The notes beneath the pieces were generated by a model. That model had not been told where the DNA came from and ran no database searches. It was given only the letters and a program-made list of their open reading frames with translations. This document shows, in pieces, positions 1 to 64,000 of a stretch of DNA of 64,000 nucleotides (positions within the stretch are counted from its first letter, which is position 1; each line of letters begins with the position of its first letter). Source of the DNA: an uncultured Pelagibacteraceae bacterium (lineage in GTDB: Bacteria; Pseudomonadota; Alphaproteobacteria; Pelagibacterales; Pelagibacteraceae); contig CABZPD010000003.1 of the NCBI GenBank assembly GCA_902527415.1, forward strand, positions 1 through 64,000, read 5' to 3'. Both the position numbers and the translations under genes were made by a program.

Positions 1-72
1 TTTTTTTGGTAAAAAAAAACCTGCCCAATTAAAAGATTTTGCGTAAATAGCTAAATAATTCTTTGTTAACAT
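1..72 (-). CDS. crtB: Phytoene synthase, N-terminal fragment cut by the window edge
   Basis: Only the first 24 codons lie in the window. They read MLTKNYLAIYAKSF followed by NWAGFFLPKK, the usual opening of squalene/phytoene synthases, which join two geranylgeranyl diphosphates into phytoene. The start codon overlaps the crtI stop by one base (TAATG), so the two genes are translationally coupled, and crtI uses the product of crtB. In SAR11 this pathway normally leads to beta-carotene and retinal for proteorhodopsin; the other genes of that pathway are not visible here. The short length limits certainty. Confidence 0.78.
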   Translation of the reverse strand, partial: MLTKNYLAIYAKSFNWAGFFLPKK

Positions 73-1532
73 TAAAATAATTTATCTAAAACCTTTGCTG
101 AAGAGAGAACACCTGGAACACCGGCCCCAGGATGTGTACCCGCACCAACAAAGTACAAACCATCATATATTTCAGATTTATTATGAAATCTAAAGTATGC
201 GGATTGTGTAAATTTAGGTTGAATAGAAAATCCTGATCCAAATTTTGTATTTAATTCTTTTTCAAAGTAATCAGGTGTTAGATAAAAATCTTCAACTATA
301 TTGTTCTTAAGATCTGGCATTAAGTCTTTTTCCATTTTTTCGATTACAAGATTTTTCATTTTCTCACCTTCAGTTTCCCAATTTATTTTTGACTGATTGT
401 TGGGGACAGGCACTAACACATAAAAACAATCATTTCCTTCTGGGGCCATAGTTTTATCGGTCGCTGTAGGTCTGTGAAGATAATAGCTGATATCATTATT
501 TAATTTTTTCTTATCAAATATGTCATCGAGATGTTCCTTATATTTATTTCCAAACTTTATTGTATGATGTTCAACATTCTCATAAATTTTTTTTGTTCCA
601 AAATAGTAAACAAATAAACCCATAGAATATTCCATTCGGTTTTTTTTCCAATTAAACAACATTGAATTCTCGTTGCTTTTGCTTAACATTTTCTCATAAA
701 ATGCAGGTGGATCTGCATTACAAACAACATTATCTGCACCAATTTCATTTTCATTATTTAATTTTACACCACTTATTTTATTATTTTTTGATATAATTTC
801 TGTTACTTCACTATTTTTTATTATTTCAATACCAACCTCATTCATTAACTTTTCAAAACCTTTAATTATATTTCCTGTCCCTCCAACTGAATAATGTATT
901 CCCCATTTTTTCTCTAAATAAAGAATTAAGCCATAAATTGAAGTGGTGGTAAAAGGGTTTCCCCCAACTAGTAAAGGATGCATGCTAAACATTCTTCTTA
1001 ATTTTTCATTTTTTATATAAGATGAAACAAGTGAGTAAACTGATTTATAACTTTTAAGTTTTAACAGAGCAGGCAATTGTTGCATCATTACGAAAGGTTT
1101 ATCAAATGGTACATCTGCAAGTTCTAAAAAACCTTTATCAAATATTTTTTTTGTAAAATTAACTAATTTTTCATATCCATTTACATCTTCTTTGCTAAGC
1201 TTCTCAATTTGGTCTTTCATCTCTATTTCGTTGCCTGAATAGTTAAATTTAGTTTTGTCCTCAAAAATAAACTGGTACCAAATTTTAAGTGGAGTTAGTT
1301 CTATATAATTTTTTGGATCTTTATTGAATAACTCGAACAATTCATTAATTAAGTAGGGTGCAGTAATTACTGTTGGTCCTGCATCATATATAAATCCATT
1401 TTTTTTAAAAACTCTAGCTCTACCACCTAGGTCTGGATGTTTTTCTATTAATTTTACGTTATGACCTTTTGCCTTAAGTCTTAGCGCTGCTGCGATCCCA
1501 CCAAATCCTGATCCAATGACTAAAGAGTTCAT
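72..1532 (-). CDS. crtI: Phytoene desaturase (CrtI type)
   Basis: This FAD-dependent desaturase and isomerase converts phytoene to lycopene at the membrane. The 486-residue product opens with a dinucleotide-binding motif (GSGFGGIAAALRL from about residue 7) followed by the acidic end of the second strand near residue 30. It ends with the CrtI signature YFVGAGTHPGAGVPGV at about 461-476, which closes the FAD site. Length matches bacterial CrtI. It is followed by crtB with a 1-base overlap and preceded by atpF after 39 bases with no obvious terminator, so it may be read from the ATP synthase transcript. The start ATG gives the Rossmann motif its usual position. A related carotenoid oxidoreductase is the only plausible alternative. 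Confidence 0.93.
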   Translation of the reverse strand: MNSLVIGSGFGGIAAALRLKAKGHNVKLIEKHPDLGGRARVFKKNGFIYDAGPTVITAPYLINELFELFNKDPKNYIELTPLKIWYQFIFEDKTKFNYSGNEIEMKDQIEKLSKEDVNGYEKLVNFTKKIFDKGFLELADVPFDKPFVMMQQLPALLKLKSYKSVYSLVSSYIKNEKLRRMFSMHPLLVGGNPFTTTSIYGLILYLEKKWGIHYSVGGTGNIIKGFEKLMNEVGIEIIKNSEVTEIISKNNKISGVKLNNENEIGADNVVCNADPPAFYEKMLSKSNENSMLFNWKKNRMEYSMGLFVYYFGTKKIYENVEHHTIKFGNKYKEHLDDIFDKKKLNNDISYYLHRPTATDKTMAPEGNDCFYVLVPVPNNQSKINWETEGEKMKNLVIEKMEKDLMPDLKNNIVEDFYLTPDYFEKELNTKFGSGFSIQPKFTQSAYFRFHNKSEIYDGLYFVGAGTHPGAGVPGVLSSAKVLDKLF

Positions 1533-1571
1533 TTTAATAATTTATAGCTTTTTTGAAAAATTGTAAGTGTA

Positions 1572-2069
1572 TTATGAGTTAATTTTTTTTAACTCTGCTT
1601 TGGTTTCATCTAAATTTTTTTGAAACACAGCATCTAATTTTGACTTGTCTACAGATGTAGTTATTATTTTTTTAACTGAGTCCACTGCAATTTTTATTGA
1701 TGCGTCCTTAATTTCTTTTAAAGCTGCTTCTTTAATCTGACTTATTTTATTTTCAGCTAAATTTTTTTTAATTTCTGATGATTTATGAAATTTATCATTC
1801 ATTTCAATTATTAATCTATCTGCATCTTTTTTAGCATTTTCAAGAATTTCATTACTAACAGATTGAGCTGTATCTAATTTTTTTTGTGAATTATCTAATA
1901 GTGTTTTTGCCTCGGTTCTTAATTTTTCACTTTCATCAATTTCATTTTTAATGTCAGATATCATTTTATCTAACATTTCAGAAATTTTTTGAGGAATTTT
2001 AAGGTAAATTAGCGCTCCAAAAAAAATAATAAATGATACGGCTACCCAAAATGTTGCATCAATTGCCAT
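1572..2069 (-). CDS. atpF: ATP synthase F0 subunit b
   Basis: This is the peripheral stalk subunit that ties the membrane a subunit to F1. One N-terminal membrane segment (about residues 5-24, starting MAIDATFWVAVSF) is followed by a long charged helix typical of b subunits; the product is 165 residues. I chose the ATG at 2069 because GGAG lies eight bases upstream and because the membrane segment then begins at once. An in-frame ATG at 2084 and codons up to 2108 would only add an unrelated tail. It overlaps the end of the b' gene by 11 bases. It is the last F0 gene; F1 genes are not in this window, as in other alphaproteobacteria where F0 and F1 operons are separate. Confidence 0.9.
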   Translation of the reverse strand: MAIDATFWVAVSFIIFFGALIYLKIPQKISEMLDKMISDIKNEIDESEKLRTEAKTLLDNSQKKLDTAQSVSNEILENAKKDADRLIIEMNDKFHKSSEIKKNLAENKISQIKEAALKEIKDASIKIAVDSVKKIITTSVDKSKLDAVFQKNLDETKAELKKINS

Positions 2070-2649
2070 AGTATTTATCTCCATTTCTTTTAGATAGATC
2101 GTCAACAATTGCAGATATACTACTATTATTTACTTCAGCTCCAATTAGTTTTTGCAGTAACTCAGATGAAGTCTCAATAGCAATTTTATTTATTTTATCT
2201 GGGGCATTTTTTCTTAATGCATCTATTTCTTTTTCAGCCTCAGCAATTTCATTATCAATTTGCTTATCAAGCACCTCTCTTTTTGCGCCAATGTCTTTTA
2301 GTGCTTTTTCTCTTGCTTGATTGAAAATACTATTAGCCTCAAGTTTGCTTTTAGATATAATTTCATCGTATTCTTTTAGTTTTGCATCACTACTTTCTCT
2401 TTGTTTCTCAGCAGCCTCAATATTTTCTAATATTTGAGATTTTCTCGATTCTAAGTTGTTACTAATTTTTGGTAGTATTAGTTTAGATAAAACTAAATAC
2501 ATAATACCAAAAGTAAGTATTAGCCAAAAAATTTGAGAAACCCAAAACTCTGGATTTAATTGAGGCATACCTCCGCTTTCAGCTGCAAAAGCTTCTTTAA
2601 TAAAAAAGAAGCTAAAAAATATTGACTGAAAATATATTTTTTTAACCAT
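2059..2649 (-). CDS. atpF': ATP synthase F0 subunit b'
   Basis: This is the second, diverged b-type stalk subunit found in photosynthetic bacteria and alphaproteobacteria, forming a b/b' heterodimer. The 196-residue product starts MVKKIYFQSIFF, then has a PQLNPEFWVSQIFWL segment entering a membrane helix near residues 37-55, then a long charged coiled coil. Start chosen at 2649: a possible upstream start at 2664 would overlap atpE, whereas 2649 lies four bases after the atpE stop. There is no Shine-Dalgarno sequence, so coupling to atpE translation is likely. The hydrophobic leader before residue 25 could be a cleaved signal or a second membrane anchor. Also named atpG or atpF2 in some genomes. 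Confidence 0.88.
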   Translation of the reverse strand: MVKKIYFQSIFFSFFFIKEAFAAESGGMPQLNPEFWVSQIFWLILTFGIMYLVLSKLILPKISNNLESRKSQILENIEAAEKQRESSDAKLKEYDEIISKSKLEANSIFNQAREKALKDIGAKREVLDKQIDNEIAEAEKEIDALRKNAPDKINKIAIETSSELLQKLIGAEVNNSSISAIVDDLSKRNGDKYYGN

Positions 2650-2653
2650 CAAT

Positions 2654-2881
2654 TTAAAACGCAAATAGAATGATTAACGCAACTACCAATCCGAATAATC
2701 CAGTCGCTTCTGCAAGTGCAAAACCTAAAAGCAAGTTAGGAAATTGTTTTTGTGCTGCAGATGGATTTCTCATTGCACCAGACAAATAATTTCCAAAAAT
2801 TATTCCGATACCAACACCGGCTCCAGCTAAAGCAATTGCTGCTAAACCAGCTCCGATCATTTTTGCTGCTTCTAATTCCAT
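2654..2881 (-). CDS. atpE: ATP synthase F0 subunit c
   Basis: This proteolipid forms the rotating ring of the ATP synthase. The 75 residues make two membrane helices around a polar loop (RNPSA near 38-42). The first helix carries the glycine repeat GAGVGIGIIFG (20-30) used for tight packing, and the second carries the proton-binding Glu58 in FALAEATGLF. It sits between atpB and the b' gene and is preceded by a perfect AGGAGG ribosome-binding site, which fits the need for many copies per complex. Confidence 0.96.
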   Translation of the reverse strand: MELEAAKMIGAGLAAIALAGAGVGIGIIFGNYLSGAMRNPSAAQKQFPNLLLGFALAEATGLFGLVVALIILFAF

Positions 2882-2886
2882 TATAT

Positions 2887-2892
2887 CCTCCT
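2887..2892 (-). promoter_or_regulatory. Perfect Shine-Dalgarno sequence of atpE
   Basis: Read on the minus strand the site is AGGAGG, five bases before the atpE ATG at 2881. Most genes in this window have weak or no Shine-Dalgarno sequence, so this one stands out. It matches the multi-copy stoichiometry of subunit c. Confidence 0.8.
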
Positions 2893-2898
2893 CTGTTA

Positions 2899-3633
2899 TT
2901 AATGGTGTAAATTTAATGCATCATTTAAATAGATGCAGGTTAAGATTGCAAAAACATAAGCTTGAAGAAAAGCAACTAAGATCTCCAAACCAGTTAACGC
3001 AACCGAAAAACTTAGTGGAAGCCACCCACCAACTATCCCAAGGCTAATTACAAAGCCTCCGAAAACTTTCATCATTGTATGACCAGCCATCATATTGGCA
3101 AATAATCTAACTGATAAACTAATAGGTCTACTTAAATAAGAAATAATTTCTATAACAACAATTAAAGGGAGTAATACTGCAGGCACTCCACTTGGAACAA
3201 ATAATTTTAAATACCCAAATCCATGTTTAATAAACCCAATTACAGTTACTCCAATAAATATAAATGCTGCGAGCACAAATGTTACAATGATATGACTGGT
3301 TACAGTGAAAGTATAAGGTATCATTCCAAACATGTTACAAAATAAAACAAACATGAATAGAGAAAATATAAATGCAAAGTATGGTTTGGCTTTTGATCCA
3401 GCTGTATCGCTAATCATTTTGGATACGAAGGTATAGCTAAGTTCTGCTAATAATTGAATTTTGTTTGGTAGTATTGAATTTTTTTTTGATCCTAAATTAA
3501 AGATTAACAAAATAGATATAGTACTTAAAATCATAAACAAACTTGCGTTCGTAAACGATATGTCGAATGCTCCAACTTTAATTTCAGGTCCAATTCTATA
3601 AACATCGAATTGGGACATAGGATTTGCTGCCAT
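2899..3633 (-). CDS. atpB: ATP synthase F0 subunit a
   Basis: This integral membrane subunit forms the two proton half-channels facing the c ring. The 244-residue protein has five to six hydrophobic segments. The essential arginine is Arg176 in SLSVRLFANMMAGH, the strongest family signature, and the C-terminal helix LEILVAFLQAYVFAIL (about 216-231) is also typical. It starts 9 bases after the atpI stop and ends 17 bases before atpE. Length is standard for the family. Confidence 0.96.
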   Translation of the reverse strand: MAANPMSQFDVYRIGPEIKVGAFDISFTNASLFMILSTISILLIFNLGSKKNSILPNKIQLLAELSYTFVSKMISDTAGSKAKPYFAFIFSLFMFVLFCNMFGMIPYTFTVTSHIIVTFVLAAFIFIGVTVIGFIKHGFGYLKLFVPSGVPAVLLPLIVVIEIISYLSRPISLSVRLFANMMAGHTMMKVFGGFVISLGIVGGWLPLSFSVALTGLEILVAFLQAYVFAILTCIYLNDALNLHH

Positions 3634-3642
3634 AAAACTTAT

Positions 3643-3918
3643 TTATTTTTGCATTTTTTTTGCGGATCTAATCACATTGGTTATTCCAGCAACTACACCA
3701 ACAAAAAAAAATATTAATATAAACCAGGGTTTAGTACCAAAGGTCTTGTCAAAAATAAACCCAATAATTGTCCCCACAGCCACTGCAGAAACAAGTTCTG
3801 TGCTCAATTTGAATGCGGTTCCTATAGGCGAGGGGTCATTCTTCTTATTGTAGAGATTTTTCTTTGAAATCTTGCTTTTTGCAATCTCTAAGCGAGTTTT
3901 GAAAGGGTCTTTTGGCAT
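3643..3918 (-). CDS. atpI: ATP synthase accessory protein I
   Basis: This small membrane protein helps assemble the c ring and may carry magnesium; it is not part of the mature enzyme. The 91 residues have a basic, soluble N-terminus and two hydrophobic helices (about 35-58 and 65-84) with a glycine-containing TIIGFIFDKTFGTKPW segment typical of the AtpI/AtpZ family. It heads the F0 genes and begins only 9 bases after the smc stop, so the F0 operon has no room for a promoter of its own outside smc. Confidence 0.85.
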   Translation of the reverse strand: MPKDPFKTRLEIAKSKISKKNLYNKKNDPSPIGTAFKLSTELVSAVAVGTIIGFIFDKTFGTKPWFILIFFFVGVVAGITNVIRSAKKMQK

Positions 3919-3927
3919 TTATATAGT

Positions 3928-6501
3928 TTAAGCAACCATACTCTCTGCTTTTTGTAAATCAACAGCCACAAGCTGACTAATTCCTTTTTGAGGCATAGTT
4001 ACCCCATATAGTCTATTCATTTTTGACATGGTTAAAGCATGATGAGTTACAATTATGAATTTAGTGTTGGTGATTTTAATTAGTTCCTCAAGTAAACTAC
4101 AAAATCTTGTTACGTTAGCATCGTCAAGCGGTGCATCAACCTCATCCAATACACATATAGGTGAAGGGTTTGTTAAAAATACTGCAAAGATTAATGATAG
4201 GGCAGTCAAAGCTTGCTCACCTCCAGATAACAAAGTTATAGATTGAAGTCTTTTTCCAGGAGGACTAACTAACATTTCTAAACCTGCTTCAAGTGGATCA
4301 TCAGAGTCCACTAATTCTAATTTGGCATTTCCACCATTGAAAAGTTTTGTATAAACTTCATTAAATTTTCTATTAACTTTTTCAAAAGCTTCAATCAATC
4401 TCTCTCTTCCTTTTTGATTAAGTTCACTGATGCTATCTTTCAGTTTCACGATAGCAGTAACAAGGTCAGCACGATCCTGTTCCATTTTTTTTATCTCTTC
4501 TTCATATTTACTTGTTTCTTCATCTGCTTTTAAATTTACAGATCCTAATTTTTCTCTTTCTTGTTTTTTCTTGTCTAAAGCATCTTCTTGATCAACTGGA
4601 TTTGGAAGCTCTTCTACTCCGTTTAAATTTGAATTTTCTAAAATATTATCTTCATTCAAATTTAACTCAGAACTAATTCTATCAAGGAGATCATTTTTTC
4701 TTTTTTGTAGGCCTTCAATTGTAGCTCCTGAGCTTGCTTTTCTTTCTCTGATTTGAATTGATTGTTCTTGAATTTCATTTAATTGCGTTCTTAACATTTC
4801 AATTTTTTGATCTGTTTCATCTATAATCGCTTCATTATCAATTTTTTCTTTATCTGAAATTCTTAAATTTTCTGAAATTTGACCTTTTCTCTCTGCCTGT
4901 GCTCTAGGTTGATTTTCTAAATCACTTAATTGTTTTGATAATTTCCCTTTTCTTTGTGTTAGTTCATTAACCATTTTTTCTGAGTTAGTTAATAAATTTT
5001 TCCAACTTTCAATTTCTGTTTCAATGGTTTTAATTCTTTCATTTCTTTTTATAGACTCATTTTTAATTGATTGATTTTTACTATATGCATCAGCATATTT
5101 TTCTTGGAGTAATTTTATATTTTCTGATTTTTCGCTAACTCCTAACAACTCACTTCTAGATCTCTCATTTTTTAAATCATTTAAAAAACTATCTAGCTCC
5201 ATATTACATCTATCTAGAAGTGTTACTGCTTGATTTATTTCGTTACTATCTATTAATTCCTTTACCCTTGATATAGTGTTTTTTACATTTCTTATTGGAC
5301 CAACACTTATATTTACAGTTTCTTCTGCTAAACTGTTTACAACTTCATCAACAGCTTTTTGTTCTTCTGTAAGTTTATTTTTTGCACTTTCTAACTCTTC
5401 ATTAGATAATTTTTCTGTTTCAAAATACTTCGAGTCTGTCTCAATTAATTCAGTTTTTTCTTCCTTTAATCTTTTTTCATTTGAGTTAGCGTCTATGATT
5501 ATCCCTTTTTCTCTCGTGATATCATCATCAAGTGTTTGAATTGATTTTTTGATGCTTTCTATCTCATCTTGAATTCTTGTATTTTCCTCATCTAAACTTT
5601 GAAGTTCTAAATTAAGTCTTTGTATCCTTGATAAATTTTCAATATTTTTCTCTCTCAATGGATTTACTTTATCTGTAAAAGTTTTAATTGAGTTTTCCAA
5701 TTCAGATATTTTGTTATTAAATCCTTCTACTTCTCCTTCTGCCTCAGTATTAATTTCATTTTCTATTCTAATTTCTTTATCTATTTCTAATAATTTTAAA
5801 TAATATAAACCTGCTTCAATTTTTTTAATTTGATCTGAAATTAGTTTGTATTTTGTTGCCTCTTCAGCTTGTTTTTGAAGATTTGCTAATTGTTTCTCTT
5901 GCTGCCTTCTTAGTTCATCCGCTCTTTTTAGATTATTTTCAGCTGCACCTAATCTTAATTCAGCCTCATGTCTTCTAACGTGTAAACCAGATATTCCTGC
6001 AGCTTCTTCTAAAATAGCCCTTCTATCTGTTGGTTTTGCAGTTACTAATGCACCTATTCTTCCTTGACTAATCATAGATGGAGAGTGCGCACCAGTCGAA
6101 AGATCTGCAAAAAACATTTGAGCATCTCTTGCTCTTACTTCTTTATCATTAATATAAAATTTAGATCCTTTATCTTTTTCTATTTTTCTTCTAACTTGTA
6201 TTTGCTCTAATTCACGGTATTGGATAGGGCCTTCTTTATCTTTGTTTTCAACTTCGATTGATACTTCTGCAATATTTTTTGATGCTTTGTTAGATGTCCC
6301 TGAAAATATAACATCTTCCATACCAGATCCACGCATACTTTTTGCTGAGGTCTCTCCCATTACCCATCTTAAAGATTCTACAATGTTAGATTTTCCACAG
6401 CCGTTAGGACCCACTATACCCGTAAGACCATCCTCAATTAAGAAGTTGGTTTTTTCAGCAAAAGATTTAAATCCGTTTAATTGGATTTTTTTAAACTCCA
6501 T
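3928..6501 (-). CDS. smc: Chromosome segregation ATPase SMC, short and apparently hinge-less
   Basis: SMC proteins compact and align sister chromosomes. The head is complete: Walker A GPNGCGKSN (31-39), signature LLSGGEQALTALSL (757-770) and Walker B ICVLDEVDAPLDD (782-794). Two charged coiled-coil arms run from about 170-395 and 450-690. At 857 residues it is far shorter than the usual 1100-1200. The middle (about 395-450) is a short helical stretch, NISVGPIRNVKNTI onward, without the globular, glycine-containing hinge normally found there. The gene follows the DsbA-like gene by 8 bases and precedes atpI by 9, so all three are probably co-transcribed. The head identity is certain; absence of the hinge is my reading and needs a structure model. 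Confidence 0.93.
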   Translation of the reverse strand: MEFKKIQLNGFKSFAEKTNFLIEDGLTGIVGPNGCGKSNIVESLRWVMGETSAKSMRGSGMEDVIFSGTSNKASKNIAEVSIEVENKDKEGPIQYRELEQIQVRRKIEKDKGSKFYINDKEVRARDAQMFFADLSTGAHSPSMISQGRIGALVTAKPTDRRAILEEAAGISGLHVRRHEAELRLGAAENNLKRADELRRQQEKQLANLQKQAEEATKYKLISDQIKKIEAGLYYLKLLEIDKEIRIENEINTEAEGEVEGFNNKISELENSIKTFTDKVNPLREKNIENLSRIQRLNLELQSLDEENTRIQDEIESIKKSIQTLDDDITREKGIIIDANSNEKRLKEEKTELIETDSKYFETEKLSNEELESAKNKLTEEQKAVDEVVNSLAEETVNISVGPIRNVKNTISRVKELIDSNEINQAVTLLDRCNMELDSFLNDLKNERSRSELLGVSEKSENIKLLQEKYADAYSKNQSIKNESIKRNERIKTIETEIESWKNLLTNSEKMVNELTQRKGKLSKQLSDLENQPRAQAERKGQISENLRISDKEKIDNEAIIDETDQKIEMLRTQLNEIQEQSIQIRERKASSGATIEGLQKRKNDLLDRISSELNLNEDNILENSNLNGVEELPNPVDQEDALDKKKQEREKLGSVNLKADEETSKYEEEIKKMEQDRADLVTAIVKLKDSISELNQKGRERLIEAFEKVNRKFNEVYTKLFNGGNAKLELVDSDDPLEAGLEMLVSPPGKRLQSITLLSGGEQALTALSLIFAVFLTNPSPICVLDEVDAPLDDANVTRFCSLLEELIKITNTKFIIVTHHALTMSKMNRLYGVTMPQKGISQLVAVDLQKAESMVA

Positions 6502-6509
6502 GCACTAAC

Positions 6510-7088
6510 TTATATCAGTTTTTCTAGCGCTTTTTTTAAATTTTTATAATTTAGAGTTTTTTCAAATTTTTCGTTGTTAATAATAATCGTAGGAGTTGCG
6601 TTCACTTTGAAGTTCTTTGCTCCATCGATTCGATCGTTTAATACAAAATCTTCAATTTCCTTATTATTTATACAAGTATCAAAATCAATACTAAATCCCT
6701 CACTTTTTAAAAATTTTTGTAGATTTTTATTTGCCTCCTGTATTGAACTTCCCTTTACCCATTTTTGTTGATTAGCATATAAACTTTCAAGGATATCTGA
6801 ATTTCCATCATTCTTACACTGAGAAACTTTAGATGCATTAAAGGCCGCTATGTCTAAAGGAAAATGTCTAAATTCTATTTTAGCGAGTCCGGTATCAAGA
6901 TACTCTTCCTTTAATTGAGGATAAACATTTTTATGAAAATTAGCACAATGACTACAAGTTAATGATTCAAAAGCTATAATAGTTATTTTTGCATCTTTGT
7001 TACCAACAGTTATCCTTTTAATTTCCTTAGCTTGTACATTTAAGACTGTAGTAAAAAATATTAATATTAAGAATATAATTTTTTTCAT
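6510..7088 (-). CDS. Periplasmic DsbA-family thiol:disulfide oxidoreductase
   Basis: Exported thioredoxin-fold protein of 192 residues that probably forms or rearranges disulfides in the periplasm. Residues 1-20 are a clear signal peptide ending in VQA. The active site is SLTCSHCANFH with Cys45 and Cys48, and a cis-proline loop VNATPTIIINN follows near residue 163. An inserted helical domain lies between, as in DsbA. It overlaps the preceding DUF721 gene by 4 bases (ATGA) and smc follows 8 bases later. Which DsbA subtype (disulfide former, or DsbG/ScsC-like) cannot be told from sequence alone. Confidence 0.88.
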   Translation of the reverse strand: MKKIIFLILIFFTTVLNVQAKEIKRITVGNKDAKITIIAFESLTCSHCANFHKNVYPQLKEEYLDTGLAKIEFRHFPLDIAAFNASKVSQCKNDGNSDILESLYANQQKWVKGSSIQEANKNLQKFLKSEGFSIDFDTCINNKEIEDFVLNDRIDGAKNFKVNATPTIIINNEKFEKTLNYKNLKKALEKLI

Positions 7089-7573
7089 TTCTCTCTAAAA
7101 ACCTTGGTTAACTCTGTTAATGATTTTTTGATTTTTTCGTTTTTAACACTTTTAATCTTATCTTGATATTTACTAATTGCCACATTTTTAACTTTTGTTT
7201 CACCCGAGCTCGTCATTTCATGTTCATCATCAAAACTTATGAATTTAAGCTTTTCAACAACAGAATATCCAAAAAAATTATTCATTTTATCTAGGATATC
7301 TTTTTTCGAATATTCTACGTCAACTTCATGTCCTCGCTTGACCATAACCACTAAGGTACTAACACCAAATTTATTTGAATTTTTAAATGTTTTTGGATAG
7401 CAAATTTTAAATAATTCGCTTCCAACTAAATATTTCCAATTGCTCAGCGTTTCTGAATAAACATGACCTTTTTTATTTATTATTTTTTTGACATTTTTTG
7501 GCAAAGTGTCTTTAAAAGATCTTAATCCTTGAATGCTAGCGTTTCTCTGCTTAGTATTATTTTTAAATTGCAT
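7085..7573 (-). CDS. DUF721 / DciA-like protein
   Basis: A 162-residue basic protein of the DUF721 family. The recognisable part is residues about 20-115, including SNWKYLVGSELFKICYP and a later FGYSVVEKLKFI segment, which match the alphaproteobacterial form. Members of this family (DciA) load the replicative helicase in bacteria that lack DnaC, but that role is known for relatives, not shown here. Its start codon directly abuts the start codon of mutY on the other strand, with no base between them. The tail after about residue 120 is lysine-rich and looks unstructured. It heads the run that continues into the DsbA-like gene, smc and the ATP synthase genes. Confidence 0.72.
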   Translation of the reverse strand: MQFKNNTKQRNASIQGLRSFKDTLPKNVKKIINKKGHVYSETLSNWKYLVGSELFKICYPKTFKNSNKFGVSTLVVMVKRGHEVDVEYSKKDILDKMNNFFGYSVVEKLKFISFDDEHEMTSSGETKVKNVAISKYQDKIKSVKNEKIKKSLTELTKVFREK

Positions 7574-8560
7574 ATGAAAGATCCAATAATAACAAATAAT
7601 ATTCTTAATTGGTATGATTTAAATAAAAGATCTTTACCTTGGAGAAAGAATGTTTCTCAAACAAAAAAACAATACTACACTTTAGTAAGTGAATTTATGT
7701 TGCAGCAAACCCAGGTTGCAACGGTAATACCTTACTTTAACAGATTTATAAAAAATGTTCCTACAATTGAAAAATTATCTAAATATGATGATAGAAAATT
7801 AATTAAACTTTGGGAGGGTCTTGGATACTATTCAAGAGTAAGAAATTTAAAAAAAACAGCTCAAATAGTTGTTAAAAATTTTAATAAAAAAATACCTAGA
7901 AATTTTTTAGATTTAAAGTCTCTTCCGGGAATTGGAGATTATACAGCAAGTGCAATTTCTGCAATTGCATTCAATGAACCAATAATTCCTCTAGATGGTA
8001 ATATTGAAAGAGTTCTGAAGAGATATTTATTTTTAAAAAAACAAGATCAAATTAAAAAAAAAAATTTACACGAGAAGAAAAATATTTTTGGAACATCAAT
8101 TAAAAGGTCTAGTGATTATGCTCAAGCTTTAATGGAATTAGGAGCACTAATTTGTAAACCTGTTAGCCCTAATTGTAAGAACTGTCCATTAATAAAAAAA
8201 TGTAAATCATTTAAAAATAAAAATTTTGATTTAGTAAAATTTAAAAAAAAAGATAAAGAAATTTTTTACAAGCTTAATGTTTATAAAAAAAATAATCATT
8301 ATTTATTAATTAAAAATAACAAATTTAATTTTTTGAAAAATTTTAATATCTTCCCGATGGAGGAAGTAAATAATCCTAAAAATTTTGATAAAGATTTGAA
8401 TTTTAAAATGTCTAATATGAGCATGAATATTAAAATTGAATTTAAAAATAAATATAATTTAAATAAAAATAATTATTGGATTGATCCAACAAAGCTTCAA
8501 AATTATACACTGCCAACATTTACAAAAAAGATAGTAAAATTTTTAGAAAGTCATAAATGA
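7574..8560 (+). CDS. mutY: A/G-specific adenine DNA glycosylase
   Basis: MutY removes adenine mispaired with 8-oxoguanine. The product is 328 residues from the ATG at 7574; an earlier in-frame start at 7529 would run deep into the opposite gene and is not needed. The base-excision fold is complete: SEFMLQQTQV with the catalytic glutamate (Glu40), helix-hairpin-helix SLPGIGDYTA (116-125), catalytic Asp141 in PLDGNIERV, and the Fe-S loop with Cys194, Cys201, Cys204 and Cys210. A diverged NUDIX-like C-terminal domain follows. The mRNA must be leaderless or start inside the DUF721 gene. It overlaps the next gene by 4 bases. Confidence 0.94.
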   Translation: MKDPIITNNILNWYDLNKRSLPWRKNVSQTKKQYYTLVSEFMLQQTQVATVIPYFNRFIKNVPTIEKLSKYDDRKLIKLWEGLGYYSRVRNLKKTAQIVVKNFNKKIPRNFLDLKSLPGIGDYTASAISAIAFNEPIIPLDGNIERVLKRYLFLKKQDQIKKKNLHEKKNIFGTSIKRSSDYAQALMELGALICKPVSPNCKNCPLIKKCKSFKNKNFDLVKFKKKDKEIFYKLNVYKKNNHYLLIKNNKFNFLKNFNIFPMEEVNNPKNFDKDLNFKMSNMSMNIKIEFKNKYNLNKNNYWIDPTKLQNYTLPTFTKKIVKFLESHK

Positions 8561-9699
8561 AAAAAATAGCAATAATTGGTGCTGGAATTTCTGGTTTGTA
8601 TATTGCCAATTTATTCAAAGATCATAAGGATTATCAGGTTACGATTTATGAAAAAAGGAATTCAATAGAAATGGAAGAAGGTTATGGAATTCAGTTGTCG
8701 GTAAATAGCGTAAAGCTTTTAAATAAAATAGGCTTCACTTCTTTTACTGATGAAGAAAAATTTAATCCAAAAAAAATTGATTTTTATGAAATTAAAAATT
8801 CAAAAAAAATTTGTGACTTAGACATTTCAAAATTTAATTCCAAAGATTGTAAATACACAACATTGAAAAGATCAAAATTGCTTCAATTTTTAAAAAAACA
8901 AATAAATGAAGATATAATTAAATATAACCACAGTATTGAACAGATAGATTACGATAAAGATTCAATAAAATTAATATTTGACAAAAATAAGATAACTTGT
9001 GATTACTTAATTATTTCAGACGGCGTGTTTTCTAAGGGGAAGTTATTAATTTCAAATAATAAATCAAAACCAATTTACAATGATACGATTGCTATTAGAG
9101 GCACTATATCAAGAGAAAATTTTCAAAATTTAAATGAAGAAAATATTTCTTTGTTTTTAGGACCAAATTTTCATTATGTTGTTTATCCAATTAATAATGA
9201 TAAAAATTTAAATTTTATTGGCATTTTAAAACATAAATTAAATTCAAATGAGCAAGAGAACTATGATCTTTTTACCGAGAGTTCTTTTATAAAAAATATT
9301 AAATTTAAATTATCTCAAAAAGTTTCTCAAAGTACTTTGGAAAGTATTCAAAATATTAAATTATTTCCAATATTTGTTAGTAAAGACGTATATAATCCTT
9401 CAAAAAATGTATTCCTTGTAGGAGATGCATTTTATGCTTTTTCACCTTCATTTGCACAGGGAGCTTCCCAATCAATTGAGGGCGCTAATGAATTATATGA
9501 ATGCTTAATAAATAATAATAATTTTTATGATATCAGATTAAAGAGAGTAAAAATGATTAACACTAGATCTAATTTCAATCAATTTGCCTTCCATTTATCA
9601 AATCCAATTATGATCATATTTAGAAATATTTTTTTAAAGCTTTTAACTAAAAATAAAAATTTTTTAGAAAGTTATTTGGGTAAAATTTATAAAAGTTAA
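8557..9699 (+). CDS. FAD-dependent monooxygenase (UbiH / salicylate hydroxylase-like)
   Basis: A 380-residue aromatic-ring hydroxylase-type flavoprotein. The N-terminal FAD motif GAGISGLYIANLF (residues 8-20) is followed by GYGIQLSVNSVKLL near 43-56, which resembles the salicylate hydroxylase branch, and the second FAD motif VFLVGDAFYAFSPSFAQGASQSIEGA is present near 287-312 (the GD motif binds the ribityl chain). The substrate is unknown. Ubiquinone ring hydroxylation is one option, catabolic hydroxylation another. It overlaps mutY by 4 bases and its stop interlocks with that of ccrM on the other strand. Confidence 0.8.
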   Translation: MKKIAIIGAGISGLYIANLFKDHKDYQVTIYEKRNSIEMEEGYGIQLSVNSVKLLNKIGFTSFTDEEKFNPKKIDFYEIKNSKKICDLDISKFNSKDCKYTTLKRSKLLQFLKKQINEDIIKYNHSIEQIDYDKDSIKLIFDKNKITCDYLIISDGVFSKGKLLISNNKSKPIYNDTIAIRGTISRENFQNLNEENISLFLGPNFHYVVYPINNDKNLNFIGILKHKLNSNEQENYDLFTESSFIKNIKFKLSQKVSQSTLESIQNIKLFPIFVSKDVYNPSKNVFLVGDAFYAFSPSFAQGASQSIEGANELYECLINNNNFYDIRLKRVKMINTRSNFNQFAFHLSNPIMIIFRNIFLKLLTKNKNFLESYLGKIYKS

Positions 9700-9713
9700 T
9701 TTTTAGAAATTAA
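9696..9713. terminator. Possible two-way terminator hairpin at interlocked stop codons
   Basis: TTAATTT, a four-base loop TTAG, then AAATTAA form a 7-bp stem made only of A and T. It starts exactly at the shared TTAA in which the monooxygenase and ccrM stop codons overlap. The stem lacks GC pairs, so it is weak by normal rules, but it is the only inverted repeat I see at this convergent junction. Confidence 0.3.
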
Positions 9714-10766
9714 TCTTTGTCTTAGATAATCAATAGGATAAGTTCGTCCATTTATATCACAGTGCCAAAAAGTCCATCCGTTGCAACTTTCAGCTCCTAA
9801 AATAGTAGCCGCAACTTTGTGTATAGAACCCTCTGCTTGATTATGTTTTATACTACCATCAACCATAATTCTGGCTGTTATTTTTTTCTTATTATCAAAA
9901 ATATTAGTTCCAGGTTTAATTATTCCAAGCTCAACTAATGAACCAAAAGGAATTCTTAGTTTTGATCTATTATTTTTTAGCGTATCTAATAAGTCGTCCT
10001 CAATAGGTCTTGTAGCTTTTATGCGTTGCTCAGCAGCTTTAAAATAATTTTTCTCTTTTTCTATTCCAAAATAATTTCTTCCTAGTTTTTTTGCTACTGT
10101 AGCTGTTGTTCCTGATCCTAAAAAAGGGTCAAGTATGAGGTCATTTTTATTAGATGTAGCTAGTAAAATTCTATGTAATAGTGCTTCTGGTTTTTGTGTA
10201 GAGTGAATTTTTTTTCCATCCTTTTTAAGTCTTTCCGAACCATTGCATATTGGAAGATCCCAATTTGATCTCATTTGCAAATCATCATTTAAGCATTTTA
10301 AAGATTGATAATTGAATGTGTATTTTGATTTTTCACTTTTAGAAGCCCATATCAAAGTTTCATGAGCGTTAGTAAAACGCGTACCTCTAAAGTTTGGCAT
10401 TGGATTTTTTTTATTCCAAATGACATCGTTTAAAATCCAGAAACCTAAATTTTGGATTGCCGTGCCAACTCTGAAAATATTATGGTAGCTTCCTATAACC
10501 CAAATTGCTCCATCTTTTTTTAAAATTCTTTTACATTCACTAAGCCATTCATAAGTGAAATCATCATATTTTTTAAAATTTTCAAATTGATCCCACTTAT
10601 CATTTACCGCACTAACCTTTGACCTGTCTGGTCTAGTTAATTCACTTTTTAATTGTAAGTTGTAAGGAGGATCAGCAAAAATTAAATCAAAAGTTTCACG
10701 TGGAATTTTTTTTAATTCTTTGAGACTATCTCCATTAATTATTTTATTTTTGAAATCAGTTTTCAT
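9696..10766 (-). CDS. ccrM: Adenine DNA methyltransferase CcrM (GANTC)
   Basis: CcrM methylates the adenine of GANTC and times cell-cycle transcription in alphaproteobacteria. The 356 residues hold the beta-class order: catalytic DPPYNLQL (32-39) first, then the SAM-binding motif DPFLGSGTTATVA near 217-229. A C-terminal RAMA-type domain of about 85 residues (ELGIIKPGTNIF onward) distinguishes CcrM from restriction methyltransferases. No cognate restriction gene is nearby. It lies 104 bases downstream of rnhB on the same strand, and that gap contains three GANTC sites, suggesting control by its own methylation. Its stop interlocks with the convergent monooxygenase gene. Confidence 0.94.
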   Translation of the reverse strand: MKTDFKNKIINGDSLKELKKIPRETFDLIFADPPYNLQLKSELTRPDRSKVSAVNDKWDQFENFKKYDDFTYEWLSECKRILKKDGAIWVIGSYHNIFRVGTAIQNLGFWILNDVIWNKKNPMPNFRGTRFTNAHETLIWASKSEKSKYTFNYQSLKCLNDDLQMRSNWDLPICNGSERLKKDGKKIHSTQKPEALLHRILLATSNKNDLILDPFLGSGTTATVAKKLGRNYFGIEKEKNYFKAAEQRIKATRPIEDDLLDTLKNNRSKLRIPFGSLVELGIIKPGTNIFDNKKKITARIMVDGSIKHNQAEGSIHKVAATILGAESCNGWTFWHCDINGRTYPIDYLRQRLISKN

Positions 10767-10782
10767 TTGTAAAAATTAATTA

Positions 10783-10831
10783 GACTCCAAATGGATTCTA
10801 CGGTCAACCTGAGATTGAAAAATTTGGATTC
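10783..10831. promoter_or_regulatory. Cluster of three GANTC sites upstream of ccrM
   Basis: GACTC at 10783-10787, GATTC at 10794-10798 and GATTC at 10827-10831 fall in the 104-base gap before ccrM. In DNA this AT-rich one GANTC per several hundred bases is expected, so three within 49 bases is a concentration. In Caulobacter the ccrM promoter carries GANTC sites whose methylation state controls the gene; the same logic is inferred here. Confidence 0.6.
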
Positions 10832-10870
10832 GATTAGTGTTTCTAAATTAGAAGGTAACTAGATGTAGTG

Positions 10871-11431
10871 TTAATTTATTATAGAAATTGGTGAAAAAGT
10901 TTTTCTATGATGTTTGGTAATACCTAATTTTTTCAAAGCTTTTAAGTGCTGTTTTGTTCCGTATCCAAAGTTTTTATCCCAATCATAGCCTTTATTTTTT
11001 TTTGATAAGTTGGTTATAAATTTATCCCTTGATACTTTTGCAATTATAGAAGCTGCTGAAATAGAAGGGATTTTTTTATCTCCTTTAATAACTGACTTTA
11101 AATTATAATTTTCTAACTCTGGAGTTTTATTTCCATCTATCAGAACATGTGTTGGTTTTTTCTTAAGTTTTTTTATAGCTCTTTTCATAGCCAGCAAACT
11201 TGCTTGTAGTATGTTCAGCTTTTCTATTTCTTTGACAGAAGCTTTGCCTATGGACCAAATAGAATTTTTTTTTATATATGTACAAAGATACTCTCTCTCT
11301 TTTTTACTTAATGATTTTGAGTCTTTTAATAATTTTTGATTAATTGATTTTTTTAAAATTACTGCTGAAGCATAAACAGGCCCAATTAAACTTCCTCTAC
11401 CAACCTCATCAACCCCAGCAATTATCTTCAT
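10871..11431 (-). CDS. rnhB: Ribonuclease HII
   Basis: RNase HII removes RNA from RNA-DNA hybrids, including single misinserted ribonucleotides. The acidic active site is at the very start (AGVDEVGRGSLIGPVYASAV), a central VLIDGNKTPEL strand supplies the next aspartate, and SAASIIAKVSRDKF gives the conserved AKVxRD motif. Length is 186 residues from the ATG at 11431; a TTG one codon upstream is also possible. The ATG overlaps the glycosylase stop as TGATG, so the two genes are coupled. Confidence 0.95.
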   Translation of the reverse strand: MKIIAGVDEVGRGSLIGPVYASAVILKKSINQKLLKDSKSLSKKEREYLCTYIKKNSIWSIGKASVKEIEKLNILQASLLAMKRAIKKLKKKPTHVLIDGNKTPELENYNLKSVIKGDKKIPSISAASIIAKVSRDKFITNLSKKNKGYDWDKNFGYGTKQHLKALKKLGITKHHRKTFSPISIIN

Positions 11432-12150
11432 CAAATTTTTAACTTCAGATCTTTGATTTTGTCTCTAATTTTCTTTAAATCTTCCCATGAGTGTTTTTTA
11501 TTTTCTGGAAAACGGATTAAATAAGATGGATTAAAAGTTATCATTAAAGGGAATGTTTTGTTTTTTAAAATCACTTCCTTCCAATGTCCTCTTTCAGTAG
11601 TTATTTTTTCACTTATACCTGTTACAGCCTCCATTGCCGAACTACCCATCAAAACAATAATCTTTGGGTTTATAATCGATATATGCTCCTTCAAAAATAC
11701 TGAGTATCTTTTAATTTCAGTTGAGGTTGGTTTTCTGTCATCAGGTGGTCTAAAATTGATTGCATAACTAGTGTAAATATTTTGTCTCTTAATATTGATG
11801 GCTATAAGCATTTTGTTAAGAAGTTCGCCAACTTCTCCTCTAAATGGGACGCCCAATTTTTCTTCTTCAGCCCCGGGAGACTCTCCTATTAACATTAAAG
11901 AGCTATTTATATTTCCCTCACCTAAAATGATTTTGTTTGAATTTTCTTTCAATTTACAATTTTCAATTGAATTTATTTGATCTTTTAAATTTTTAATTAA
12001 TTCTTCTTTATTAATTTGCAGGGTGTCATTTTTCATTTCTAAAATATTAAATCTATTTATTGGCTTATCTGCGAATATAAATTTTGGCTCAATAGTATTA
12101 ATTAGTTCTTGGTTTAATTTGGTATTTTGATTTATCACTTTTTTAGTCAT
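11431..12150 (-). CDS. Family 4-like uracil-DNA glycosylase lacking the Fe-S cysteines
   Basis: A 239-residue member of the uracil-DNA glycosylase superfamily, which removes uracil from DNA. Family-4 landmarks are visible: LMLIGESPGAEEE (86-97), GVPFRGEVGELLNKML (100-115), INFRPPDDRKPT (131-142) and an NPSYLIRFP segment (207-215). Family 4 normally holds a 4Fe-4S cluster on four cysteines, yet this protein has a single cysteine, Cys65. Compared by eye with the Thermotoga enzyme, the other positions are Ile62, Phe133 and Tyr149, and the usual His of HPSYL is Asn207. A lysine-rich N-terminal extension of about 45 residues has no assigned role. Superfamily membership is secure; activity on uracil is inferred. 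Confidence 0.85.
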   Translation of the reverse strand: MTKKVINQNTKLNQELINTIEPKFIFADKPINRFNILEMKNDTLQINKEELIKNLKDQINSIENCKLKENSNKIILGEGNINSSLMLIGESPGAEEEKLGVPFRGEVGELLNKMLIAINIKRQNIYTSYAINFRPPDDRKPTSTEIKRYSVFLKEHISIINPKIIVLMGSSAMEAVTGISEKITTERGHWKEVILKNKTFPLMITFNPSYLIRFPENKKHSWEDLKKIRDKIKDLKLKI

Positions 12151-12161
12151 AGTATGGTTAT

Positions 12162-13847
12162 ATGTTCCTAAAATTTCTAAAATTATTACTATTAATATTC
12201 ATATCTTATCAGACACCTTTGTATTCTAAAAGTGCTACTTTTAATGATTTCAACTCAAGAGATTTATCAAATTATTTTTCTGGAATTGTTGCTTTTGAAA
12301 ATCGAGATAATTCTGAAGCTTTAAAATTTTTTAACTTAACCAAAGTATTAATTAACAAACATGACAGTTATTTAAAAAGATATGTTAACTCCTTAGTTTT
12401 AGATAACAAAGTACCTCAAGCAATTAATGTATTAAATAATAATGCAAACAAATCTAATTCAGATTTTTACGATGCGTATATAATTTTAATAATTGACAGT
12501 TTAAAAAAAAATAAATTTAAAAAGGCTGACGAATATTTAACACAAAGTTTAAAATTTCAAGATGAAGATAGAATAAACCTTGTTATATTTGAAACTCTAA
12601 AACAGTACATTTATACATTTAAAAATAAAAAAATATTAGATAACAAAAAAAATTTTGGAAACTTGTCTCTTATAGCCGAGACATTTCAAAGATGTTATAT
12701 TGAAGATAAAAGAACTTCGTCATTTTTTCTTAATTTACTAAATAATCAACAAGGTGATTATTCAAGATACATTTTCTTTTATCTTAATCATTTAATTGAT
12801 AACAATAAATTAAATGAAGCAAGATTAGTTGTTGAACAAATTGATTATATAAATTCAACACTTTTACTTTCACAAAGCAAAAGTTGGGTAGACAAAGAAA
12901 AATTCGATGATTTTGGAAAAATTTTTTCATGCAAAGATCATAATGATCTTGTAAGTGAGTTTTTATTTTTGATCTCTAATCTTTATTCTTCTCAGGATAA
13001 TTTTGAGAAATCAAATTTTTACTTAAATTTGTCAAACTATTTAAATCCCAAGTTTGAATTTAATTTGTCATTGGTTGCAGAAAATTTTTATCTCAATGAT
13101 GAATTTAATAAAGTAAAAAAAATATTAAAAAACTTTAAAAAAGAAGATGAATTTTATTATTGGTTTAGATTAAAAAAAGAAGCTCAAATAATAATTCAAC
13201 AGCAGGATTATGAAAATGGAATTAAATACATAGATTCAAAATTTAATAAAATTGAAAATCCAAATATAAAAATGATTTTTGATTTAGCCAATTTTTATAA
13301 AAATTCTAAAAATTATGAAAAGGCGATAGATCGTTATACAGAAATTATTTTAACACTGGATGACAATTCACTTATCAAATCAGATGTATTGTATCGTAGA
13401 GGTGGTAGTTATGAAAGAATGGGCAATTATGAAAAGTCAGATGAAGATTTATTGCATGCGCTTAAAATTGATCCTAGCGATGCATATATTTTAAATTACC
13501 TTGCTTACTCTTGGTTAGAGCGTGATTATAAAATTAATGAAGCAATGGATATGTTGAAAACAGCATATGATTTAAAAAGCAATGATCCATATATTATTGA
13601 TTCAATTGGATGGGCTTATTTTTTAATAGAGGACTATGTAGAAGCAGAAAAGTATTTAAAAAGAGCTGTAGAATTAATGCCAGATGACCCAATCGTGAAT
13701 GATCATTATGGAGACATTTTATGGAAATTAAATCGAAAAATTCAAGCAAGATATTTTTGGAACAACGTATTAACTTTTGATGACACCGAAGACGATATGA
13801 GAGAAAAAATCAATATTAAAGTAATTGAGGGTCTTAAAAATTCCTAA
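12162..13847 (+). CDS. Exported tetratricopeptide-repeat protein
   Basis: A 561-residue helical-repeat protein with a signal peptide (about residues 1-22, LKLLLLIFISYQTPLYS). TPR-type repeats are clearest in the last 200 residues, for example LYRRGGSYERMGNYEKSDED, LNYLAYSWLER and IDSIGWAYFLIEDYVEAEKY, with the usual Gly/Ala/Tyr spacing and 34-residue step. The N-terminal half is weaker and rich in Asn, Lys and Phe. Such proteins act as periplasmic scaffolds; a TPR gene next to ispE is common in alphaproteobacteria but its job is unknown to me. It starts 11 bases from the divergent glycosylase start and abuts ispE with no gap. Confidence 0.78.
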   Translation: MFLKFLKLLLLIFISYQTPLYSKSATFNDFNSRDLSNYFSGIVAFENRDNSEALKFFNLTKVLINKHDSYLKRYVNSLVLDNKVPQAINVLNNNANKSNSDFYDAYIILIIDSLKKNKFKKADEYLTQSLKFQDEDRINLVIFETLKQYIYTFKNKKILDNKKNFGNLSLIAETFQRCYIEDKRTSSFFLNLLNNQQGDYSRYIFFYLNHLIDNNKLNEARLVVEQIDYINSTLLLSQSKSWVDKEKFDDFGKIFSCKDHNDLVSEFLFLISNLYSSQDNFEKSNFYLNLSNYLNPKFEFNLSLVAENFYLNDEFNKVKKILKNFKKEDEFYYWFRLKKEAQIIIQQQDYENGIKYIDSKFNKIENPNIKMIFDLANFYKNSKNYEKAIDRYTEIILTLDDNSLIKSDVLYRRGGSYERMGNYEKSDEDLLHALKIDPSDAYILNYLAYSWLERDYKINEAMDMLKTAYDLKSNDPYIIDSIGWAYFLIEDYVEAEKYLKRAVELMPDDPIVNDHYGDILWKLNRKIQARYFWNNVLTFDDTEDDMREKINIKVIEGLKNS

Positions 13848-14693
13848 ATGAAAATTAATAAAATTAAATCTAATGCAAAGTTAAATTTAGCACTAAATAT
13901 CACTGGAAAAAAAAAGGTTTTACATAAAATTGAAAGTATAATTGGTTTCATAGATTTACATGATGTTATTTCGATAAATCAACATAATGGAAAAAAACAC
14001 CACATTTCTTTTTATGGAAAGTTTTCTAAAAATATTGGAAAAAAAAATACTGTTCAAAGATTATTTCAGATACTAGATAAAGAAAATTTATTAAAAAATA
14101 AAAAATTCAAAGTTAAAATTAAAAAATTAATACCTCAAGAAGCTGGGTTGGGTGGGGGATCGATGAATGCAGCTAGTGTGTTTAATTATCTGGTTAAAAA
14201 AAAAATTATTAATCCTAATCATCAAAAAACTCGAAGTATCTGTGACTGGGTTGGTTCTGATGTTATTCTGGGAACTATTTCATCGAGCTGTGTGTTGTCA
14301 TCAAGTGGTATAATAAAAAAGATTTATAATACTCCAAAATATTACTCTACTTTAGTAAAGCCTGATTTTGGATGCTCAACTAAAAAAATATACTCAGCTG
14401 TTCGAAAGTATACAAAATCAAAATATAACAAACCTAAAAAAAACATGTTTAGAGTAAAATATTTGATTGATCAACAAAATGCCCTTGAAACAATAGCACT
14501 CCAAAAATATCCAAAACTTAAAAAAATAAAGTTGTTCTTAGAAAGTATAAATAATCCATTATTTGTAAGAATGACTGGTTCAGGATCAACAATTGTTGCC
14601 TATTATAATTCATTAAAGAGTTGTAAATTGGCAAAAGCTAAATTTAAAAGAAAATATAAAAATTATTGGTGTGTTACAGCAAAAACTATATGA
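13848..14693 (+). CDS. ispE: 4-diphosphocytidyl-2-C-methyl-D-erythritol kinase
   Basis: IspE phosphorylates CDP-ME in the non-mevalonate isoprenoid pathway, which feeds quinones, undecaprenyl phosphate and the carotenoids made by the crt genes at the window start. The 281-residue protein is a GHMP kinase: KSNAKLNLALNITGKK near the start, the ATP loop PQEAGLGGGSMNAASVFN (about 100-117), and the C-terminal MTGSGSTIVAYY motif. It begins at the base after the TPR gene stop. The tRNA-Gln gene follows 33 bases downstream. Confidence 0.94.
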   Translation: MKINKIKSNAKLNLALNITGKKKVLHKIESIIGFIDLHDVISINQHNGKKHHISFYGKFSKNIGKKNTVQRLFQILDKENLLKNKKFKVKIKKLIPQEAGLGGGSMNAASVFNYLVKKKIINPNHQKTRSICDWVGSDVILGTISSSCVLSSSGIIKKIYNTPKYYSTLVKPDFGCSTKKIYSAVRKYTKSKYNKPKKNMFRVKYLIDQQNALETIALQKYPKLKKIKLFLESINNPLFVRMTGSGSTIVAYYNSLKSCKLAKAKFKRKYKNYWCVTAKTI

Positions 14694-14726
14694 ATTTTAT
14701 ATTTTTATGTTATAGGAAGCTAGTAT

Positions 14727-14800
14727 TGGGGCGTAGCCAAGCGGTAAGGCACGGGTTTTTGGTACCTGCATCCTAGGTTCGAATCCTAGCGCCCCAGCCA
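14727..14800 (+). tRNA. tRNA-Gln (anticodon TTG)
   Basis: A 74-base cloverleaf: acceptor TGGGGCG pairs with CGCCCCA, discriminator G, and encoded CCA at 14798-14800. The anticodon stem CGGGT/ACCTG encloses the loop TTTTGGT, giving anticodon TTG. The T arm CTAGG-TTCGAAT-CCTAG is canonical. The CCA-adding enzyme gene starts three bases after the tRNA ends, so both probably share a transcript cut at the tRNA 3' end. Confidence 0.96.
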
Positions 14801-14803
14801 TTT

Positions 14804-16078
14804 ATGAAAAATTTTTTAGATAAATTTTTTTCCAGATCAAAAAATCTTGATTATATCAGTCAAAATTTAAAACAAATTACTATAACAACACCAGCAAATA
14901 AAATTTTTGAAGCAATTAATAATTTTTCAGAGAAAAGTGAAATCAGATATGTGGGTGGGTGTGTAAGAAAAGTGATAAAAAAAGAAAATGTTGATGATAT
15001 TGACCTAGCAACAAATTTAACTCCCCTGGAAGTTTGTGATGCTCTTAAAAACAAACAAATAAGTTATTACGAAACAGGAATTGAACATGGAACTATAACA
15101 GCAATAATTGATGAATATAAATATGAAATTACTTCTTTAAGGAAAGACGTCTCAACTGATGGAAGGCATGCTGAAGTAGAATTCTCTTTAGATTGGAAGG
15201 AAGATGCCTCTAGAAGGGATTTTACTATCAATTCAATTTATGCAGATGGTGATGGTAATTTATTTGATCCATTTAACGGCAAAAAAGATTTGGAGGATGG
15301 TTATATTAATTTTATTGGCAATGCGGAAAAAAGAATTCAAGAGGATTATTTGCGTATTTTAAGGTATTTAAGATTTTATTTAAACTACTCAAATCATGAG
15401 CACCAGCCAGATATAATAAAAAATATAAAAAAAAATATTGATGGAATTTCAAATATATCATCTGAAAGGTTAATCGATGAGCTAAAAAAAATAACTAGTT
15501 CAAATGGATTTTTAAAACTCTTCAAAGATAAAGAAAGTTTAGAACTCATAGAAATTATTTTCCCTCAATTAAAGAATATTAAAAATTTTAAAAAACAAAA
15601 TTCTTATGCTGCAGAGAATTTTTTAAAAATTGACTTTATATTCTTAATTGCGCTTTTAGTAATTGATGGGACTGATAATGCTGATTATTTTCTTTATAAA
15701 TTTAAAATATCTAACAAAGATAAGAAAAGATTAAAAGTAATAGATCTTTTTTATAGAGAAAAAGTAACTTTAAACAACTTTACAGAGAAAAACTTGAATA
15801 AATTTTTTTATTTTAATGGGCGACAGGCTGTAATAGATATAATTAATTTTAAAATATTTATCTCAAACAAAGTAGAGAAAAAACTAATCAAACTATTAGA
15901 TACTTATAAAGAAAAAGTAATTCCAACTTTGCCAATAGGAGCCGATCTATTAATGTCTAAATTTCAAATTCCTGAGGGCAAAACTTTAGGTAATAAATTA
16001 AAAAGGATAGAAGAAACTTGGGTTCAAAACGGATTTCAAATTTCAGATAAGCAAGTGCAACAAATAGTTAAAAGTTAA
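14804..16078 (+). CDS. CCA-adding enzyme / poly(A) polymerase family nucleotidyltransferase
   Basis: Class II nucleotidyltransferase of 424 residues. The palm motif [10 protein letters not shown] leads to the metal-binding DDIDLAT (about 66-72), then [11 protein letters not shown] and the flexible [16 protein letters not shown] loop, followed by the RNA-binding helical region ([16 protein letters not shown]). The alphaproteobacterial relatives repair tRNA CCA ends; a poly(A) polymerase role cannot be excluded by sequence. The start is three bases after tRNA-Gln, so the mature mRNA would be nearly leaderless once the tRNA is released. Its stop interlocks with greA on the other strand inside a perfect palindrome. 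Confidence 0.9.
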
Positions 16079-16089
16079 ATATATTTAAC
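16074..16089. terminator. Perfect 16-base palindrome over two convergent stop codons
   Basis: GTTAAATATATTTAAC reads the same on both strands. It contains the stop of the CCA enzyme gene (TAA at 16076-16078) and, on the minus strand, the stop of greA (16075-16077). A-rich bases precede it and T-rich bases follow, so a hairpin could end transcription from both sides. The stem is mostly A/T with one GC pair at the base, so strength is uncertain. Confidence 0.45.
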
Positions 16090-16551
16090 GTCTTTAATTT
16101 CAAAATTTTTTACACCGGAGGGTGTATTTATTTCAACTAAATCACTTTTATTTTTTCCAATCAAACCTTTGCCAATTGGTGATTGAAAGAAAATTAGTTT
16201 TTGTTTTAAATCTGCTTCATCTTTTCCAACAATTTTATAATTAATTTTTTCACCAGTATCTAAATCTTCTAAATAAACTGTAGATCCAAAAATTACTTTT
16301 CCTTCATTATTTATTTTTCTAACGTCAATAACATTTGCTCTTGCAATAATATCGTTAATTTCTGTAATTCTTCCCTCGTTATGAGATTGTTCTTCTTTAG
16401 CTGCATGATATTCAGCATTTTCTTTAAGATCTCCATGGGATCTCGCTTCAGCAATTGCAGCTACTATCTCAGGTCTTTTTTTTTCTTTTAAAAAAACTAA
16501 TTCTTCTTTTAGTTTATTTAATCCGTTTAATGTTATTGGTTCTTTATCCAT
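16075..16551 (-). CDS. greA: Transcription elongation factor GreA
   Basis: GreA enters the RNA polymerase secondary channel and triggers transcript cleavage when polymerase backtracks. The 158-residue product begins [18 protein letters not shown], has the N-terminal antiparallel coiled coil with the acidic tip around [16 protein letters not shown], and the C-terminal FKBP-like domain with [11 protein letters not shown] chose the ATG at 16551 because it gives the standard family length and starts 4 bases after the hemF stop; an upstream start at 16572 would overlap hemF. Confidence 0.94.
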
Positions 16552-16555
16552 TTTT

Positions 16556-17383
16556 TTATTTCCATTTTGCAACCGGAGGTAATGACATCAAAATTCCTTC
16601 AACATTACCACCAGTTTGTAGCCCAAATTTTGTTCCTCTATCGTAGAGCAAATTAAATTCTGCGTATCGACCTCTTTTAATATACTGAAACTCTTTATCT
16701 TTTAAAGTCCATTTTCTTTTTAATTTTTTTTTAATTATTTCATTAAATAGCATTTGAAATGTAACACCAAGATCTCTGACAAATTTAAAGTCATTTTCAA
16801 AATTATCATTTTTATAGTCAAAAAATATTCCACCTATACCTCTGGCTTCTTTTCTGTGAGGTAGATAAAAATATTCATCACACCACTTTTTATATTTTTT
16901 ATAATAATTTTTATTATGTCTATCGCACATTGCCTTTAATATTTTATGAAAGTTTTTCTTCTCTTTTTCATCTTTTATTGCCGGGGTTACATCCATACCT
17001 CCACCAAACCAATTCTTTGTTGTGCAAATAAATCTGGTATTAAAATGCATTGCAGGAATATGGGGATTTTGCATGTGCATAACTATTGATATTCCTGATG
17101 CCCAAAATCTAGGATCTTTACTTGCGCCCGGTATATTCTTTTGAAATTGCTTGGGAAATTTTCCATAAACTTTTGAAAAATTTACTCCTACTTTTTCAAA
17201 AATTTTTCCATTTTTAAGAATTCTATATTCACCACCACCTTCATCTTTTTTACTGCTTCTATTCCAAGAAGTTGATTTAAAATTTACTTTGTTTTTTTCA
17301 ATTTTTAAAATGTCGTCACATATTGCATTTTGTAATAGCTTAAACCAATTACTCGCTAAGTCTTTTTTAATTGAAATATCCAT
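16556..17383 (-). CDS. hemF: Oxygen-dependent coproporphyrinogen III oxidase
   Basis: HemF carries out the oxygen-dependent decarboxylation of coproporphyrinogen III in heme synthesis, supplying among others the bc1 complex encoded nearby. Family signatures are [11 protein letters not shown] (near 124-134), [15 protein letters not shown] and [19 protein letters not shown], the last being the most diagnostic. The 275-residue length is slightly short of the usual 290-300. It starts 1 base after the trmL stop and greA follows after 4 bases. Confidence 0.95.
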
Positions 17384-17384
17384 T

Positions 17385-17858
17385 TTATATTAATTCAATT
17401 TGACGCAAACTTTCTGCCAAAACAATGGCAACAGACGATGCAATATTAAGAGATCTTACTTGATTATTCATTGGTATTTTTAAACGATTTTTAATAATTT
17501 TATGAACCTTCTCGGGTACCCCAGCACTTTCTCTTCCAAACAAAATAGTATCATCAGGCTTAAATTTAAATTTAGTATAATTTATTGAACCCTTAGTTGT
17601 CATCAATACGATTCTCTGTTTTTTCTTTGCCTCAAAAAATTTTTCTGAACTTTGATAAAACTCTATTTGACTATAGTCCATATAGTCCATAACCACTCTT
17701 TTAAAACGTTTGTCTGATAATAGAAAGCCACATGGTTCAATTATTTCTAATTTAGCACCCAAACAAGCGCAGGTTCTTATGATTGCAGCAGTATTCTGAG
17801 GTATATCAGGCTCATACAAAGCTATTTTGGGTCCTAAAATTGTTGAATTCTGTGTCAT
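17385..17858 (-). CDS. trmL: tRNA (cytidine/uridine-34-2'-O)-methyltransferase TrmL
   Basis: A SPOUT-class enzyme of 157 residues that methylates the ribose at the wobble base of tRNA-Leu. The knot region is visible: YEPDIPQNTAAIIRTCACLG at the start, DTILFGRESAGVPE (about 111-124) and IPMNNQVRSLNIASSVAIVL near the end. Length matches the minimal TrmL. It is the first gene of the trmL-hemF-greA run and diverges from petA across 92 bases. Confidence 0.92.
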   Translation of the reverse strand: MTQNSTILGPKIALYEPDIPQNTAAIIRTCACLGAKLEIIEPCGFLLSDKRFKRVVMDYMDYSQIEFYQSSEKFFEAKKKQRIVLMTTKGSINYTKFKFKPDDTILFGRESAGVPEKVHKIIKNRLKIPMNNQVRSLNIASSVAIVLAESLRQIELI

Positions 17859-17950
17859 TCTTTCAGTAGTAAAATAATTATTTTATATTATATGAATTCG
17901 TATATTAACTATTTTAAATCAAAAAGAGATAATAATAAAAGCTACTAAAA

Positions 17951-18460
17951 GTGTCTGAAAAAAAAACAAAAAGAAGAGATTTTTTATTTACAGCTACCAC
18001 AGCGGTAGGAGCTGTTGGTGCCGCTGCAGTGGTGTGGCCAATGATAGATCAAATGAATCCAGATGCTTCTGTTAAAGCATTAGCTAGCACAGAAGTTGAT
18101 GTAAGTGCATTAACACCAGGAAATACATTAACTGTTTTGTGGAGAGGTAAACCAGTCTTTATACGAAGAAGAACTAAAGAAGAAATTGATGAAGCAAGAA
18201 AAGTAAAGATGGAGGATTTAATTCATCCTGAGAAAGATGAGGATAGAGCTAAAAACCCTGAGTGGCTTGTAATGTTAGGGGTTTGCACACACTTAGGATG
18301 TGTACCTTTAAATGACAAAGGCGATTACAATGGATGGTTCTGTCCATGTCATGGATCTCACTATGATACATCTGGAAGAATAAGAAAAGGACCAGCACCT
18401 TTAAACATGGAAATTCCTAAATACGAATTTGTTAACGCTAATACAATTAAGATTGGATAA
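17951..18460 (+). CDS. petA: Ubiquinol-cytochrome c reductase, Rieske iron-sulfur subunit
   Basis: The Rieske subunit passes one electron from ubiquinol to cytochrome c1. A twin-arginine export signal ([17 protein letters not shown], residues 7-23) also serves as membrane anchor. The 2Fe-2S ligands are in VCTHLGC (Cys112, His114, Cys117) and [10 protein letters not shown] (Cys131, Cys133, His134). Translation starts at a GTG; no ATG in frame would keep the export signal. It leads petABC with gaps of 11 and 0 bases. Confidence 0.96.
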
Positions 18461-18471
18461 ATTGAACACTA

Positions 18472-19734
18472 ATGAGTGATCACGATTACAGACCAAAATC
18501 AAAAGTAGGACAATGGTTTAATGATCGATTGCCACTATTAACTCTTGCAAATCATTTAACTGATTATCCAACTCCTAAAAATTTAAATTATTGGTGGACT
18601 TTTGGTGGAATTTTAACTTTCTGCTTAATCACTCAAATTATAACTGGATTAACTCTTGCAATGCATTACATCGCTCACGCTGATATGGCTTTTGAGAGTG
18701 TAGAGCACATCATGCGTGATGTTAATTATGGTTGGTTAATTAGATATATTCATGCAAATGGTGCATCTATGTTTTTCTTAGCAGTCTACATTCATATTTT
18801 TAGATCATTGTTTTACGGTTCTTACAAAGCACCAAGAGAAATAATTTGGATAATTGGAATAATTATTTACTTGCTAATGATGGCAGCTGCATTCATGGGC
18901 TATGTATTGCCCTGGGGACAAATGAGCTTCTGGGGAGCAACTGTAATTACAAATTTATTTAGTGCCATTCCTTTAGTTGGAGAGGGTATTGTTACCTGGT
19001 TATGGGGTGGATACTCAGTAGACAATCCAACTTTAACCAGATTTTTTACGTTGCATTATCTTATTCCATTTTTAATTTTAGGATTAGTTGTTTTACATAT
19101 CTGGGCCTTGCATGTTCCTGGAAATAATAATCCAGTTGGAATAGACATCAAAAAACCTTCAAAAGACACTGTGCCTTTCCATCCTTACATCGTAATCAAA
19201 GATGGTTTCGCTTTATTAATGTTTATGATTGTTTTTGCATTTTTTGTTTTTTATTCACCAAATATACTAGGTCATGCTGATAATTATATTGAGGCAAATC
19301 CAATGGTAACACCCGCACATATTGTACCTGAATGGTATCTATTACCTTTCTATGCAATTTTAAGATCTGTCCCAGATAAATTACTGGGGGTTGTGGCAAT
19401 GTTATCTGCAATATTAATTCTAGCTGTCTTACCTTGGTTAGATACTTCGAAAATTAGATCTGCAGTATTCAGACCTTTGTATAAACAGTTTTACTGGATA
19501 CTAGTTGCTGATGTTCTAATTCTTGGTTATGTAGGCGCAATGCCAGCTGAAGGACTTTATTTGTTAATAGCAAGAGTTGCTACGGCATATTACTTTTTAC
19601 ATTTTTTAGTTATTCTTCCTATTTTAGGATTTAAAGAAAAAACTTTACCAGTACCTTTGAGTATAACGGAACCAGTTCTTGGTGGTTCACCTAATTTAGC
19701 TACCGCTAGGAAAAAAGAAAGTAAGATAGAATAA
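18472..19734 (+). CDS. petB: Cytochrome b of the bc1 complex
   Basis: Membrane subunit of complex III that carries two b hemes and the quinol-oxidising and quinone-reducing sites. The 420-residue protein shows the usual eight membrane helices. Heme-binding histidines lie in the ALAMHYIAH and [13 protein letters not shown] region and in the [23 protein letters not shown] region. The quinol-site [16 protein letters not shown] motif (near 288-303) carries the PEWY loop. The terminal 25 residues are hydrophilic. It lies between petA and petC, and petC starts at the next base. Confidence 0.97.
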
Positions 19735-20514
19735 GTGAAAAAATTACTTAAAATATTTTCAGTATTATTATTAATTTGTTCGTCAAACACCTTTTCTTTT
19801 GCCGCTGAAAAAGTTGATTACTTAAAAACAGATTGGAGTTTTAAAGGACTTTTTGGAAAATTTGACAGAGCTTCTCTTCAAAGAGGATATCAAGTTTACA
19901 CAGAAGTTTGTGCCTCATGTCACTCAATGAAATACTTAAGTTACAGAAATTTAGCTGAAAAAGGTGGACCAGAATTTCCAGAAGATCAAGCTAAGGCTAT
20001 TGCAGCTTCATTTGAGGTAATGGATGGACCAAATGCAGACGGTGAAATGTTTGCTAGACCAGGTAAATTATCTGACAAATTTGTAATGCCGTATGATAAT
20101 GTAAAAGCTGCTCAAGCTGCAAATGGCGGTGCATACCCTCCAGACATGTCTGTTTTGGTTAAAGCTAGAGGTGGTGGTGTTGACTACATATATTCTTTAT
20201 TACAAGGCTATGAAGAAGCTCCTAGCGGAATGATTTTGGATGATGGTGTTCATTATAATAAGTATATGTATGGAAATAAAATAAGAATGGCTGCTCCACT
20301 TTCAGATGGATTAGTCGAGTACGGTGATGGAACAACTGCTACTGTTGAACAAATGTCAAAAGATGTAACAACATTTTTAATGTGGGCTGCTGAACCTCAT
20401 CTAGAAGCTAGACATCAGATGGGCTTTAAAGCAATTATATACTTAATTATTTTGACAATTCTTGTTTACTTCAGCATGAAAAAGATATGGTCACGTGTTG
20501 AATCTGAAGTTTAG
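19735..20514 (+). CDS. petC: Cytochrome c1 of the bc1 complex
   Basis: Periplasmic c-type cytochrome that takes electrons from the Rieske subunit. Residues 1-23 are a signal peptide ending FSFAA. Heme attaches at CASCH (59-63), and the C-terminal membrane anchor is at about 234-251. The 259 residues match alphaproteobacterial cytochrome c1. It starts with GTG directly after the petB stop. The last 24 bases overlap the 3' end of ychF on the opposite strand. Confidence 0.96.
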   Translation: MKKLLKIFSVLLLICSSNTFSFAAEKVDYLKTDWSFKGLFGKFDRASLQRGYQVYTEVCASCHSMKYLSYRNLAEKGGPEFPEDQAKAIAASFEVMDGPNADGEMFARPGKLSDKFVMPYDNVKAAQAANGGAYPPDMSVLVKARGGGVDYIYSLLQGYEEAPSGMILDDGVHYNKYMYGNKIRMAAPLSDGLVEYGDGTTATVEQMSKDVTTFLMWAAEPHLEARHQMGFKAIIYLIILTILVYFSMKKIWSRVESEV

Positions 20515-21564
20515 TACGTCTCCATCTTTAACAATATAATCTTTACCTTCTAATCTCATTTTTCCATTAGCTTTAGAATTTACCCATCCATCATTAGCAA
20601 CGAAATCTTCATAAGATATAGTTTCAGCTCTAATGAAACCTTTTTCAAAATCTGTATGAATTTCGCCTGCAGCTTTAGGAGCAGTACAGTTTTTTTGTAT
20701 AGTCCAAGCCCTTGTTTCATCAGCTCCAGAAGTAAAATACGTATCAAGTTCTAATATTTTATATCCCTTTTGAATTAACATACTTAAACCTGTATCTTTT
20801 AAACCAATCATATCCATATAATTTTTTTTTTCGTCATCTGCTAATTCATTTATTTGGTTTTCTATGTCTGCAGAAACAATTAGAGTGTTATCTTTTCCAA
20901 ATTTTTCAATAAAGTTTTTAGTATATTTGTTTCCATTCTGTACGCTTTGCTCATCTACATTGCAAACAAAAATCTTTGGTTTTATTGATAAAAGACCACT
21001 TTGATTAAGTTGTTTTTTATCAAATTGAGAATTTAATGTTGATATATCTTTATCATTATTAATACAGTCTAATGCAATCTCTAAAATTTTAAGCTGATCT
21101 TCGTCTACATTTTTCTTATTATTTTTTTCAAGTCTTTTTTGGATAGATTCTAGGTCAGCCAACATCATTTCAGTTTCAATGATCTCAAGATCTCTTATTG
21201 GATCAACATTAGGATTAACATTTTGAATATCGTCCGAGTCAAAGCATCTAATCATATGAATAACTGCATCAACTTCTCTTATGTGGGACAGAAATTTATT
21301 GCCTAATCCTTCACCTTTAGATGCACCTTTCACAAGACCAGCTATATCTACAAATGAAATAGTTGTATTTATTGTTTTTTTTGATTTTGAAACTTCTGAT
21401 AATTTGTTCAATCTTTTATCTGGAACAGGGACTACTCCCACATTAGGATCTATCGTACAAAATGGAAAATTTGCAGCTTGGGCTTTGCTTGAGTTTGTTA
21501 AAGCATTGAAGAGTGTAGATTTACCCACATTAGGCAAACCAACAATTCCACATTTAAAACTCAT
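20491..21564 (-). CDS. ychF: Ribosome-binding ATPase YchF (OLA1 family)
   Basis: YchF is an Obg-family P-loop ATPase that binds ribosomes and affects stress responses. The sequence has GLPNVGKSTLFNALT (8-22) with the family-specific FPFCTIDPNVG switch, DIAGLVKGASKGEGLGNKF, and a C-terminal TGS domain ending KDGDVLNFRFNT. The 357-residue length is typical. It is coupled to pth by a one-base TAATG overlap, the standard pth-ychF pair. The final 24 bases overlap petC, tail to tail. Confidence 0.96.
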   Translation of the reverse strand: MSFKCGIVGLPNVGKSTLFNALTNSSKAQAANFPFCTIDPNVGVVPVPDKRLNKLSEVSKSKKTINTTISFVDIAGLVKGASKGEGLGNKFLSHIREVDAVIHMIRCFDSDDIQNVNPNVDPIRDLEIIETEMMLADLESIQKRLEKNNKKNVDEDQLKILEIALDCINNDKDISTLNSQFDKKQLNQSGLLSIKPKIFVCNVDEQSVQNGNKYTKNFIEKFGKDNTLIVSADIENQINELADDEKKNYMDMIGLKDTGLSMLIQKGYKILELDTYFTSGADETRAWTIQKNCTAPKAAGEIHTDFEKGFIRAETISYEDFVANDGWVNSKANGKMRLEGKDYIVKDGDVLNFRFNT

Positions 21565-22124
21565 TATTTATTATTTACAGTACTAGAGAATAAATCTAAT
21601 TTCTTTTCGATAAGTATTGAAATAGAATCTGTGATGTTACTGGTAATTTTTTCCAATCCAAGCATTTCATCCTCGTCAAAATTTTGAAGAACAAAATCAC
21701 TTACTTCCATTTTATCTTTTGGTTTACCAATTCCTATTCGTACTCTTGAATAATCTTTACCAATAAATTTGTCTATTGATGCAATTCCGTTATGTCCTGC
21801 ATCAGAGCCACCAAATTTTGCTTTTATTTTTCCAAATTCTACATCTAGATCGTCATGAAAAACAATAACATCCTCTGCATCTATTTTAAAATATTCAATT
21901 AATTCTCTAATACAAATTCCAGAATTATTCATAAATGTTAAAGGTTTAATTGCATAAACTTTTTTTTCTCCCACATTACCAGTTGTAAGAAGTCCTTTGA
22001 ATTTTGGTTTTTGTTTTGAAAGTCCAAATTTTTTATTTATTGCATCTATAATCTTGAAACCAATATTGTGTCTATTATTTTCACTGTTTGGAGTTGGATT
22101 GCCTAATCCTACAAGTAGTAGCAT
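21564..22124 (-). CDS. pth: Peptidyl-tRNA hydrolase
   Basis: Pth recycles peptidyl-tRNAs that drop off the ribosome. The 186 residues contain LVGLGNPTP (3-11), the catalytic histidine in NNRHNIGFK (about residue 19), FMNNSG, and FHDDLDVEFGKIK with GGSDAGHNGI. It lies 41 bases after rplY; the rplY-pth-ychF order is common in proteobacteria. Confidence 0.96.
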   Translation of the reverse strand: MLLLVGLGNPTPNSENNRHNIGFKIIDAINKKFGLSKQKPKFKGLLTTGNVGEKKVYAIKPLTFMNNSGICIRELIEYFKIDAEDVIVFHDDLDVEFGKIKAKFGGSDAGHNGIASIDKFIGKDYSRVRIGIGKPKDKMEVSDFVLQNFDEDEMLGLEKITSNITDSISILIEKKLDLFSSTVNNK

Positions 22125-22165
22125 AAAATATTAATATTGGAGGATAAAATTCAATTTTAATTAAC

Positions 22166-22879
22166 TTATTTTTTTTCTTCAGCAGGTTTTTTATCTTCAC
22201 CTTCTTTTTTATCACCTTCAGCTGCTGGCTTATCTCCACCTTCAGCTGCTGCCGCTTCTGCTCCTTCAGCACTTTCTCCCTCAGCCGCCTCAGCTTCTGC
22301 AGGTTTTTCAGGTTCTTTCATAACAGTCGGAGCTGCTAGAGTTGCAATTACGAAATCTCTTCCCTGAATTGTAGGAGTTACGTCACTGTCAAGATTTATA
22401 GAAGAGATCTTAAAACTCTCTCCAATATCAACTCCATCAAGATCTATGACAAGATTTTCAGGAATTTTTTCGCTTGGGCATTTTAGCTCAACTTTTCTCC
22501 GTACAATGTTTAAAACCCCACCTCTTTTTAAACCAGGAGATTTTTCATGATTTAAAAATTTTACTGGAACTTCAATTCTAACTTTTATGCCTGAAACTAT
22601 TCTTAGAAAGTCTACATGAATTGGCTCATCTGAAATAATGTCATATTTTATTTCTCTTGGTAGAACTTTTTGAGGTTTACCATCAATATTTAAAGTTATG
22701 ATACTTGATAAAAAGTTTTCTTTTTCAATTAGTGACTTGAGTATTTTTTTTGATATTGAAATTTTCTCGTTTTGAGCCTCTCCACCATAAATTATAGCAG
22801 GCACATTACCATTATCTCTTAATGAATTTAATTCACCTTTAGTTTTGGTATTTCTGATGTTAGCGTCTAATGAATTCAT
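22166..22879 (-). CDS. rplY: Ribosomal protein bL25 (CTC form) with long Ala/Glu/Lys-rich tail
   Basis: bL25 binds 5S rRNA. The N-terminal 5S-binding domain runs from residue 1 to about 95 and the CTC-type beta domain to about 185. The remaining 50 residues are low complexity, almost only Ala, Glu, Gly, Lys and Pro (for example EAAEGESAEGAEAAAAEGG). The DNA coding this tail is visibly richer in G and C than its surroundings. The tail probably has no fixed structure. A short hairpin (AGTTA-CTTAA-TAACT at 22902-22916) lies in the gap behind prs. Confidence 0.93.
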   Translation of the reverse strand: MNSLDANIRNTKTKGELNSLRDNGNVPAIIYGGEAQNEKISISKKILKSLIEKENFLSSIITLNIDGKPQKVLPREIKYDIISDEPIHVDFLRIVSGIKVRIEVPVKFLNHEKSPGLKRGGVLNIVRRKVELKCPSEKIPENLVIDLDGVDIGESFKISSINLDSDVTPTIQGRDFVIATLAAPTVMKEPEKPAEAEAAEGESAEGAEAAAAEGGDKPAAEGDKKEGEDKKPAEEKK

Positions 22880-22924
22880 AAAAACAAGGGTTTTTAGCTC
22901 AAGTTACTTAATAACTCAAGGTAT

Positions 22925-23857
22925 TTATTTGAATAAATCTGATACCGAGGTTGAATTAGATATTCTTTTAATTGCTTCTCCCATAAGCCCTGAAATTGAC
23001 AGAACCTCAATGTTTTTAACACCTTTAGTTCTGCTCATGTTATCGATTGTATCAGTTATTACTAAATTCTTAATTACTGAATTTTTAATTTTTTTTACAG
23101 CTTCACCGCTGAGTACACCATGAGTTATATACACATAAACTTCTTTAGCCCCTCTATCTTTAAGAGCTTTAGCTGCATTTACTATTGTTCCACCAGAATC
23201 GATTATATCATCTACAATTATACAAGTTTTACCTTTTACATCTCCAATGACATTCATGACTTGAGATTGACCTGGTTTTGGTCGTCTTTTATCTACAATT
23301 GCTAATCCAACATTTAAGAGCTTACCTAGAGCTCTTGCTCTCTCAGTTCCACCCACATCTGGAGCAACGCAAATAAGGTTTTTACTTTTTATCTTTTTTT
23401 TGACATGTCTTGCAAAAATAGGTGTTGCAAACAAGTTGTCGACTGGAATATCAAAGAAACCTTGAATTTGACCTGCATGTAAATCAACAGTAACTACTCT
23501 GTCAGCACCCGCTTTTGTAATTAGGTTTGATACTAATTTCGCAGAAATTGAAGTTCTAGGTACTACCTTTCTGTCTTGTCTAGCATATCCAAAATATGGA
23601 ATTACGGCAGTTATGTTTTTTGCGGAAGATCTTTTTAGTGCATCAATACACAACAAAAGCTCCATCAAATTATCATTAGCAGGCGAAGATATAGATTGAA
23701 TAATAAAAATACTGTTCCCTCTGATATTTTCATTTATTTCAACATAAATTTCTCCATCAGAAAAATTTCTAATACTAGAGTTTACTAATTTAGATTTTAG
23801 ATATTTAGCAATATTCTTGCTTAATGGTTTGTTGCTATTTCCGGATAATAATTTCAT
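22925..23857 (-). CDS. prs: Ribose-phosphate pyrophosphokinase
   Basis: Prs makes PRPP from ribose 5-phosphate and ATP, the precursor for purines, pyrimidines, histidine and tryptophan. The 310 residues show the class I pattern: [16 protein letters not shown], the ATP-loop [10 protein letters not shown] (about 93-102), [18 protein letters not shown], and the PRPP-binding loop [14 protein letters not shown] (near 212-225). It follows pgeF by 9 bases and precedes rplY by 45 in one run. Confidence 0.96.
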
Positions 23858-23866
23858 TAGAAATGC

Positions 23867-24625
23867 CTAATAAAGCATAATTATTGAAATATTTCTACCA
23901 TAATCATCATGATTTAGCCTTAACGCTCTTCTTGCACTAAAAAAATTATTATTAATATCAAATGTATCAATATTTAAAGACTCAATATTTTTTATTTTAT
24001 TCTTTAAAAGACATGATTTTACATATTTAGGTAAATCAAAATAAAGCTTTTTGTACTTAATTTTAAAAAATTTATTATTTTTTTTATCTTTTTTTATAAA
24101 TTTTCTTTTAAAATCTTGTTTGACTTCATAATTTTTAGCTGAGATTGCAGGTCCGATAGCTGCAGTAATATTTTTAGGATTAGATCCTTTTTTGATCATA
24201 AATTGGATTACTTTGCTAATTATATCTTTGTATGCACCTTTCCACCCTGCATGAATTGCAGCAACTAATTTTGTTCTTTCATCACAAATTAAAATCGGCA
24301 CACAGTCAGCAGTTAAAACACCAATTGGGATATTTTTTTGATTTGTAATTACCGCGTCTGCTTTTGGTTTTGATCTAAATTTATTTTTTTCATTAATATA
24401 AATAAACTTATTACTATGTATTTGATGAAGTAAAAAAATACTTTTAGCGGTGCTTTTTATTTTTTTTTTAACTATTTGTAAATTTTTTTTAATATCTGAG
24501 GGATTATCTTTAGAACCTGGGCCACAGTTTAAACTTTTATAAATTTTTTTTGATTTACCACCAGTTTTATTAAAAAAACCATGTTTAATTATTTTTATTT
24601 TTGAAAGTTTTTTTGATTTTATCAA
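23867..24625 (-). CDS. pgeF: Laccase-domain protein PgeF/YfiH (peptidoglycan editing or purine nucleoside phosphorylase family)
   Basis: A 252-residue protein of the YfiH family, whose members correct misincorporated serine in peptidoglycan precursors or act on purine nucleosides. Motifs seen are LTADCVPILICD, AAIHAGWKGAYKDI (the HAGWKG core, near 128-133) and FFSARRALRLNHDDYGR close to the end. The Cys of the HxxC metal set is in TADC; the late position reads Asp-Thr-Phe instead of Cys-Thr, as in many alphaproteobacterial members as I recall them. It overlaps the methyltransferase-like gene before it by 4 bases. Confidence 0.87.
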   Translation of the reverse strand: MIKSKKLSKIKIIKHGFFNKTGGKSKKIYKSLNCGPGSKDNPSDIKKNLQIVKKKIKSTAKSIFLLHQIHSNKFIYINEKNKFRSKPKADAVITNQKNIPIGVLTADCVPILICDERTKLVAAIHAGWKGAYKDIISKVIQFMIKKGSNPKNITAAIGPAISAKNYEVKQDFKRKFIKKDKKNNKFFKIKYKKLYFDLPKYVKSCLLKNKIKNIESLNIDTFDINNNFFSARRALRLNHDDYGRNISIIMLY

Positions 24626-25674
24626 TTTTGAAAACCTGTCTTAAAATTGTTTCTCTTATTTTTTACAAGCATGACTTTGAACAATTCACCCATTTGATTT
24701 TCATCTATTAAACGTCTTACTCTATAAAATAAATCTGCTTTTTTAGAAAATGCTATATTTTTGCTGATTATTTCTGCTCTGTGAAGAATACCCATATTTG
24801 TTAAAAATTTTTTTTGATTTGTAAAAATTGAATTAATTTCTTTAAACTGATTTATAAATTTTTCAAAGGAATGAAAGTTTATATTGTAAGTAATATCAGA
24901 GTCTCCAATATTTTCTAAAACGTTAGAATATTTGTGATTATTTACTGCCTGAAGAGTTTCATGCATTTTGCTATCTGCATAACCATAATCAATAACTAAC
25001 ATTCCTCCATCATTTTTTTGTATTAAGTCACATATTGTTCTTAAATATTTAAAAGTATCTGGCGAATATTCTATAACGCTCTGATCTTTTGATATTTCGA
25101 AATTAAGATGTTTTTCAATTGTATCTATATCAATTTTTTCATCTTTAAATTCAGCTTTGTTAGGATCACTCAAATTCACAAATCTTTCAACCCAACCATC
25201 TTTTTTTTTAAAAAATTGTTTGATTGGTATGGCATCAAAGAATTCATTAGCTAAAAAAATTGTTGGGTTTGAGTTTATTTTTTCAATGTTTTTTAACCAT
25301 GAAAATTTTTTAGAATTTAAATTTTTCTTCTGTTCATTTAATAAAAAATCACTTTTTTCATGAATTACAAAACTGCAGGCATTGTAACATTCTGGAAAAT
25401 TTATAAGTGTCTCATCTATGACTTTCATCATTTCACCATTTCCAGCTCCCAGTTCTAGCAAATTAAATTTTTTCGGAGAGCCAATGCTTTTCCAAAAAGT
25501 GATCGTCCAAATTGCGATAATCTCTGAAAATAATCTTGTGACATTGGGAGCGGTAATAAAGTCTCCATCTTCACCAAAAGGATTTTTTTTCATATAAAAA
25601 CCTTTGTCCTTATCGTAAAGAGCAAAATTTATAAATTGATCTAATGGTAAATTATTTGTTTTAGCGAGTTTCAT
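24622..25674 (-). CDS. MidA / NDUFAF7-like SAM-dependent methyltransferase
   Basis: A 350-residue member of the DUF185 family. The mitochondrial relative NDUFAF7 methylates an arginine in a complex I subunit. Family features are GDFITAPNVTRLFSEIIAIW (about 36-55), the SAM-binding LLELGAGNGEMM and LANEFFDAIPIKQF, and MLVIDYGYAD. The target in bacteria is not established. It overlaps lgt by 14 bases and pgeF by 4, the usual lgt-midA-pgeF order of alphaproteobacteria. Confidence 0.88.
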   Translation of the reverse strand: MKLAKTNNLPLDQFINFALYDKDKGFYMKKNPFGEDGDFITAPNVTRLFSEIIAIWTITFWKSIGSPKKFNLLELGAGNGEMMKVIDETLINFPECYNACSFVIHEKSDFLLNEQKKNLNSKKFSWLKNIEKINSNPTIFLANEFFDAIPIKQFFKKKDGWVERFVNLSDPNKAEFKDEKIDIDTIEKHLNFEISKDQSVIEYSPDTFKYLRTICDLIQKNDGGMLVIDYGYADSKMHETLQAVNNHKYSNVLENIGDSDITYNINFHSFEKFINQFKEINSIFTNQKKFLTNMGILHRAEIISKNIAFSKKADLFYRVRRLIDENQMGELFKVMLVKNKRNNFKTGFQN

Positions 25675-26431
25675 ATTTTAAATAAAATAAGATTACTCCT
25701 GATATTATAAATATTAAACTTACTACTTGCCCCATCGTTAAGTTTAAAAGTATATAACCAAGCTGTTCATCTGGTACTCTGTAAAATTCAATAACAAATC
25801 TGAAAATTGAGTAAATTATTAAAAATAATCCTGAAATCACACCAGGTTTGTTTGAAAATTTATTTTTAAAATAAAGTAATAATAAAAATAAAAATAAACC
25901 CTCTAATAGTGCTTCATATAATTGTGAGGGATGCCTAGGAAGATTATCTACCTGAACAAATGTTACTGCCCAGGGTACATTAGTTATAGTTCCATACAGC
26001 TCTGAATTTATAAAGTTTGCTACTCGTCCAAAAAATAATCCGACCGGAGCTACTAAAGCGACAATATCTAAATATAAGAACGGGTTTTGATTATTTTTTT
26101 TAGCGAAAAATATAGATGCGAAAATAACTCCAATTAAACCACCATGGAAGGACATTCCTCCTTGCCAAATTTTAAATATATCTAATGGATTATTTATATA
26201 AAAACTTAAATTATAAATAAAAATATAACCGAGTCTTCCTCCTAAAATTATACCGATAATTAAATAAGTTAAATAATCATCAAATTTATTTTTAACTTCC
26301 ATGTCTTGGATAAATAATTTTTTAGCGAGAATCCAGCCTAATATAATTCCAAATATATAAGCTAAAGAATACCACCTGATTTCTAAAGAAAATATTTCTA
26401 AGGCTACTGGGTCAAAATTATTAATGAACAT
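25661..26431 (-). CDS. lgt: Prolipoprotein diacylglyceryl transferase
   Basis: Lgt transfers diacylglycerol from phosphatidylglycerol to the lipobox cysteine of prolipoproteins. The 256-residue membrane protein has seven hydrophobic segments. Signatures are GGMSFHGGLIG (about 90-100) with the active histidine, GRVANFINSELYG (near 135-147) with the catalytic arginine, and RHPSQLYEALLEG. It is the first gene of the lgt-midA-pgeF-prs-rplY-pth-ychF run, and its start lies 32 bases from the divergent ubiK-like gene. Confidence 0.95.
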   Translation of the reverse strand: MFINNFDPVALEIFSLEIRWYSLAYIFGIILGWILAKKLFIQDMEVKNKFDDYLTYLIIGIILGGRLGYIFIYNLSFYINNPLDIFKIWQGGMSFHGGLIGVIFASIFFAKKNNQNPFLYLDIVALVAPVGLFFGRVANFINSELYGTITNVPWAVTFVQVDNLPRHPSQLYEALLEGLFLFLLLLYFKNKFSNKPGVISGLFLIIYSIFRFVIEFYRVPDEQLGYILLNLTMGQVVSLIFIISGVILFYLKYETR

Positions 26432-26444
26432 TTTTAATAATACT

Positions 26445-26450
26445 TATAAT
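26445..26450 (+). promoter_or_regulatory. -10 box TATAAT for the ubiK-like gene
   Basis: A perfect TATAAT sits 13 bases before the ubiK-like ATG in the 32-base divergent gap with lgt. Transcription would start near 26457, giving a leader of only about 7 bases. No convincing -35 is seen. Confidence 0.5.
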
Positions 26451-26463
26451 GTATATCTTAAAT

Positions 26464-26715
26464 ATGAAAAATTCTAAATTTATAATTGATAAGTTTGCTA
26501 AATTAATAGAGCAGGGACTAGTATCTTCAAAAGACTTAACTACTGAATTATTTAATATCTTAAAATCTAAAAGAGATGAGTTTGTTTTTAAAATGAGACT
26601 TACAAGTAAAGATGAATTTGAAGTACTCTCAAAACGTGTTGAGAATCTTGAAAATAAAATAAATAAACTTGAGAAAAAAAAAAGTAAAAAAGTCAAACAG
26701 GCAAGAAAACCTTAA
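26464..26715 (+). CDS. UbiK-like BMFP-domain small protein
   Basis: An 83-residue protein starting MKNSKFIIDKFAKLIEQGL. It matches the membrane fusogenic/BMFP family (UbiK, formerly YqiC): an amphipathic N-terminal helix, the MRLTSKDEFEVLSKRVENLE stretch, and a C-terminal coiled coil ending in a lysine-rich tail. UbiK supports aerobic ubiquinone synthesis, and such proteins self-assemble as trimers. An earlier ATG at 26449 would overlap the predicted -10 box, so 26464 is preferred. The last 23 bases overlap envZ tail to tail. Confidence 0.75.
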   Translation: MKNSKFIIDKFAKLIEQGLVSSKDLTTELFNILKSKRDEFVFKMRLTSKDEFEVLSKRVENLENKINKLEKKKSKKVKQARKP

Positions 26716-28021
26716 CTCTTAAACCATCCATTTTTGATTTTTCTAACATTATATTTCCTCCATGAGATTTGATAATGTCAGATGAAATTGATAAACCAAG
26801 ACCAACACTTGATTTCGAGTCTGCTCGACCCTTATCTATTTTATAGAAAGGTTTAAATACATTTTCATACTCATTTTTTGGTATTCCAGGACCATCATCA
26901 TCAATAATAATGAATAAATTTGTATTTTTTTTACTTAAGCTAATTTCAACTTTATTTGCATATTTCAGTGAATTATCAATTAGATTATTAAGACACCTAT
27001 TAATCAAATTTTTTCTGCCATTAAAGTAAATTCTTGGTGTTAAGTTTTGTGAAATATTTTCGTTGTTATATTTTTCAATAACTTCTGAAATTAATTCAGA
27101 TAGATTAAACATTTCATCTTTTTCAACATATGATGAGCTGGTGAATTGCAAATATTCATTTAGCATTTTCTCCATTTCATTTATGTCTTCAGTCAATTTA
27201 TTAACAGTTTCTTTATCTTTTATAAAAGCTAATTGTAATTTCATCCTTGTTAAGGGTGTCCTTAAATCATGACTTATTCCAGATAACATTTCTGTTCTTT
27301 GATTTAAGTGTCTTTCAATTCTCTTTCTCATTTTATCAAATTCATGTCCTGCTTGTCTTATTTCAAGGGCTCCTGAAGGTTTGAATTCTTCAATATTTTC
27401 TCCTTTACCAAACCTTTCAGCCGCACGAGCTAGATTAGTGATTGGTCTAGTTTGATTTTTTAAAAAAATTAGAGAAATGATCACCATTATAATTGCAGGT
27501 ACTGTAATCCAAAGTGCAAATATTCTTGCTGAAGAACTTGCAACCCTATCTTTAGGCACTAAAAATTTAAAATAACCATCTTCATATTTTATTCTTAAAT
27601 CAATTAATTCTTTATAACTTGTTGTATCAAACCAGTATTCATTTAATCCAAATTTAGATTTTAGTTCTCTTCTTAAAGTTCTATCTATAGGACTAAACCA
27701 TCTTTCAGTATCTGTATTTTGTAATTTTTCGTTATTGGTGAACTCAATATTTAAATCTAAAAATATGGAAAAAAGATCTAGCAACTCTTGTTTATTTTCT
27801 TGCTCACTTCCATAGGCTTCAATAAATGTACTAATTTCATTTACCAAGGTTCTCGTCATACCTTTGTTTGTTTTGATCCAAAGGCTATCAAAAAAAACAA
27901 CTGTAATTACTAGTTGCAAAACCAAAACTGGAATCGCAACTATAAGAAGTGCTCTATAAAATAATCTTTTTGGTAATATTTTTTTTAAGTAATCACTCAA
28001 TCCAGAGAACATATCCTGCAC
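26693..28021 (-). CDS. envZ: Sensor histidine kinase, EnvZ type
   Basis: Membrane histidine kinase of 442 residues. Two membrane helices (about 21-44 and 167-187) bracket a periplasmic sensor domain of 120 residues, then a HAMP linker (188-240), the dimerisation/phosphoacceptor helix with His251 in SGISHDLRTPLTRMK, and an ATPase domain with NLIDNSLKYA, DDGPGIP and GLGLSI boxes. The start overlaps ompR by 29 bases, as in the classic ompR-envZ pair. Its signal is unknown; osmolarity is the guess by homology. Confidence 0.93.
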   Translation of the reverse strand: MQDMFSGLSDYLKKILPKRLFYRALLIVAIPVLVLQLVITVVFFDSLWIKTNKGMTRTLVNEISTFIEAYGSEQENKQELLDLFSIFLDLNIEFTNNEKLQNTDTERWFSPIDRTLRRELKSKFGLNEYWFDTTSYKELIDLRIKYEDGYFKFLVPKDRVASSSARIFALWITVPAIIMVIISLIFLKNQTRPITNLARAAERFGKGENIEEFKPSGALEIRQAGHEFDKMRKRIERHLNQRTEMLSGISHDLRTPLTRMKLQLAFIKDKETVNKLTEDINEMEKMLNEYLQFTSSSYVEKDEMFNLSELISEVIEKYNNENISQNLTPRIYFNGRKNLINRCLNNLIDNSLKYANKVEISLSKKNTNLFIIIDDDGPGIPKNEYENVFKPFYKIDKGRADSKSSVGLGLSISSDIIKSHGGNIMLEKSKMDGLRVKVFLPV

Positions 28022-28670
28022 CTCTTATTGTTTGCAAAAATTTTGGATTTTTTGGATCAATTTCAATTTTTTTTCTAAGTCGAGTAATAATAACATCTAT
28101 TGATCTCTCCTTATCTAAATTAATTAATTGACCAATATCTTCCCTAGAAAATGTTTTGCCTGGGTTATTAATCATTTTTTCTAAAATCGTTTTTTCCGTT
28201 GCATTAATCTTAAATTCTTTATCACTTTTAAATATTAAAAGTTTATTCAAATCAATTTTCACATTGGCAAAATCAATAACCCTTTTCTGATCTGTTTTGA
28301 TAGTTTTATTTAATATGTTCTGTATTCTTAGAATTAATTCTTTTGGTTCAAATGGTTTTGGTAAATAATCATCAGCACCAATCTCTAACCCTTCAACCCT
28401 TTCACTTGCCTCTCCTTTGGCAGTGAGAAGTATAACTGGTGTATCTAATTTTTTTTTATTTTCTTTTAAAAATTCAAGTCCACTTTTACCAGGCATCATG
28501 ATATCCAAAACTATCAAATCAAACTTAATTATTTTTATTTTCTCGGATGCATTTTCTGCATTTTCAGCAGTAGTAACTAAAAATTTATTTTCATTTAAAT
28601 ACTTTTTTACAAGAGATCTAATTCCATCATCATCATCAACCACTAGTATATGTGCAATAAACTTATCCAT
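27993..28670 (-). CDS. ompR: DNA-binding response regulator, OmpR type
   Basis: A 225-residue response regulator. The receiver domain has the acidic pocket VVDDDDG (10-16), the phosphoacceptor Asp56 in IVLDIMMPGKSG and the lysine in DDYLPKPFEPKEL. A winged-helix DNA-binding domain follows (about 130-225, ending LQTIRGAGYVLW). It partners the overlapping envZ. It starts inside the last 8 bases of the MarR-type gene, so all three are probably one operon. Confidence 0.94.
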   Translation of the reverse strand: MDKFIAHILVVDDDDGIRSLVKKYLNENKFLVTTAENAENASEKIKIIKFDLIVLDIMMPGKSGLEFLKENKKKLDTPVILLTAKGEASERVEGLEIGADDYLPKPFEPKELILRIQNILNKTIKTDQKRVIDFANVKIDLNKLLIFKSDKEFKINATEKTILEKMINNPGKTFSREDIGQLINLDKERSIDVIITRLRKKIEIDPKNPKFLQTIRGAGYVLWIE

Positions 28671-29100
28671 TAATTATTTTACTTAGTACATTATCAAAAT
28701 TTATAACTTCTTCAGAACTTGAATTTAATAAAGCATTATAAATTCTCTTTTTTTGTAAATTGAAAATTTCATTAAAAATTTTTTTACCTTTATCATTAAG
28801 AAAAACATGCTTTACTCTAGTATCTTGGTCATCTTTTTTAAAAATGACGATTTCAAGTTTAATCAAATCTTTGAGAACACGATTTAAGCTTTGTTTTGTG
28901 ACTTTTAATCTCTTAAGCAGCTCAGAAATTGAGATCCCTTCATACATTGACAGTAAATGAATTACTTTATGGTGTGCTAAACCAATTGAATATCTATCTA
29001 ATATTTTTTTAGAGTCAGAAAAGGTTTCTCTGTAGCTTACGAATAGTTTTTCAATTAGATCTTTAAGCTGGTCATCTTTTAAATATAAAAGTTCTTTCAT
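28663..29100 (-). CDS. MarR-family transcriptional regulator
   Basis: A 145-residue winged-helix regulator. The central KVIHLLSMYEGISISELLKRLKVTKQSLNRVLKDLIK segment (in two pieces: a helix, then the recognition helix) is a MarR pattern, followed by a KKDDQDTRVKHVFL wing. I use the ATG at 29100; a further 16 codons upstream to 29148 read as a hydrophobic leader unlikely in this family. It diverges from ilvE across 74 bases, so ilvE or itself are the natural targets, and it overlaps ompR by 8 bases. Confidence 0.85.
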   Translation of the reverse strand: MKELLYLKDDQLKDLIEKLFVSYRETFSDSKKILDRYSIGLAHHKVIHLLSMYEGISISELLKRLKVTKQSLNRVLKDLIKLEIVIFKKDDQDTRVKHVFLNDKGKKIFNEIFNLQKKRIYNALLNSSSEEVINFDNVLSKIING

Positions 29101-29115
29101 AATAGGTAAGTTATA

Positions 29116-29144
29116 TTGACATATTAAAGATACAAAGATATTTT
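29116..29144 (+). promoter_or_regulatory. Possible promoter of ilvE
   Basis: A consensus -35 TTGACA (29116-29121), 17 bases of spacer, then TATTTT (29139-29144, four of six matches). Start would be near 29151, 24 bases before ilvE. It sits in the gap shared with the divergent MarR gene. Confidence 0.4.
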
Positions 29145-29174
29145 TCATTTATAAATTAAAAAAAATTTTCACAC

Positions 29175-30056
29175 ATGATACCTTACGACAAGCGATCTGG
29201 AAAAATATGGTACAACAACGAATTAGTTGATTGGGCTGACGTTAAATTACATGTTTTAAGCCATGGTATGCACTACGCTAGTTGTGTATTTGAGGGTGAG
29301 AGAGTTTATGATGGTTCAATTTTCAAATTAGAGGAGCACACAGCTAGATTTTTTCATTCCGCAAGAAGAATGGGTTTTGAAATTCCATATACAGAAGAAG
29401 AAATCAATAATGCATCCAATAAAATTATAGCAACTCAAAAAGTAGAAAATGGTTATGTAAGACCTGTTGCTTGGAGGGGTAGTGAGATGATGGCTATTTC
29501 TGCGCAACAAACAAAAATACATGTTGCGATTGCAACATGGGAATGGGGATCATATTTTGATCCCAAACTAAAAGTAGAGGGAATAAGATTAAATATTTCA
29601 AATTGGAGAAGGCCTGCACCTAATACAATCCCATGGGATACCAAGGCATCAGGTCTTTATATGATTTGTACTCTCTCAAAACATGAGGCAGAAAAGCAAG
29701 GATATACAGATTCTTTAATGCTTGATCACGAAGGGAATATTGCTGAAGCGACTGGTGCAAATATTTTTTTCAAAGATAAAAATGGAGAAATTCATACTCC
29801 AATACCAGATTCTTTTTTAGATGGTATTACAAGAAGAACCGTAATTGGAATTGCAAAATCAAAAAATATAAAAGTACATGAAAGAAAAATTAGTCCAACC
29901 GAATTACCTAATTTTGTTGGATGCTTTTTAACAGGAACAGCAGCAGAGGTAACACCAGTATCTTGTATTGCTGAAAATCAGTTTAAAGTTTGTGATACTA
30001 TTATTGATTTAAATGAAAGTTATCAGGCATTAGTTAGGAAGAAAAAAGCAGCCTAG
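29175..30056 (+). CDS. ilvE: Branched-chain amino acid aminotransferase
   Basis: A class IV PLP aminotransferase of 293 residues that makes Leu, Ile and Val from their keto acids. Features: GKIWYNNELVDWADVKLHVLSHGMHYASCVFEGERVYDG in the N-terminal half (read here as several known blocks), the PLP lysine in PWDTKASGLYM (near residue 161), and EATGANIFF. D-amino acid aminotransferase is the related fold, but length and motifs favour IlvE. It stands alone on its strand, divergent from the MarR gene, and its TAG stop interlocks with that of pgsA. Confidence 0.93.
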   Translation: MIPYDKRSGKIWYNNELVDWADVKLHVLSHGMHYASCVFEGERVYDGSIFKLEEHTARFFHSARRMGFEIPYTEEEINNASNKIIATQKVENGYVRPVAWRGSEMMAISAQQTKIHVAIATWEWGSYFDPKLKVEGIRLNISNWRRPAPNTIPWDTKASGLYMICTLSKHEAEKQGYTDSLMLDHEGNIAEATGANIFFKDKNGEIHTPIPDSFLDGITRRTVIGIAKSKNIKVHERKISPTELPNFVGCFLTGTAAEVTPVSCIAENQFKVCDTIIDLNESYQALVRKKKAA

Positions 30057-30637
30057 TCTTTATTATCTTCAGACATAGCGTGATCAATACCTTTTCGCAT
30101 ATAATCATATGCAGTAAAAAGTGTTAAAGCAGCTGATAACCACAAAAGAATTATACCTATAGTTTGAGCATTATAATCTTGGAAATTAATTATTTTATTT
30201 CCAGTATCTCCAGACAATAAAAGAGCAATTGATACCATTTGTAATACTGTTTTAAGTTTAGCAAGGTTTGAAACAGGAAGTTTTATTTTTCCCTTTGCTA
30301 AAAATTCTCTCAAACCTGAAATTAAAATTTCTCTTGTAAGAATTATTATTGCTGCAATTACCTCATAATTTCTGATTGTTCCATCCATAACCAGAAGTAT
30401 TAATGCTGTAGCAACAATGATTTTATCAGCTATAGGATCTAATAATTCACCCAGTTTAGACTCTACTCCAAACATTCTAGCCAACATACCATCCAAGAAG
30501 TCTGTAAATGATGCAATGATAAATAATATCAAAGCAGTAAGATCACCATAAAATCCTGGAAGATAAAAAGCTAAAACAAAAAAGGGAACAATTATTATTC
30601 GCCCTATCGTTAATATGTTTGGAATTTTTTTTAGCAT
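30053..30637 (-). CDS. pgsA: CDP-diacylglycerol-glycerol-3-phosphate 3-phosphatidyltransferase
   Basis: PgsA makes phosphatidylglycerol phosphate, first committed step to phosphatidylglycerol, the donor lipid for Lgt. The CDP-alcohol phosphotransferase motif is spread as DFLDGMLARMFGVESKLGELLDPIADK (about 46-72): D..DG..AR..G....G...D...D. Four to five membrane helices surround it; total length 194 residues. It starts 2 bases after uvrC ends, so it is at the end of that operon. Confidence 0.94.
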   Translation of the reverse strand: MLKKIPNILTIGRIIIVPFFVLAFYLPGFYGDLTALILFIIASFTDFLDGMLARMFGVESKLGELLDPIADKIIVATALILLVMDGTIRNYEVIAAIIILTREILISGLREFLAKGKIKLPVSNLAKLKTVLQMVSIALLLSGDTGNKIINFQDYNAQTIGIILLWLSAALTLFTAYDYMRKGIDHAMSEDNKD

Positions 30638-30639
30638 AA

Positions 30640-32475
30640 TTATTCGTGAAAAAAGTTATATATCTTTTTTGCTACTTTTTCTTCAACACCTTCTACAGAT
30701 TTTATTTCATCTAAGCTAGCAGACTCAACCGATCTTGCAGATCCAAAATGGTTCAATAAAGCTCTTTTTCTTATAGCCCCAATCCCCTCTATTTGATCTA
30801 ACAGAGATTTGCTTATACCTTTTTTTCTCTTTGCTCTGTGAGCGCTTATGGCAAATCTATGTGATTCATCTCTTATTCTTTGAAGAAAAAATAGGGTAGG
30901 GTCATTTCTAGTGAATTTATATTCTTTACCATTGTGAAAAAAAGTTTCATTTCCACTATTTCTAAATTTACCTTTTGCTATTGCAATAATTGGAATGTCG
31001 TGAAGTCCTAATTCATTAAGGCTCTCTCTAGCGACCGAATATTGACCCTTTCCTCCATCCACTAGAACCAAATCAGGAAAAGCAAGGTAATTATCTTTTT
31101 CTTGAACTGCTCTTTTGAACCTTCTATTTAATACCTCTCTCATCATTCCATAGTCGTCTTGCTCATTTTTTTTATGCTTAATATTAAATTTTCTATATCT
31201 TTTTTTGATAAATCCTTCATCGCCGTAGGCTATTAAAGCGCCAACACTATTTGTGCCTTGAATATGACTATTATCATAAACCTCGATTAAGTTTATATTG
31301 GTTTCTAAATTAAATTTTTTAGCTACTGCATCGAACAATTCTTTATTATTCTGACTTTCATAAAGTTTTCTATTTAGACTATCCTTTGCGTTTTTAATTG
31401 CTTGATTAATTACTTTTAGTTTTGATCCTTTTTTCGCAACTGAAATATTTATTTGTTTACCTTCTTTTTGTGTTAGTGTTTTTTCAATTAGTACTTTTTC
31501 CTTTATTTCCTCTGAAAGGATAACCGATGCAGGAACACTTTTATTTTCATAAAATTGAGAAACAAATGAATTAAGGATTTCACTAAACTTTTCATCTGGA
31601 TCGTGTTTTGGGAAAAAAGCTTGATTGCCCCAATTTTGTTTTGATCTATAAAAAAATACTTGAATACAAGTTTTTCCAGATTCTTTATATCCAGCAATAA
31701 CATCTGCCTCAACTAAATTTGCTTCATTAATTCTCTGTGAAGATTGAATTATGTTTAATGCTTTAATTCTATCTCTTAAAATTACAGCTTTTTCAAAATC
31801 AAGATCCTCGCTTGCTTTTTCCATTTGATTAGAAAGATTTTTTTGAATTTTCCTAGATTTGCCTGAAACAAATTCAATAGCATCTTCTACTGTTTGATTG
31901 TACTCCTCTTTTTTAACGTATCCTACACAAGGTCCAGAACATCTTTTTATTTGATATAAAATACAAGGTCTTTCTCTGTTTTTGAAAACTGTGTCATCAC
32001 AAACTCTTAAATGAAAAATTTTTTGGATCATTTTGATTGTCCAATTAGCTGAACCAGCAGAGGCAAAAGGTCCAAAGTAAAAACCTTCTTTTGTTTTTTT
32101 TCCTCTATGTCTTTTTATTTGAGGCCACTTATCTTTATTACCAATAAATATGAATGGAAATGACTTATCATCACGTAAAAGAATATTAAATTTTGGTTTG
32201 TGTTTTTTAATTAAATTTGCTTCTAGAAGTAATGCTTCACTTTCATTAGATGTTGTTGTTATCTCTAATTTTCTTGTTTGAGACAACATTCGTTCAGTTC
32301 TAATTATATGATTTTTTTCTGCAACATAACTCTTTAATCTATTTGGTAAATTTTTGGCTTTACCCACATAAAGTATTTCATTTTTTTCGTTAAGCATCCT
32401 GTATACGCCTGGAAGTTTTGGTACTAGAGGTAGCTCTTTTTTAATTACTTCTTTTCCTAATTCAGAGCTTATCAT
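30640..32475 (-). CDS. uvrC: Excinuclease ABC subunit C
   Basis: UvrC makes both incisions in nucleotide excision repair. Order seen: N-terminal GIY-YIG nuclease ([24 protein letters not shown] in two blocks), a cysteine-rich segment [19 protein letters not shown], a UVR motif ([19 protein letters not shown]), the RNase H-like nuclease ([31 protein letters not shown]) and a terminal helix-hairpin-helix pair. I start at the ATG at 32475 (611 residues); a TTG at 32505 would add 10 residues. It overlaps folB by 14 bases. Confidence 0.95.
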
Positions 32476-32887
32476 GGCTTCTCTTTTTGGTAATTTGAAT
32501 ACCAACAGATGAACACTGTTTTAAAATTTCTAATTTTTCAATTTTTAGCATTATTTTTGCAATCCTTTTGTCTTTAAATAATTCGTCAAAAACAGCTTCT
32601 GCTAAAGTTTCTAGGAAATTATAATGTTTCTTTTTTACAAGTTTCGTAATTAATTTTACTATAGTTCCATAATTAACAATGGATTTGATATCTTTATCGC
32701 TTGAAGGTTTTTTGTCCTCATAGTCTATTTCAAGACTAAATTTAACTTTTTGTGGTTTTTCTTTTTCAAAATCGTAATAACCAAGTTTTAAATCTAATAT
32801 TAATTCATTAATTAGGATTTTTTTCTCATAATTAAATAGGCTTTTATTTTTATCTATTTTGACAATTTTTAAATTATTTTTTTTCAT
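32462..32887 (-). CDS. folB: Dihydroneopterin aldolase
   Basis: FolB converts dihydroneopterin to hydroxymethyl-dihydropterin in folate synthesis. The 141-residue protein has the family start [19 protein letters not shown] with the Glu in [15 protein letters not shown], the [14 protein letters not shown] segment and the [14 protein letters not shown] helix. The first 25 residues are an extra lysine-rich lead. It begins inside the last 4 bases of the SDR gene (ATGA), and that neighbour is the pteridine-reductase-like type, which supports the pterin role. Epimerase activity of the FolX kind cannot be excluded. Confidence 0.85.
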
Positions 32888-33617
32888 TCTTTACCCATTA
32901 CATCTGGTGTTTGCCAGTTAAGATTTTGACCACTATCAATAGCTAAAACTTGACCAGTAATAGATATATTTTTAATAAAAAAGTCAACAGCATTACATAT
33001 TTGTTCCACATCAACTTGTCTTTTAAGAGGTGTTGCTAAATATTGCTTTTTGAAATGTTTTTCAGATTGTCTTTGATTTTTTATAGTGGGTCCAGGTGCA
33101 ATTGCGTTTACTCTTATATTTGGAGCCAAACTCATAGCGCTAGTTTTTGTTAAAGTATATAAACCAGTTTTACTAAGAGTGTAGGAAAAAAAGTAAGGGG
33201 TTAATTTGAAAACTCTTTGATCAATAATATTTATAATATTATTATTTTTACCTTTAACATTTTTAGCAAATTCTTTCGTTAATAATGCGGGCGCTCTTAA
33301 ATTGGTTCTTAAATGCTTACTCCAACTATCCAATGAAAAATTTTCTAATTTATCATTTTCAAATAAAGAGGCGTTATTAACAAGACAATCAAAAAACTTT
33401 AATTTAGATTTTGCAAATTTAATTATTTTTTTTATATCAGTTTCTTTGCTTAAATCACCTTTAACTAAGTATACTTTTGTGCCTTTGTTAGATAACTCTT
33501 TTTTTAATTTTTCTGCTTTTAATTTTGATTTATTATAATGGATTAAGATTTCAATATTTGGACCAGATAACTTTCTTGCAATTGCAGCACCCATTCGAGT
33601 AGCTCCACCAGTAATAA

Positions 33618-33636
<19 letters not shown>
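32884..33636 (-). CDS. Short-chain dehydrogenase, pteridine reductase (FolM) like
   Basis: A 250-residue SDR-fold NADP enzyme. The cofactor motif is [12 protein letters not shown] (9-20), where the Arg is the NADP-preferring pattern TGxxxRxG of pteridine and dihydromonapterin reductases. The catalytic set is Asp-Gln at IIDQRVFK in place of the usual Ser region, then Tyr and Lys in [12 protein letters not shown] (about 149-160). The C-terminal [16 protein letters not shown] is typical. Coupling to folB (4-base overlap) suggests reduction of a pterin or dihydrofolate. Function is inferred, fold is clear. Confidence 0.85.
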
Positions 33637-37027
<3,391 letters not shown>

Positions 37028-37028
<1 letters not shown>

Positions 37029-37681
37029 TGAAAACAGCCCTAGTGTTTGGTTCATCAGGTTTAGTTGGTGGGCATCTAGTTAATCAACTTATTCTGAATT
37101 CAAATTATTCAAAAATAAAGATTTTTGTTCGTTCAAAAATAGAACTTATTAATCCAAAAATTGAAATTATTGACACTAATTTTAATGATTTAGAAAAGCA
37201 TAGAAATGATATTACAGGTGAAGACTGTTTTTTTTGTATTGGAACAACAAGAAAAAACTCACCTAATAAAAATGAATATGAAAGAATTGAGCTCAACATT
37301 CCTAGACAAATTGCCCAAATCGCTAAATCAAATTCAATTAAATCATTTTTTTTTGTTTCATCTGGTTATGCAGATCCAAAAAGTTCAGGTGATTATTTAA
37401 AATTCAAAGGTTTAGTTGAACAAGAAATTAAAAATCAAAATTTTGATAAAATTGGGATCATGAGACCATCTTTCTTATTGGGAAATAGAAAAGAAAAAAG
37501 AATAGGTGAAAAATTTGGTATAATATTATTTAAATTGTTAACTCCAATTTTAATTGGATCTTTAAGAAAAATGAGACCAATTAGGGCAGAAATAGTCGCC
37601 AAAGCAATGGTAAAGTTGGCAAATGAAAATATTAATCAAAGTATATTTGAATCAAATGAGATTGCTGAATTAGTGAGATAG
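37028..37681 (+). CDS. NAD(P)-binding Rossmann-fold protein (HTATIP2 / NmrA-like)
   Basis: A 217-residue extended SDR-like protein. The N-terminal FGSSGLVGGHLVNQLI (7-22) is a dinucleotide-binding loop, FFVSSGYADPKSSGDYLKFKGLVE carries the Ser and the YxxxK-type catalytic pair, and GIMRPSFLLG follows. It resembles the oxidoreductase HTATIP2 and bacterial YwnB-like proteins. Substrate unknown. It is coupled to aspC by a one-base overlap and overlaps trxB by 12 bases at the tail. Confidence 0.78.
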
Positions 37682-38614
37682 GAATTTTTCAGCTTCTAAT
37701 GCTGCCATACAACCCATTCCTGCAGCTGTAACGGCTTGTCTAAAAGTTTTATCTTTTACATCTCCAGCTGCATAAACACCAGGAATATTAGTTTCTGTTG
37801 AGTCAGGTTTGGTAATTAAATATCCTTCATTATCCATTTTTAATTGATCTTTAAAAAGTTGAGTAGCTGGATCATGACCAATAGCAATGAATACGCCATC
37901 AAGTTTCAATTCTTGTATTTTATTTGTTTTAACATTTTTAATCTTAATTCCTTTGACATTTTTAGGATCTTTATCACCTAACACATCTTCAACTACAGAG
38001 TCCCAAATTATTTCTATTTTTTTATTTTCCATTAATTTTTTTTGAAGCATTTTTTCAGCTCTCAAACTATCTCTTCTATGAATTAATTTTACTTTAGATG
38101 CAAACTTTGTAAGGAACATTGCTTCTTCAACCGCTGCATTACCTCCTCCAACTACAGCAACTTCTTTATTTTTAAAAAAGAAACCGTCACAAGTTGCACA
38201 AGCAGAAACTCCAAATCCTCTAAATTCCTGTTCTGATTTTATATTTAACCATCTTGCTTGAGCTCCAGTAGAAATAATAATGCTATCAGCAGTATATTTC
38301 TGGCCACTATCACCAATTGCTTCAAATGGTGAACTTTTTAAATTTACAGATCCAATATGGTCTTCAATCATTTCAGTTCCAACTGCTTTTGCTTGTTCTT
38401 TCATTTGATCCATTAACCATGGCCCCTGAATAACTTCAGAAAATCCTGGATAATTTTCAACATCAGTTGTTGTTGTTAATTGTCCTCCTGGCTCAGATCC
38501 ATAAACTAAAATAGGATTTAACATTGCACGAGCAGCATAAACTGCTGCAGTGTATCCAGCTGGACCTGATCCAATTATTAACACTTTTGTGTGTTTAGTT
38601 GGATTTTGACTCAT
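37670..38614 (-). CDS. trxB: Thioredoxin reductase
   Basis: A 314-residue FAD/NADPH disulfide reductase that keeps thioredoxin reduced. First Rossmann motif GSGPAGYTAAVYAAR (15-29), redox pair CATC (Cys139, Cys142) followed by DGFFFKN, second cofactor motif VVGGGNAAVEEAMFL, and GVYAAGDVKDKTFRQ near the end. Its start is 21 bases from the divergent ELM1-like gene, with a palindromic -10 box between them. Confidence 0.96.
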   Translation of the reverse strand: MSQNPTKHTKVLIIGSGPAGYTAAVYAARAMLNPILVYGSEPGGQLTTTTDVENYPGFSEVIQGPWLMDQMKEQAKAVGTEMIEDHIGSVNLKSSPFEAIGDSGQKYTADSIIISTGAQARWLNIKSEQEFRGFGVSACATCDGFFFKNKEVAVVGGGNAAVEEAMFLTKFASKVKLIHRRDSLRAEKMLQKKLMENKKIEIIWDSVVEDVLGDKDPKNVKGIKIKNVKTNKIQELKLDGVFIAIGHDPATQLFKDQLKMDNEGYLITKPDSTETNIPGVYAAGDVKDKTFRQAVTAAGMGCMAALEAEKFLSH

Positions 38615-38621
38615 ATGAAAG

Positions 38622-38629
38622 CTATATAG
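38622..38629. promoter_or_regulatory. Palindromic -10 box shared by trxB and the ELM1-like gene
   Basis: CTATATAG lies in the middle of the 21-base divergent gap. Its TATATA core is 7 bases before the ELM1-like ATG on the plus strand and 8 bases before the trxB ATG on the minus strand, positions expected for leaderless transcripts starting at each ATG. No clear -35 is seen on either side. One symmetric -10 serving both directions is an inference. Confidence 0.45.
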
Positions 38630-38635
38630 TGATTA

Positions 38636-39580
38636 ATGACTAAATTAAAAGGTATTTTATTAACTCAAGGTATGCATGGCATGATAAGCCAGGTAGAAGG
38701 TTTAGCAAAAGCTTTAGATTTGGATTTTACACACCATAAGGTTGAACTAAATAATTTTTGGAAAATTGTTCCTCCAAAATTAACTCCAATATCACAAAAT
38801 GTTTATAAAAAAATAAACGAGTATGATTTTGATGTAATTATTTCATGTGGAAGAAAAAGTGTGATTCCATCAATCCACTTAAAAAGTATTTCAAAAAAAA
38901 AAATTTTAAATATTCATATTCAAGATCCAAAGGTAGATTTTAATCATTTTGATTTTATTGTTGCTCCCGAACATGATGGGATAAGCGGTACAAATGTAAT
39001 TAAAACAAAAGGTGCAATTCACTATTTAACGGAAAATGAAATTGAAGAAAATAGAGGTTATTTAAATTCATATATCAAACAGGATAATAGAAAAGTTTGG
39101 TGTTTGATAATGGGTGGTCCTACAAAATATTATGAGTACTCAACAAAAAATATGAAGCATATCTTTTCAATTTTTTACAAACTATTGAAAAAACATGATT
39201 TTCAACTTGTGGTGATACCTTCAATGAGAACACCATTAAATACTATACATTATGCAAAAGAGTTTTTTGGAGAAAATCACACTGTGATTATGAATGTTGA
39301 TAAAAAAGCTTATCTTTCAGCTTTAGCAATTTCGGAAAATATAGTTGTTACATGTGACTCTAGCTCTATGATATCTGAAGCTGCTTTGACTGGAAAACCA
39401 ATTTATGTTGCTAATATTTTACCAAAAAGAAAAGATGTCAGATTTCAAAATTTTAGAAATTTATTTAGAGAATTAAATATTACTAGAAACTTAGGTGAAG
39501 AAATTGAAAATTGGAACTATCAAAAATTAGATGAAACGAATAGAGTAGCAAAAATTATTAAAGAAAAAATTCAATCATAA
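38636..39580 (+). CDS. ELM1-like family protein (DUF1022)
   Basis: A 314-residue protein recognisable as the bacterial ELM1 family. ELM1 in plants is needed for mitochondrial fission; its bacterial function is not known to me. Landmarks: LTQGMHGMISQVEGLAKAL at the start, VIISCGRKSVIPSIHL, IHIQDPKVDFNHFDFIVAPEHDG (two blocks), MGGPTKYYEYS, and VTCDSSSMISEAALTGKPIYV, the last a glycosyltransferase-like nucleotide-sugar site. A GT-B type fold is likely. It overlaps the next gene by one base (TAATG), so the two work together or are at least co-made. Confidence 0.75.
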   Translation: MTKLKGILLTQGMHGMISQVEGLAKALDLDFTHHKVELNNFWKIVPPKLTPISQNVYKKINEYDFDVIISCGRKSVIPSIHLKSISKKKILNIHIQDPKVDFNHFDFIVAPEHDGISGTNVIKTKGAIHYLTENEIEENRGYLNSYIKQDNRKVWCLIMGGPTKYYEYSTKNMKHIFSIFYKLLKKHDFQLVVIPSMRTPLNTIHYAKEFFGENHTVIMNVDKKAYLSALAISENIVVTCDSSSMISEAALTGKPIYVANILPKRKDVRFQNFRNLFRELNITRNLGEEIENWNYQKLDETNRVAKIIKEKIQS

Positions 39581-40245
39581 TGTCATTTTTAAATTCAATT
39601 AAAAATAATTCAAAACAACATAATTTCCCTTTTGATCATTGGGAGTATAGTGATGCTTTGTCAGCAGAGGCAATTGATGAAATAGTTAAAGCTGACATTC
39701 CTGATGTCAGTAAACATAATCTTAATTATGATGGAACAAGAGCAATAGATGGTGGAGCTGCAGAATTTAGAAAAGGTATAGCTTCAGGCGGGCAAGCAAT
39801 AAAGTTTAGATGTTTTATTAATAAAGAAAACTCATCTCAATTTCCAAGTTTAGTAAAATTTATAAATGAACTTCAGTCTAAAGAAACATATGAAACAATT
39901 TCTAAAATGATAAATAAAGATTTATCAAATTCCTATGTTAGGGTTGAGGTTATATGTGACCGAGAGGGTTTTTGGTTAAAACCTCATTGTGATATAAAAG
40001 AAAAGCTTATGTCAGGCTTAATATTTGTTAATAAAACAAATGAATCTGAGGATTTAGGAACTGATTTTTACAATGAAAAATTAGAGAAGGTTAAGACACT
40101 TCCTTACAAACATAATTATGGTTATCTTTTTACCAGCGGACCAAACACATGGCATGGTATGGAGAAGAAAAAAATCGTAAAAGAAAGACGATGTATTCAA
40201 GTAAATTATGTTACCTTTGAAACCGATTGGAAAGTAAATACCTAA
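39580..40245 (+). CDS. 2-oxoglutarate/Fe(II)-dependent oxygenase superfamily protein
   Basis: A 221-residue protein with the double-stranded beta-helix metal triad: His136 and Asp138 in [10 protein letters not shown], distal His192 in NTWHGMEKK, and Arg203 or Arg204 as 2-oxoglutarate ligand. The region between contains [10 protein letters not shown], as in prolyl-hydroxylase-like proteins. The substrate is unknown. It is translated from the ELM1-like stop and its own stop interlocks with carB. Assignment to the superfamily rests on the HxD...H...R spacing and is fairly firm; specificity is open. Confidence 0.72.
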
Positions 40246-43200
40246 ACGTCCTGAAGAGAAGTCACTTCTAATTTTTTTGTTTTCAGCGATCTAATTGCCT
40301 CTAAACATGCTTGAGCAGTGGACATATTAGTACAATAAGGAACCTTATTTTTAAGTGTCGCTCTTCTTAAGGCTATAGCATCACTCAATCGATGTTCACT
40401 ATTTCCACCTCCAGTATTTATTACTAATGCAATTTTTTTAGAGTCTAAAACATCTACTATGTGAGGCGATCCAGTACTTACTTTATTTATAATTTTACAT
40501 TTCATCCCATGTTTTCGAATATATTCTGCAGTTCCTCTAGTTGCACATAATGTAAACTTAAGTTTAAGAAGTTCTTTAGCTAAATCTATTCCTTCATCTT
40601 TGTGACTATCTTTGAGAGATATAAAAGCTAATCCTTGTTTTGGTAATGAGTTAGCTGCTGCGATTTGACTTTTGGCAAAAGCCATTCCAAAATTTTTATC
40701 AAATCCCATAACTTCTCCTGTCGACTTCATCTCTGGCCCTAACAATAAGTCACTGTTGGGAAATTTATTAAATGGAAATACAGCTTCTTTAACTGCGTAC
40801 ATACCTTTAGATTTATCTTTTAAATTAAACTTAGATAACTTTTCACCAGCCATTACTCTTGATGCAATTTTAGCTAGGGGCAATCCTTTTGCTTTTGATA
40901 CAAAAGGTACTGTTCGACTTGCTCTAGGATTTACTTCAATCACATAAATTTCATCTTTTTTAATTGCAAATTGTATATTCATGAAACCTTTTACATTTAA
41001 AGCTATAGCTAATTTTTTAGTTTGATTTTCAATTTCTTTAAGAAGGTATGGTTTAATTGATACAGGGGGTAAGCTACACGCCGAGTCCCCTGAATGAATT
41101 CCAGCTTCTTCGATATGTTGCATAATACCTGCAACGTGAACTTGTTTTCCATCTGATATAGCATCTACATCTACTTCCATTGCATGATCAATAAACTTAT
41201 CAATCAAAATTGGATTATCTTCTGCAGCTTTAAATGCTTCTTCAACAAATTTTTTTAGTTGATTTTTTTCGTGAACAATTTCCATCGCTCTTCCACCCAA
41301 AACATAAGAAGGTCTTACCATTAATGGCAATCCTATTTTGTCTGCAATTTTTATTGCTTGATTAAATGTCTTTGCAATCCCACTATCTGCTTGTTTTAGT
41401 TTTAATTTATTTAATAAATTTCTAAATCGATCTCTATCCTCTGCTAAATCTATAGAGGTATATTGAGTTCCTAAAATTGGAAGTTTGTTGTCGTGTAAAA
41501 ATTTAGCAAGCTTAATCGGAGTTTGGCCACCAAACTGGGCTATTACACCTATAAGGTTTCCTTTTTCTTGCTCTTTTTTAATTATATTAAAAACGTATTC
41601 TTCTTTTAAAGGTTCAAAGTATAATCGATCACTCGTATCATAGTCAGTTGATACTGTTTCAGGGTTACAATTAACCATGATAGTCTCAAAATCTGCGTCT
41701 TTTAATGAAAAACTTGCCTGACAACAGCAATAATCAAACTCAATTCCTTGACCAATTCTATTTGGTCCACCTCCAAGAATAATTATTTTTTTCTTATTGG
41801 ATGGATCAGCTTCACATTCAGAGTTAATTGAAAAATTTCTTTGATAGGTTGAGTACATATAAGGCGTAAAAGATTTGAATTCAGCCGCACAAGTATCTAC
41901 TTTTTTATAAACTGGAAGTATTTTAAGCGCTGATCTTTTTCTTCTAACAATGTCTTCAGAAGTCTTAGTTAATTCCGAAAGTTTTTTATCTGAAAATCCT
42001 ATTGATTTTATTTTATTAAATTCTACAAAATCTTTAGGAAGTCCCTTGTTTTTGATCTGTGCTTCACAATCAACAATCTCTTTAATTTGTTCTAAAAACC
42101 AAGGGTCAATTTTAGATAAACTATATATTTTCTTTAAGTTTATTTTTTTTCTAATTGCTTCGGCAACAAGTAATATCTTATTTGGAATAGTTTCTTTAAG
42201 CTTCTTTTCAATTTGCTTTTTATTTAAATCAAAAATTCTGTCTAAGCCTGAAAAACCAGTCTCTAAAGATACCAGCGCTTTTTGCAAAGATTCTTTAAAG
42301 TTTCTTCCAATAGCCATTGCTTCACCTACTGATTTCATTGATGTCCCTAAAGTTGCAGGAGAAGTTGAAAATTTTTCAAATGTAAATCTTGGAATTTTAG
42401 TCACCACATAATCTATACTTGGTTCAAATGATGCGGGAGTAACTTTAGTTATTTCATTTTTTAATTCATCCAGAGTATAACCAACTGCTAATTTTGCAGC
42501 CACTTTTGCAATTGGAAATCCAGTTGCTTTTGATGCAAGTGCTGATGATCTTGATACACGTGGATTCATTTCAATGACAACCATTCGACCATTTTTAGGA
42601 TTGATTGCAAACTGAACATTTGATCCTCCAGTTTCAACTCCAATTTTTCTCAAACATGCAATAGATGCATTTCTCATTACTTGGTATTCTTTATCTGTAA
42701 GTGTAAGAGCTGGTGCAATTGTAACTGAGTCACCCGTATGAATTCCCATTGGATCTATATTTTCAATTGAGCAAATAATGATACAGTTATCTTTTTTATC
42801 TCTTACAACCTCCATCTCAAATTCTTTCCAGCCTTCTAGACATTCCTCTACAAGAACTTGACTTACTGGAGATTCGTGCAATCCGTTTTTAACAATCTTA
42901 AAATAATCTTTTCTAGTTTTGGCTATTCCTCCACCAAGTCCACCAAGTGTGAATGCAGGTCTTATAATCGCAGGTAATCCAATTTTTTTTAATACTTTTG
43001 ATGCTTGGTTATTGTTATTAACAATTTCAGATTTTGGTAAATCTAAACCAATATCTATCATATTTCTTCTAAACTTCTTTCTATCCTCGGCATTAGAAAT
43101 TGCTTTAGAATTTGCTCCTATCAACTCAATTTTGTATTTTTTTAAAGTTCCTTTTTTTTCCGCTTCCATTGCAAGGTTAAGCGCAGTTTGCCCTCCCATT

Positions 43201-43466
43201 GTTGGAAGAATAGCATCGGGTTTTTCTTTCTTTAGAATTTTTTCCAATACATCTAGTGTAATTGGTTCAATATAAGTTTTATCTGCAACATCTGGATCTG
43301 TCATAATTGTTGCTGGATTTGAATTTATTAGGACTACTTTATAACCCTCATCTTTAAGAGCTTTACATGCTTGTGTCCCTGAATAATCAAATTCACATGC
43401 TTGTCCTATAATTATTGGACCAGCTCCTACAACTAATATTTTTTTAAGATCTTTTCTTTTTGGCAT
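40242..43466 (-). CDS. carB: Carbamoyl-phosphate synthase large subunit
   Basis: CarB makes carbamoyl phosphate for arginine and pyrimidines from bicarbonate, ATP and ammonia supplied by CarA. The 1074 residues show the duplicated ATP-grasp architecture: [17 protein letters not shown] in the first half and its counterpart [17 protein letters not shown] in the second, two [24 protein letters not shown] loops, and the regulatory MGS-like C-terminal domain (from about 935). It overlaps carA by 23 bases. Its stop overlaps the oxygenase gene by 4 bases. Confidence 0.97.
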
Positions 43467-44640
43467 TTTTTTTCATGTTGTTAATAAATTCTTGAAACAA
43501 ATAAACACTATCTTGAGGTCCCGGATTAGATTCTGGATGATATTGAACTGAAAATACTGGTTTGTTTTTTAGTTTAATACCTTCAATACTATTATCAAAT
43601 AAAGATTTATGTGTGACTTCAATATTTTTTGGTAATGTTTCTTTAACTACTTCAAAACCATGGTTTTGACTTGTTATTTCTACATTGTCATGAATTAAAT
43701 TTTTAACAGGGTGATTTGCTCCTCTATGACCAAGCTTCATTTTTTTTGTTTTGCCACCCAATGCTAATGCTAAAATTTGATGACCTAAACATATACCAAA
43801 AATTGGTAAATTTTTTTTAATTAGATCTTTAATAATTTTTATAGCATATTTACCTGTTGCAGCTGGATCTCCAGGACCATTTGATAAAAATATTCCATTT
43901 GGTTTTAAGGCTAAAATTTTTTGCGCGTTGGTTTTACAAGAAACGACAGTAACTTTGCAATTAAAATCAGAGAAATATCTTAGGATATTTTTTTTAATTC
44001 CATAATCAATTGCAACAACATGAAATGAGCTTTTGTTATTTTTTTTATATCCAAGTTCTTTTTTCCACGTTTTGAGACCTTTCCAAATATAATTTTTCTG
44101 GGTTGAAACCACTTTTGCGAGATCAAGATTTTTTAATCCACTCCATTTTATGGTGGTATTAGTCAATTTATTAATATTAAATTTTCCTTTTTTTGAGTAA
44201 CTAATGGTGCCTTTTGGTGCACCTTTGTCCCTTATAAAGTTTGTTAGGCTTCTAGTGTCTAAGCCAGTAATTCCAACAATTTTATTTTTTTTAAGCCAAG
44301 CATCTAAATGTTGGAGTGATCTATAGTTTGAGGGTGAAGTTATTTCAGAATTAATTATCACTCCTCTTGCCCATATTTTATCAGATTCATGATCTTCTTT
44401 ATTGGTCCCAACATTTCCAATATGGGGAAATGTAAAGTTAATAATTTGACCTGCATACGAAGGATCAGAGATGATTTCTTGATAGCCAGTTAGGGATGTA
44501 TTAAAGCAAACTTCGCCTGTGGCGTCTCCTTGGTATCCAATTCCAATTCCTTTAAATACCTTTTTATTTTCAAGAACTAAAACGCCTGTATTGATTTGAG
44601 ATTTAAATTTTGAGTTAGTTTTTTTTGCTTTTTTGATCAA
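43444..44640 (-). CDS. carA: Carbamoyl-phosphate synthase small subunit
   Basis: CarA is the glutaminase subunit. The catalytic cysteine is in [16 protein letters not shown] (about 273-288) and the His-Glu pair in [13 protein letters not shown]. The N-terminal domain starts [18 protein letters not shown]. No ATG is available: the start is a TTG at 44640, directly preceded by an in-frame TAA, and the first 18 residues are lysine-rich. It diverges from yqeY over 126 bases, and carB overlaps its end. Confidence 0.95.
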
Positions 44641-44702
44641 TTACAACTCATGAGTTAAAGGTTAATACAATAATTGCTTTATTATCGCAACAGAGATGTA
44701 AT

Positions 44703-44724
44703 ATAAAATTGTAAAAAAACAATT
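44703..44724. other. Hairpin in the carA/yqeY divergent gap
   Basis: AAAATTGT, a loop of six A, then ACAATTTT form a perfect 8-bp stem, followed by a T-rich run. It lies 42 bases before yqeY. It could be a weak terminator-like or attenuator structure in the yqeY leader, or simply an AT-rich chance repeat. Confidence 0.3.
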
Positions 44725-44766
44725 TTTCTTTTGAAGAATTTTTTCTTTAAAGTAGATTAAAAAATT

Positions 44767-45228
44767 ATGTCATTAAAACAGACCATCGAAAACGAATATA
44801 AAAATGCTTTAAAATCGAAAGATAAAAATAAAATATCAACCTATAGGTTAATATTATCTTCAATTAAGGATTTGGATATTGTTAACAGATCGGGGCCTAA
44901 CAAAAAAGAAACTGATGATGAGGACATAAAGAAACTTTTAAAAAAAATGGTTAAACAACGAGCCGAATCGATCGATATTTATAAAAAAAATAATAGAACC
45001 GATCTTTTAGAGGTTGAGCAAAATGAATATGATATTTTAACAAGTTTTTTACCCAAACAGCTTAGCGAAGAAGAAACTAAGAAAATTTGCGCAGATGTTA
45101 TTTCGAAAATTGGAGCAAATTCATTAAAAGATATGGGAAAAGTTATGGGTGAAATCAAAAAAACTTATGCAGACGAAATTGATTTTTCAAAAGCAGGATC
45201 ATTGATTAAAGAATTATTGAATAAATAA
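44767..45228 (+). CDS. GatB/YqeY domain protein
   Basis: A 153-residue stand-alone version of the tRNA-binding domain found at the end of GatB. It has the YqeY pattern LKQTIENEYKNALKSKDK, RLILSSIKDLDI, and the C-terminal GANSLKDMGKVMGEIKK stretch that resembles the GatB tail. It is thought to bind tRNA, but its role is not settled. Placed between carA and dnaG as in many alphaproteobacteria, its stop overlaps the dnaG start by one base (TAATG). Confidence 0.9.
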   Translation: MSLKQTIENEYKNALKSKDKNKISTYRLILSSIKDLDIVNRSGPNKKETDDEDIKKLLKKMVKQRAESIDIYKKNNRTDLLEVEQNEYDILTSFLPKQLSEEETKKICADVISKIGANSLKDMGKVMGEIKKTYADEIDFSKAGSLIKELLNK

Positions 45229-47003
45229 TGAAATACCCAAAAGAGTATCTTGATGAAATTAAAAATAGGTTAAAAGTTTCAACAGTAGTATCAAAAACTG
45301 TTTCATTAAAAAAAAGAGGTAAAGAATTTGTGGGTTTGTCACCATTCAAAAATGAAAAAACACCTTCCTTTACCGTGAATGATGAAAAAGAATTTTATCA
45401 TTGTTTTGCAACTTCTGAACATGGCAATATCTTTGATTTTGTAATGAAAACTCAAAATTTAAAATTTGGAGAGTCAGTTAAATACTTGGCTCAATTAGCG
45501 GGAATGCAGCCATATATGTTTTCAAAACAAGATGAAGAAAGAGAGAAAAAATGGAATGAATACAAATCTATTTTTAGTAATTATGTGGATTTTTATCACA
45601 ATGAACTTTTAAAAAATGAAAATTGTTCGATTGCTAGAGATTATTTAAAAAATAGATCACTAGGCAAAGATGAAGTAAAAAAATTTAAAATAGGATACAT
45701 AGAAAAAAATCCAAATTTTTTTGAAAAATTAAAACAAGATTATAGTGAACAAACTTTAGTCGAGACCGGTTTATTCTATTTAGATGAGAAAAAAAAAATT
45801 TTTGTCGAAAGATTTAGAGGTCGATTAATATTTCCAATCAATAATATTTCAGGTCAGCCAATAGCACTAGGTGGAAGAATAATTGAAAATTTAGATTACT
45901 TAGCTAAATATATAAATTCACCTGAAACAAACTTTTTTAAAAAAGGATCAAATTTATATAATTTAGATTTAGCAAGAAAACTTTCTAATAAAGTTGATCA
46001 TATTTATCTAGTTGAGGGGTACATGGATGTAGTAGGTCTAAGTAAAAATGGAATAGATAATGCGGTAGCAAATCTTGGTACGTCTTTAACCGACAAGCAA
46101 ATTTTGACTTTAAACCAATTTTTTGATGACATAATAATATGTTTTGATGGTGACGAAAGTGGATATAAAGCTGCTGTTAGAGCTGCTGAAAATTCAATAA
46201 AGGAACTAAAACCTGAAAAAGAAATTTCATTTTTGTTTCTTCCAGATAAAGAAGATCCAGATAGCTATGTAAATAAAAATGGCAAGGCTGATTTTGTAGA
46301 TTTTACAAAGCAGACCAAATTATCAATTCATCAATTTATTTTTAGTCATTACAAAAAACAAACTAAAAATAATCCATCATCGATGGCTATTTTTGAGAAA
46401 AAACTAAGAGAAATTGCAAATACAATAAAAGATGATTTCATAAAAAAATATGTTTTAGAATATTTTTTAGAAAAAATTTCTGAGTTAACACCATATTCTA
46501 ATCAAAATAATAAAAAATTTTATTCAAAGAAAATAAAATCTTTAGAGAGTACAAAAAAATATTTTAAAGAAAGTCAGTCTTTGACTGGAGTGGAATTAAA
46601 AGAGTTTTCTTTATTATACTTGGTGATAAATAACCTAGATTTGTTGCAAGCAAATATTCATCTGATTGAAAATATTAAATTATTTACTGAGTTTAATAAA
46701 AAAATATTTGAAATGATTGTTGAAAAATTAAAATCTGGTTCACAAATTACAATTGAAGATCTTAATTTGGATATTGAATTAATAGAAAAAATAAACAAAT
46801 TTGCTCCAATCAAACATATTCTAAAAAATCAATCTGAGGATGATCAAAAAATTATCGAATTATTAGAGGACATCTCTAGAGATTTGATGAATTATGATCT
46901 TGAGTTCAGAATCCAGGAATTAGAATCGAAGTTTTCTGTGGATATGAGCGAGTCCACATTTAATGAGTTAAAAGAGCTCAAAAAAAAGCAGAATCTCAAT
47001 TAA
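45228..47003 (+). CDS. dnaG: DNA primase with degenerate zinc-binding motif
   Basis: DnaG makes RNA primers at the replication fork. The 591 residues have the N-terminal CHC2-type domain (1-100), the RNA polymerase/TOPRIM core (about 100-380) with LVEGYMDVVGL and the acidic FDGDESGYKAA motif, and a divergent C-terminal helicase-interacting domain. In E. coli the zinc ligands are Cys40, His43, Cys61, Cys64; here the matching residues are Ser38, Lys41, Cys59 and Thr62 (LSPFKNEKTPSF and YHCFATSEHGN). The surrounding fold residues are kept, so zinc binding is probably lost while the domain remains. The gene overlaps yqeY by one base and lies 67 bases before rpoD. Confidence 0.96.
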   Translation: MKYPKEYLDEIKNRLKVSTVVSKTVSLKKRGKEFVGLSPFKNEKTPSFTVNDEKEFYHCFATSEHGNIFDFVMKTQNLKFGESVKYLAQLAGMQPYMFSKQDEEREKKWNEYKSIFSNYVDFYHNELLKNENCSIARDYLKNRSLGKDEVKKFKIGYIEKNPNFFEKLKQDYSEQTLVETGLFYLDEKKKIFVERFRGRLIFPINNISGQPIALGGRIIENLDYLAKYINSPETNFFKKGSNLYNLDLARKLSNKVDHIYLVEGYMDVVGLSKNGIDNAVANLGTSLTDKQILTLNQFFDDIIICFDGDESGYKAAVRAAENSIKELKPEKEISFLFLPDKEDPDSYVNKNGKADFVDFTKQTKLSIHQFIFSHYKKQTKNNPSSMAIFEKKLREIANTIKDDFIKKYVLEYFLEKISELTPYSNQNNKKFYSKKIKSLESTKKYFKESQSLTGVELKEFSLLYLVINNLDLLQANIHLIENIKLFTEFNKKIFEMIVEKLKSGSQITIEDLNLDIELIEKINKFAPIKHILKNQSEDDQKIIELLEDISRDLMNYDLEFRIQELESKFSVDMSESTFNELKELKKKQNLN

Positions 47004-47070
47004 ACTGACTAAATTATTAATAGATTTTTATATAATTCACATTATATAAGACTTTTAAATTCAAATTACT

Positions 47071-48894
47071 GTGGAAAGAATTATTACAAAATCATTTGCT
47101 AGACTTATGGGTCGAGGAACCCATAGAGGCTTTATTACCTATGAAGAGTTAAGCAAATCTCTTGGTAAAAGAAATTTATCTGATGAAAATCTATCTCAAG
47201 CTTTTATTCATATTTTAGATGAAAATATTACATTAGTTGAAAAAAAATCTGATTTTAAAATTCTCAGAAAAAAAGAAAACTCAAATAAAGAAGAAGGTAA
47301 GACAATTGAAAAAAGTGACGACCCTATAAGAATGTATTTACGTGAAATGGGAGGGGTTGAGTTACTTTCAAGAGAAGGTGAAATTGCGATTGCAAAAAGA
47401 ATTGAAGCTGGAAAAGACGTAATGCTTATTGCTCTATCTCAGAGTCCAATTACAGCAAGTCAGTTTTTTGAATGGAACAATCAATTACAAAAAGATGAAA
47501 TCTTAGTAAGAGAAATAATTGATATAGATACTAATTATATGGAAGATGAGACCACTGGACCGAGTGCGAAACAAAAAAATGCAGGAGAAACAGATAAAGA
47601 TGAAGTTGCCTCAGATGAAGAAGATGACTTTAATCCTACTCTTGCTGCAATGGAATCAGAAATTAAACCAAAAGTATTAAAAACAGTAAATACACTTACA
47701 AAGGAATACAATAAACTAATAAAATATCAAAAAGAGAAATTAAATTGTGTTTTAAACTCACAAAATTTTTCGTCAGCAAAAGAAAAGGGATATGAAAAAG
47801 TTGTCAATGATATTCTAGAAAATATTAAATCTCTTCAGTTATCTCCATCTGTTTTAGAGGAACTAGTGCAAAAACATTATTTAGAAAACAAAAAAATTAT
47901 TTCTTTAGAGGGCAATCTTTTAAGACTTGCAATGGATCATAAAATATCAAGAAATGAGTTTATTAAGTTTTATATCGGTAATGAAATTAATCCAAATTTG
48001 AAAAAATTTTTAGATACTAATCTTGTTTGGAAACAATTTTTTACGAAAAATAGAGAGGAATTTAAGAATATAAGAGAAAGACTGATAGAAACTAGTCACA
48101 AGTTAGGTATTTCGGTAACAGACTTTAAAAAATTAGTAAGCAGAGTTCAAAAAGGAGAAAAAGAATCAAGAATAGCTAAAAAAGAAATGGTTGAGGCTAA
48201 TCTTAGACTAGTAATTTCAATTGCAAAAAAATATACAAATAGAGGTTTGCAATTTTTAGACTTAATTCAAGAGGGAAATATTGGGTTGATGAAAGCTGTA
48301 GATAAATTTGAATATAGGAGAGGTTATAAATTTTCGACTTATGCTACTTGGTGGATAAGACAGGCAATTACAAGATCTATTGCGGATCAAGCAAGAACAA
48401 TAAGAATTCCTGTGCACATGATTGAAACAATAAATAAAATTGTTCGTACGCAAAGATTGATTCTGAGTGAGTTTGGCAGAGAGGCGACTCCTGAAGAACT
48501 AGCGCAAAAACTTAGAATGCCATTAGATAAAGTAAGAAAAGTTTTAAAGATTTCAAAAGAACCTGTGTCTTTAGAAAAACCAGTTGGTGATGAAGAGGAT
48601 AGCAGTTTAGGAGATTTTATAGAAGACACTAAAGCTTTAGCTCCATTGGAACAGGCAATCAAATCTAATCTTGGAGAAGCAACAACTAAAATTCTATCAA
48701 CCCTTACTCCTAGAGAGGAAAGAGTTTTAAGAATGAGATTTGGTGTCGGCATGAATACAGATCATACTTTAGAGGAAGTTGGTTTGCAGTTTTCTGTCAC
48801 AAGAGAAAGAATTAGACAAATTGAAGCTAAAGCACTTAGAAAATTAAAGCATCCTAGCAGATCTAAACAATTAAAAAGTTTTTTAGAGAGTTAA
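47071..48894 (+). CDS. rpoD: RNA polymerase primary sigma factor RpoD
   Basis: Housekeeping sigma-70 of 607 residues. Regions in order: an acidic N-terminus (1.1), region 1.2 at [22 protein letters not shown], a variable non-conserved stretch (about 170-340), region 2 with [29 protein letters not shown] and the -10 reading segment [14 protein letters not shown], region 3, and region 4.2 with [17 protein letters not shown] near the end. It starts with GTG. The end of the gene lies only 4 bases before tRNA-Val. The yqeY-dnaG-rpoD order is the macromolecular synthesis cluster without rpsU. Confidence 0.97.
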
Positions 48895-48898
48895 TTTT

Positions 48899-48973
48899 GG
48901 GCCGTTAGCTCAATAGTAGAGTACTGCATTGACATTGCAGGGGTAGTTGGAGCGTAACCAACACGGCCCACCA
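48899..48973 (+). tRNA. tRNA-Val (anticodon GAC) with atypical D and T loops
   Basis: A 75-base cloverleaf with encoded CCA (48971-48973). Acceptor GGGCCGT pairs with ACGGCCC, D stem GCTC/GAGT, anticodon stem CTGCA/TGCAG around TTGACAT (anticodon GAC), T stem GTTGG/CCAAC. The T loop is AGCGTAA in place of TTCGAAT, and the D loop AATAGTA has a single G instead of the invariant GG. Every stem is intact, so the gene is probably real. It starts 4 bases after the rpoD stop. Confidence 0.85.
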
Positions 48974-49033
48974 TTTTTTAAATTATCTTACGTTGATAAC
49001 TCAATAAAAATGATATAACTAATTCTAAATTTT

Positions 49034-49110
49034 GGGCCTGTAGCTCAGTTGGTTAGAGCAGTACACTCATAATGTATTGGTCCCAGGTTCGAGTCCTGGC
49101 GGGCCCACCA
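49034..49110 (+). tRNA. tRNA with CAT anticodon (Ile2 or elongator Met)
   Basis: A canonical 77-base tRNA with encoded CCA: acceptor GGGCCTG/CGGGCCC, D loop with GG, anticodon stem GTACA/TGTAT around CTCATAA, variable TGGTC, T arm CCAGG-TTCGAGT-CCTGG. A CAT anticodon can be Met, or Ile2 after lysidine modification. It is not the initiator, since the three GC pairs at the base of its anticodon stem are missing. It follows tRNA-Val after 60 bases and stops 9 bases short of the convergent mlaC. Confidence 0.93.
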
Positions 49111-49119
49111 AGTAATAAA

Positions 49120-49704
49120 TTAATTATTTGAAAATTTTTCTAATGTTTTAAACAAAACTTCAATATCACCATTATTAGAATTCAATATTGACGAAAATTC
49201 CTCTTTTTGAGTTCTTGCTAAACTTAAGCCTTCAATAATTAAATCTCTAATTAGAGGGTTATTAGGATTCTTTGTATAAATTCTCCAATCAATTTTTACC
49301 TCTGGTCTGTTTGATGTAGCCGACAATACGCTGTTAACAATAGTATAATTCTCATTTATTTTTTCTTTACCATAAACATCAATTTCTGGATTTGTGTATT
49401 CAGCTAGTCTACTAGAAAAGCTTTTTAAAAAGTAATTTTCAAACAATTTTAAATATTGTTTTTTTTGATTTTCATCTAAACCTTTTCTCGCAGAACCTAA
49501 TGAATAAAAGCCAACTCCTATTATATCTACAGTCTCTTTTGCTATAGATTTTAATTCATTTATTTTTTCTTCCTTTGTTATATTTTTTGACAATATCTGA
49601 GAAGCTCTATTTACAGTAGATTGAACAAATATGTCTGGTTCAATAGAATAGACATAATTATTACTTAGATTAAATATAAATAAAAATATAATTATTTTTT
49701 TCAT
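49120..49704 (-). CDS. mlaC: MlaC-family phospholipid-binding periplasmic protein
   Basis: MlaC shuttles phospholipids between the outer and inner membranes. The 194-residue product has a signal peptide (about residues 1-20, starting MKKIIIFLFIFNLS) and the Tol_Tol_Ttg2 domain: VDIIGVGFYSLGSARKGLDENQKKQYLKLFENYFL (read as blocks) and VKIDWRIYTKNPNNPLIRDLIIEGLSLARTQKEEFSSIL near the end. I use the ATG at 49704; a TTG at 49722 would add 6 residues. It lies just downstream of mlaA, with no mlaFED genes in the window. Confidence 0.9.
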   Translation of the reverse strand: MKKIIIFLFIFNLSNNYVYSIEPDIFVQSTVNRASQILSKNITKEEKINELKSIAKETVDIIGVGFYSLGSARKGLDENQKKQYLKLFENYFLKSFSSRLAEYTNPEIDVYGKEKINENYTIVNSVLSATSNRPEVKIDWRIYTKNPNNPLIRDLIIEGLSLARTQKEEFSSILNSNNGDIEVLFKTLEKFSNN

Positions 49705-49722
49705 AATAATGAATTTTTTCAA

Positions 49723-50517
49723 TTATTGACTGTCTATTTCTTCCCAGTCTTCTTCATTTTTGTAAAGGACTTCTATGTTTCCTCTTTGATTATTTTGAAT
49801 TTTATTTTGTCTGTCTTGAGTATACAAACTTTTGATGGATGCATAAAAATCTATAGAATTCATTTCTAAATTATCAAGTGACTCAACATTATCAGCTCTA
49901 AAGTCAATTCCACTCAGAGCTTTAGAGGTTAAATAAACCTTTTGACTTAAAAATTCATTATTACCATGAACTGATGCATTGTACCAAGGATCTCCTCCTA
50001 ATACATTTGCAAATGATCCAGCAGTATCTCTAATAGTTGATGGACCTAAAACTGGAAGAACTAAATAACAACCTGGACCAAATCCCCACACACCTAAAGT
50101 CTGACCATAGTCCTCTTTTACATATTTTGGAAATCCCATTTTGTTAGCCACGTCAATAGTTCCCAGTAATCCAACTGTTGAGTTTACAGCTAGTCTTGCA
50201 GTGTTTATGAATGCTGTTTTAATATCTCCCTGCAAAATATTATTAGGTATAGTAATTAAATTTGACAAGTTTCTAACAACATTACTTGTTCCTCTTTGAA
50301 TAGGGTCTGGTAATTTTCTATAACTTTTTGCAACAGGCTTTATAATAGTCTTGTCTAAACTCTGATTGAAAGAAAAAGTAGCTCTATTTAGTTTTTCAAA
50401 GCAATCCTTAATTTCGGTTTGTTTATTTTTTTCTAATACAAGCTCCCCATTTGATCCAGCATTTGCGCTGAACGCCAATAAAAATATAGAGACTATAACT
50501 AATATTAATTTTCTCAC
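49723..50517 (-). CDS. mlaA: MlaA/VacJ-family outer-membrane phospholipid transport protein without a lipobox
   Basis: MlaA removes phospholipids from the outer leaflet of the outer membrane and hands them to MlaC. The core motifs are present: the FEKLNRATFSFNQSLDKTIIKPVAKSYRKLP block, TVGLLGTIDVANKMGFPKYVKEDYGQTLGVWGFGPGCYLVLPVLGPSTIRD block and a final FYASIKSLYTQD segment. MlaA is usually a lipoprotein, but here the N-terminal hydrophobic leader ends FLLAFSANAGS and has no cysteine, so a type I signal peptidase site is predicted. Start uncertain: GTG at 50517 (used here) or TTG at 50526. Confidence 0.88.
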   Translation of the reverse strand: MRKLILVIVSIFLLAFSANAGSNGELVLEKNKQTEIKDCFEKLNRATFSFNQSLDKTIIKPVAKSYRKLPDPIQRGTSNVVRNLSNLITIPNNILQGDIKTAFINTARLAVNSTVGLLGTIDVANKMGFPKYVKEDYGQTLGVWGFGPGCYLVLPVLGPSTIRDTAGSFANVLGGDPWYNASVHGNNEFLSQKVYLTSKALSGIDFRADNVESLDNLEMNSIDFYASIKSLYTQDRQNKIQNNQRGNIEVLYKNEEDWEEIDSQ

Positions 50518-50532
50518 TGTACTCAAATATAT

Positions 50533-50538
50533 ATTATA
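50533..50538 (-). promoter_or_regulatory. Possible -10 box of mlaA
   Basis: Read on the minus strand the six bases are TATAAT, placing the start of transcription near 50526, which would give an mlaA leader of fewer than 10 bases. It lies in the gap of about 100 bases shared with the divergent amidase gene. Confidence 0.35.
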
Positions 50539-50624
50539 TAATTAGGTTTTGTAAAATAACATTTAATTTTAAAAAATGTCTATAAAGTGTTTATAAATAG
50601 CCTAAATTAGTACTTAATTTATTT

Positions 50625-51347
50625 ATGGAATCAATTATCAATTACTCACCAAATTTTGATAGAAAAAAAAGAAATTTAAATCAAATAAAATTTATTATTT
50701 TTCATTATACAGGAATGAAAAATGAAACTAATGCAATTAAGAAATTAACCAGTCAGAAGTCAAAAGTAAGTAGTCATTATTTTATTAAAAATAGTGGAGA
50801 GATATTAAACTTAGTTCCTGATTTATATATTGCTTGGCATGCTGGAGTTTCACATTGGGAAAAATATAAATTTTTAAATAAGTATTCGATTGGAATTGAA
50901 ATAAATAATCCAGGACATGAATATAATTATAAAAAATTTAATAATAACCAAATAAAATCAGTTATTAAATTAAGTTCATATTTAATTAAAAAGTATAAAA
51001 TTAAATCAAAATTTATATTAGGTCATTCTGATATTTCACCAGATAGAAAATTAGATCCTGGAGAAAAATTTCCTTGGAAATATTTGTCAAAAAAAAAAAT
51101 TGGAATTTGGCATAATTTAGAAATGAAAACACTTGCAAAAATAAGAGGTCAGAAAATTGACAAATCAGAAGTTAAAAACTTTTTTAATAATATATTAAAA
51201 ATCGGATATTCGTTTAATTTTAGTAAAAAAAATACCAAATACTTGATCAAAGCATTCCAGAGAAGATTTAGACCAGAATTGATTAATGGTTTAATTGATA
51301 GAGAATGTTTAATTATTAGTAAAAATTTATTAAGAAAATTTAAATAA
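50625..51347 (+). CDS. N-acetylmuramoyl-L-alanine amidase (Amidase_2 family)
   Basis: A 240-residue zinc amidase that cuts the stem peptide from peptidoglycan or muropeptides. The zinc ligands are visible in IIFHYTGMKN, IAWHAGVSHW (substrate contact) and ILGHSDISPDRKLDPGEKFPW (His, Asp/Lys pair). The final 60 residues, ending FQRRFRPELINGLIDREC, look like a peptidoglycan-binding type module. No signal peptide, so a cytoplasmic recycling role (AmpD-like) is likely, though export by another path is possible. It lies 36 bases before rnpB. Confidence 0.88.
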   Translation: MESIINYSPNFDRKKRNLNQIKFIIFHYTGMKNETNAIKKLTSQKSKVSSHYFIKNSGEILNLVPDLYIAWHAGVSHWEKYKFLNKYSIGIEINNPGHEYNYKKFNNNQIKSVIKLSSYLIKKYKIKSKFILGHSDISPDRKLDPGEKFPWKYLSKKKIGIWHNLEMKTLAKIRGQKIDKSEVKNFFNNILKIGYSFNFSKKNTKYLIKAFQRRFRPELINGLIDRECLIISKNLLRKFK

Positions 51348-51383
51348 TTTTTCTTGAAAATTATTAGTTTAGTAATAGATTGA

Positions 51384-51747
51384 CCTTGCCAGATAAATGA
51401 CTTATCGCTTTAAATAACTTTAAAGAGGAAAGTCCGGGCTCTACAAGGACACAGTGCCAGGTAACACCTGGCGGGGGAAACCCTAGGGATAGTGCCACAG
51501 AAAATAAACCGCCATAACATGGCAAGGGTGAAAAGGTGTGGTAAGAGCGCACCGGTTCTATTGGTAACAATGAACGCTGGAAAACCCCACTGGGAGCAAG
51601 ACTAAGTAGAGATGACATTGTTGAAAAACTAAAAGCCGTCCTTGGCTAGTCATCAGGGTTAGTTGCTTGAGCTTAAGAGTGATCTTTAGCCTAGACAAAT
51701 GATAAGTTTAAATGACAGAACCCGGCTTATAGTTTATCTGGCAAACT
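51384..51747 (+). ncRNA. rnpB: RNase P RNA (class A)
   Basis: Catalytic RNA that trims the 5' ends of tRNA precursors. The ends pair as helix P1: TTGCCAGATAAA at 51387-51398 with TTTATCTGGCAA at 51733-51744. The conserved core is present: GAGGAAAGTCCGGGCTC at about 51424 and ACAGAACCCGGCTTAT near the 3' end, which form P4, plus ACAGAAA and the P15 loop GGTAAGAGCGCACC that binds the tRNA CCA end. Boundaries are accurate to a few bases. It lies between the amidase gene and the mraZ promoter region. Confidence 0.97.
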
Positions 51748-51789
51748 TATTAACGTTCTTAATTTTTAAATTAATAATGTTCTCATTTT

Positions 51790-51805
51790 GATTCAATATT
51801 GAGTC
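51790..51805. promoter_or_regulatory. GANTC pair in a near-palindrome upstream of mraZ-ftsZ
   Basis: GATTCAATATTGAGTC is palindromic at 14 of 16 positions and holds two GANTC methylation sites (51790-51794 and 51801-51805). It is about 130 bases upstream of the predicted mraZ start of transcription. A CcrM-linked regulator could read it; this is inferred from the ccrM gene at 9696. Confidence 0.45.
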
Positions 51806-51908
51806 ATTTATGTTCTTTTTTTTCACTTTTTTATAGAAAGTAACTCAGCTGAGAAAAGACGCTTCAAATAAATTTTAGTATTAAAAAAACCTTTATCTAT
51901 AAGCAGAA

Positions 51909-51937
51909 TTCAACTAAATTCAGAGTTTGACTATAAT
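51909..51937 (+). promoter_or_regulatory. Promoter of the mraZ-ftsZ operon
   Basis: TTCAAC (51909-51914), 17 bases, then a perfect TATAAT (51932-51937). Transcription would begin near 51944, about 54 bases before mraZ and exactly where the MraZ boxes start. Confidence 0.6.
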
Positions 51938-51945
51938 CTAAAATA

Positions 51946-51969
51946 CCCATATATTCCCATATATTCCCA
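51946..51969 (-). promoter_or_regulatory. MraZ operator: three TGGG boxes at 10-base spacing
   Basis: On the minus strand three TGGGA/TGGGT boxes are separated by five bases each (complement CCCA at 51946-51949, 51956-51959, 51966-51969). MraZ is known to bind such repeats (TGGGN with five-base spacers) and repress its own operon. The boxes start just after the predicted start of transcription, a position that would block polymerase. Confidence 0.75.
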
Positions 51970-51997
51970 ATTATGGAATTTATAAATTTAAAAATAT

Positions 51998-52465
51998 ATG
52001 TTTTTATCAACTTACGAGAACAAATTGGACAAAAAGGGGAGAGTGTCAGTGCCTGCTAGTTTCAGGTCATATTTATCAAATTTAGGTTACAACGGTGTTA
52101 TTTGTTATCCATCTTTTAATAACCCCTCAATAGAAGCATGTTCTCAAGATAGAATTGAAAAAATTTCTTCAGCAATTGACTCTTTAAATCCTTTTGAGGA
52201 AAAAAGAGATTACTTTGCTACATCAATATTAGCAGGAAGTACTAATTTACAATTTGATAGCGAAGGTAGAATTTCACTTTCATCAAAATTATTGAAACAT
52301 GCAAAAATAAAAAAAAGCATGTTATTTGTTGGTCAAGGTCAAACATTTCAAATATGGGAACCAACAGCATTTGAAAAATTTAAGACATCAGCAAGAAAAA
52401 AAGCAAATATAAATCGAGCAAGTCTTAAATGGGAAAAACACTTAAACAACAACGAGGGGAAATAA
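51998..52465 (+). CDS. mraZ: Transcriptional regulator MraZ
   Basis: MraZ is an AbrB-like DNA-binding protein that assembles into rings and represses the division/wall operon. The 155 residues contain two MraZ repeats, each with a DxKGRxxxP-type motif: [17 protein letters not shown] near residue 10 and [17 protein letters not shown] near residue 86. A lysine-rich tail ends the protein. The operator boxes just upstream fit autoregulation. ftsZ starts 1 base after its stop. Confidence 0.94.
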
Positions 52466-52466
52466 G

Positions 52467-53951
52467 ATGACAATAAACTTTAAGGCACCAGAAATTAAAG
52501 AATTACAACCACGATTACTAGTATTAGGAGTTGGTGGAGCAGGTGGAAATGCAATTAATGAAATGATTGAAAATAATCTTCAAGGAGTAGAATTTATTGC
52601 AGTTAATACTGATGCTCAAGATTTAAAATTAAGTAAAGCAAAAACCAGAATTCAAATTGGTTTAAATTTAACAAAAGGTTTAGGAGCGGGTGCAAAGCTT
52701 GATATTGGTCAAGCAGCTGCTGATGAATCTTTAAATGAAATAGTAAATACACTTCAAGGTGCAAACATGGTTTTTATTGCAGCTGGTATGGGTGGTGGAA
52801 CGGGCACTGGTGCTGCTCACGTCATCGCAAGAGCTGCGAAAGAATTAAATATCTTAACTGTAGGTGTTGTGACTCTTCCATTTTTATATGAAGGCCCCTC
52901 TAGAATGAGAAGAGCGCAACAAGGTTTGGAAGAGCTAAGAAAACATGTTGATACAATAATTGTTATACCTAACCAAAACCTATTTAAAATAGCTAATGAA
53001 CAGACTACTTTTGAAGAATCCTTTAACCTTTCAAATAATGTTTTGATGCATGGTGTTCAAAGTATAACTGATTTGATGGTCAGACCTGGTTTAATTAACT
53101 TAGATTTTGCCGATGTTGAAACTGTTATGGCAGCGATGGGTAAAGCTATGATGGGAACAGGTGAAGCGGAAGGAGAAGGTAGAGCTCTTAAAGCAGCAGA
53201 AATGGCAATTAGTAATCCGTTAATAGATGACTATACTTTAAAAGGTGCAAAAGGTTTATTGGTAAATATTACCGGTGGTAAAGATCTTAAACTTTTTGAA
53301 GTTGATGAGGCTGTAAATAAAGTTAGAGCTGAAGTTGATCCTGAAGCAGAATTAATTATTGGTGCAATTACTGATACAGAACTTGATGGAAAAATGAGAG
53401 TTTCAATTGTTGCTACCTCTTTAGATGGGCAACAGCCAGAATCAAAATCTGTTGTAAATATGGTTCATAGAATTCAAAACCGTAATCCAGGTTACTCTGA
53501 TTTTTCAAACATGGGATCATCTCAATCATTTACTTTTTCAAATACAACAGCATCAAATCCAATTACACATGGTGCGAATGCTCTAAAGCTTGAAAATGAG
53601 ATTATACAAGAACAACAAACTGAGAGCTCTCATAATCAGATGATGAGTGAAGAAGTTGTCCAAAATACTAGCATGGAAAGTGAAAGTATAGTTGAAGATA
53701 ATTCAGTTAATGAAATGGAGAAATCTTTTGCTCAAGAAGCTATGGAAACTACTCATGAAGAAACTCAAGAGAATAATGTTGAAGAAGAGGTTTCTAATGA
53801 TCTTAAAGAATTCGGAGTTGATTCTGATGCGCCTGATTTATTCAGTTCAGAAACAGAAACCTCAAGTTCAGATGAACTTTTATCTTCTGAGCATGAGGAA
53901 GAAGAAGATGATCTCGAGATACCAGCATTCTTAAGAAGACAAAAAAATTAA
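52467..53951 (+). CDS. ftsZ: Cell division GTPase FtsZ
   Basis: FtsZ polymerises into the division ring. The tubulin-like core (residues 15-330) has [14 protein letters not shown], the GTP signature [13 protein letters not shown] (about 113-125) and the T7 catalytic loop [12 protein letters not shown] 140-residue acidic variable linker follows, and the C-terminal peptide [12 protein letters not shown], which binds FtsA or ZipA-like anchors, is intact. Unusually, the gene is second in the operon, between mraZ and rsmH, rather than at its far end. Confidence 0.98.
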
Positions 53952-53969
53952 TGGTCTTCCAAGAAATAA

Positions 53970-54980
53970 ATGGACGCCACCATAGTACCGAAAATGCTAA
54001 AGCATTATCCGGTACTGCTAAATGAAATTATTAGCGTTATTTCCCCTCAACATGGTGGCACATTTATCGATTGTACCTTTGGTCAAGGTGGCTATACCAA
54101 AAGAATTTTAGATTTTAAAAATACAAATGTAATAGCTCTAGATAGAGATATAGAGAGTGAAAGAATTGCTACTCAATTAAAAAAAAACTTTGAAAATAGA
54201 TTTATTTTTAAAAATATTAAATTTAGTCAATTAAATAATTTAAAGCTTAAAAATGAAAATATAAGAGGAGTAATTTTTGATCTTGGTTATTCTTATAATC
54301 AAATTAAAGATCCACAAAAAGGATTATCATTTGAATCAGATGGCAAATTAAATATGCAGCTGGGTTTAAATAATTATTCAGCAGAAGATGTAATTAATAA
54401 ACTTGATGAAAAAGAGTTAGAAAAGATTTTCAAATTTTTTGGAGATGAAAAAGAAGCAAAATACATTGCACGAAATATTATAAAAGAGAGATTAAAAAAT
54501 AAAATTGATACAAAAATTTTAGTTGAAATTATTGATAAATCAAAAAAAAGAAAAAATTTTAAAGTTCATAATGCAACCAAGGTATTTCAGGCTCTTAGAA
54601 TATTTGTAAATAAAGAAATAAGTGAGCTAATTTTTGGACTTATTAATGCCGCTAAAGTTTTAAAAAAAGGAGGGATTTTAGGAGTAGTTACATTTCATTC
54701 TTTAGAGGATAAAATAGTAAAATATTTTTTTAAAAGTCTCTCTGAAAATAAAAGTATTTCACGATATAGCCCTGTTGTAAAACAAGCAGATACATTATTT
54801 AATTTAATTCACAAAAAACCAATAACTCCTTCAGAAGAAGAGGTAAGCGAAAATCCACCATCTAGATCTGCTAAATTTAGATATGCAATAAAAAAAACTG
54901 ATTTTTATGATTTTGAAACCGATATAGAGGAGCAATTCAGAAATTATATAGAAATTGAAAATTATGGAGACAAACTGTGA
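53970..54980 (+). CDS. rsmH: 16S rRNA (cytosine(1402)-N4)-methyltransferase RsmH
   Basis: RsmH (MraW) methylates C1402 in the ribosomal decoding centre. The start [10 protein letters not shown], the SAM loop [13 protein letters not shown], the [11 protein letters not shown] segment and the late [16 protein letters not shown] and [10 protein letters not shown] blocks are typical. Length is 336 residues from the ATG at 53970; an ATG at 53994 ([11 protein letters not shown]) is an equally good start. It lies 18 bases after ftsZ and overlaps the ftsL-like start (GTGA). Confidence 0.94.
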
Positions 54981-55282
54981 AAAAGTTTGTTTTGGCTCTA
55001 GTGATTTTTTTATTAGTCCTATCAACTGCAATAATAAAAAATACGACTAAACAAATTGAAGATGAAATATTTACAGCAAAAGAGAATATTAGAGTTTTAA
55101 ATTCTGAATTGGAAAATGTATCCTTGGAGTATGATTATTTAAGTTCTGCAGAAAGATTACTTGAATATCAATCTCAGTATTTTGAGAATGATTTAATTCA
55201 AAAGAGTATAAACGACATAAAAATTTACAATATTTCAGATAATAAAAATAAAATCCAAAATTTTAAAATTATTAAAGAGTAA
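54977..55282 (+). CDS. ftsL: FtsL-like cell division protein
   Basis: A 101-residue bitopic protein: short cytoplasmic start, one membrane helix (about residues 3-20), then a periplasmic coiled coil ([23 protein letters not shown] in two heptad blocks) and a short tail. FtsL diverges fast, so the call rests mainly on this layout and on position between rsmH and ftsI, where ftsL sits in most bacteria. It begins at a GTG overlapping the rsmH stop. Confidence 0.8.
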
Positions 55283-56970
55283 TGCCTGATAAATCAAAAT
55301 TAACCATAGAAGACTATAAGAGTGATTTTAAATTTAAAAAAAAAGAAAATGGCTTAAATATTCAATTTAATCGTGTAGCTTTTATTTTCTTTGTTTTTTT
55401 TATTATCTATTTGATTTACGCAATACACCTTGTTCATTTAGGTTCACGAAAGAGTAAATTAGAAAGAATAAATAATCTTCCTACATTTAAAAATCATCTT
55501 TATCGAGCAGACATCATGGATGTTAATGGAAATTATTTAGCAAAGACAGTTAAATCGATTGATATTGGTTTAAGAACCTCAGATATAATCAATGAAAAAA
55601 AATTACTTTTAAGTTTAAATATTATTTTTCCTGATAAAAATTTTAATGAAATTAAAAAAAAAATAAAAACTAAGAAATTTTTTTATTTAGAAAAGAAAAT
55701 TTCAGAGGAAAATTATGAAAAAATAATGAAACTAGGGGATAAATCTTTAGTTCCAGAAGAAAGAGTCTTAAGAATGTACCCACAAAAAAATCTTTTTAGT
55801 CATGTTTTGGGTCAGATAGATGACGACAATAACGGTATTTCTGGATTGGAAAAATCATTGAATGAGAAACTTAGACAATCAAAAAAACCCATTAGACTTA
55901 CTCTAGATAAGGATATTCAGTTTTTAATAAGAAAAGAATTAATTAAATATCAGGAAATTTTTAAAAACAAAGGTAGTGCAGCCATTTTAATGGATGTTAA
56001 TAATGGCAATATTTTATCATTAGTTTCTTTGCCAGATTTCAATCCAAATGAAAGACAAAATATTACAGATGTAAATTATATTAACAGGGTAACCAAAGGA
56101 ACATATGAACTCGGATCTGTATTTAAAGCATTTACTTTTGCTAGCGCCTTAAATGAAAAGGTAATTAAACCAGAGACTGAATTTTTAGATTTACCCAAAT
56201 CAATTAAATGTGACAAATATAGAATAGGTGAGTACGACAATGAAATACCATCAGATTTAACTGCAGAGCAAATTTTAGTTAGATCAGGAAATATAGGATC
56301 AGTAAAAATTGCCCAAAAAGTTGGCTCAGAAAAATTTAAATTATTTTTAGAAAAAGTTGGCGTGTTAAGTGATATTGATTTTGATATTGAGGAAGTTGCT
56401 CCTCAAAAAAATTATGATTTTGGAAAATGCAGATTGGCTACAGCTTCTTTTGGACATGGAATAGCAACTACAATTCTTCAATTAGCAAAAGGTTATTCTA
56501 TTTTATCAAATGGTGGTTATGAAATTAAGCCAACATTAATTTATAAAGAAAATAATTTTAATAAAAAAAATAAAAGAATATTAAACAGAGGTATTTCAGA
56601 ACAAGTTGTTAGCGCTTTAAGAAAAATTGTAAATACTGAGGAAGGGACAGCTAAATTTGCAGATGTTCAAAATTATGAAATTGGTGGAAAAACAGGAACC
56701 GCTGATCAACCTGAGGGAGGAGCATATTCTGAGGCAAAAATAAATACTTTTGCCTCCATTTTTCCCACATCAAATCCGCAATTTGTTTTTGTTGTAATGC
56801 TAGATACTCCAAAAAAATCTAAAGATTATTATTATAAGTATAGACATCGAAAAGGAGGGTGGAAGGGTACGCTTTATAATACTGCTGGCTGGACCTCAGT
56901 AGAGGTAGCTGGAAAAGTCATAGATAAAATTGGGCCTATTTTAGCCACAAAATATATAGAGGTTCATTAA
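55282..56970 (+). CDS. ftsI: Division-specific peptidoglycan transpeptidase FtsI (PBP3)
   Basis: FtsI crosslinks septal peptidoglycan. The 562-residue protein has one membrane helix (about 31-50) and a class B pedestal domain, then the transpeptidase domain with the active serine in TYELGSVFKAF (SxxK), VRSGNIGSVK (SxN) and GGKTGTAD (KTG). The C-terminus is short. Start overlaps ftsL by one base and murE follows after 2 bases. Confidence 0.96.
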   Translation: MPDKSKLTIEDYKSDFKFKKKENGLNIQFNRVAFIFFVFFIIYLIYAIHLVHLGSRKSKLERINNLPTFKNHLYRADIMDVNGNYLAKTVKSIDIGLRTSDIINEKKLLLSLNIIFPDKNFNEIKKKIKTKKFFYLEKKISEENYEKIMKLGDKSLVPEERVLRMYPQKNLFSHVLGQIDDDNNGISGLEKSLNEKLRQSKKPIRLTLDKDIQFLIRKELIKYQEIFKNKGSAAILMDVNNGNILSLVSLPDFNPNERQNITDVNYINRVTKGTYELGSVFKAFTFASALNEKVIKPETEFLDLPKSIKCDKYRIGEYDNEIPSDLTAEQILVRSGNIGSVKIAQKVGSEKFKLFLEKVGVLSDIDFDIEEVAPQKNYDFGKCRLATASFGHGIATTILQLAKGYSILSNGGYEIKPTLIYKENNFNKKNKRILNRGISEQVVSALRKIVNTEEGTAKFADVQNYEIGGKTGTADQPEGGAYSEAKINTFASIFPTSNPQFVFVVMLDTPKKSKDYYYKYRHRKGGWKGTLYNTAGWTSVEVAGKVIDKIGPILATKYIEVH

Positions 56971-56972
56971 TT

Positions 56973-59816
56973 ATGCTTCTAGGAAACTACTTTCATTACA
57001 TAAATAAAAATTATAAAAATTTTTCTTTTTCAGGAATTTCATTTGACACAAAGAATATTAAAAAAAATAATATTTTTTTTGCAATCAAAGGAAATAGTGT
57101 TGATGGTAATAAATTTATTCTTAAAGCAATTAAAAAAGGATCTAAAATTATTGTAACCGAAAGAAGAACAAACCAATTCCAAAATGGAATTTTGTATATT
57201 CATACAAATAATGTAAGAAAATTATTAGCTGAAACTGCTTTTAAAATTTATAATAAAAAACCAAAAAATTTAATTGCAGTTACTGGGACAAACGGAAAAT
57301 CATCAGTTGCAGATTTTTATTATCAAATATTAAAATTAAATAATAAAAAAGGTGCTTCAATTGGCACATTAGGTATTAAATCAAAAACAATTAATTTGAA
57401 TTTATCTAATACCACAATAAATCCAATTAAATTGGCTAAAATATTAAGCAAGTTAAAAAATCAAAAAATAGACAATGTAATTATGGAAGCCTCAAGCCAT
57501 GGTTTAAAGCAAAATAGGTTAGATGGTTTAAAGTTTAATTCAGGTATATTTACTAATCTATCCCAGGATCATCTTGATTATCATAAAAATTTAAAAAACT
57601 ATTTAAATGCAAAACTTTATTTATTTGAAAACCTAATCGCAAAAAGAGGAAATGTAATTACAGATCAATTAATACCTGAGTTTAAAAACATAAAAAAAAT
57701 TGCAATTAATAAGAAATTAAAATTGCATACACTAAATGATAAGAAAAATAATCTAGAGCTTATATCTCATAATTTTAAAGGAGAGGGTCAATTTCTTAGA
57801 ATTAAATTATATAACTCAATAAGGGATATAAATTTAAATTTAATTGGAAAAATACAATTAAAAAATGTTTTGATGGCAATAATTGCAGCAAAATGTAGCG
57901 GTATTAGTTTAGATAAAATTTTAAATACGATTCCAAAATTAAAACCAGTTGAGGGAAGGTTTGAAAAAATTGGTAAAATTAAAAATCAATCAAAAGTAAT
58001 TCTTGATTATGCTCATACGCCTGATGCTTTAAAAACATGTCTATTAAATCTTAGAGAACAATTTCCTAATAAAACAATTACAGTTCTATTCGGTTGTGGT
58101 GGAAATAGGGATCAAAATAAAAGATCAAAAATGGGTAAAATTGCTAGTGATTTTGCAGATAGCATAATTCTTACAAATGATAATCCTAGATTTGAAAATC
58201 CTCAAAAAATAAGAAGTGATATAAGAAAAGGAATTAAAAAAAAGAGAATTATTGAAATATCTAATAGAGCAATAGCAATAACTCAAGCTATTCATAATTT
58301 GAATTCAGGAGAGATTTTATTAGTTGCTGGAAAAGGCCATGAGAAAACTCAAGATATTGGAAATAAGAAAATTTTCTTTTCAGATAGGAAAGTAATTCTA
58401 AATGCTATTAAGAATAAAAATGATAATTTATCAGATAATCTAAAATTAAATATAGTTAAAGAGGCAGCTAAAATTAAAAAATTGTCTTCATCTATATCTT
58501 TAAAAATGGCAAGAATTAATTCTCGTGAAGTTAATAAAAACGATATTTTTTTTGCCATTAGAGGAAAAAAAAATGATGGTAATAAATACGTTGCGCAATC
58601 ATTCAATAGAAAAGCATCGTTAGCTGTAGTAAATAAGATTCAAAATAAATTTAATAAAAGTCGACAGATTAAAGCAAAAAATACTTTAAAATTTTTAACG
58701 GATATTTCAAAAACTTTTAGAAAAAGTATTGATACAAATATTATAGCTATCACAGGTAGTTGTGGCAAAACTACACTTAAAGAATTGTTGGGTAATGTAT
58801 TAAGTAAAATTTCAAAAGTAAGTATTTCTCCAAAATCTTATAACAATAAATTTGGGGTTCCTTTGAGTCTTTTTAATTTAAAACAAAATGATGAATTTGG
58901 AATTTTAGAAGTTGGAATGGATAAAAGAGGTGAAATTGATTATTTATCAAAAATAATAGAACCAGATGTTGGAGTAATAACAAATATAAATTATGCACAT
59001 GCTAAAAATTTTAAAAATATTAAACAAATCGCTTTGGCAAAATCTGAAATTATTAACAACATAAAACCTTATGGTTATATTGTATTGAATGCAGATGATA
59101 GTTTTTTTCAATTACATAAAAAAATTGCCAAAGAAAAGAAAATTAAAGTAGTTTCTTTTGGTATTAAAAGTCAGAAAGCAGACATTAAATTAATTAATAT
59201 AAAGGCTTTTGGAAAAAAATTTAAAATTAATATTAAGTTAAATAATAAAAAAAAGAATTTCACAGTATCTAACGATTTTCAAAACAATTTATACAATATA
59301 CTTGCTGCTTTAGCGGTTGTTAGTATTTATAAAAATATATTTAAACTTAATGAAAATATTTTTATTAATTTTAAAATCCCAGGGGGAAGGGGAGATCATT
59401 CTGTAGTAAAAATTGATAATAAAAAAATTAATTTAATTGATCAAAGTTATAATTCAAATCCTCTATCATTAAAATCAGCGATAAAAAATTATGATAAAAT
59501 AAACTCAAAAACATCAAAAAAATATTTACTAATTGGTGACATGTTGGAGCTGGGTAGTCATTCTAAAAAACTTCATAAATCTATTGCTCCAATAATTAAT
59601 CAAACCAAGATAGATAAAGTGTTTGTGAAAGGTAAAATGGCATCCATAATATTTGAAAGTATCTCAAAAGCCAAAAAAGGTAGGATTTTATTAAATAAAT
59701 CTCAAATTATTGAATTGATCAGAAAAGATTTAAATAATAATGATTATTTAATGATTAAAGCCTCACTTGCGACAGGATTCAACGACATAGTAAAAGACCT
59801 GAAAGGATTGAGTTAA
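56973..59816 (+). CDS. murEF: Fused MurE-MurF: UDP-MurNAc tripeptide and pentapeptide ligases
   Basis: A 947-residue single polypeptide joining two successive peptidoglycan ligases. Residues 1 to about 480 are MurE: P-loop VTGTNGKSSVADF (about 102-114), the central domain, and LTNDNPRFENP, the meso-diaminopimelate selecting motif. From about 490 a second start of the Mur fold appears (KMARINSREVNKNDIFFAIRG, like MurF/MurE domain 1), followed by the MurF P-loop ITGSCGKTTLKELLG (about 591) and D-Ala-D-Ala adding domain ending around 945. No stop or frame change interrupts it. It follows ftsI by 2 bases and mraY starts at the next base. Confidence 0.95.
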   Translation: MLLGNYFHYINKNYKNFSFSGISFDTKNIKKNNIFFAIKGNSVDGNKFILKAIKKGSKIIVTERRTNQFQNGILYIHTNNVRKLLAETAFKIYNKKPKNLIAVTGTNGKSSVADFYYQILKLNNKKGASIGTLGIKSKTINLNLSNTTINPIKLAKILSKLKNQKIDNVIMEASSHGLKQNRLDGLKFNSGIFTNLSQDHLDYHKNLKNYLNAKLYLFENLIAKRGNVITDQLIPEFKNIKKIAINKKLKLHTLNDKKNNLELISHNFKGEGQFLRIKLYNSIRDINLNLIGKIQLKNVLMAIIAAKCSGISLDKILNTIPKLKPVEGRFEKIGKIKNQSKVILDYAHTPDALKTCLLNLREQFPNKTITVLFGCGGNRDQNKRSKMGKIASDFADSIILTNDNPRFENPQKIRSDIRKGIKKKRIIEISNRAIAITQAIHNLNSGEILLVAGKGHEKTQDIGNKKIFFSDRKVILNAIKNKNDNLSDNLKLNIVKEAAKIKKLSSSISLKMARINSREVNKNDIFFAIRGKKNDGNKYVAQSFNRKASLAVVNKIQNKFNKSRQIKAKNTLKFLTDISKTFRKSIDTNIIAITGSCGKTTLKELLGNVLSKISKVSISPKSYNNKFGVPLSLFNLKQNDEFGILEVGMDKRGEIDYLSKIIEPDVGVITNINYAHAKNFKNIKQIALAKSEIINNIKPYGYIVLNADDSFFQLHKKIAKEKKIKVVSFGIKSQKADIKLINIKAFGKKFKINIKLNNKKKNFTVSNDFQNNLYNILAALAVVSIYKNIFKLNENIFINFKIPGGRGDHSVVKIDNKKINLIDQSYNSNPLSLKSAIKNYDKINSKTSKKYLLIGDMLELGSHSKKLHKSIAPIINQTKIDKVFVKGKMASIIFESISKAKKGRILLNKSQIIELIRKDLNNNDYLMIKASLATGFNDIVKDLKGLS

Positions 59817-60902
59817 ATGCTGTATCAATTTTTATTAAATTTTGTAGATACTTTTAGTTTTTTAAATGTATTTAAATATTTAACTTTTAGAACAGGTTTA
59901 TCTTTTTTCACATCATTGGTTATTGTACTGATTATTGGAGGTCCTTTTATTCAATTTTTTTCAAAACAAAAAATTTTAAATCCAATTCGAGACGATGGAC
60001 CTGAAGATCATATAGTTAAAAAAATTGGTACACCAACAATGGGAGGTTTGATAATTTTATTTGGCTTATTGGTATCAGTAATATTTTGGGCAGATTTATC
60101 AAATATTAATATTTTATTTTGTATCTACATAGCAATTACTTTTGGTTTATTAGGAGCATATGATGACTTTAAGAAGATTAAATTTAGTAACTCATCAGGG
60201 ATTTCTTCAAAGTTTAAAATAATTTCACAAATAATATTAGCAATTATTGGTGTAAGTTTTTTTGTATTTTTAAACGATTATCAAGATTTAAATAATTTAT
60301 ATTTTCCATTCTTTAAAAATTTAATCATTAACCTTGGATGGTTCTTTATACCATTTGCAATATTCGTGATTATTGGTTCGTCAAATGCTGTTAATCTTAC
60401 GGATGGATTAGATGGTCTCGCAACAGTGCCTGTAATATTAGTTGCAGCATGTTTTGCATTTATAAGTTATGTTACTGGAAACATAGTATTTTCAAATTAT
60501 TTACAAATACCCTACATAGAAGGAACCGGTGAAGTATCAATTTTTTGTGGTGCAATTATTGGCTCTTGTTTAGGTTTCTTATGGTTTAATGCTCCACCTG
60601 CTAAAATTTTTATGGGTGATACAGGCTCTTTATCTCTTGGAGGATCTTTAGGCGCAGTAGGAATTATCACAAAGCATGAAATTGTTTTAGCTATTACTGG
60701 TGGACTTTTTGTACTAGAGGCAGTTTCAGTAATGGTTCAGGTGATTTCTTTTAAACTTACTGGAAAAAGAATTTTTAGAATGGCACCTATTCATCATCAT
60801 TTTGAGAAAAAGGGATGGCCAGAGTCTACAGTTGTAATTAGGTTTTGGATTATCTCTATCATCCTAGCAATGATTGGTTTAGCTACTTTAAAATTAAGAT
60901 AA
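59817..60902 (+). CDS. mraY: Phospho-N-acetylmuramoyl-pentapeptide transferase
   Basis: MraY attaches the MurF product to undecaprenyl phosphate, making lipid I. Ten membrane helices are predicted in 361 residues. The catalytic aspartates are in GAYDDFKK and NLTDGLDGLA; KKIGTPTMGGLIILFG, IFMGDTGSLSLGG and the APIHHHFEKKGWPE loop are family marks. It starts at the base following the murEF stop and its own stop overlaps murD (TAATG). Confidence 0.97.
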   Translation: MLYQFLLNFVDTFSFLNVFKYLTFRTGLSFFTSLVIVLIIGGPFIQFFSKQKILNPIRDDGPEDHIVKKIGTPTMGGLIILFGLLVSVIFWADLSNINILFCIYIAITFGLLGAYDDFKKIKFSNSSGISSKFKIISQIILAIIGVSFFVFLNDYQDLNNLYFPFFKNLIINLGWFFIPFAIFVIIGSSNAVNLTDGLDGLATVPVILVAACFAFISYVTGNIVFSNYLQIPYIEGTGEVSIFCGAIIGSCLGFLWFNAPPAKIFMGDTGSLSLGGSLGAVGIITKHEIVLAITGGLFVLEAVSVMVQVISFKLTGKRIFRMAPIHHHFEKKGWPESTVVIRFWIISIILAMIGLATLKLR

Positions 60903-62200
60903 TGAAAATATTTAATAATATTTTTTTAAGAAAAAAAATATTAATTTACGGTTTAGGAAAGAGTGGCATTTCATCTTATAAGTTTTTAAAAAACAAGTCT
61001 GACGTATATTTGTTTGATGACAATCAAAAAACTAAATTAAAATCTAAAAAAAAAATGATTAAGTTAGAGCAAATTGAAAAAATAAATTTTGATAGAATTA
61101 TTATTAGCCCTGGAATTGATATCTCAAATTGTAAGTTATCACAATTCTTAAAGAAAAATTTAAAAAAAATTCATACCGATCTTGATGTTTTGTTTTCATT
61201 TTATAACAATGAAAGTATTACGATTACTGGGACTAATGGTAAATCTACAACTGCTAAAATTTTACATGATGCTTTAATCGATCAAAAAAGAGACTCAAGA
61301 CTTATTGGAAATATAGGTAATCCAGCATTATCAGAAAAAAATATTACAAAAAAAACAATCTTTGTAGTAGAGGCTTCTTCTTATCAGCTGGATTACAGTA
61401 GTGTATTTAAGTCAAAATACGCTGTCATTTTAAACATTGCCCTAGATCATATTGAAAGACATAAAAGTCTACAAAATTATGTAAATGCAAAATTTAAATT
61501 ATTAAAATCTCAAATAAGAGGATCTTTTGCATATGTAAAAAAAGAGGATGAACTAATAACTAAAAAATTAAATAAAAATAAATATAGTTCAAAAATTTAC
61601 AGAGTACAGACCTCAGGTATAGATAAAAAGTTTAATAAAATTACTAATAAATATTTTATATCTGATGGCAATAAAGAAAATTTATCATTTATATTAAAAA
61701 TTGCTCCAAGATTAAAACTTAATTACAAAAAATTAATTAAAACTATTAATAAATTTAAAGGCCTAGATTTCAGACAACAAATTATATTTGATAAAAAAAA
61801 TCTCACAATAATTAACGATTCAAAATCTACGAGCTTTGCTTCCTCTGAAAATATATTAAAAAATTTAAATGATGCATATTGGATCTTAGGTGGAATTCCT
61901 AAAAAAGGAGATAAATTTAAACTATCAAAAATAAAGTGTAAAAATATCAAAGCCTATATTTTTGGATCACATCATAGAGAATTTATTAAAATTTTAAAAA
62001 ATAGATTAAAAATTAAAAAATTTAAAAATTTACAGGAAACCCTTAAAGTTATTTTTTCAGAGATTAATATTCAACAATCTAAAAAAAATATTATTTTTTT
62101 CAGTCCAGCTGGAGCTTCATTCGATAGTTTCAAAAATTTTGAAGATAGAGGGTATTATTTTAATCAAATAATTAAAAAGTATATAAATGCAAAACAATAG
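60902..62200 (+). CDS. murD: UDP-N-acetylmuramoylalanine-D-glutamate ligase
   Basis: MurD adds D-glutamate to the muramyl peptide. The 432-residue protein has YGLGKSGISSYKFL near the start, the P-loop ITGTNGKSTTAKIL (about 111), VEASSYQLDY and a late DSKSTSFASSENIL segment. Start at 60902 is coupled to the mraY stop; a longer in-frame extension upstream lies inside mraY and is rejected. It overlaps ftsW by 14 bases. Confidence 0.94.
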   Translation: MKIFNNIFLRKKILIYGLGKSGISSYKFLKNKSDVYLFDDNQKTKLKSKKKMIKLEQIEKINFDRIIISPGIDISNCKLSQFLKKNLKKIHTDLDVLFSFYNNESITITGTNGKSTTAKILHDALIDQKRDSRLIGNIGNPALSEKNITKKTIFVVEASSYQLDYSSVFKSKYAVILNIALDHIERHKSLQNYVNAKFKLLKSQIRGSFAYVKKEDELITKKLNKNKYSSKIYRVQTSGIDKKFNKITNKYFISDGNKENLSFILKIAPRLKLNYKKLIKTINKFKGLDFRQQIIFDKKNLTIINDSKSTSFASSENILKNLNDAYWILGGIPKKGDKFKLSKIKCKNIKAYIFGSHHREFIKILKNRLKIKKFKNLQETLKVIFSEINIQQSKKNIIFFSPAGASFDSFKNFEDRGYYFNQIIKKYINAKQ

Positions 62201-63308
62201 TATTGTTTACAAATTTTATTATCAATGGTGGAAAAACATAGATAAATCTATTTTTTTATTAATAAACTTATTATTTGTTATTGGATTATTTTTTTCTTTA
62301 GTTTCAACTTCTCTAATAGCCTCTGATAAGTTAGATACCAACAGTTATTTCTTCTTTTTTAAACATTTGATTTATGTGTTAATTGGAATATCTCTTATTT
62401 TTATATTTTCCTCTTTGAATTCAAATCAATTATATAAATACTCTATTTTTCTTTTTTTTATTTCATTTATTTCTTTATTTTTGGTGCCATTCATTGGTGT
62501 TGAAGTTAAAGGATCTAAAAGATGGATAGATTTATTTTTTTTACCAAGATTTCAGCCCATAGAAGTTCTAAAACCATTCCTGGTGATAATTTTAGCAACT
62601 ATTTTATGCGATATTAGATTAAATATTTTATTTAAGTATTTGATATCTATTGTTTTGATATCTATCATTTCTTTACTTTTAATAGCTCAGCCAGATATTG
62701 GCCAAACTTTATTAGTAGTATTTTGTTGGGCAACTCTAATCTTCACATCTGGAATTAATATATATATTCTTTTATCAATATTTATTGTTGGTGCATCTTT
62801 GCTTGCTTATCTTGTTATTTATGTTCCTAGGTTTGATTATATCCAGGGACGTATTTTTTCATTTTTTAATAGAGAAACGGGTACTCATAATTTTCAATCT
62901 GATAAAGCAATAGAGTCAATTACAAGCGGAGGTTTCTTTGGAAAAGGCATTGGTGAAGGAGTTCTTAAAAATAGAGTTCCTGAAGCTCATACCGACTATA
63001 TTATTTCAGTAATTTCTGAAGAGTTTGGTGTTGTAGTCATAATGCTGATATTGGTAGTATTTCTGATCTTAATTTATATGGTTTTTAAAAAAATAAGTAT
63101 TGAGACAAATGATAAAACTAAACTTATTTTAATCGGATCCATTAGTTTAATATTAATGCAGGCTACTATTCATATAGGGGTTAATATAAGATTATTTCCA
63201 ACTACTGGAATGACATTGCCTTTTTTAAGTTATGGTGGCTCATCTATAATAAGTACATCAATATTAGCTGGGATAATTTTAAATTTAACAAAAAGAAAAA
63301 TAATTTAA
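62187..63308 (+). CDS. ftsW: Peptidoglycan glycosyltransferase FtsW
   Basis: FtsW polymerises glycan strands at the septum together with FtsI. The 373-residue SEDS protein has about ten membrane helices. Conserved parts are KGSKRWIDLFFLPRFQPIEVLKP (split: membrane loop and helix), the SDKAIESITSGGFFGKGIGEG segment with HTDYIISVISEEFG containing the acidic catalytic residue region, and the LPFLSYGGSSIIS signature. It starts inside the last 14 bases of murD and is followed by murG after 3 bases. Confidence 0.95.
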   Translation: MQNNSIVYKFYYQWWKNIDKSIFLLINLLFVIGLFFSLVSTSLIASDKLDTNSYFFFFKHLIYVLIGISLIFIFSSLNSNQLYKYSIFLFFISFISLFLVPFIGVEVKGSKRWIDLFFLPRFQPIEVLKPFLVIILATILCDIRLNILFKYLISIVLISIISLLLIAQPDIGQTLLVVFCWATLIFTSGINIYILLSIFIVGASLLAYLVIYVPRFDYIQGRIFSFFNRETGTHNFQSDKAIESITSGGFFGKGIGEGVLKNRVPEAHTDYIISVISEEFGVVVIMLILVVFLILIYMVFKKISIETNDKTKLILIGSISLILMQATIHIGVNIRLFPTTGMTLPFLSYGGSSIISTSILAGIILNLTKRKII

Positions 63309-63311
63309 TAA

Positions 63312-64000
63312 ATGATAAAAAAAGTTTTAATTTCTACAGGTGGATCTGGAGGTCATGTGGTTCCAGCAATTACAATTTATAATCATTTAAAGAATACTTA
63401 TGAAACCATGATTTCTACTGATATCCGAGGGCTTGAATATTTAGACAAGGATTACAAAGTATTTGTAATTAACACCCCAAAATTAAATAACTACTTTCTA
63501 CTTCCTTTTTCATTTTTAAAAATATTTTTTCTAACTGTTAAATCTTTTTTTCTTTTAAAAAAACATAATATTTCAATTTTAATTTCTACAGGTGGCTATA
63601 TGTCATTGCCAATATGTTTAGCAGCAAAAATATTGGGAATTAATATTTTTTTAATTGAACCAAATATGGTTCTTGGAAGAGCAAATAAATTTTTTTTAAA
63701 TTTTTCAAGAAAATTAATATGTTATTCAAAGAACTTAATTAATTTACCATCTGGAATTAATCACAAATTAACTACTATTAAACCTTTGATACGAAAAGAA
63801 TATTATGAAACTGGCACGTATCAAAAGCATGATAATTTATTCACAATTATAATCATAGGAGGTAGTCAGGGTGCAAAAATCTTTGATGAGCTTTTAAATA
63901 AATCTTTTGTTAATGTAGCAAAACAAGCATCTATAAAAATTATCCATCAAACAAGCGACAAAAATATAAATTTTTTAAAAGATTTTTATTTTCAAAATAA
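63312..64000 (+). CDS. murG: Lipid II glycosyltransferase MurG, truncated by the window edge
   Basis: MurG adds GlcNAc to lipid I. The first 229 codons are in the window. The start MIKKVLISTGGSGGHVVPA carries the glycine-rich GGTGGH-type loop (here GGSGGH, residues 10-15) that grips the acceptor. STGGYMSLPICLAAKILG and LIEPNMVLGRANK follow, and the second Gly-rich loop GGSQGAKIFDELL appears near residue 182. The reading frame is open to the last base. It starts 3 bases after ftsW. Confidence 0.95.
   Translation, partial: MIKKVLISTGGSGGHVVPAITIYNHLKNTYETMISTDIRGLEYLDKDYKVFVINTPKLNNYFLLPFSFLKIFFLTVKSFFLLKKHNISILISTGGYMSLPICLAAKILGINIFLIEPNMVLGRANKFFLNFSRKLICYSKNLINLPSGINHKLTTIKPLIRKEYYETGTYQKHDNLFTIIIIGGSQGAKIFDELLNKSFVNVAKQASIKIIHQTSDKNINFLKDFYFQN

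Follow-up and report, generated by a model that had tools for sequence, protein, structure and literature searches.

A recurrent DNA primase variant, found throughout the Pelagibacterales read and beyond, whose N-terminal ribbon has lost its zinc ligands

The DNA primase gene (dnaG) in the window, by which the whole analysed stretch of 64,000 nucleotides is meant, encodes a protein in which three of the four zinc ligands of the N-terminal ribbon have been replaced by other residues. We consider it likely that this is a housekeeping primase with a folded, working and zinc-free N-terminal ribbon. As far as can be judged from sequence, it is a genuine zinc-free form of an essential enzyme, one that recurs across lineages; its loss of ligands is not an error, and SAR11 shares it with other groups. 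The gene, its domains and its downstream neighbour are the following:

45228..47003, + strand: dnaG, DNA primase, 591 aa (TIGR01391, 393.7 bits; matches to PF01807, PF08275 and Toprim)
45228..45521, + strand: N-terminal ribbon domain, residues 1-98, zinc ligands lost (structure model on 1d0q_A: Z 16.7, rmsd 1.3 A, 98 residues aligned, 37% identity)
45540..46487, + strand: RNA polymerase (Toprim) domain, residues 105-420 (conserved acidic E263, D267, D307, D309, D343 and D345; E. coli 3b39_A, Z 36.4)
46593..47000, + strand: C-terminal helicase/SSB-binding domain, residues 456-591 (9eco_G, Z 9.5 over 457-591; 6cbr_A, Z 9.3 over 456-591)
47071..48894, + strand: rpoD, directly downstream of dnaG (NF004208, 779.2 bits)

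That this dnaG is the housekeeping primase is seen from its TIGR01391 match, which lies above the curated cut-off in a profile search (393.7 against 283.6 bits), from its match to the CHC2 zinc ribbon family PF01807 (101.6 against a cut-off of 24.9 bits), and from rpoD adjoining it on the 3' side. Its PF01807 match is the sole one in the draft genome to which the window belongs (75.5% complete), and four single-contig relatives (G255, G341, G152 and G415) have exactly one such match each; with one match per genome, the lost-type DnaG is not a spare copy. Among 54 lost-type proteins the Toprim residues E263 and D307 were invariant, and D267, D309, D343 and D345 were found in at least 90%; we take all six to have catalytic roles. 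The C-terminal domain of the window protein gave no Pfam match at E 0.001 and was seen in the predicted fold. Upstream, a 153-aa frame (window 44767-45228) overlaps the dnaG start by one base; it had no NCBIfam match and is presumably YqeY-like.

The first-pass annotation had assigned Ser38, Lys41, Cys59 and Thr62 to the E. coli ligand positions Cys40, His43, Cys61 and Cys64, with unchanged spacing and intact neighbours (NEKTPSF and YHCF), and had called the loss a substitution and not a frameshift. Direct reading bears out each of these points: the C-H-C-C set is absent and S-K-C-T stands in its place, the alignment to E. coli K-12 DnaG (NC_000913.3), used as ligand reference, is free of gaps from the first to the last ligand, both neighbouring motifs are present, and the four codons are read in one open frame of 591 aa, the span 45339-45413 running exactly from codon 38 to codon 62. 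Two further residues belong to the coupled change, so that six positions are listed here, with the residues found in 32 lost-type and 151 kept-type rows:

45339..45341, + strand: Ser38 (TCA) for E. coli Cys40; Ser in 32/32 lost-type rows
45348..45350, + strand: Lys41 (AAA) for E. coli His43; lost-type rows K10 N9 T6 Q4 S3
45402..45404, + strand: Cys59 (TGT) for E. coli Cys61, the sole ligand kept; lost-type rows C29 D3
45408..45410, + strand: Ala61 for knuckle Gly63, part of the coupled change; G in 150/151 kept rows, lost rows S28 A4
45411..45413, + strand: Thr62 (ACT) for E. coli Cys64; lost-type rows S20 T12
45417..45419, + strand: Glu64 for E. coli Ala66, part of the coupled change; A in 116/151 kept rows, lost rows E16 K13

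Ligands present in near relatives would have pointed to a sequencing error, as the annotation had pointed out, and the relatives lack them. All 29 DnaG loci read from the same genus carry the same loss (the genus search matched 51 of 61 genomes and left 10 without a match, and part of the matches were read), as do all 19 further Pelagibacterales loci, from two families (99 of 117 genomes matched in the order search and 18 without; a twentieth fetched region was a weak second match and not DnaG). Since the loss is shared by both sets, a sequencing error is excluded.

With four genomes from the class search included, the lost type was found in 53 of 53 Pelagibacterales genomes, and it was also found in 52 of 222 alphaproteobacterial genomes outside the order. 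In the class search 15 of 386 genomes had no match and part of the matching genomes were read; the first 30 loci of these searches were the best matches and are biased for that reason, and the others were added mostly at one per family. Pooled, the 275 alphaproteobacterial genomes comprise 169 with C-H-C-C, 105 of lost type (S-x-[C/D]-[S/T]) and one split by a probable intein. Among 163 family codes, 38 of them with at least two genomes read, 137 showed only the kept type, 24 only the lost type, one (f108) both, and one (f82) the kept type plus the intein row. On mapping of the ligands across the class, as had been proposed, every Pelagibacterales genome read has lost them, and the loss is not specific to SAR11. 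The description of the zinc ribbon as near-universal was too strong, with loss in at least one genome of 25 of the 163 alphaproteobacterial families and in other phyla.

The change is all or none, and the variation is not scattered. In a comparison by position that took one row for each family and genus read, 183 rows from Alphaproteobacteria in all, 151 have C/H/C/C, invariant at the four ligands (positions as in E. coli), with Gly63 in 150 of them; the other 32 have Ser40, no His43, Cys or Asp at 61 and Ser or Thr at 64. At residue 66 Ala is found in 116 of the 151 kept rows, and Glu or Lys in 29 of the 32 lost rows. No partial loss, with two or three ligands kept, was seen in the 183 rows or in the 275 genomes. 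One apparent partial state (CHCA, locus L241, G141:C19:1800-6200, ORF 1067-4045) was not counted as an intermediate because an insertion carrying a LAGLIDADG domain interrupts its ribbon; it is a 993-aa alphaproteobacterial DnaG with about 300 aa inserted beside the Cys61 position, likely an intein sitting at a zinc ligand. The pattern raises the question of how four to six sites can switch together, repeatedly, in an essential enzyme.

A scan of named records with a pattern that fixed only positions 40-50 (a TCN codon for Ser at 40, and any residue but His at 43) returned at least 120 stretches, and because it is bound to that pattern and to this number it indicates occurrence and not frequency. 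After 28 of 120 loci that were short, cut off or perhaps mobile-element proteins had been left out, 92 DnaGs with at least 450 aa read were kept, of which 70 are Alphaproteobacteria by NCBI rank. The pattern had left positions 63, 64 and 66 free, so the coupling seen there is informative: Ser or Ala at 63 and Ser or Thr at 64 in 92/92, and Lys, Glu or Arg at 66 in 88/92. The alphaproteobacterial matches listed include Afipia, Algimonas, Alsobacter, Ancylobacter, Brevundimonas, Caulobacter, Filomicrobium, Hyphomicrobium, Methylobacterium, Microvirga, Parvibaculum, Phenylobacterium, Pseudolabrys, Rhodopseudomonas and Robiginitomaculum. Outside the class, the matches listed (at least 450 aa) include Nevskia, Corynebacterium, Mucilaginibacter, Chlorobiaceae, Bacteroidia, Flavobacteriales, Patescibacteria and Saccharibacteria, several of these records being metagenome-assembled. 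All 28 genomes of other classes that were read had C-H-C-C, these being the best matches to a Nevskia ribbon and not a random draw.

Several single records deserve mention in their own right. A record named Marinimicrobia (L252) carries a lost-type ribbon that resembles alphaproteobacterial ones, pointing to transfer or to a wrongly binned contig. Four CHC2-like ribbon proteins without ligands (L260, L266, L344 and L354, reading SRDA, SRDD, SRDE and SKDS) were short or cut off and are perhaps mobile-element primases. In other classes of the phylum, three genomes have primase frames of roughly double the usual length, at 1118 to 1248 aa (G578:C11, G699:C13 and G706:C11); the first of them (L383) has ordinary DnaG domains in the 500 codons read.

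The altered ribbon is in use and under strong selection. Over 29 same-genus sequences, dN/dS was 0.050 for the ribbon (residues 5-98) and 0.018 for its core (36-68), compared to 0.111 for the polymerase domain and 0.262 for the C-terminal domain (simple pairwise Nei-Gojobori estimates, medians over pairs with dS 0.1-2). The ribbon has a mean identity of 90% within the genus, where no other part of DnaG is as well conserved. The annotation had also offered an altered template recognition as a possibility; flanking residues are as conserved in the lost rows as in the kept rows (E45, P48, S49, F50 and G68 in 32/32, K56 in 31/32), and G31, S38, P39, F40, E43, P46, S47, F48 and G66 were invariant over the 54 lost-type proteins, the invariance from S38 to F48 being partly set by the scan pattern. 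A ribbon that is decaying and out of use, as the disappearance of three of four ligands might suggest, is extremely improbable in view of these invariant residues and of dN/dS values that are the lowest in the protein within the genus.

The ribbon fold is predicted to be kept. The structure model of the window protein, which was also searched with Foldseek, has a mean pLDDT of 90.3 (91-96 for residues 31-70), and its ribbon (1-98) superposes on the zinc-bound Bacillus ribbon 1d0q_A with an rmsd of 1.3 A (Z 16.7); for the predicted middle part the match is E. coli primase (3b39_A, Z 36.4), and for the end it is the helicase-binding domain of that species (9eco_G, Z 9.5). A tendency toward the family fold is to be expected in any case, because the modelling program had been trained on known structures and worked from an alignment of lost-type homologues.

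How a ribbon of this kind could work may be pictured as follows. In the window protein both zinc knuckles, C-P-F-H and C-F-G-C, have been replaced together by the polar S-P-F-K and C-F-A-T (elsewhere the replacements are mostly S-P-F-[KNTQS] and [CD]-F-[SA]-[ST]), and the beta-sheet and the hydrophobic core would keep the fold. Hydrogen bonds among Ser38, Lys41, Cys59 and Thr62 would take the place of zinc, and Lys41 possibly substitutes for the positive charge of the metal. The domain would then carry out the tasks of the zinc form, namely template binding, help in the choice of the start site and handing on of the primer. We infer all three elements of this picture: the absence of bound zinc, the polar cluster and the retained priming function. 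The same coordinated swap occurs in many unrelated bacteria, and for that reason the zinc that is thought to be needed for the start of priming seems replaceable.

Work on other primases counts partly against this explanation. In a study of Clostridium difficile primase, the zinc ribbon is called essential to primase function, and a lysine beside the ribbon is described as setting the trinucleotide preference (PMC5204125). A review describes the three cysteines and one histidine of the ribbon as highly conserved, the domain as mediating sequence recognition and zinc as part of start-site reading in bacterial primase, with the precise role of the zinc motif still to be resolved; it also reports that T7 primase without its zinc-binding domain produces random dinucleotides, a further point against (PMC6163395). 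Among the matches listed, no open-access title or abstract opening concerned a DnaG without zinc ligands, and subscription literature lay mostly outside this scope, which gives a weak indication that such a DnaG is new; no metal, structure or priming measurement on a lost-type DnaG was found in the searchable literature.

Zinc or another ion could instead be held at a different site, formed by His58, Cys59, His65 and Glu64 or by the new polar quartet. This is conceivable because Cys59, His58 and His65 remain, and His60 and His67 (E. coli numbers) are each present in 30 of 32 lost rows compared to 125 and 109 of 151 kept rows, a comparison in which kinship is uncontrolled. We nevertheless regard such a site as rather unlikely, as the lost type of one family (f139) has F-K-D-F and that of Chlorobium Y-K-C-F, both with Gly at 67, and Lys, which is common at position 43 in lost-type DnaGs, is a poor metal ligand.

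The first-pass annotation had suggested that the loss might spare zinc in a cell living where zinc is scarce; for SAR11 this would mean that the metal was dropped because of zinc-poor ocean water. One observation fits: each of the six Pelagibacterales genomes read has a zinc-free form of the ribosomal protein bL36 (L415-L420), with at most one cysteine and so without the usual zinc ligands. The rest weakens the suggestion to the point where we hold it to be distinctly improbable. The loss is found in the 52 of 222 alphaproteobacterial genomes outside the order and, among the matches listed, in Caulobacter, Methylobacterium and Corynebacterium, and the named groups are not known to favour places poor in zinc. 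Among 30 genomes (20 with lost-type and 10 with kept-type DnaG), LigA keeps its four cysteines in 30/30 (six of them Pelagibacterales) and RecR in 28/28 where it was found (five Pelagibacterales), RecR not having been found in the window's draft or in one other genome (G082). A general loss of zinc fingers had been considered, as the finger models PF03119 and PF02132 matched in only 2/6 and 1/6 Pelagibacterales genomes, and was dropped because LigA and RecR keep four cysteines on reading. In Pelagibacteraceae the fingers of RecR (L440, L442, L445 and L447) and LigA (L413, L457, L467, L470 and L471) have their four cysteines with altered spacing or an insertion, and for this reason the Pfam models miss most of them.

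As regards origins, trees of the protein body behind the ribbon, built from rows with at least 420 aa counted from the ribbon start, show 17 label changes both in FastTree (191 rows; nine forced by well-supported branches) and in IQ-TREE (82 rows; four forced), the smaller tree having been made by dropping by hand 36 long-branched or early-branching families, all of kept type, and thinning the rest, including 17 lost-type rows. A single loss in the class is rejected for the body (log-likelihood of a clade of lost rows 266 lower, AU p 1.57e-05). When the six coupled columns are taken out and the ribbon is tested by itself, the log-likelihood of a single lost clade is 10 lower (p 0.398), on 94 columns and therefore with weak power. 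Since the body trees reject a single origin and the ribbon trees do not, repeated conversion and ribbon exchange are both possible. Under a mixture model the ribbon tree has 9 changes, where three body blocks of the same length have 18 to 21; under a simpler model it has 6, where six such blocks have 17 to 22. By identity, the ribbon was nearest to a lost row of another family in 27 of 32 lost rows (four were nearest to kept rows and one was tied; one truncated row was omitted), and the body in 18 of 32. This disagreement between ribbon and body means that other ribbon sites adapt with the switch, that ribbons moved between genes, or both.

Some losses look as if they had been made in place, judging from the nearest sequences: of the best matches to the lost ribbon of Nevskia among 249 genomes, 28 of the 30 loci read, including the best 25, have C-H-C-C, and the lost ribbon of family f28 is nearer to a kept ribbon (0.79) than to a lost one (0.70). 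Exchange is suggested by the mixed family f108, whose lost row (L078, G350:C298) has a body nearest to its kept kin and a ribbon nearer to the lost type of f117 (identity 0.79, against 0.67-0.68 to its kin and 0.73 to any kept row). This gene is possibly a mosaic produced by transfer; the genome is a draft of 420 contigs with 4% contamination, so a foreign piece in it is also possible. More broadly, the zinc-free ribbon might be a spreading module of few origins, carried from the dnaG of one lineage to that of another through recombination at the gene's 5' end, perhaps together with a different choice of priming site. We hold this tentatively, as a doubtful reading; if true, it would make an essential replication enzyme a mosaic that swaps a zinc-dependent for a zinc-independent start-site reader. 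The E. coli and other-class rows suggest that C-H-C-C is older than the lost type, the change counts themselves being blind to the direction of gain or loss. A placement of SAR11 by the shared loss was also considered and dropped, because its long branch lies among rows of odd composition and the trait switches state too often.

Whatever its origins, a primase with a working zinc-free ribbon would matter for the study of priming. If priming does without zinc in many bacteria, including a highly abundant marine group and the family to which Caulobacter, a model for the cell cycle, belongs, natural pairs of zinc-free and zinc-bound enzymes exist, and these could part the role of zinc in folding from its role in template reading.

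Compared to known systems, the window DnaG shares with the CHC2-ribbon DnaGs of E. coli, Bacillus stearothermophilus (1D0Q) and Aquifex (2AU3) the domain order, the spacing, the predicted fold, the E-K-T-P-S-F motif, the catalytic Toprim residues and the C-terminal domain, but unlike them it lacks three of the four zinc ligands and is changed at knuckle Gly63 and at Ala66. In the keeping of a zinc-binding protein without its ligands it resembles the zinc-free (C-minus) ribosomal proteins such as bL36. C-minus ribosomal proteins are in many cases second copies that are turned on when zinc runs short, whereas here the sole DnaG found in the cell is changed, and this in many lineages. A third likeness is to the mitochondrial helicase Twinkle, whose primase half is degenerate and which is also a DnaG/gp4 relative with a diverged N-terminal part. 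Twinkle has lost primase activity (PMC7231222); the window DnaG, in contrast, has intact catalytic residues and a ribbon under strong selection.
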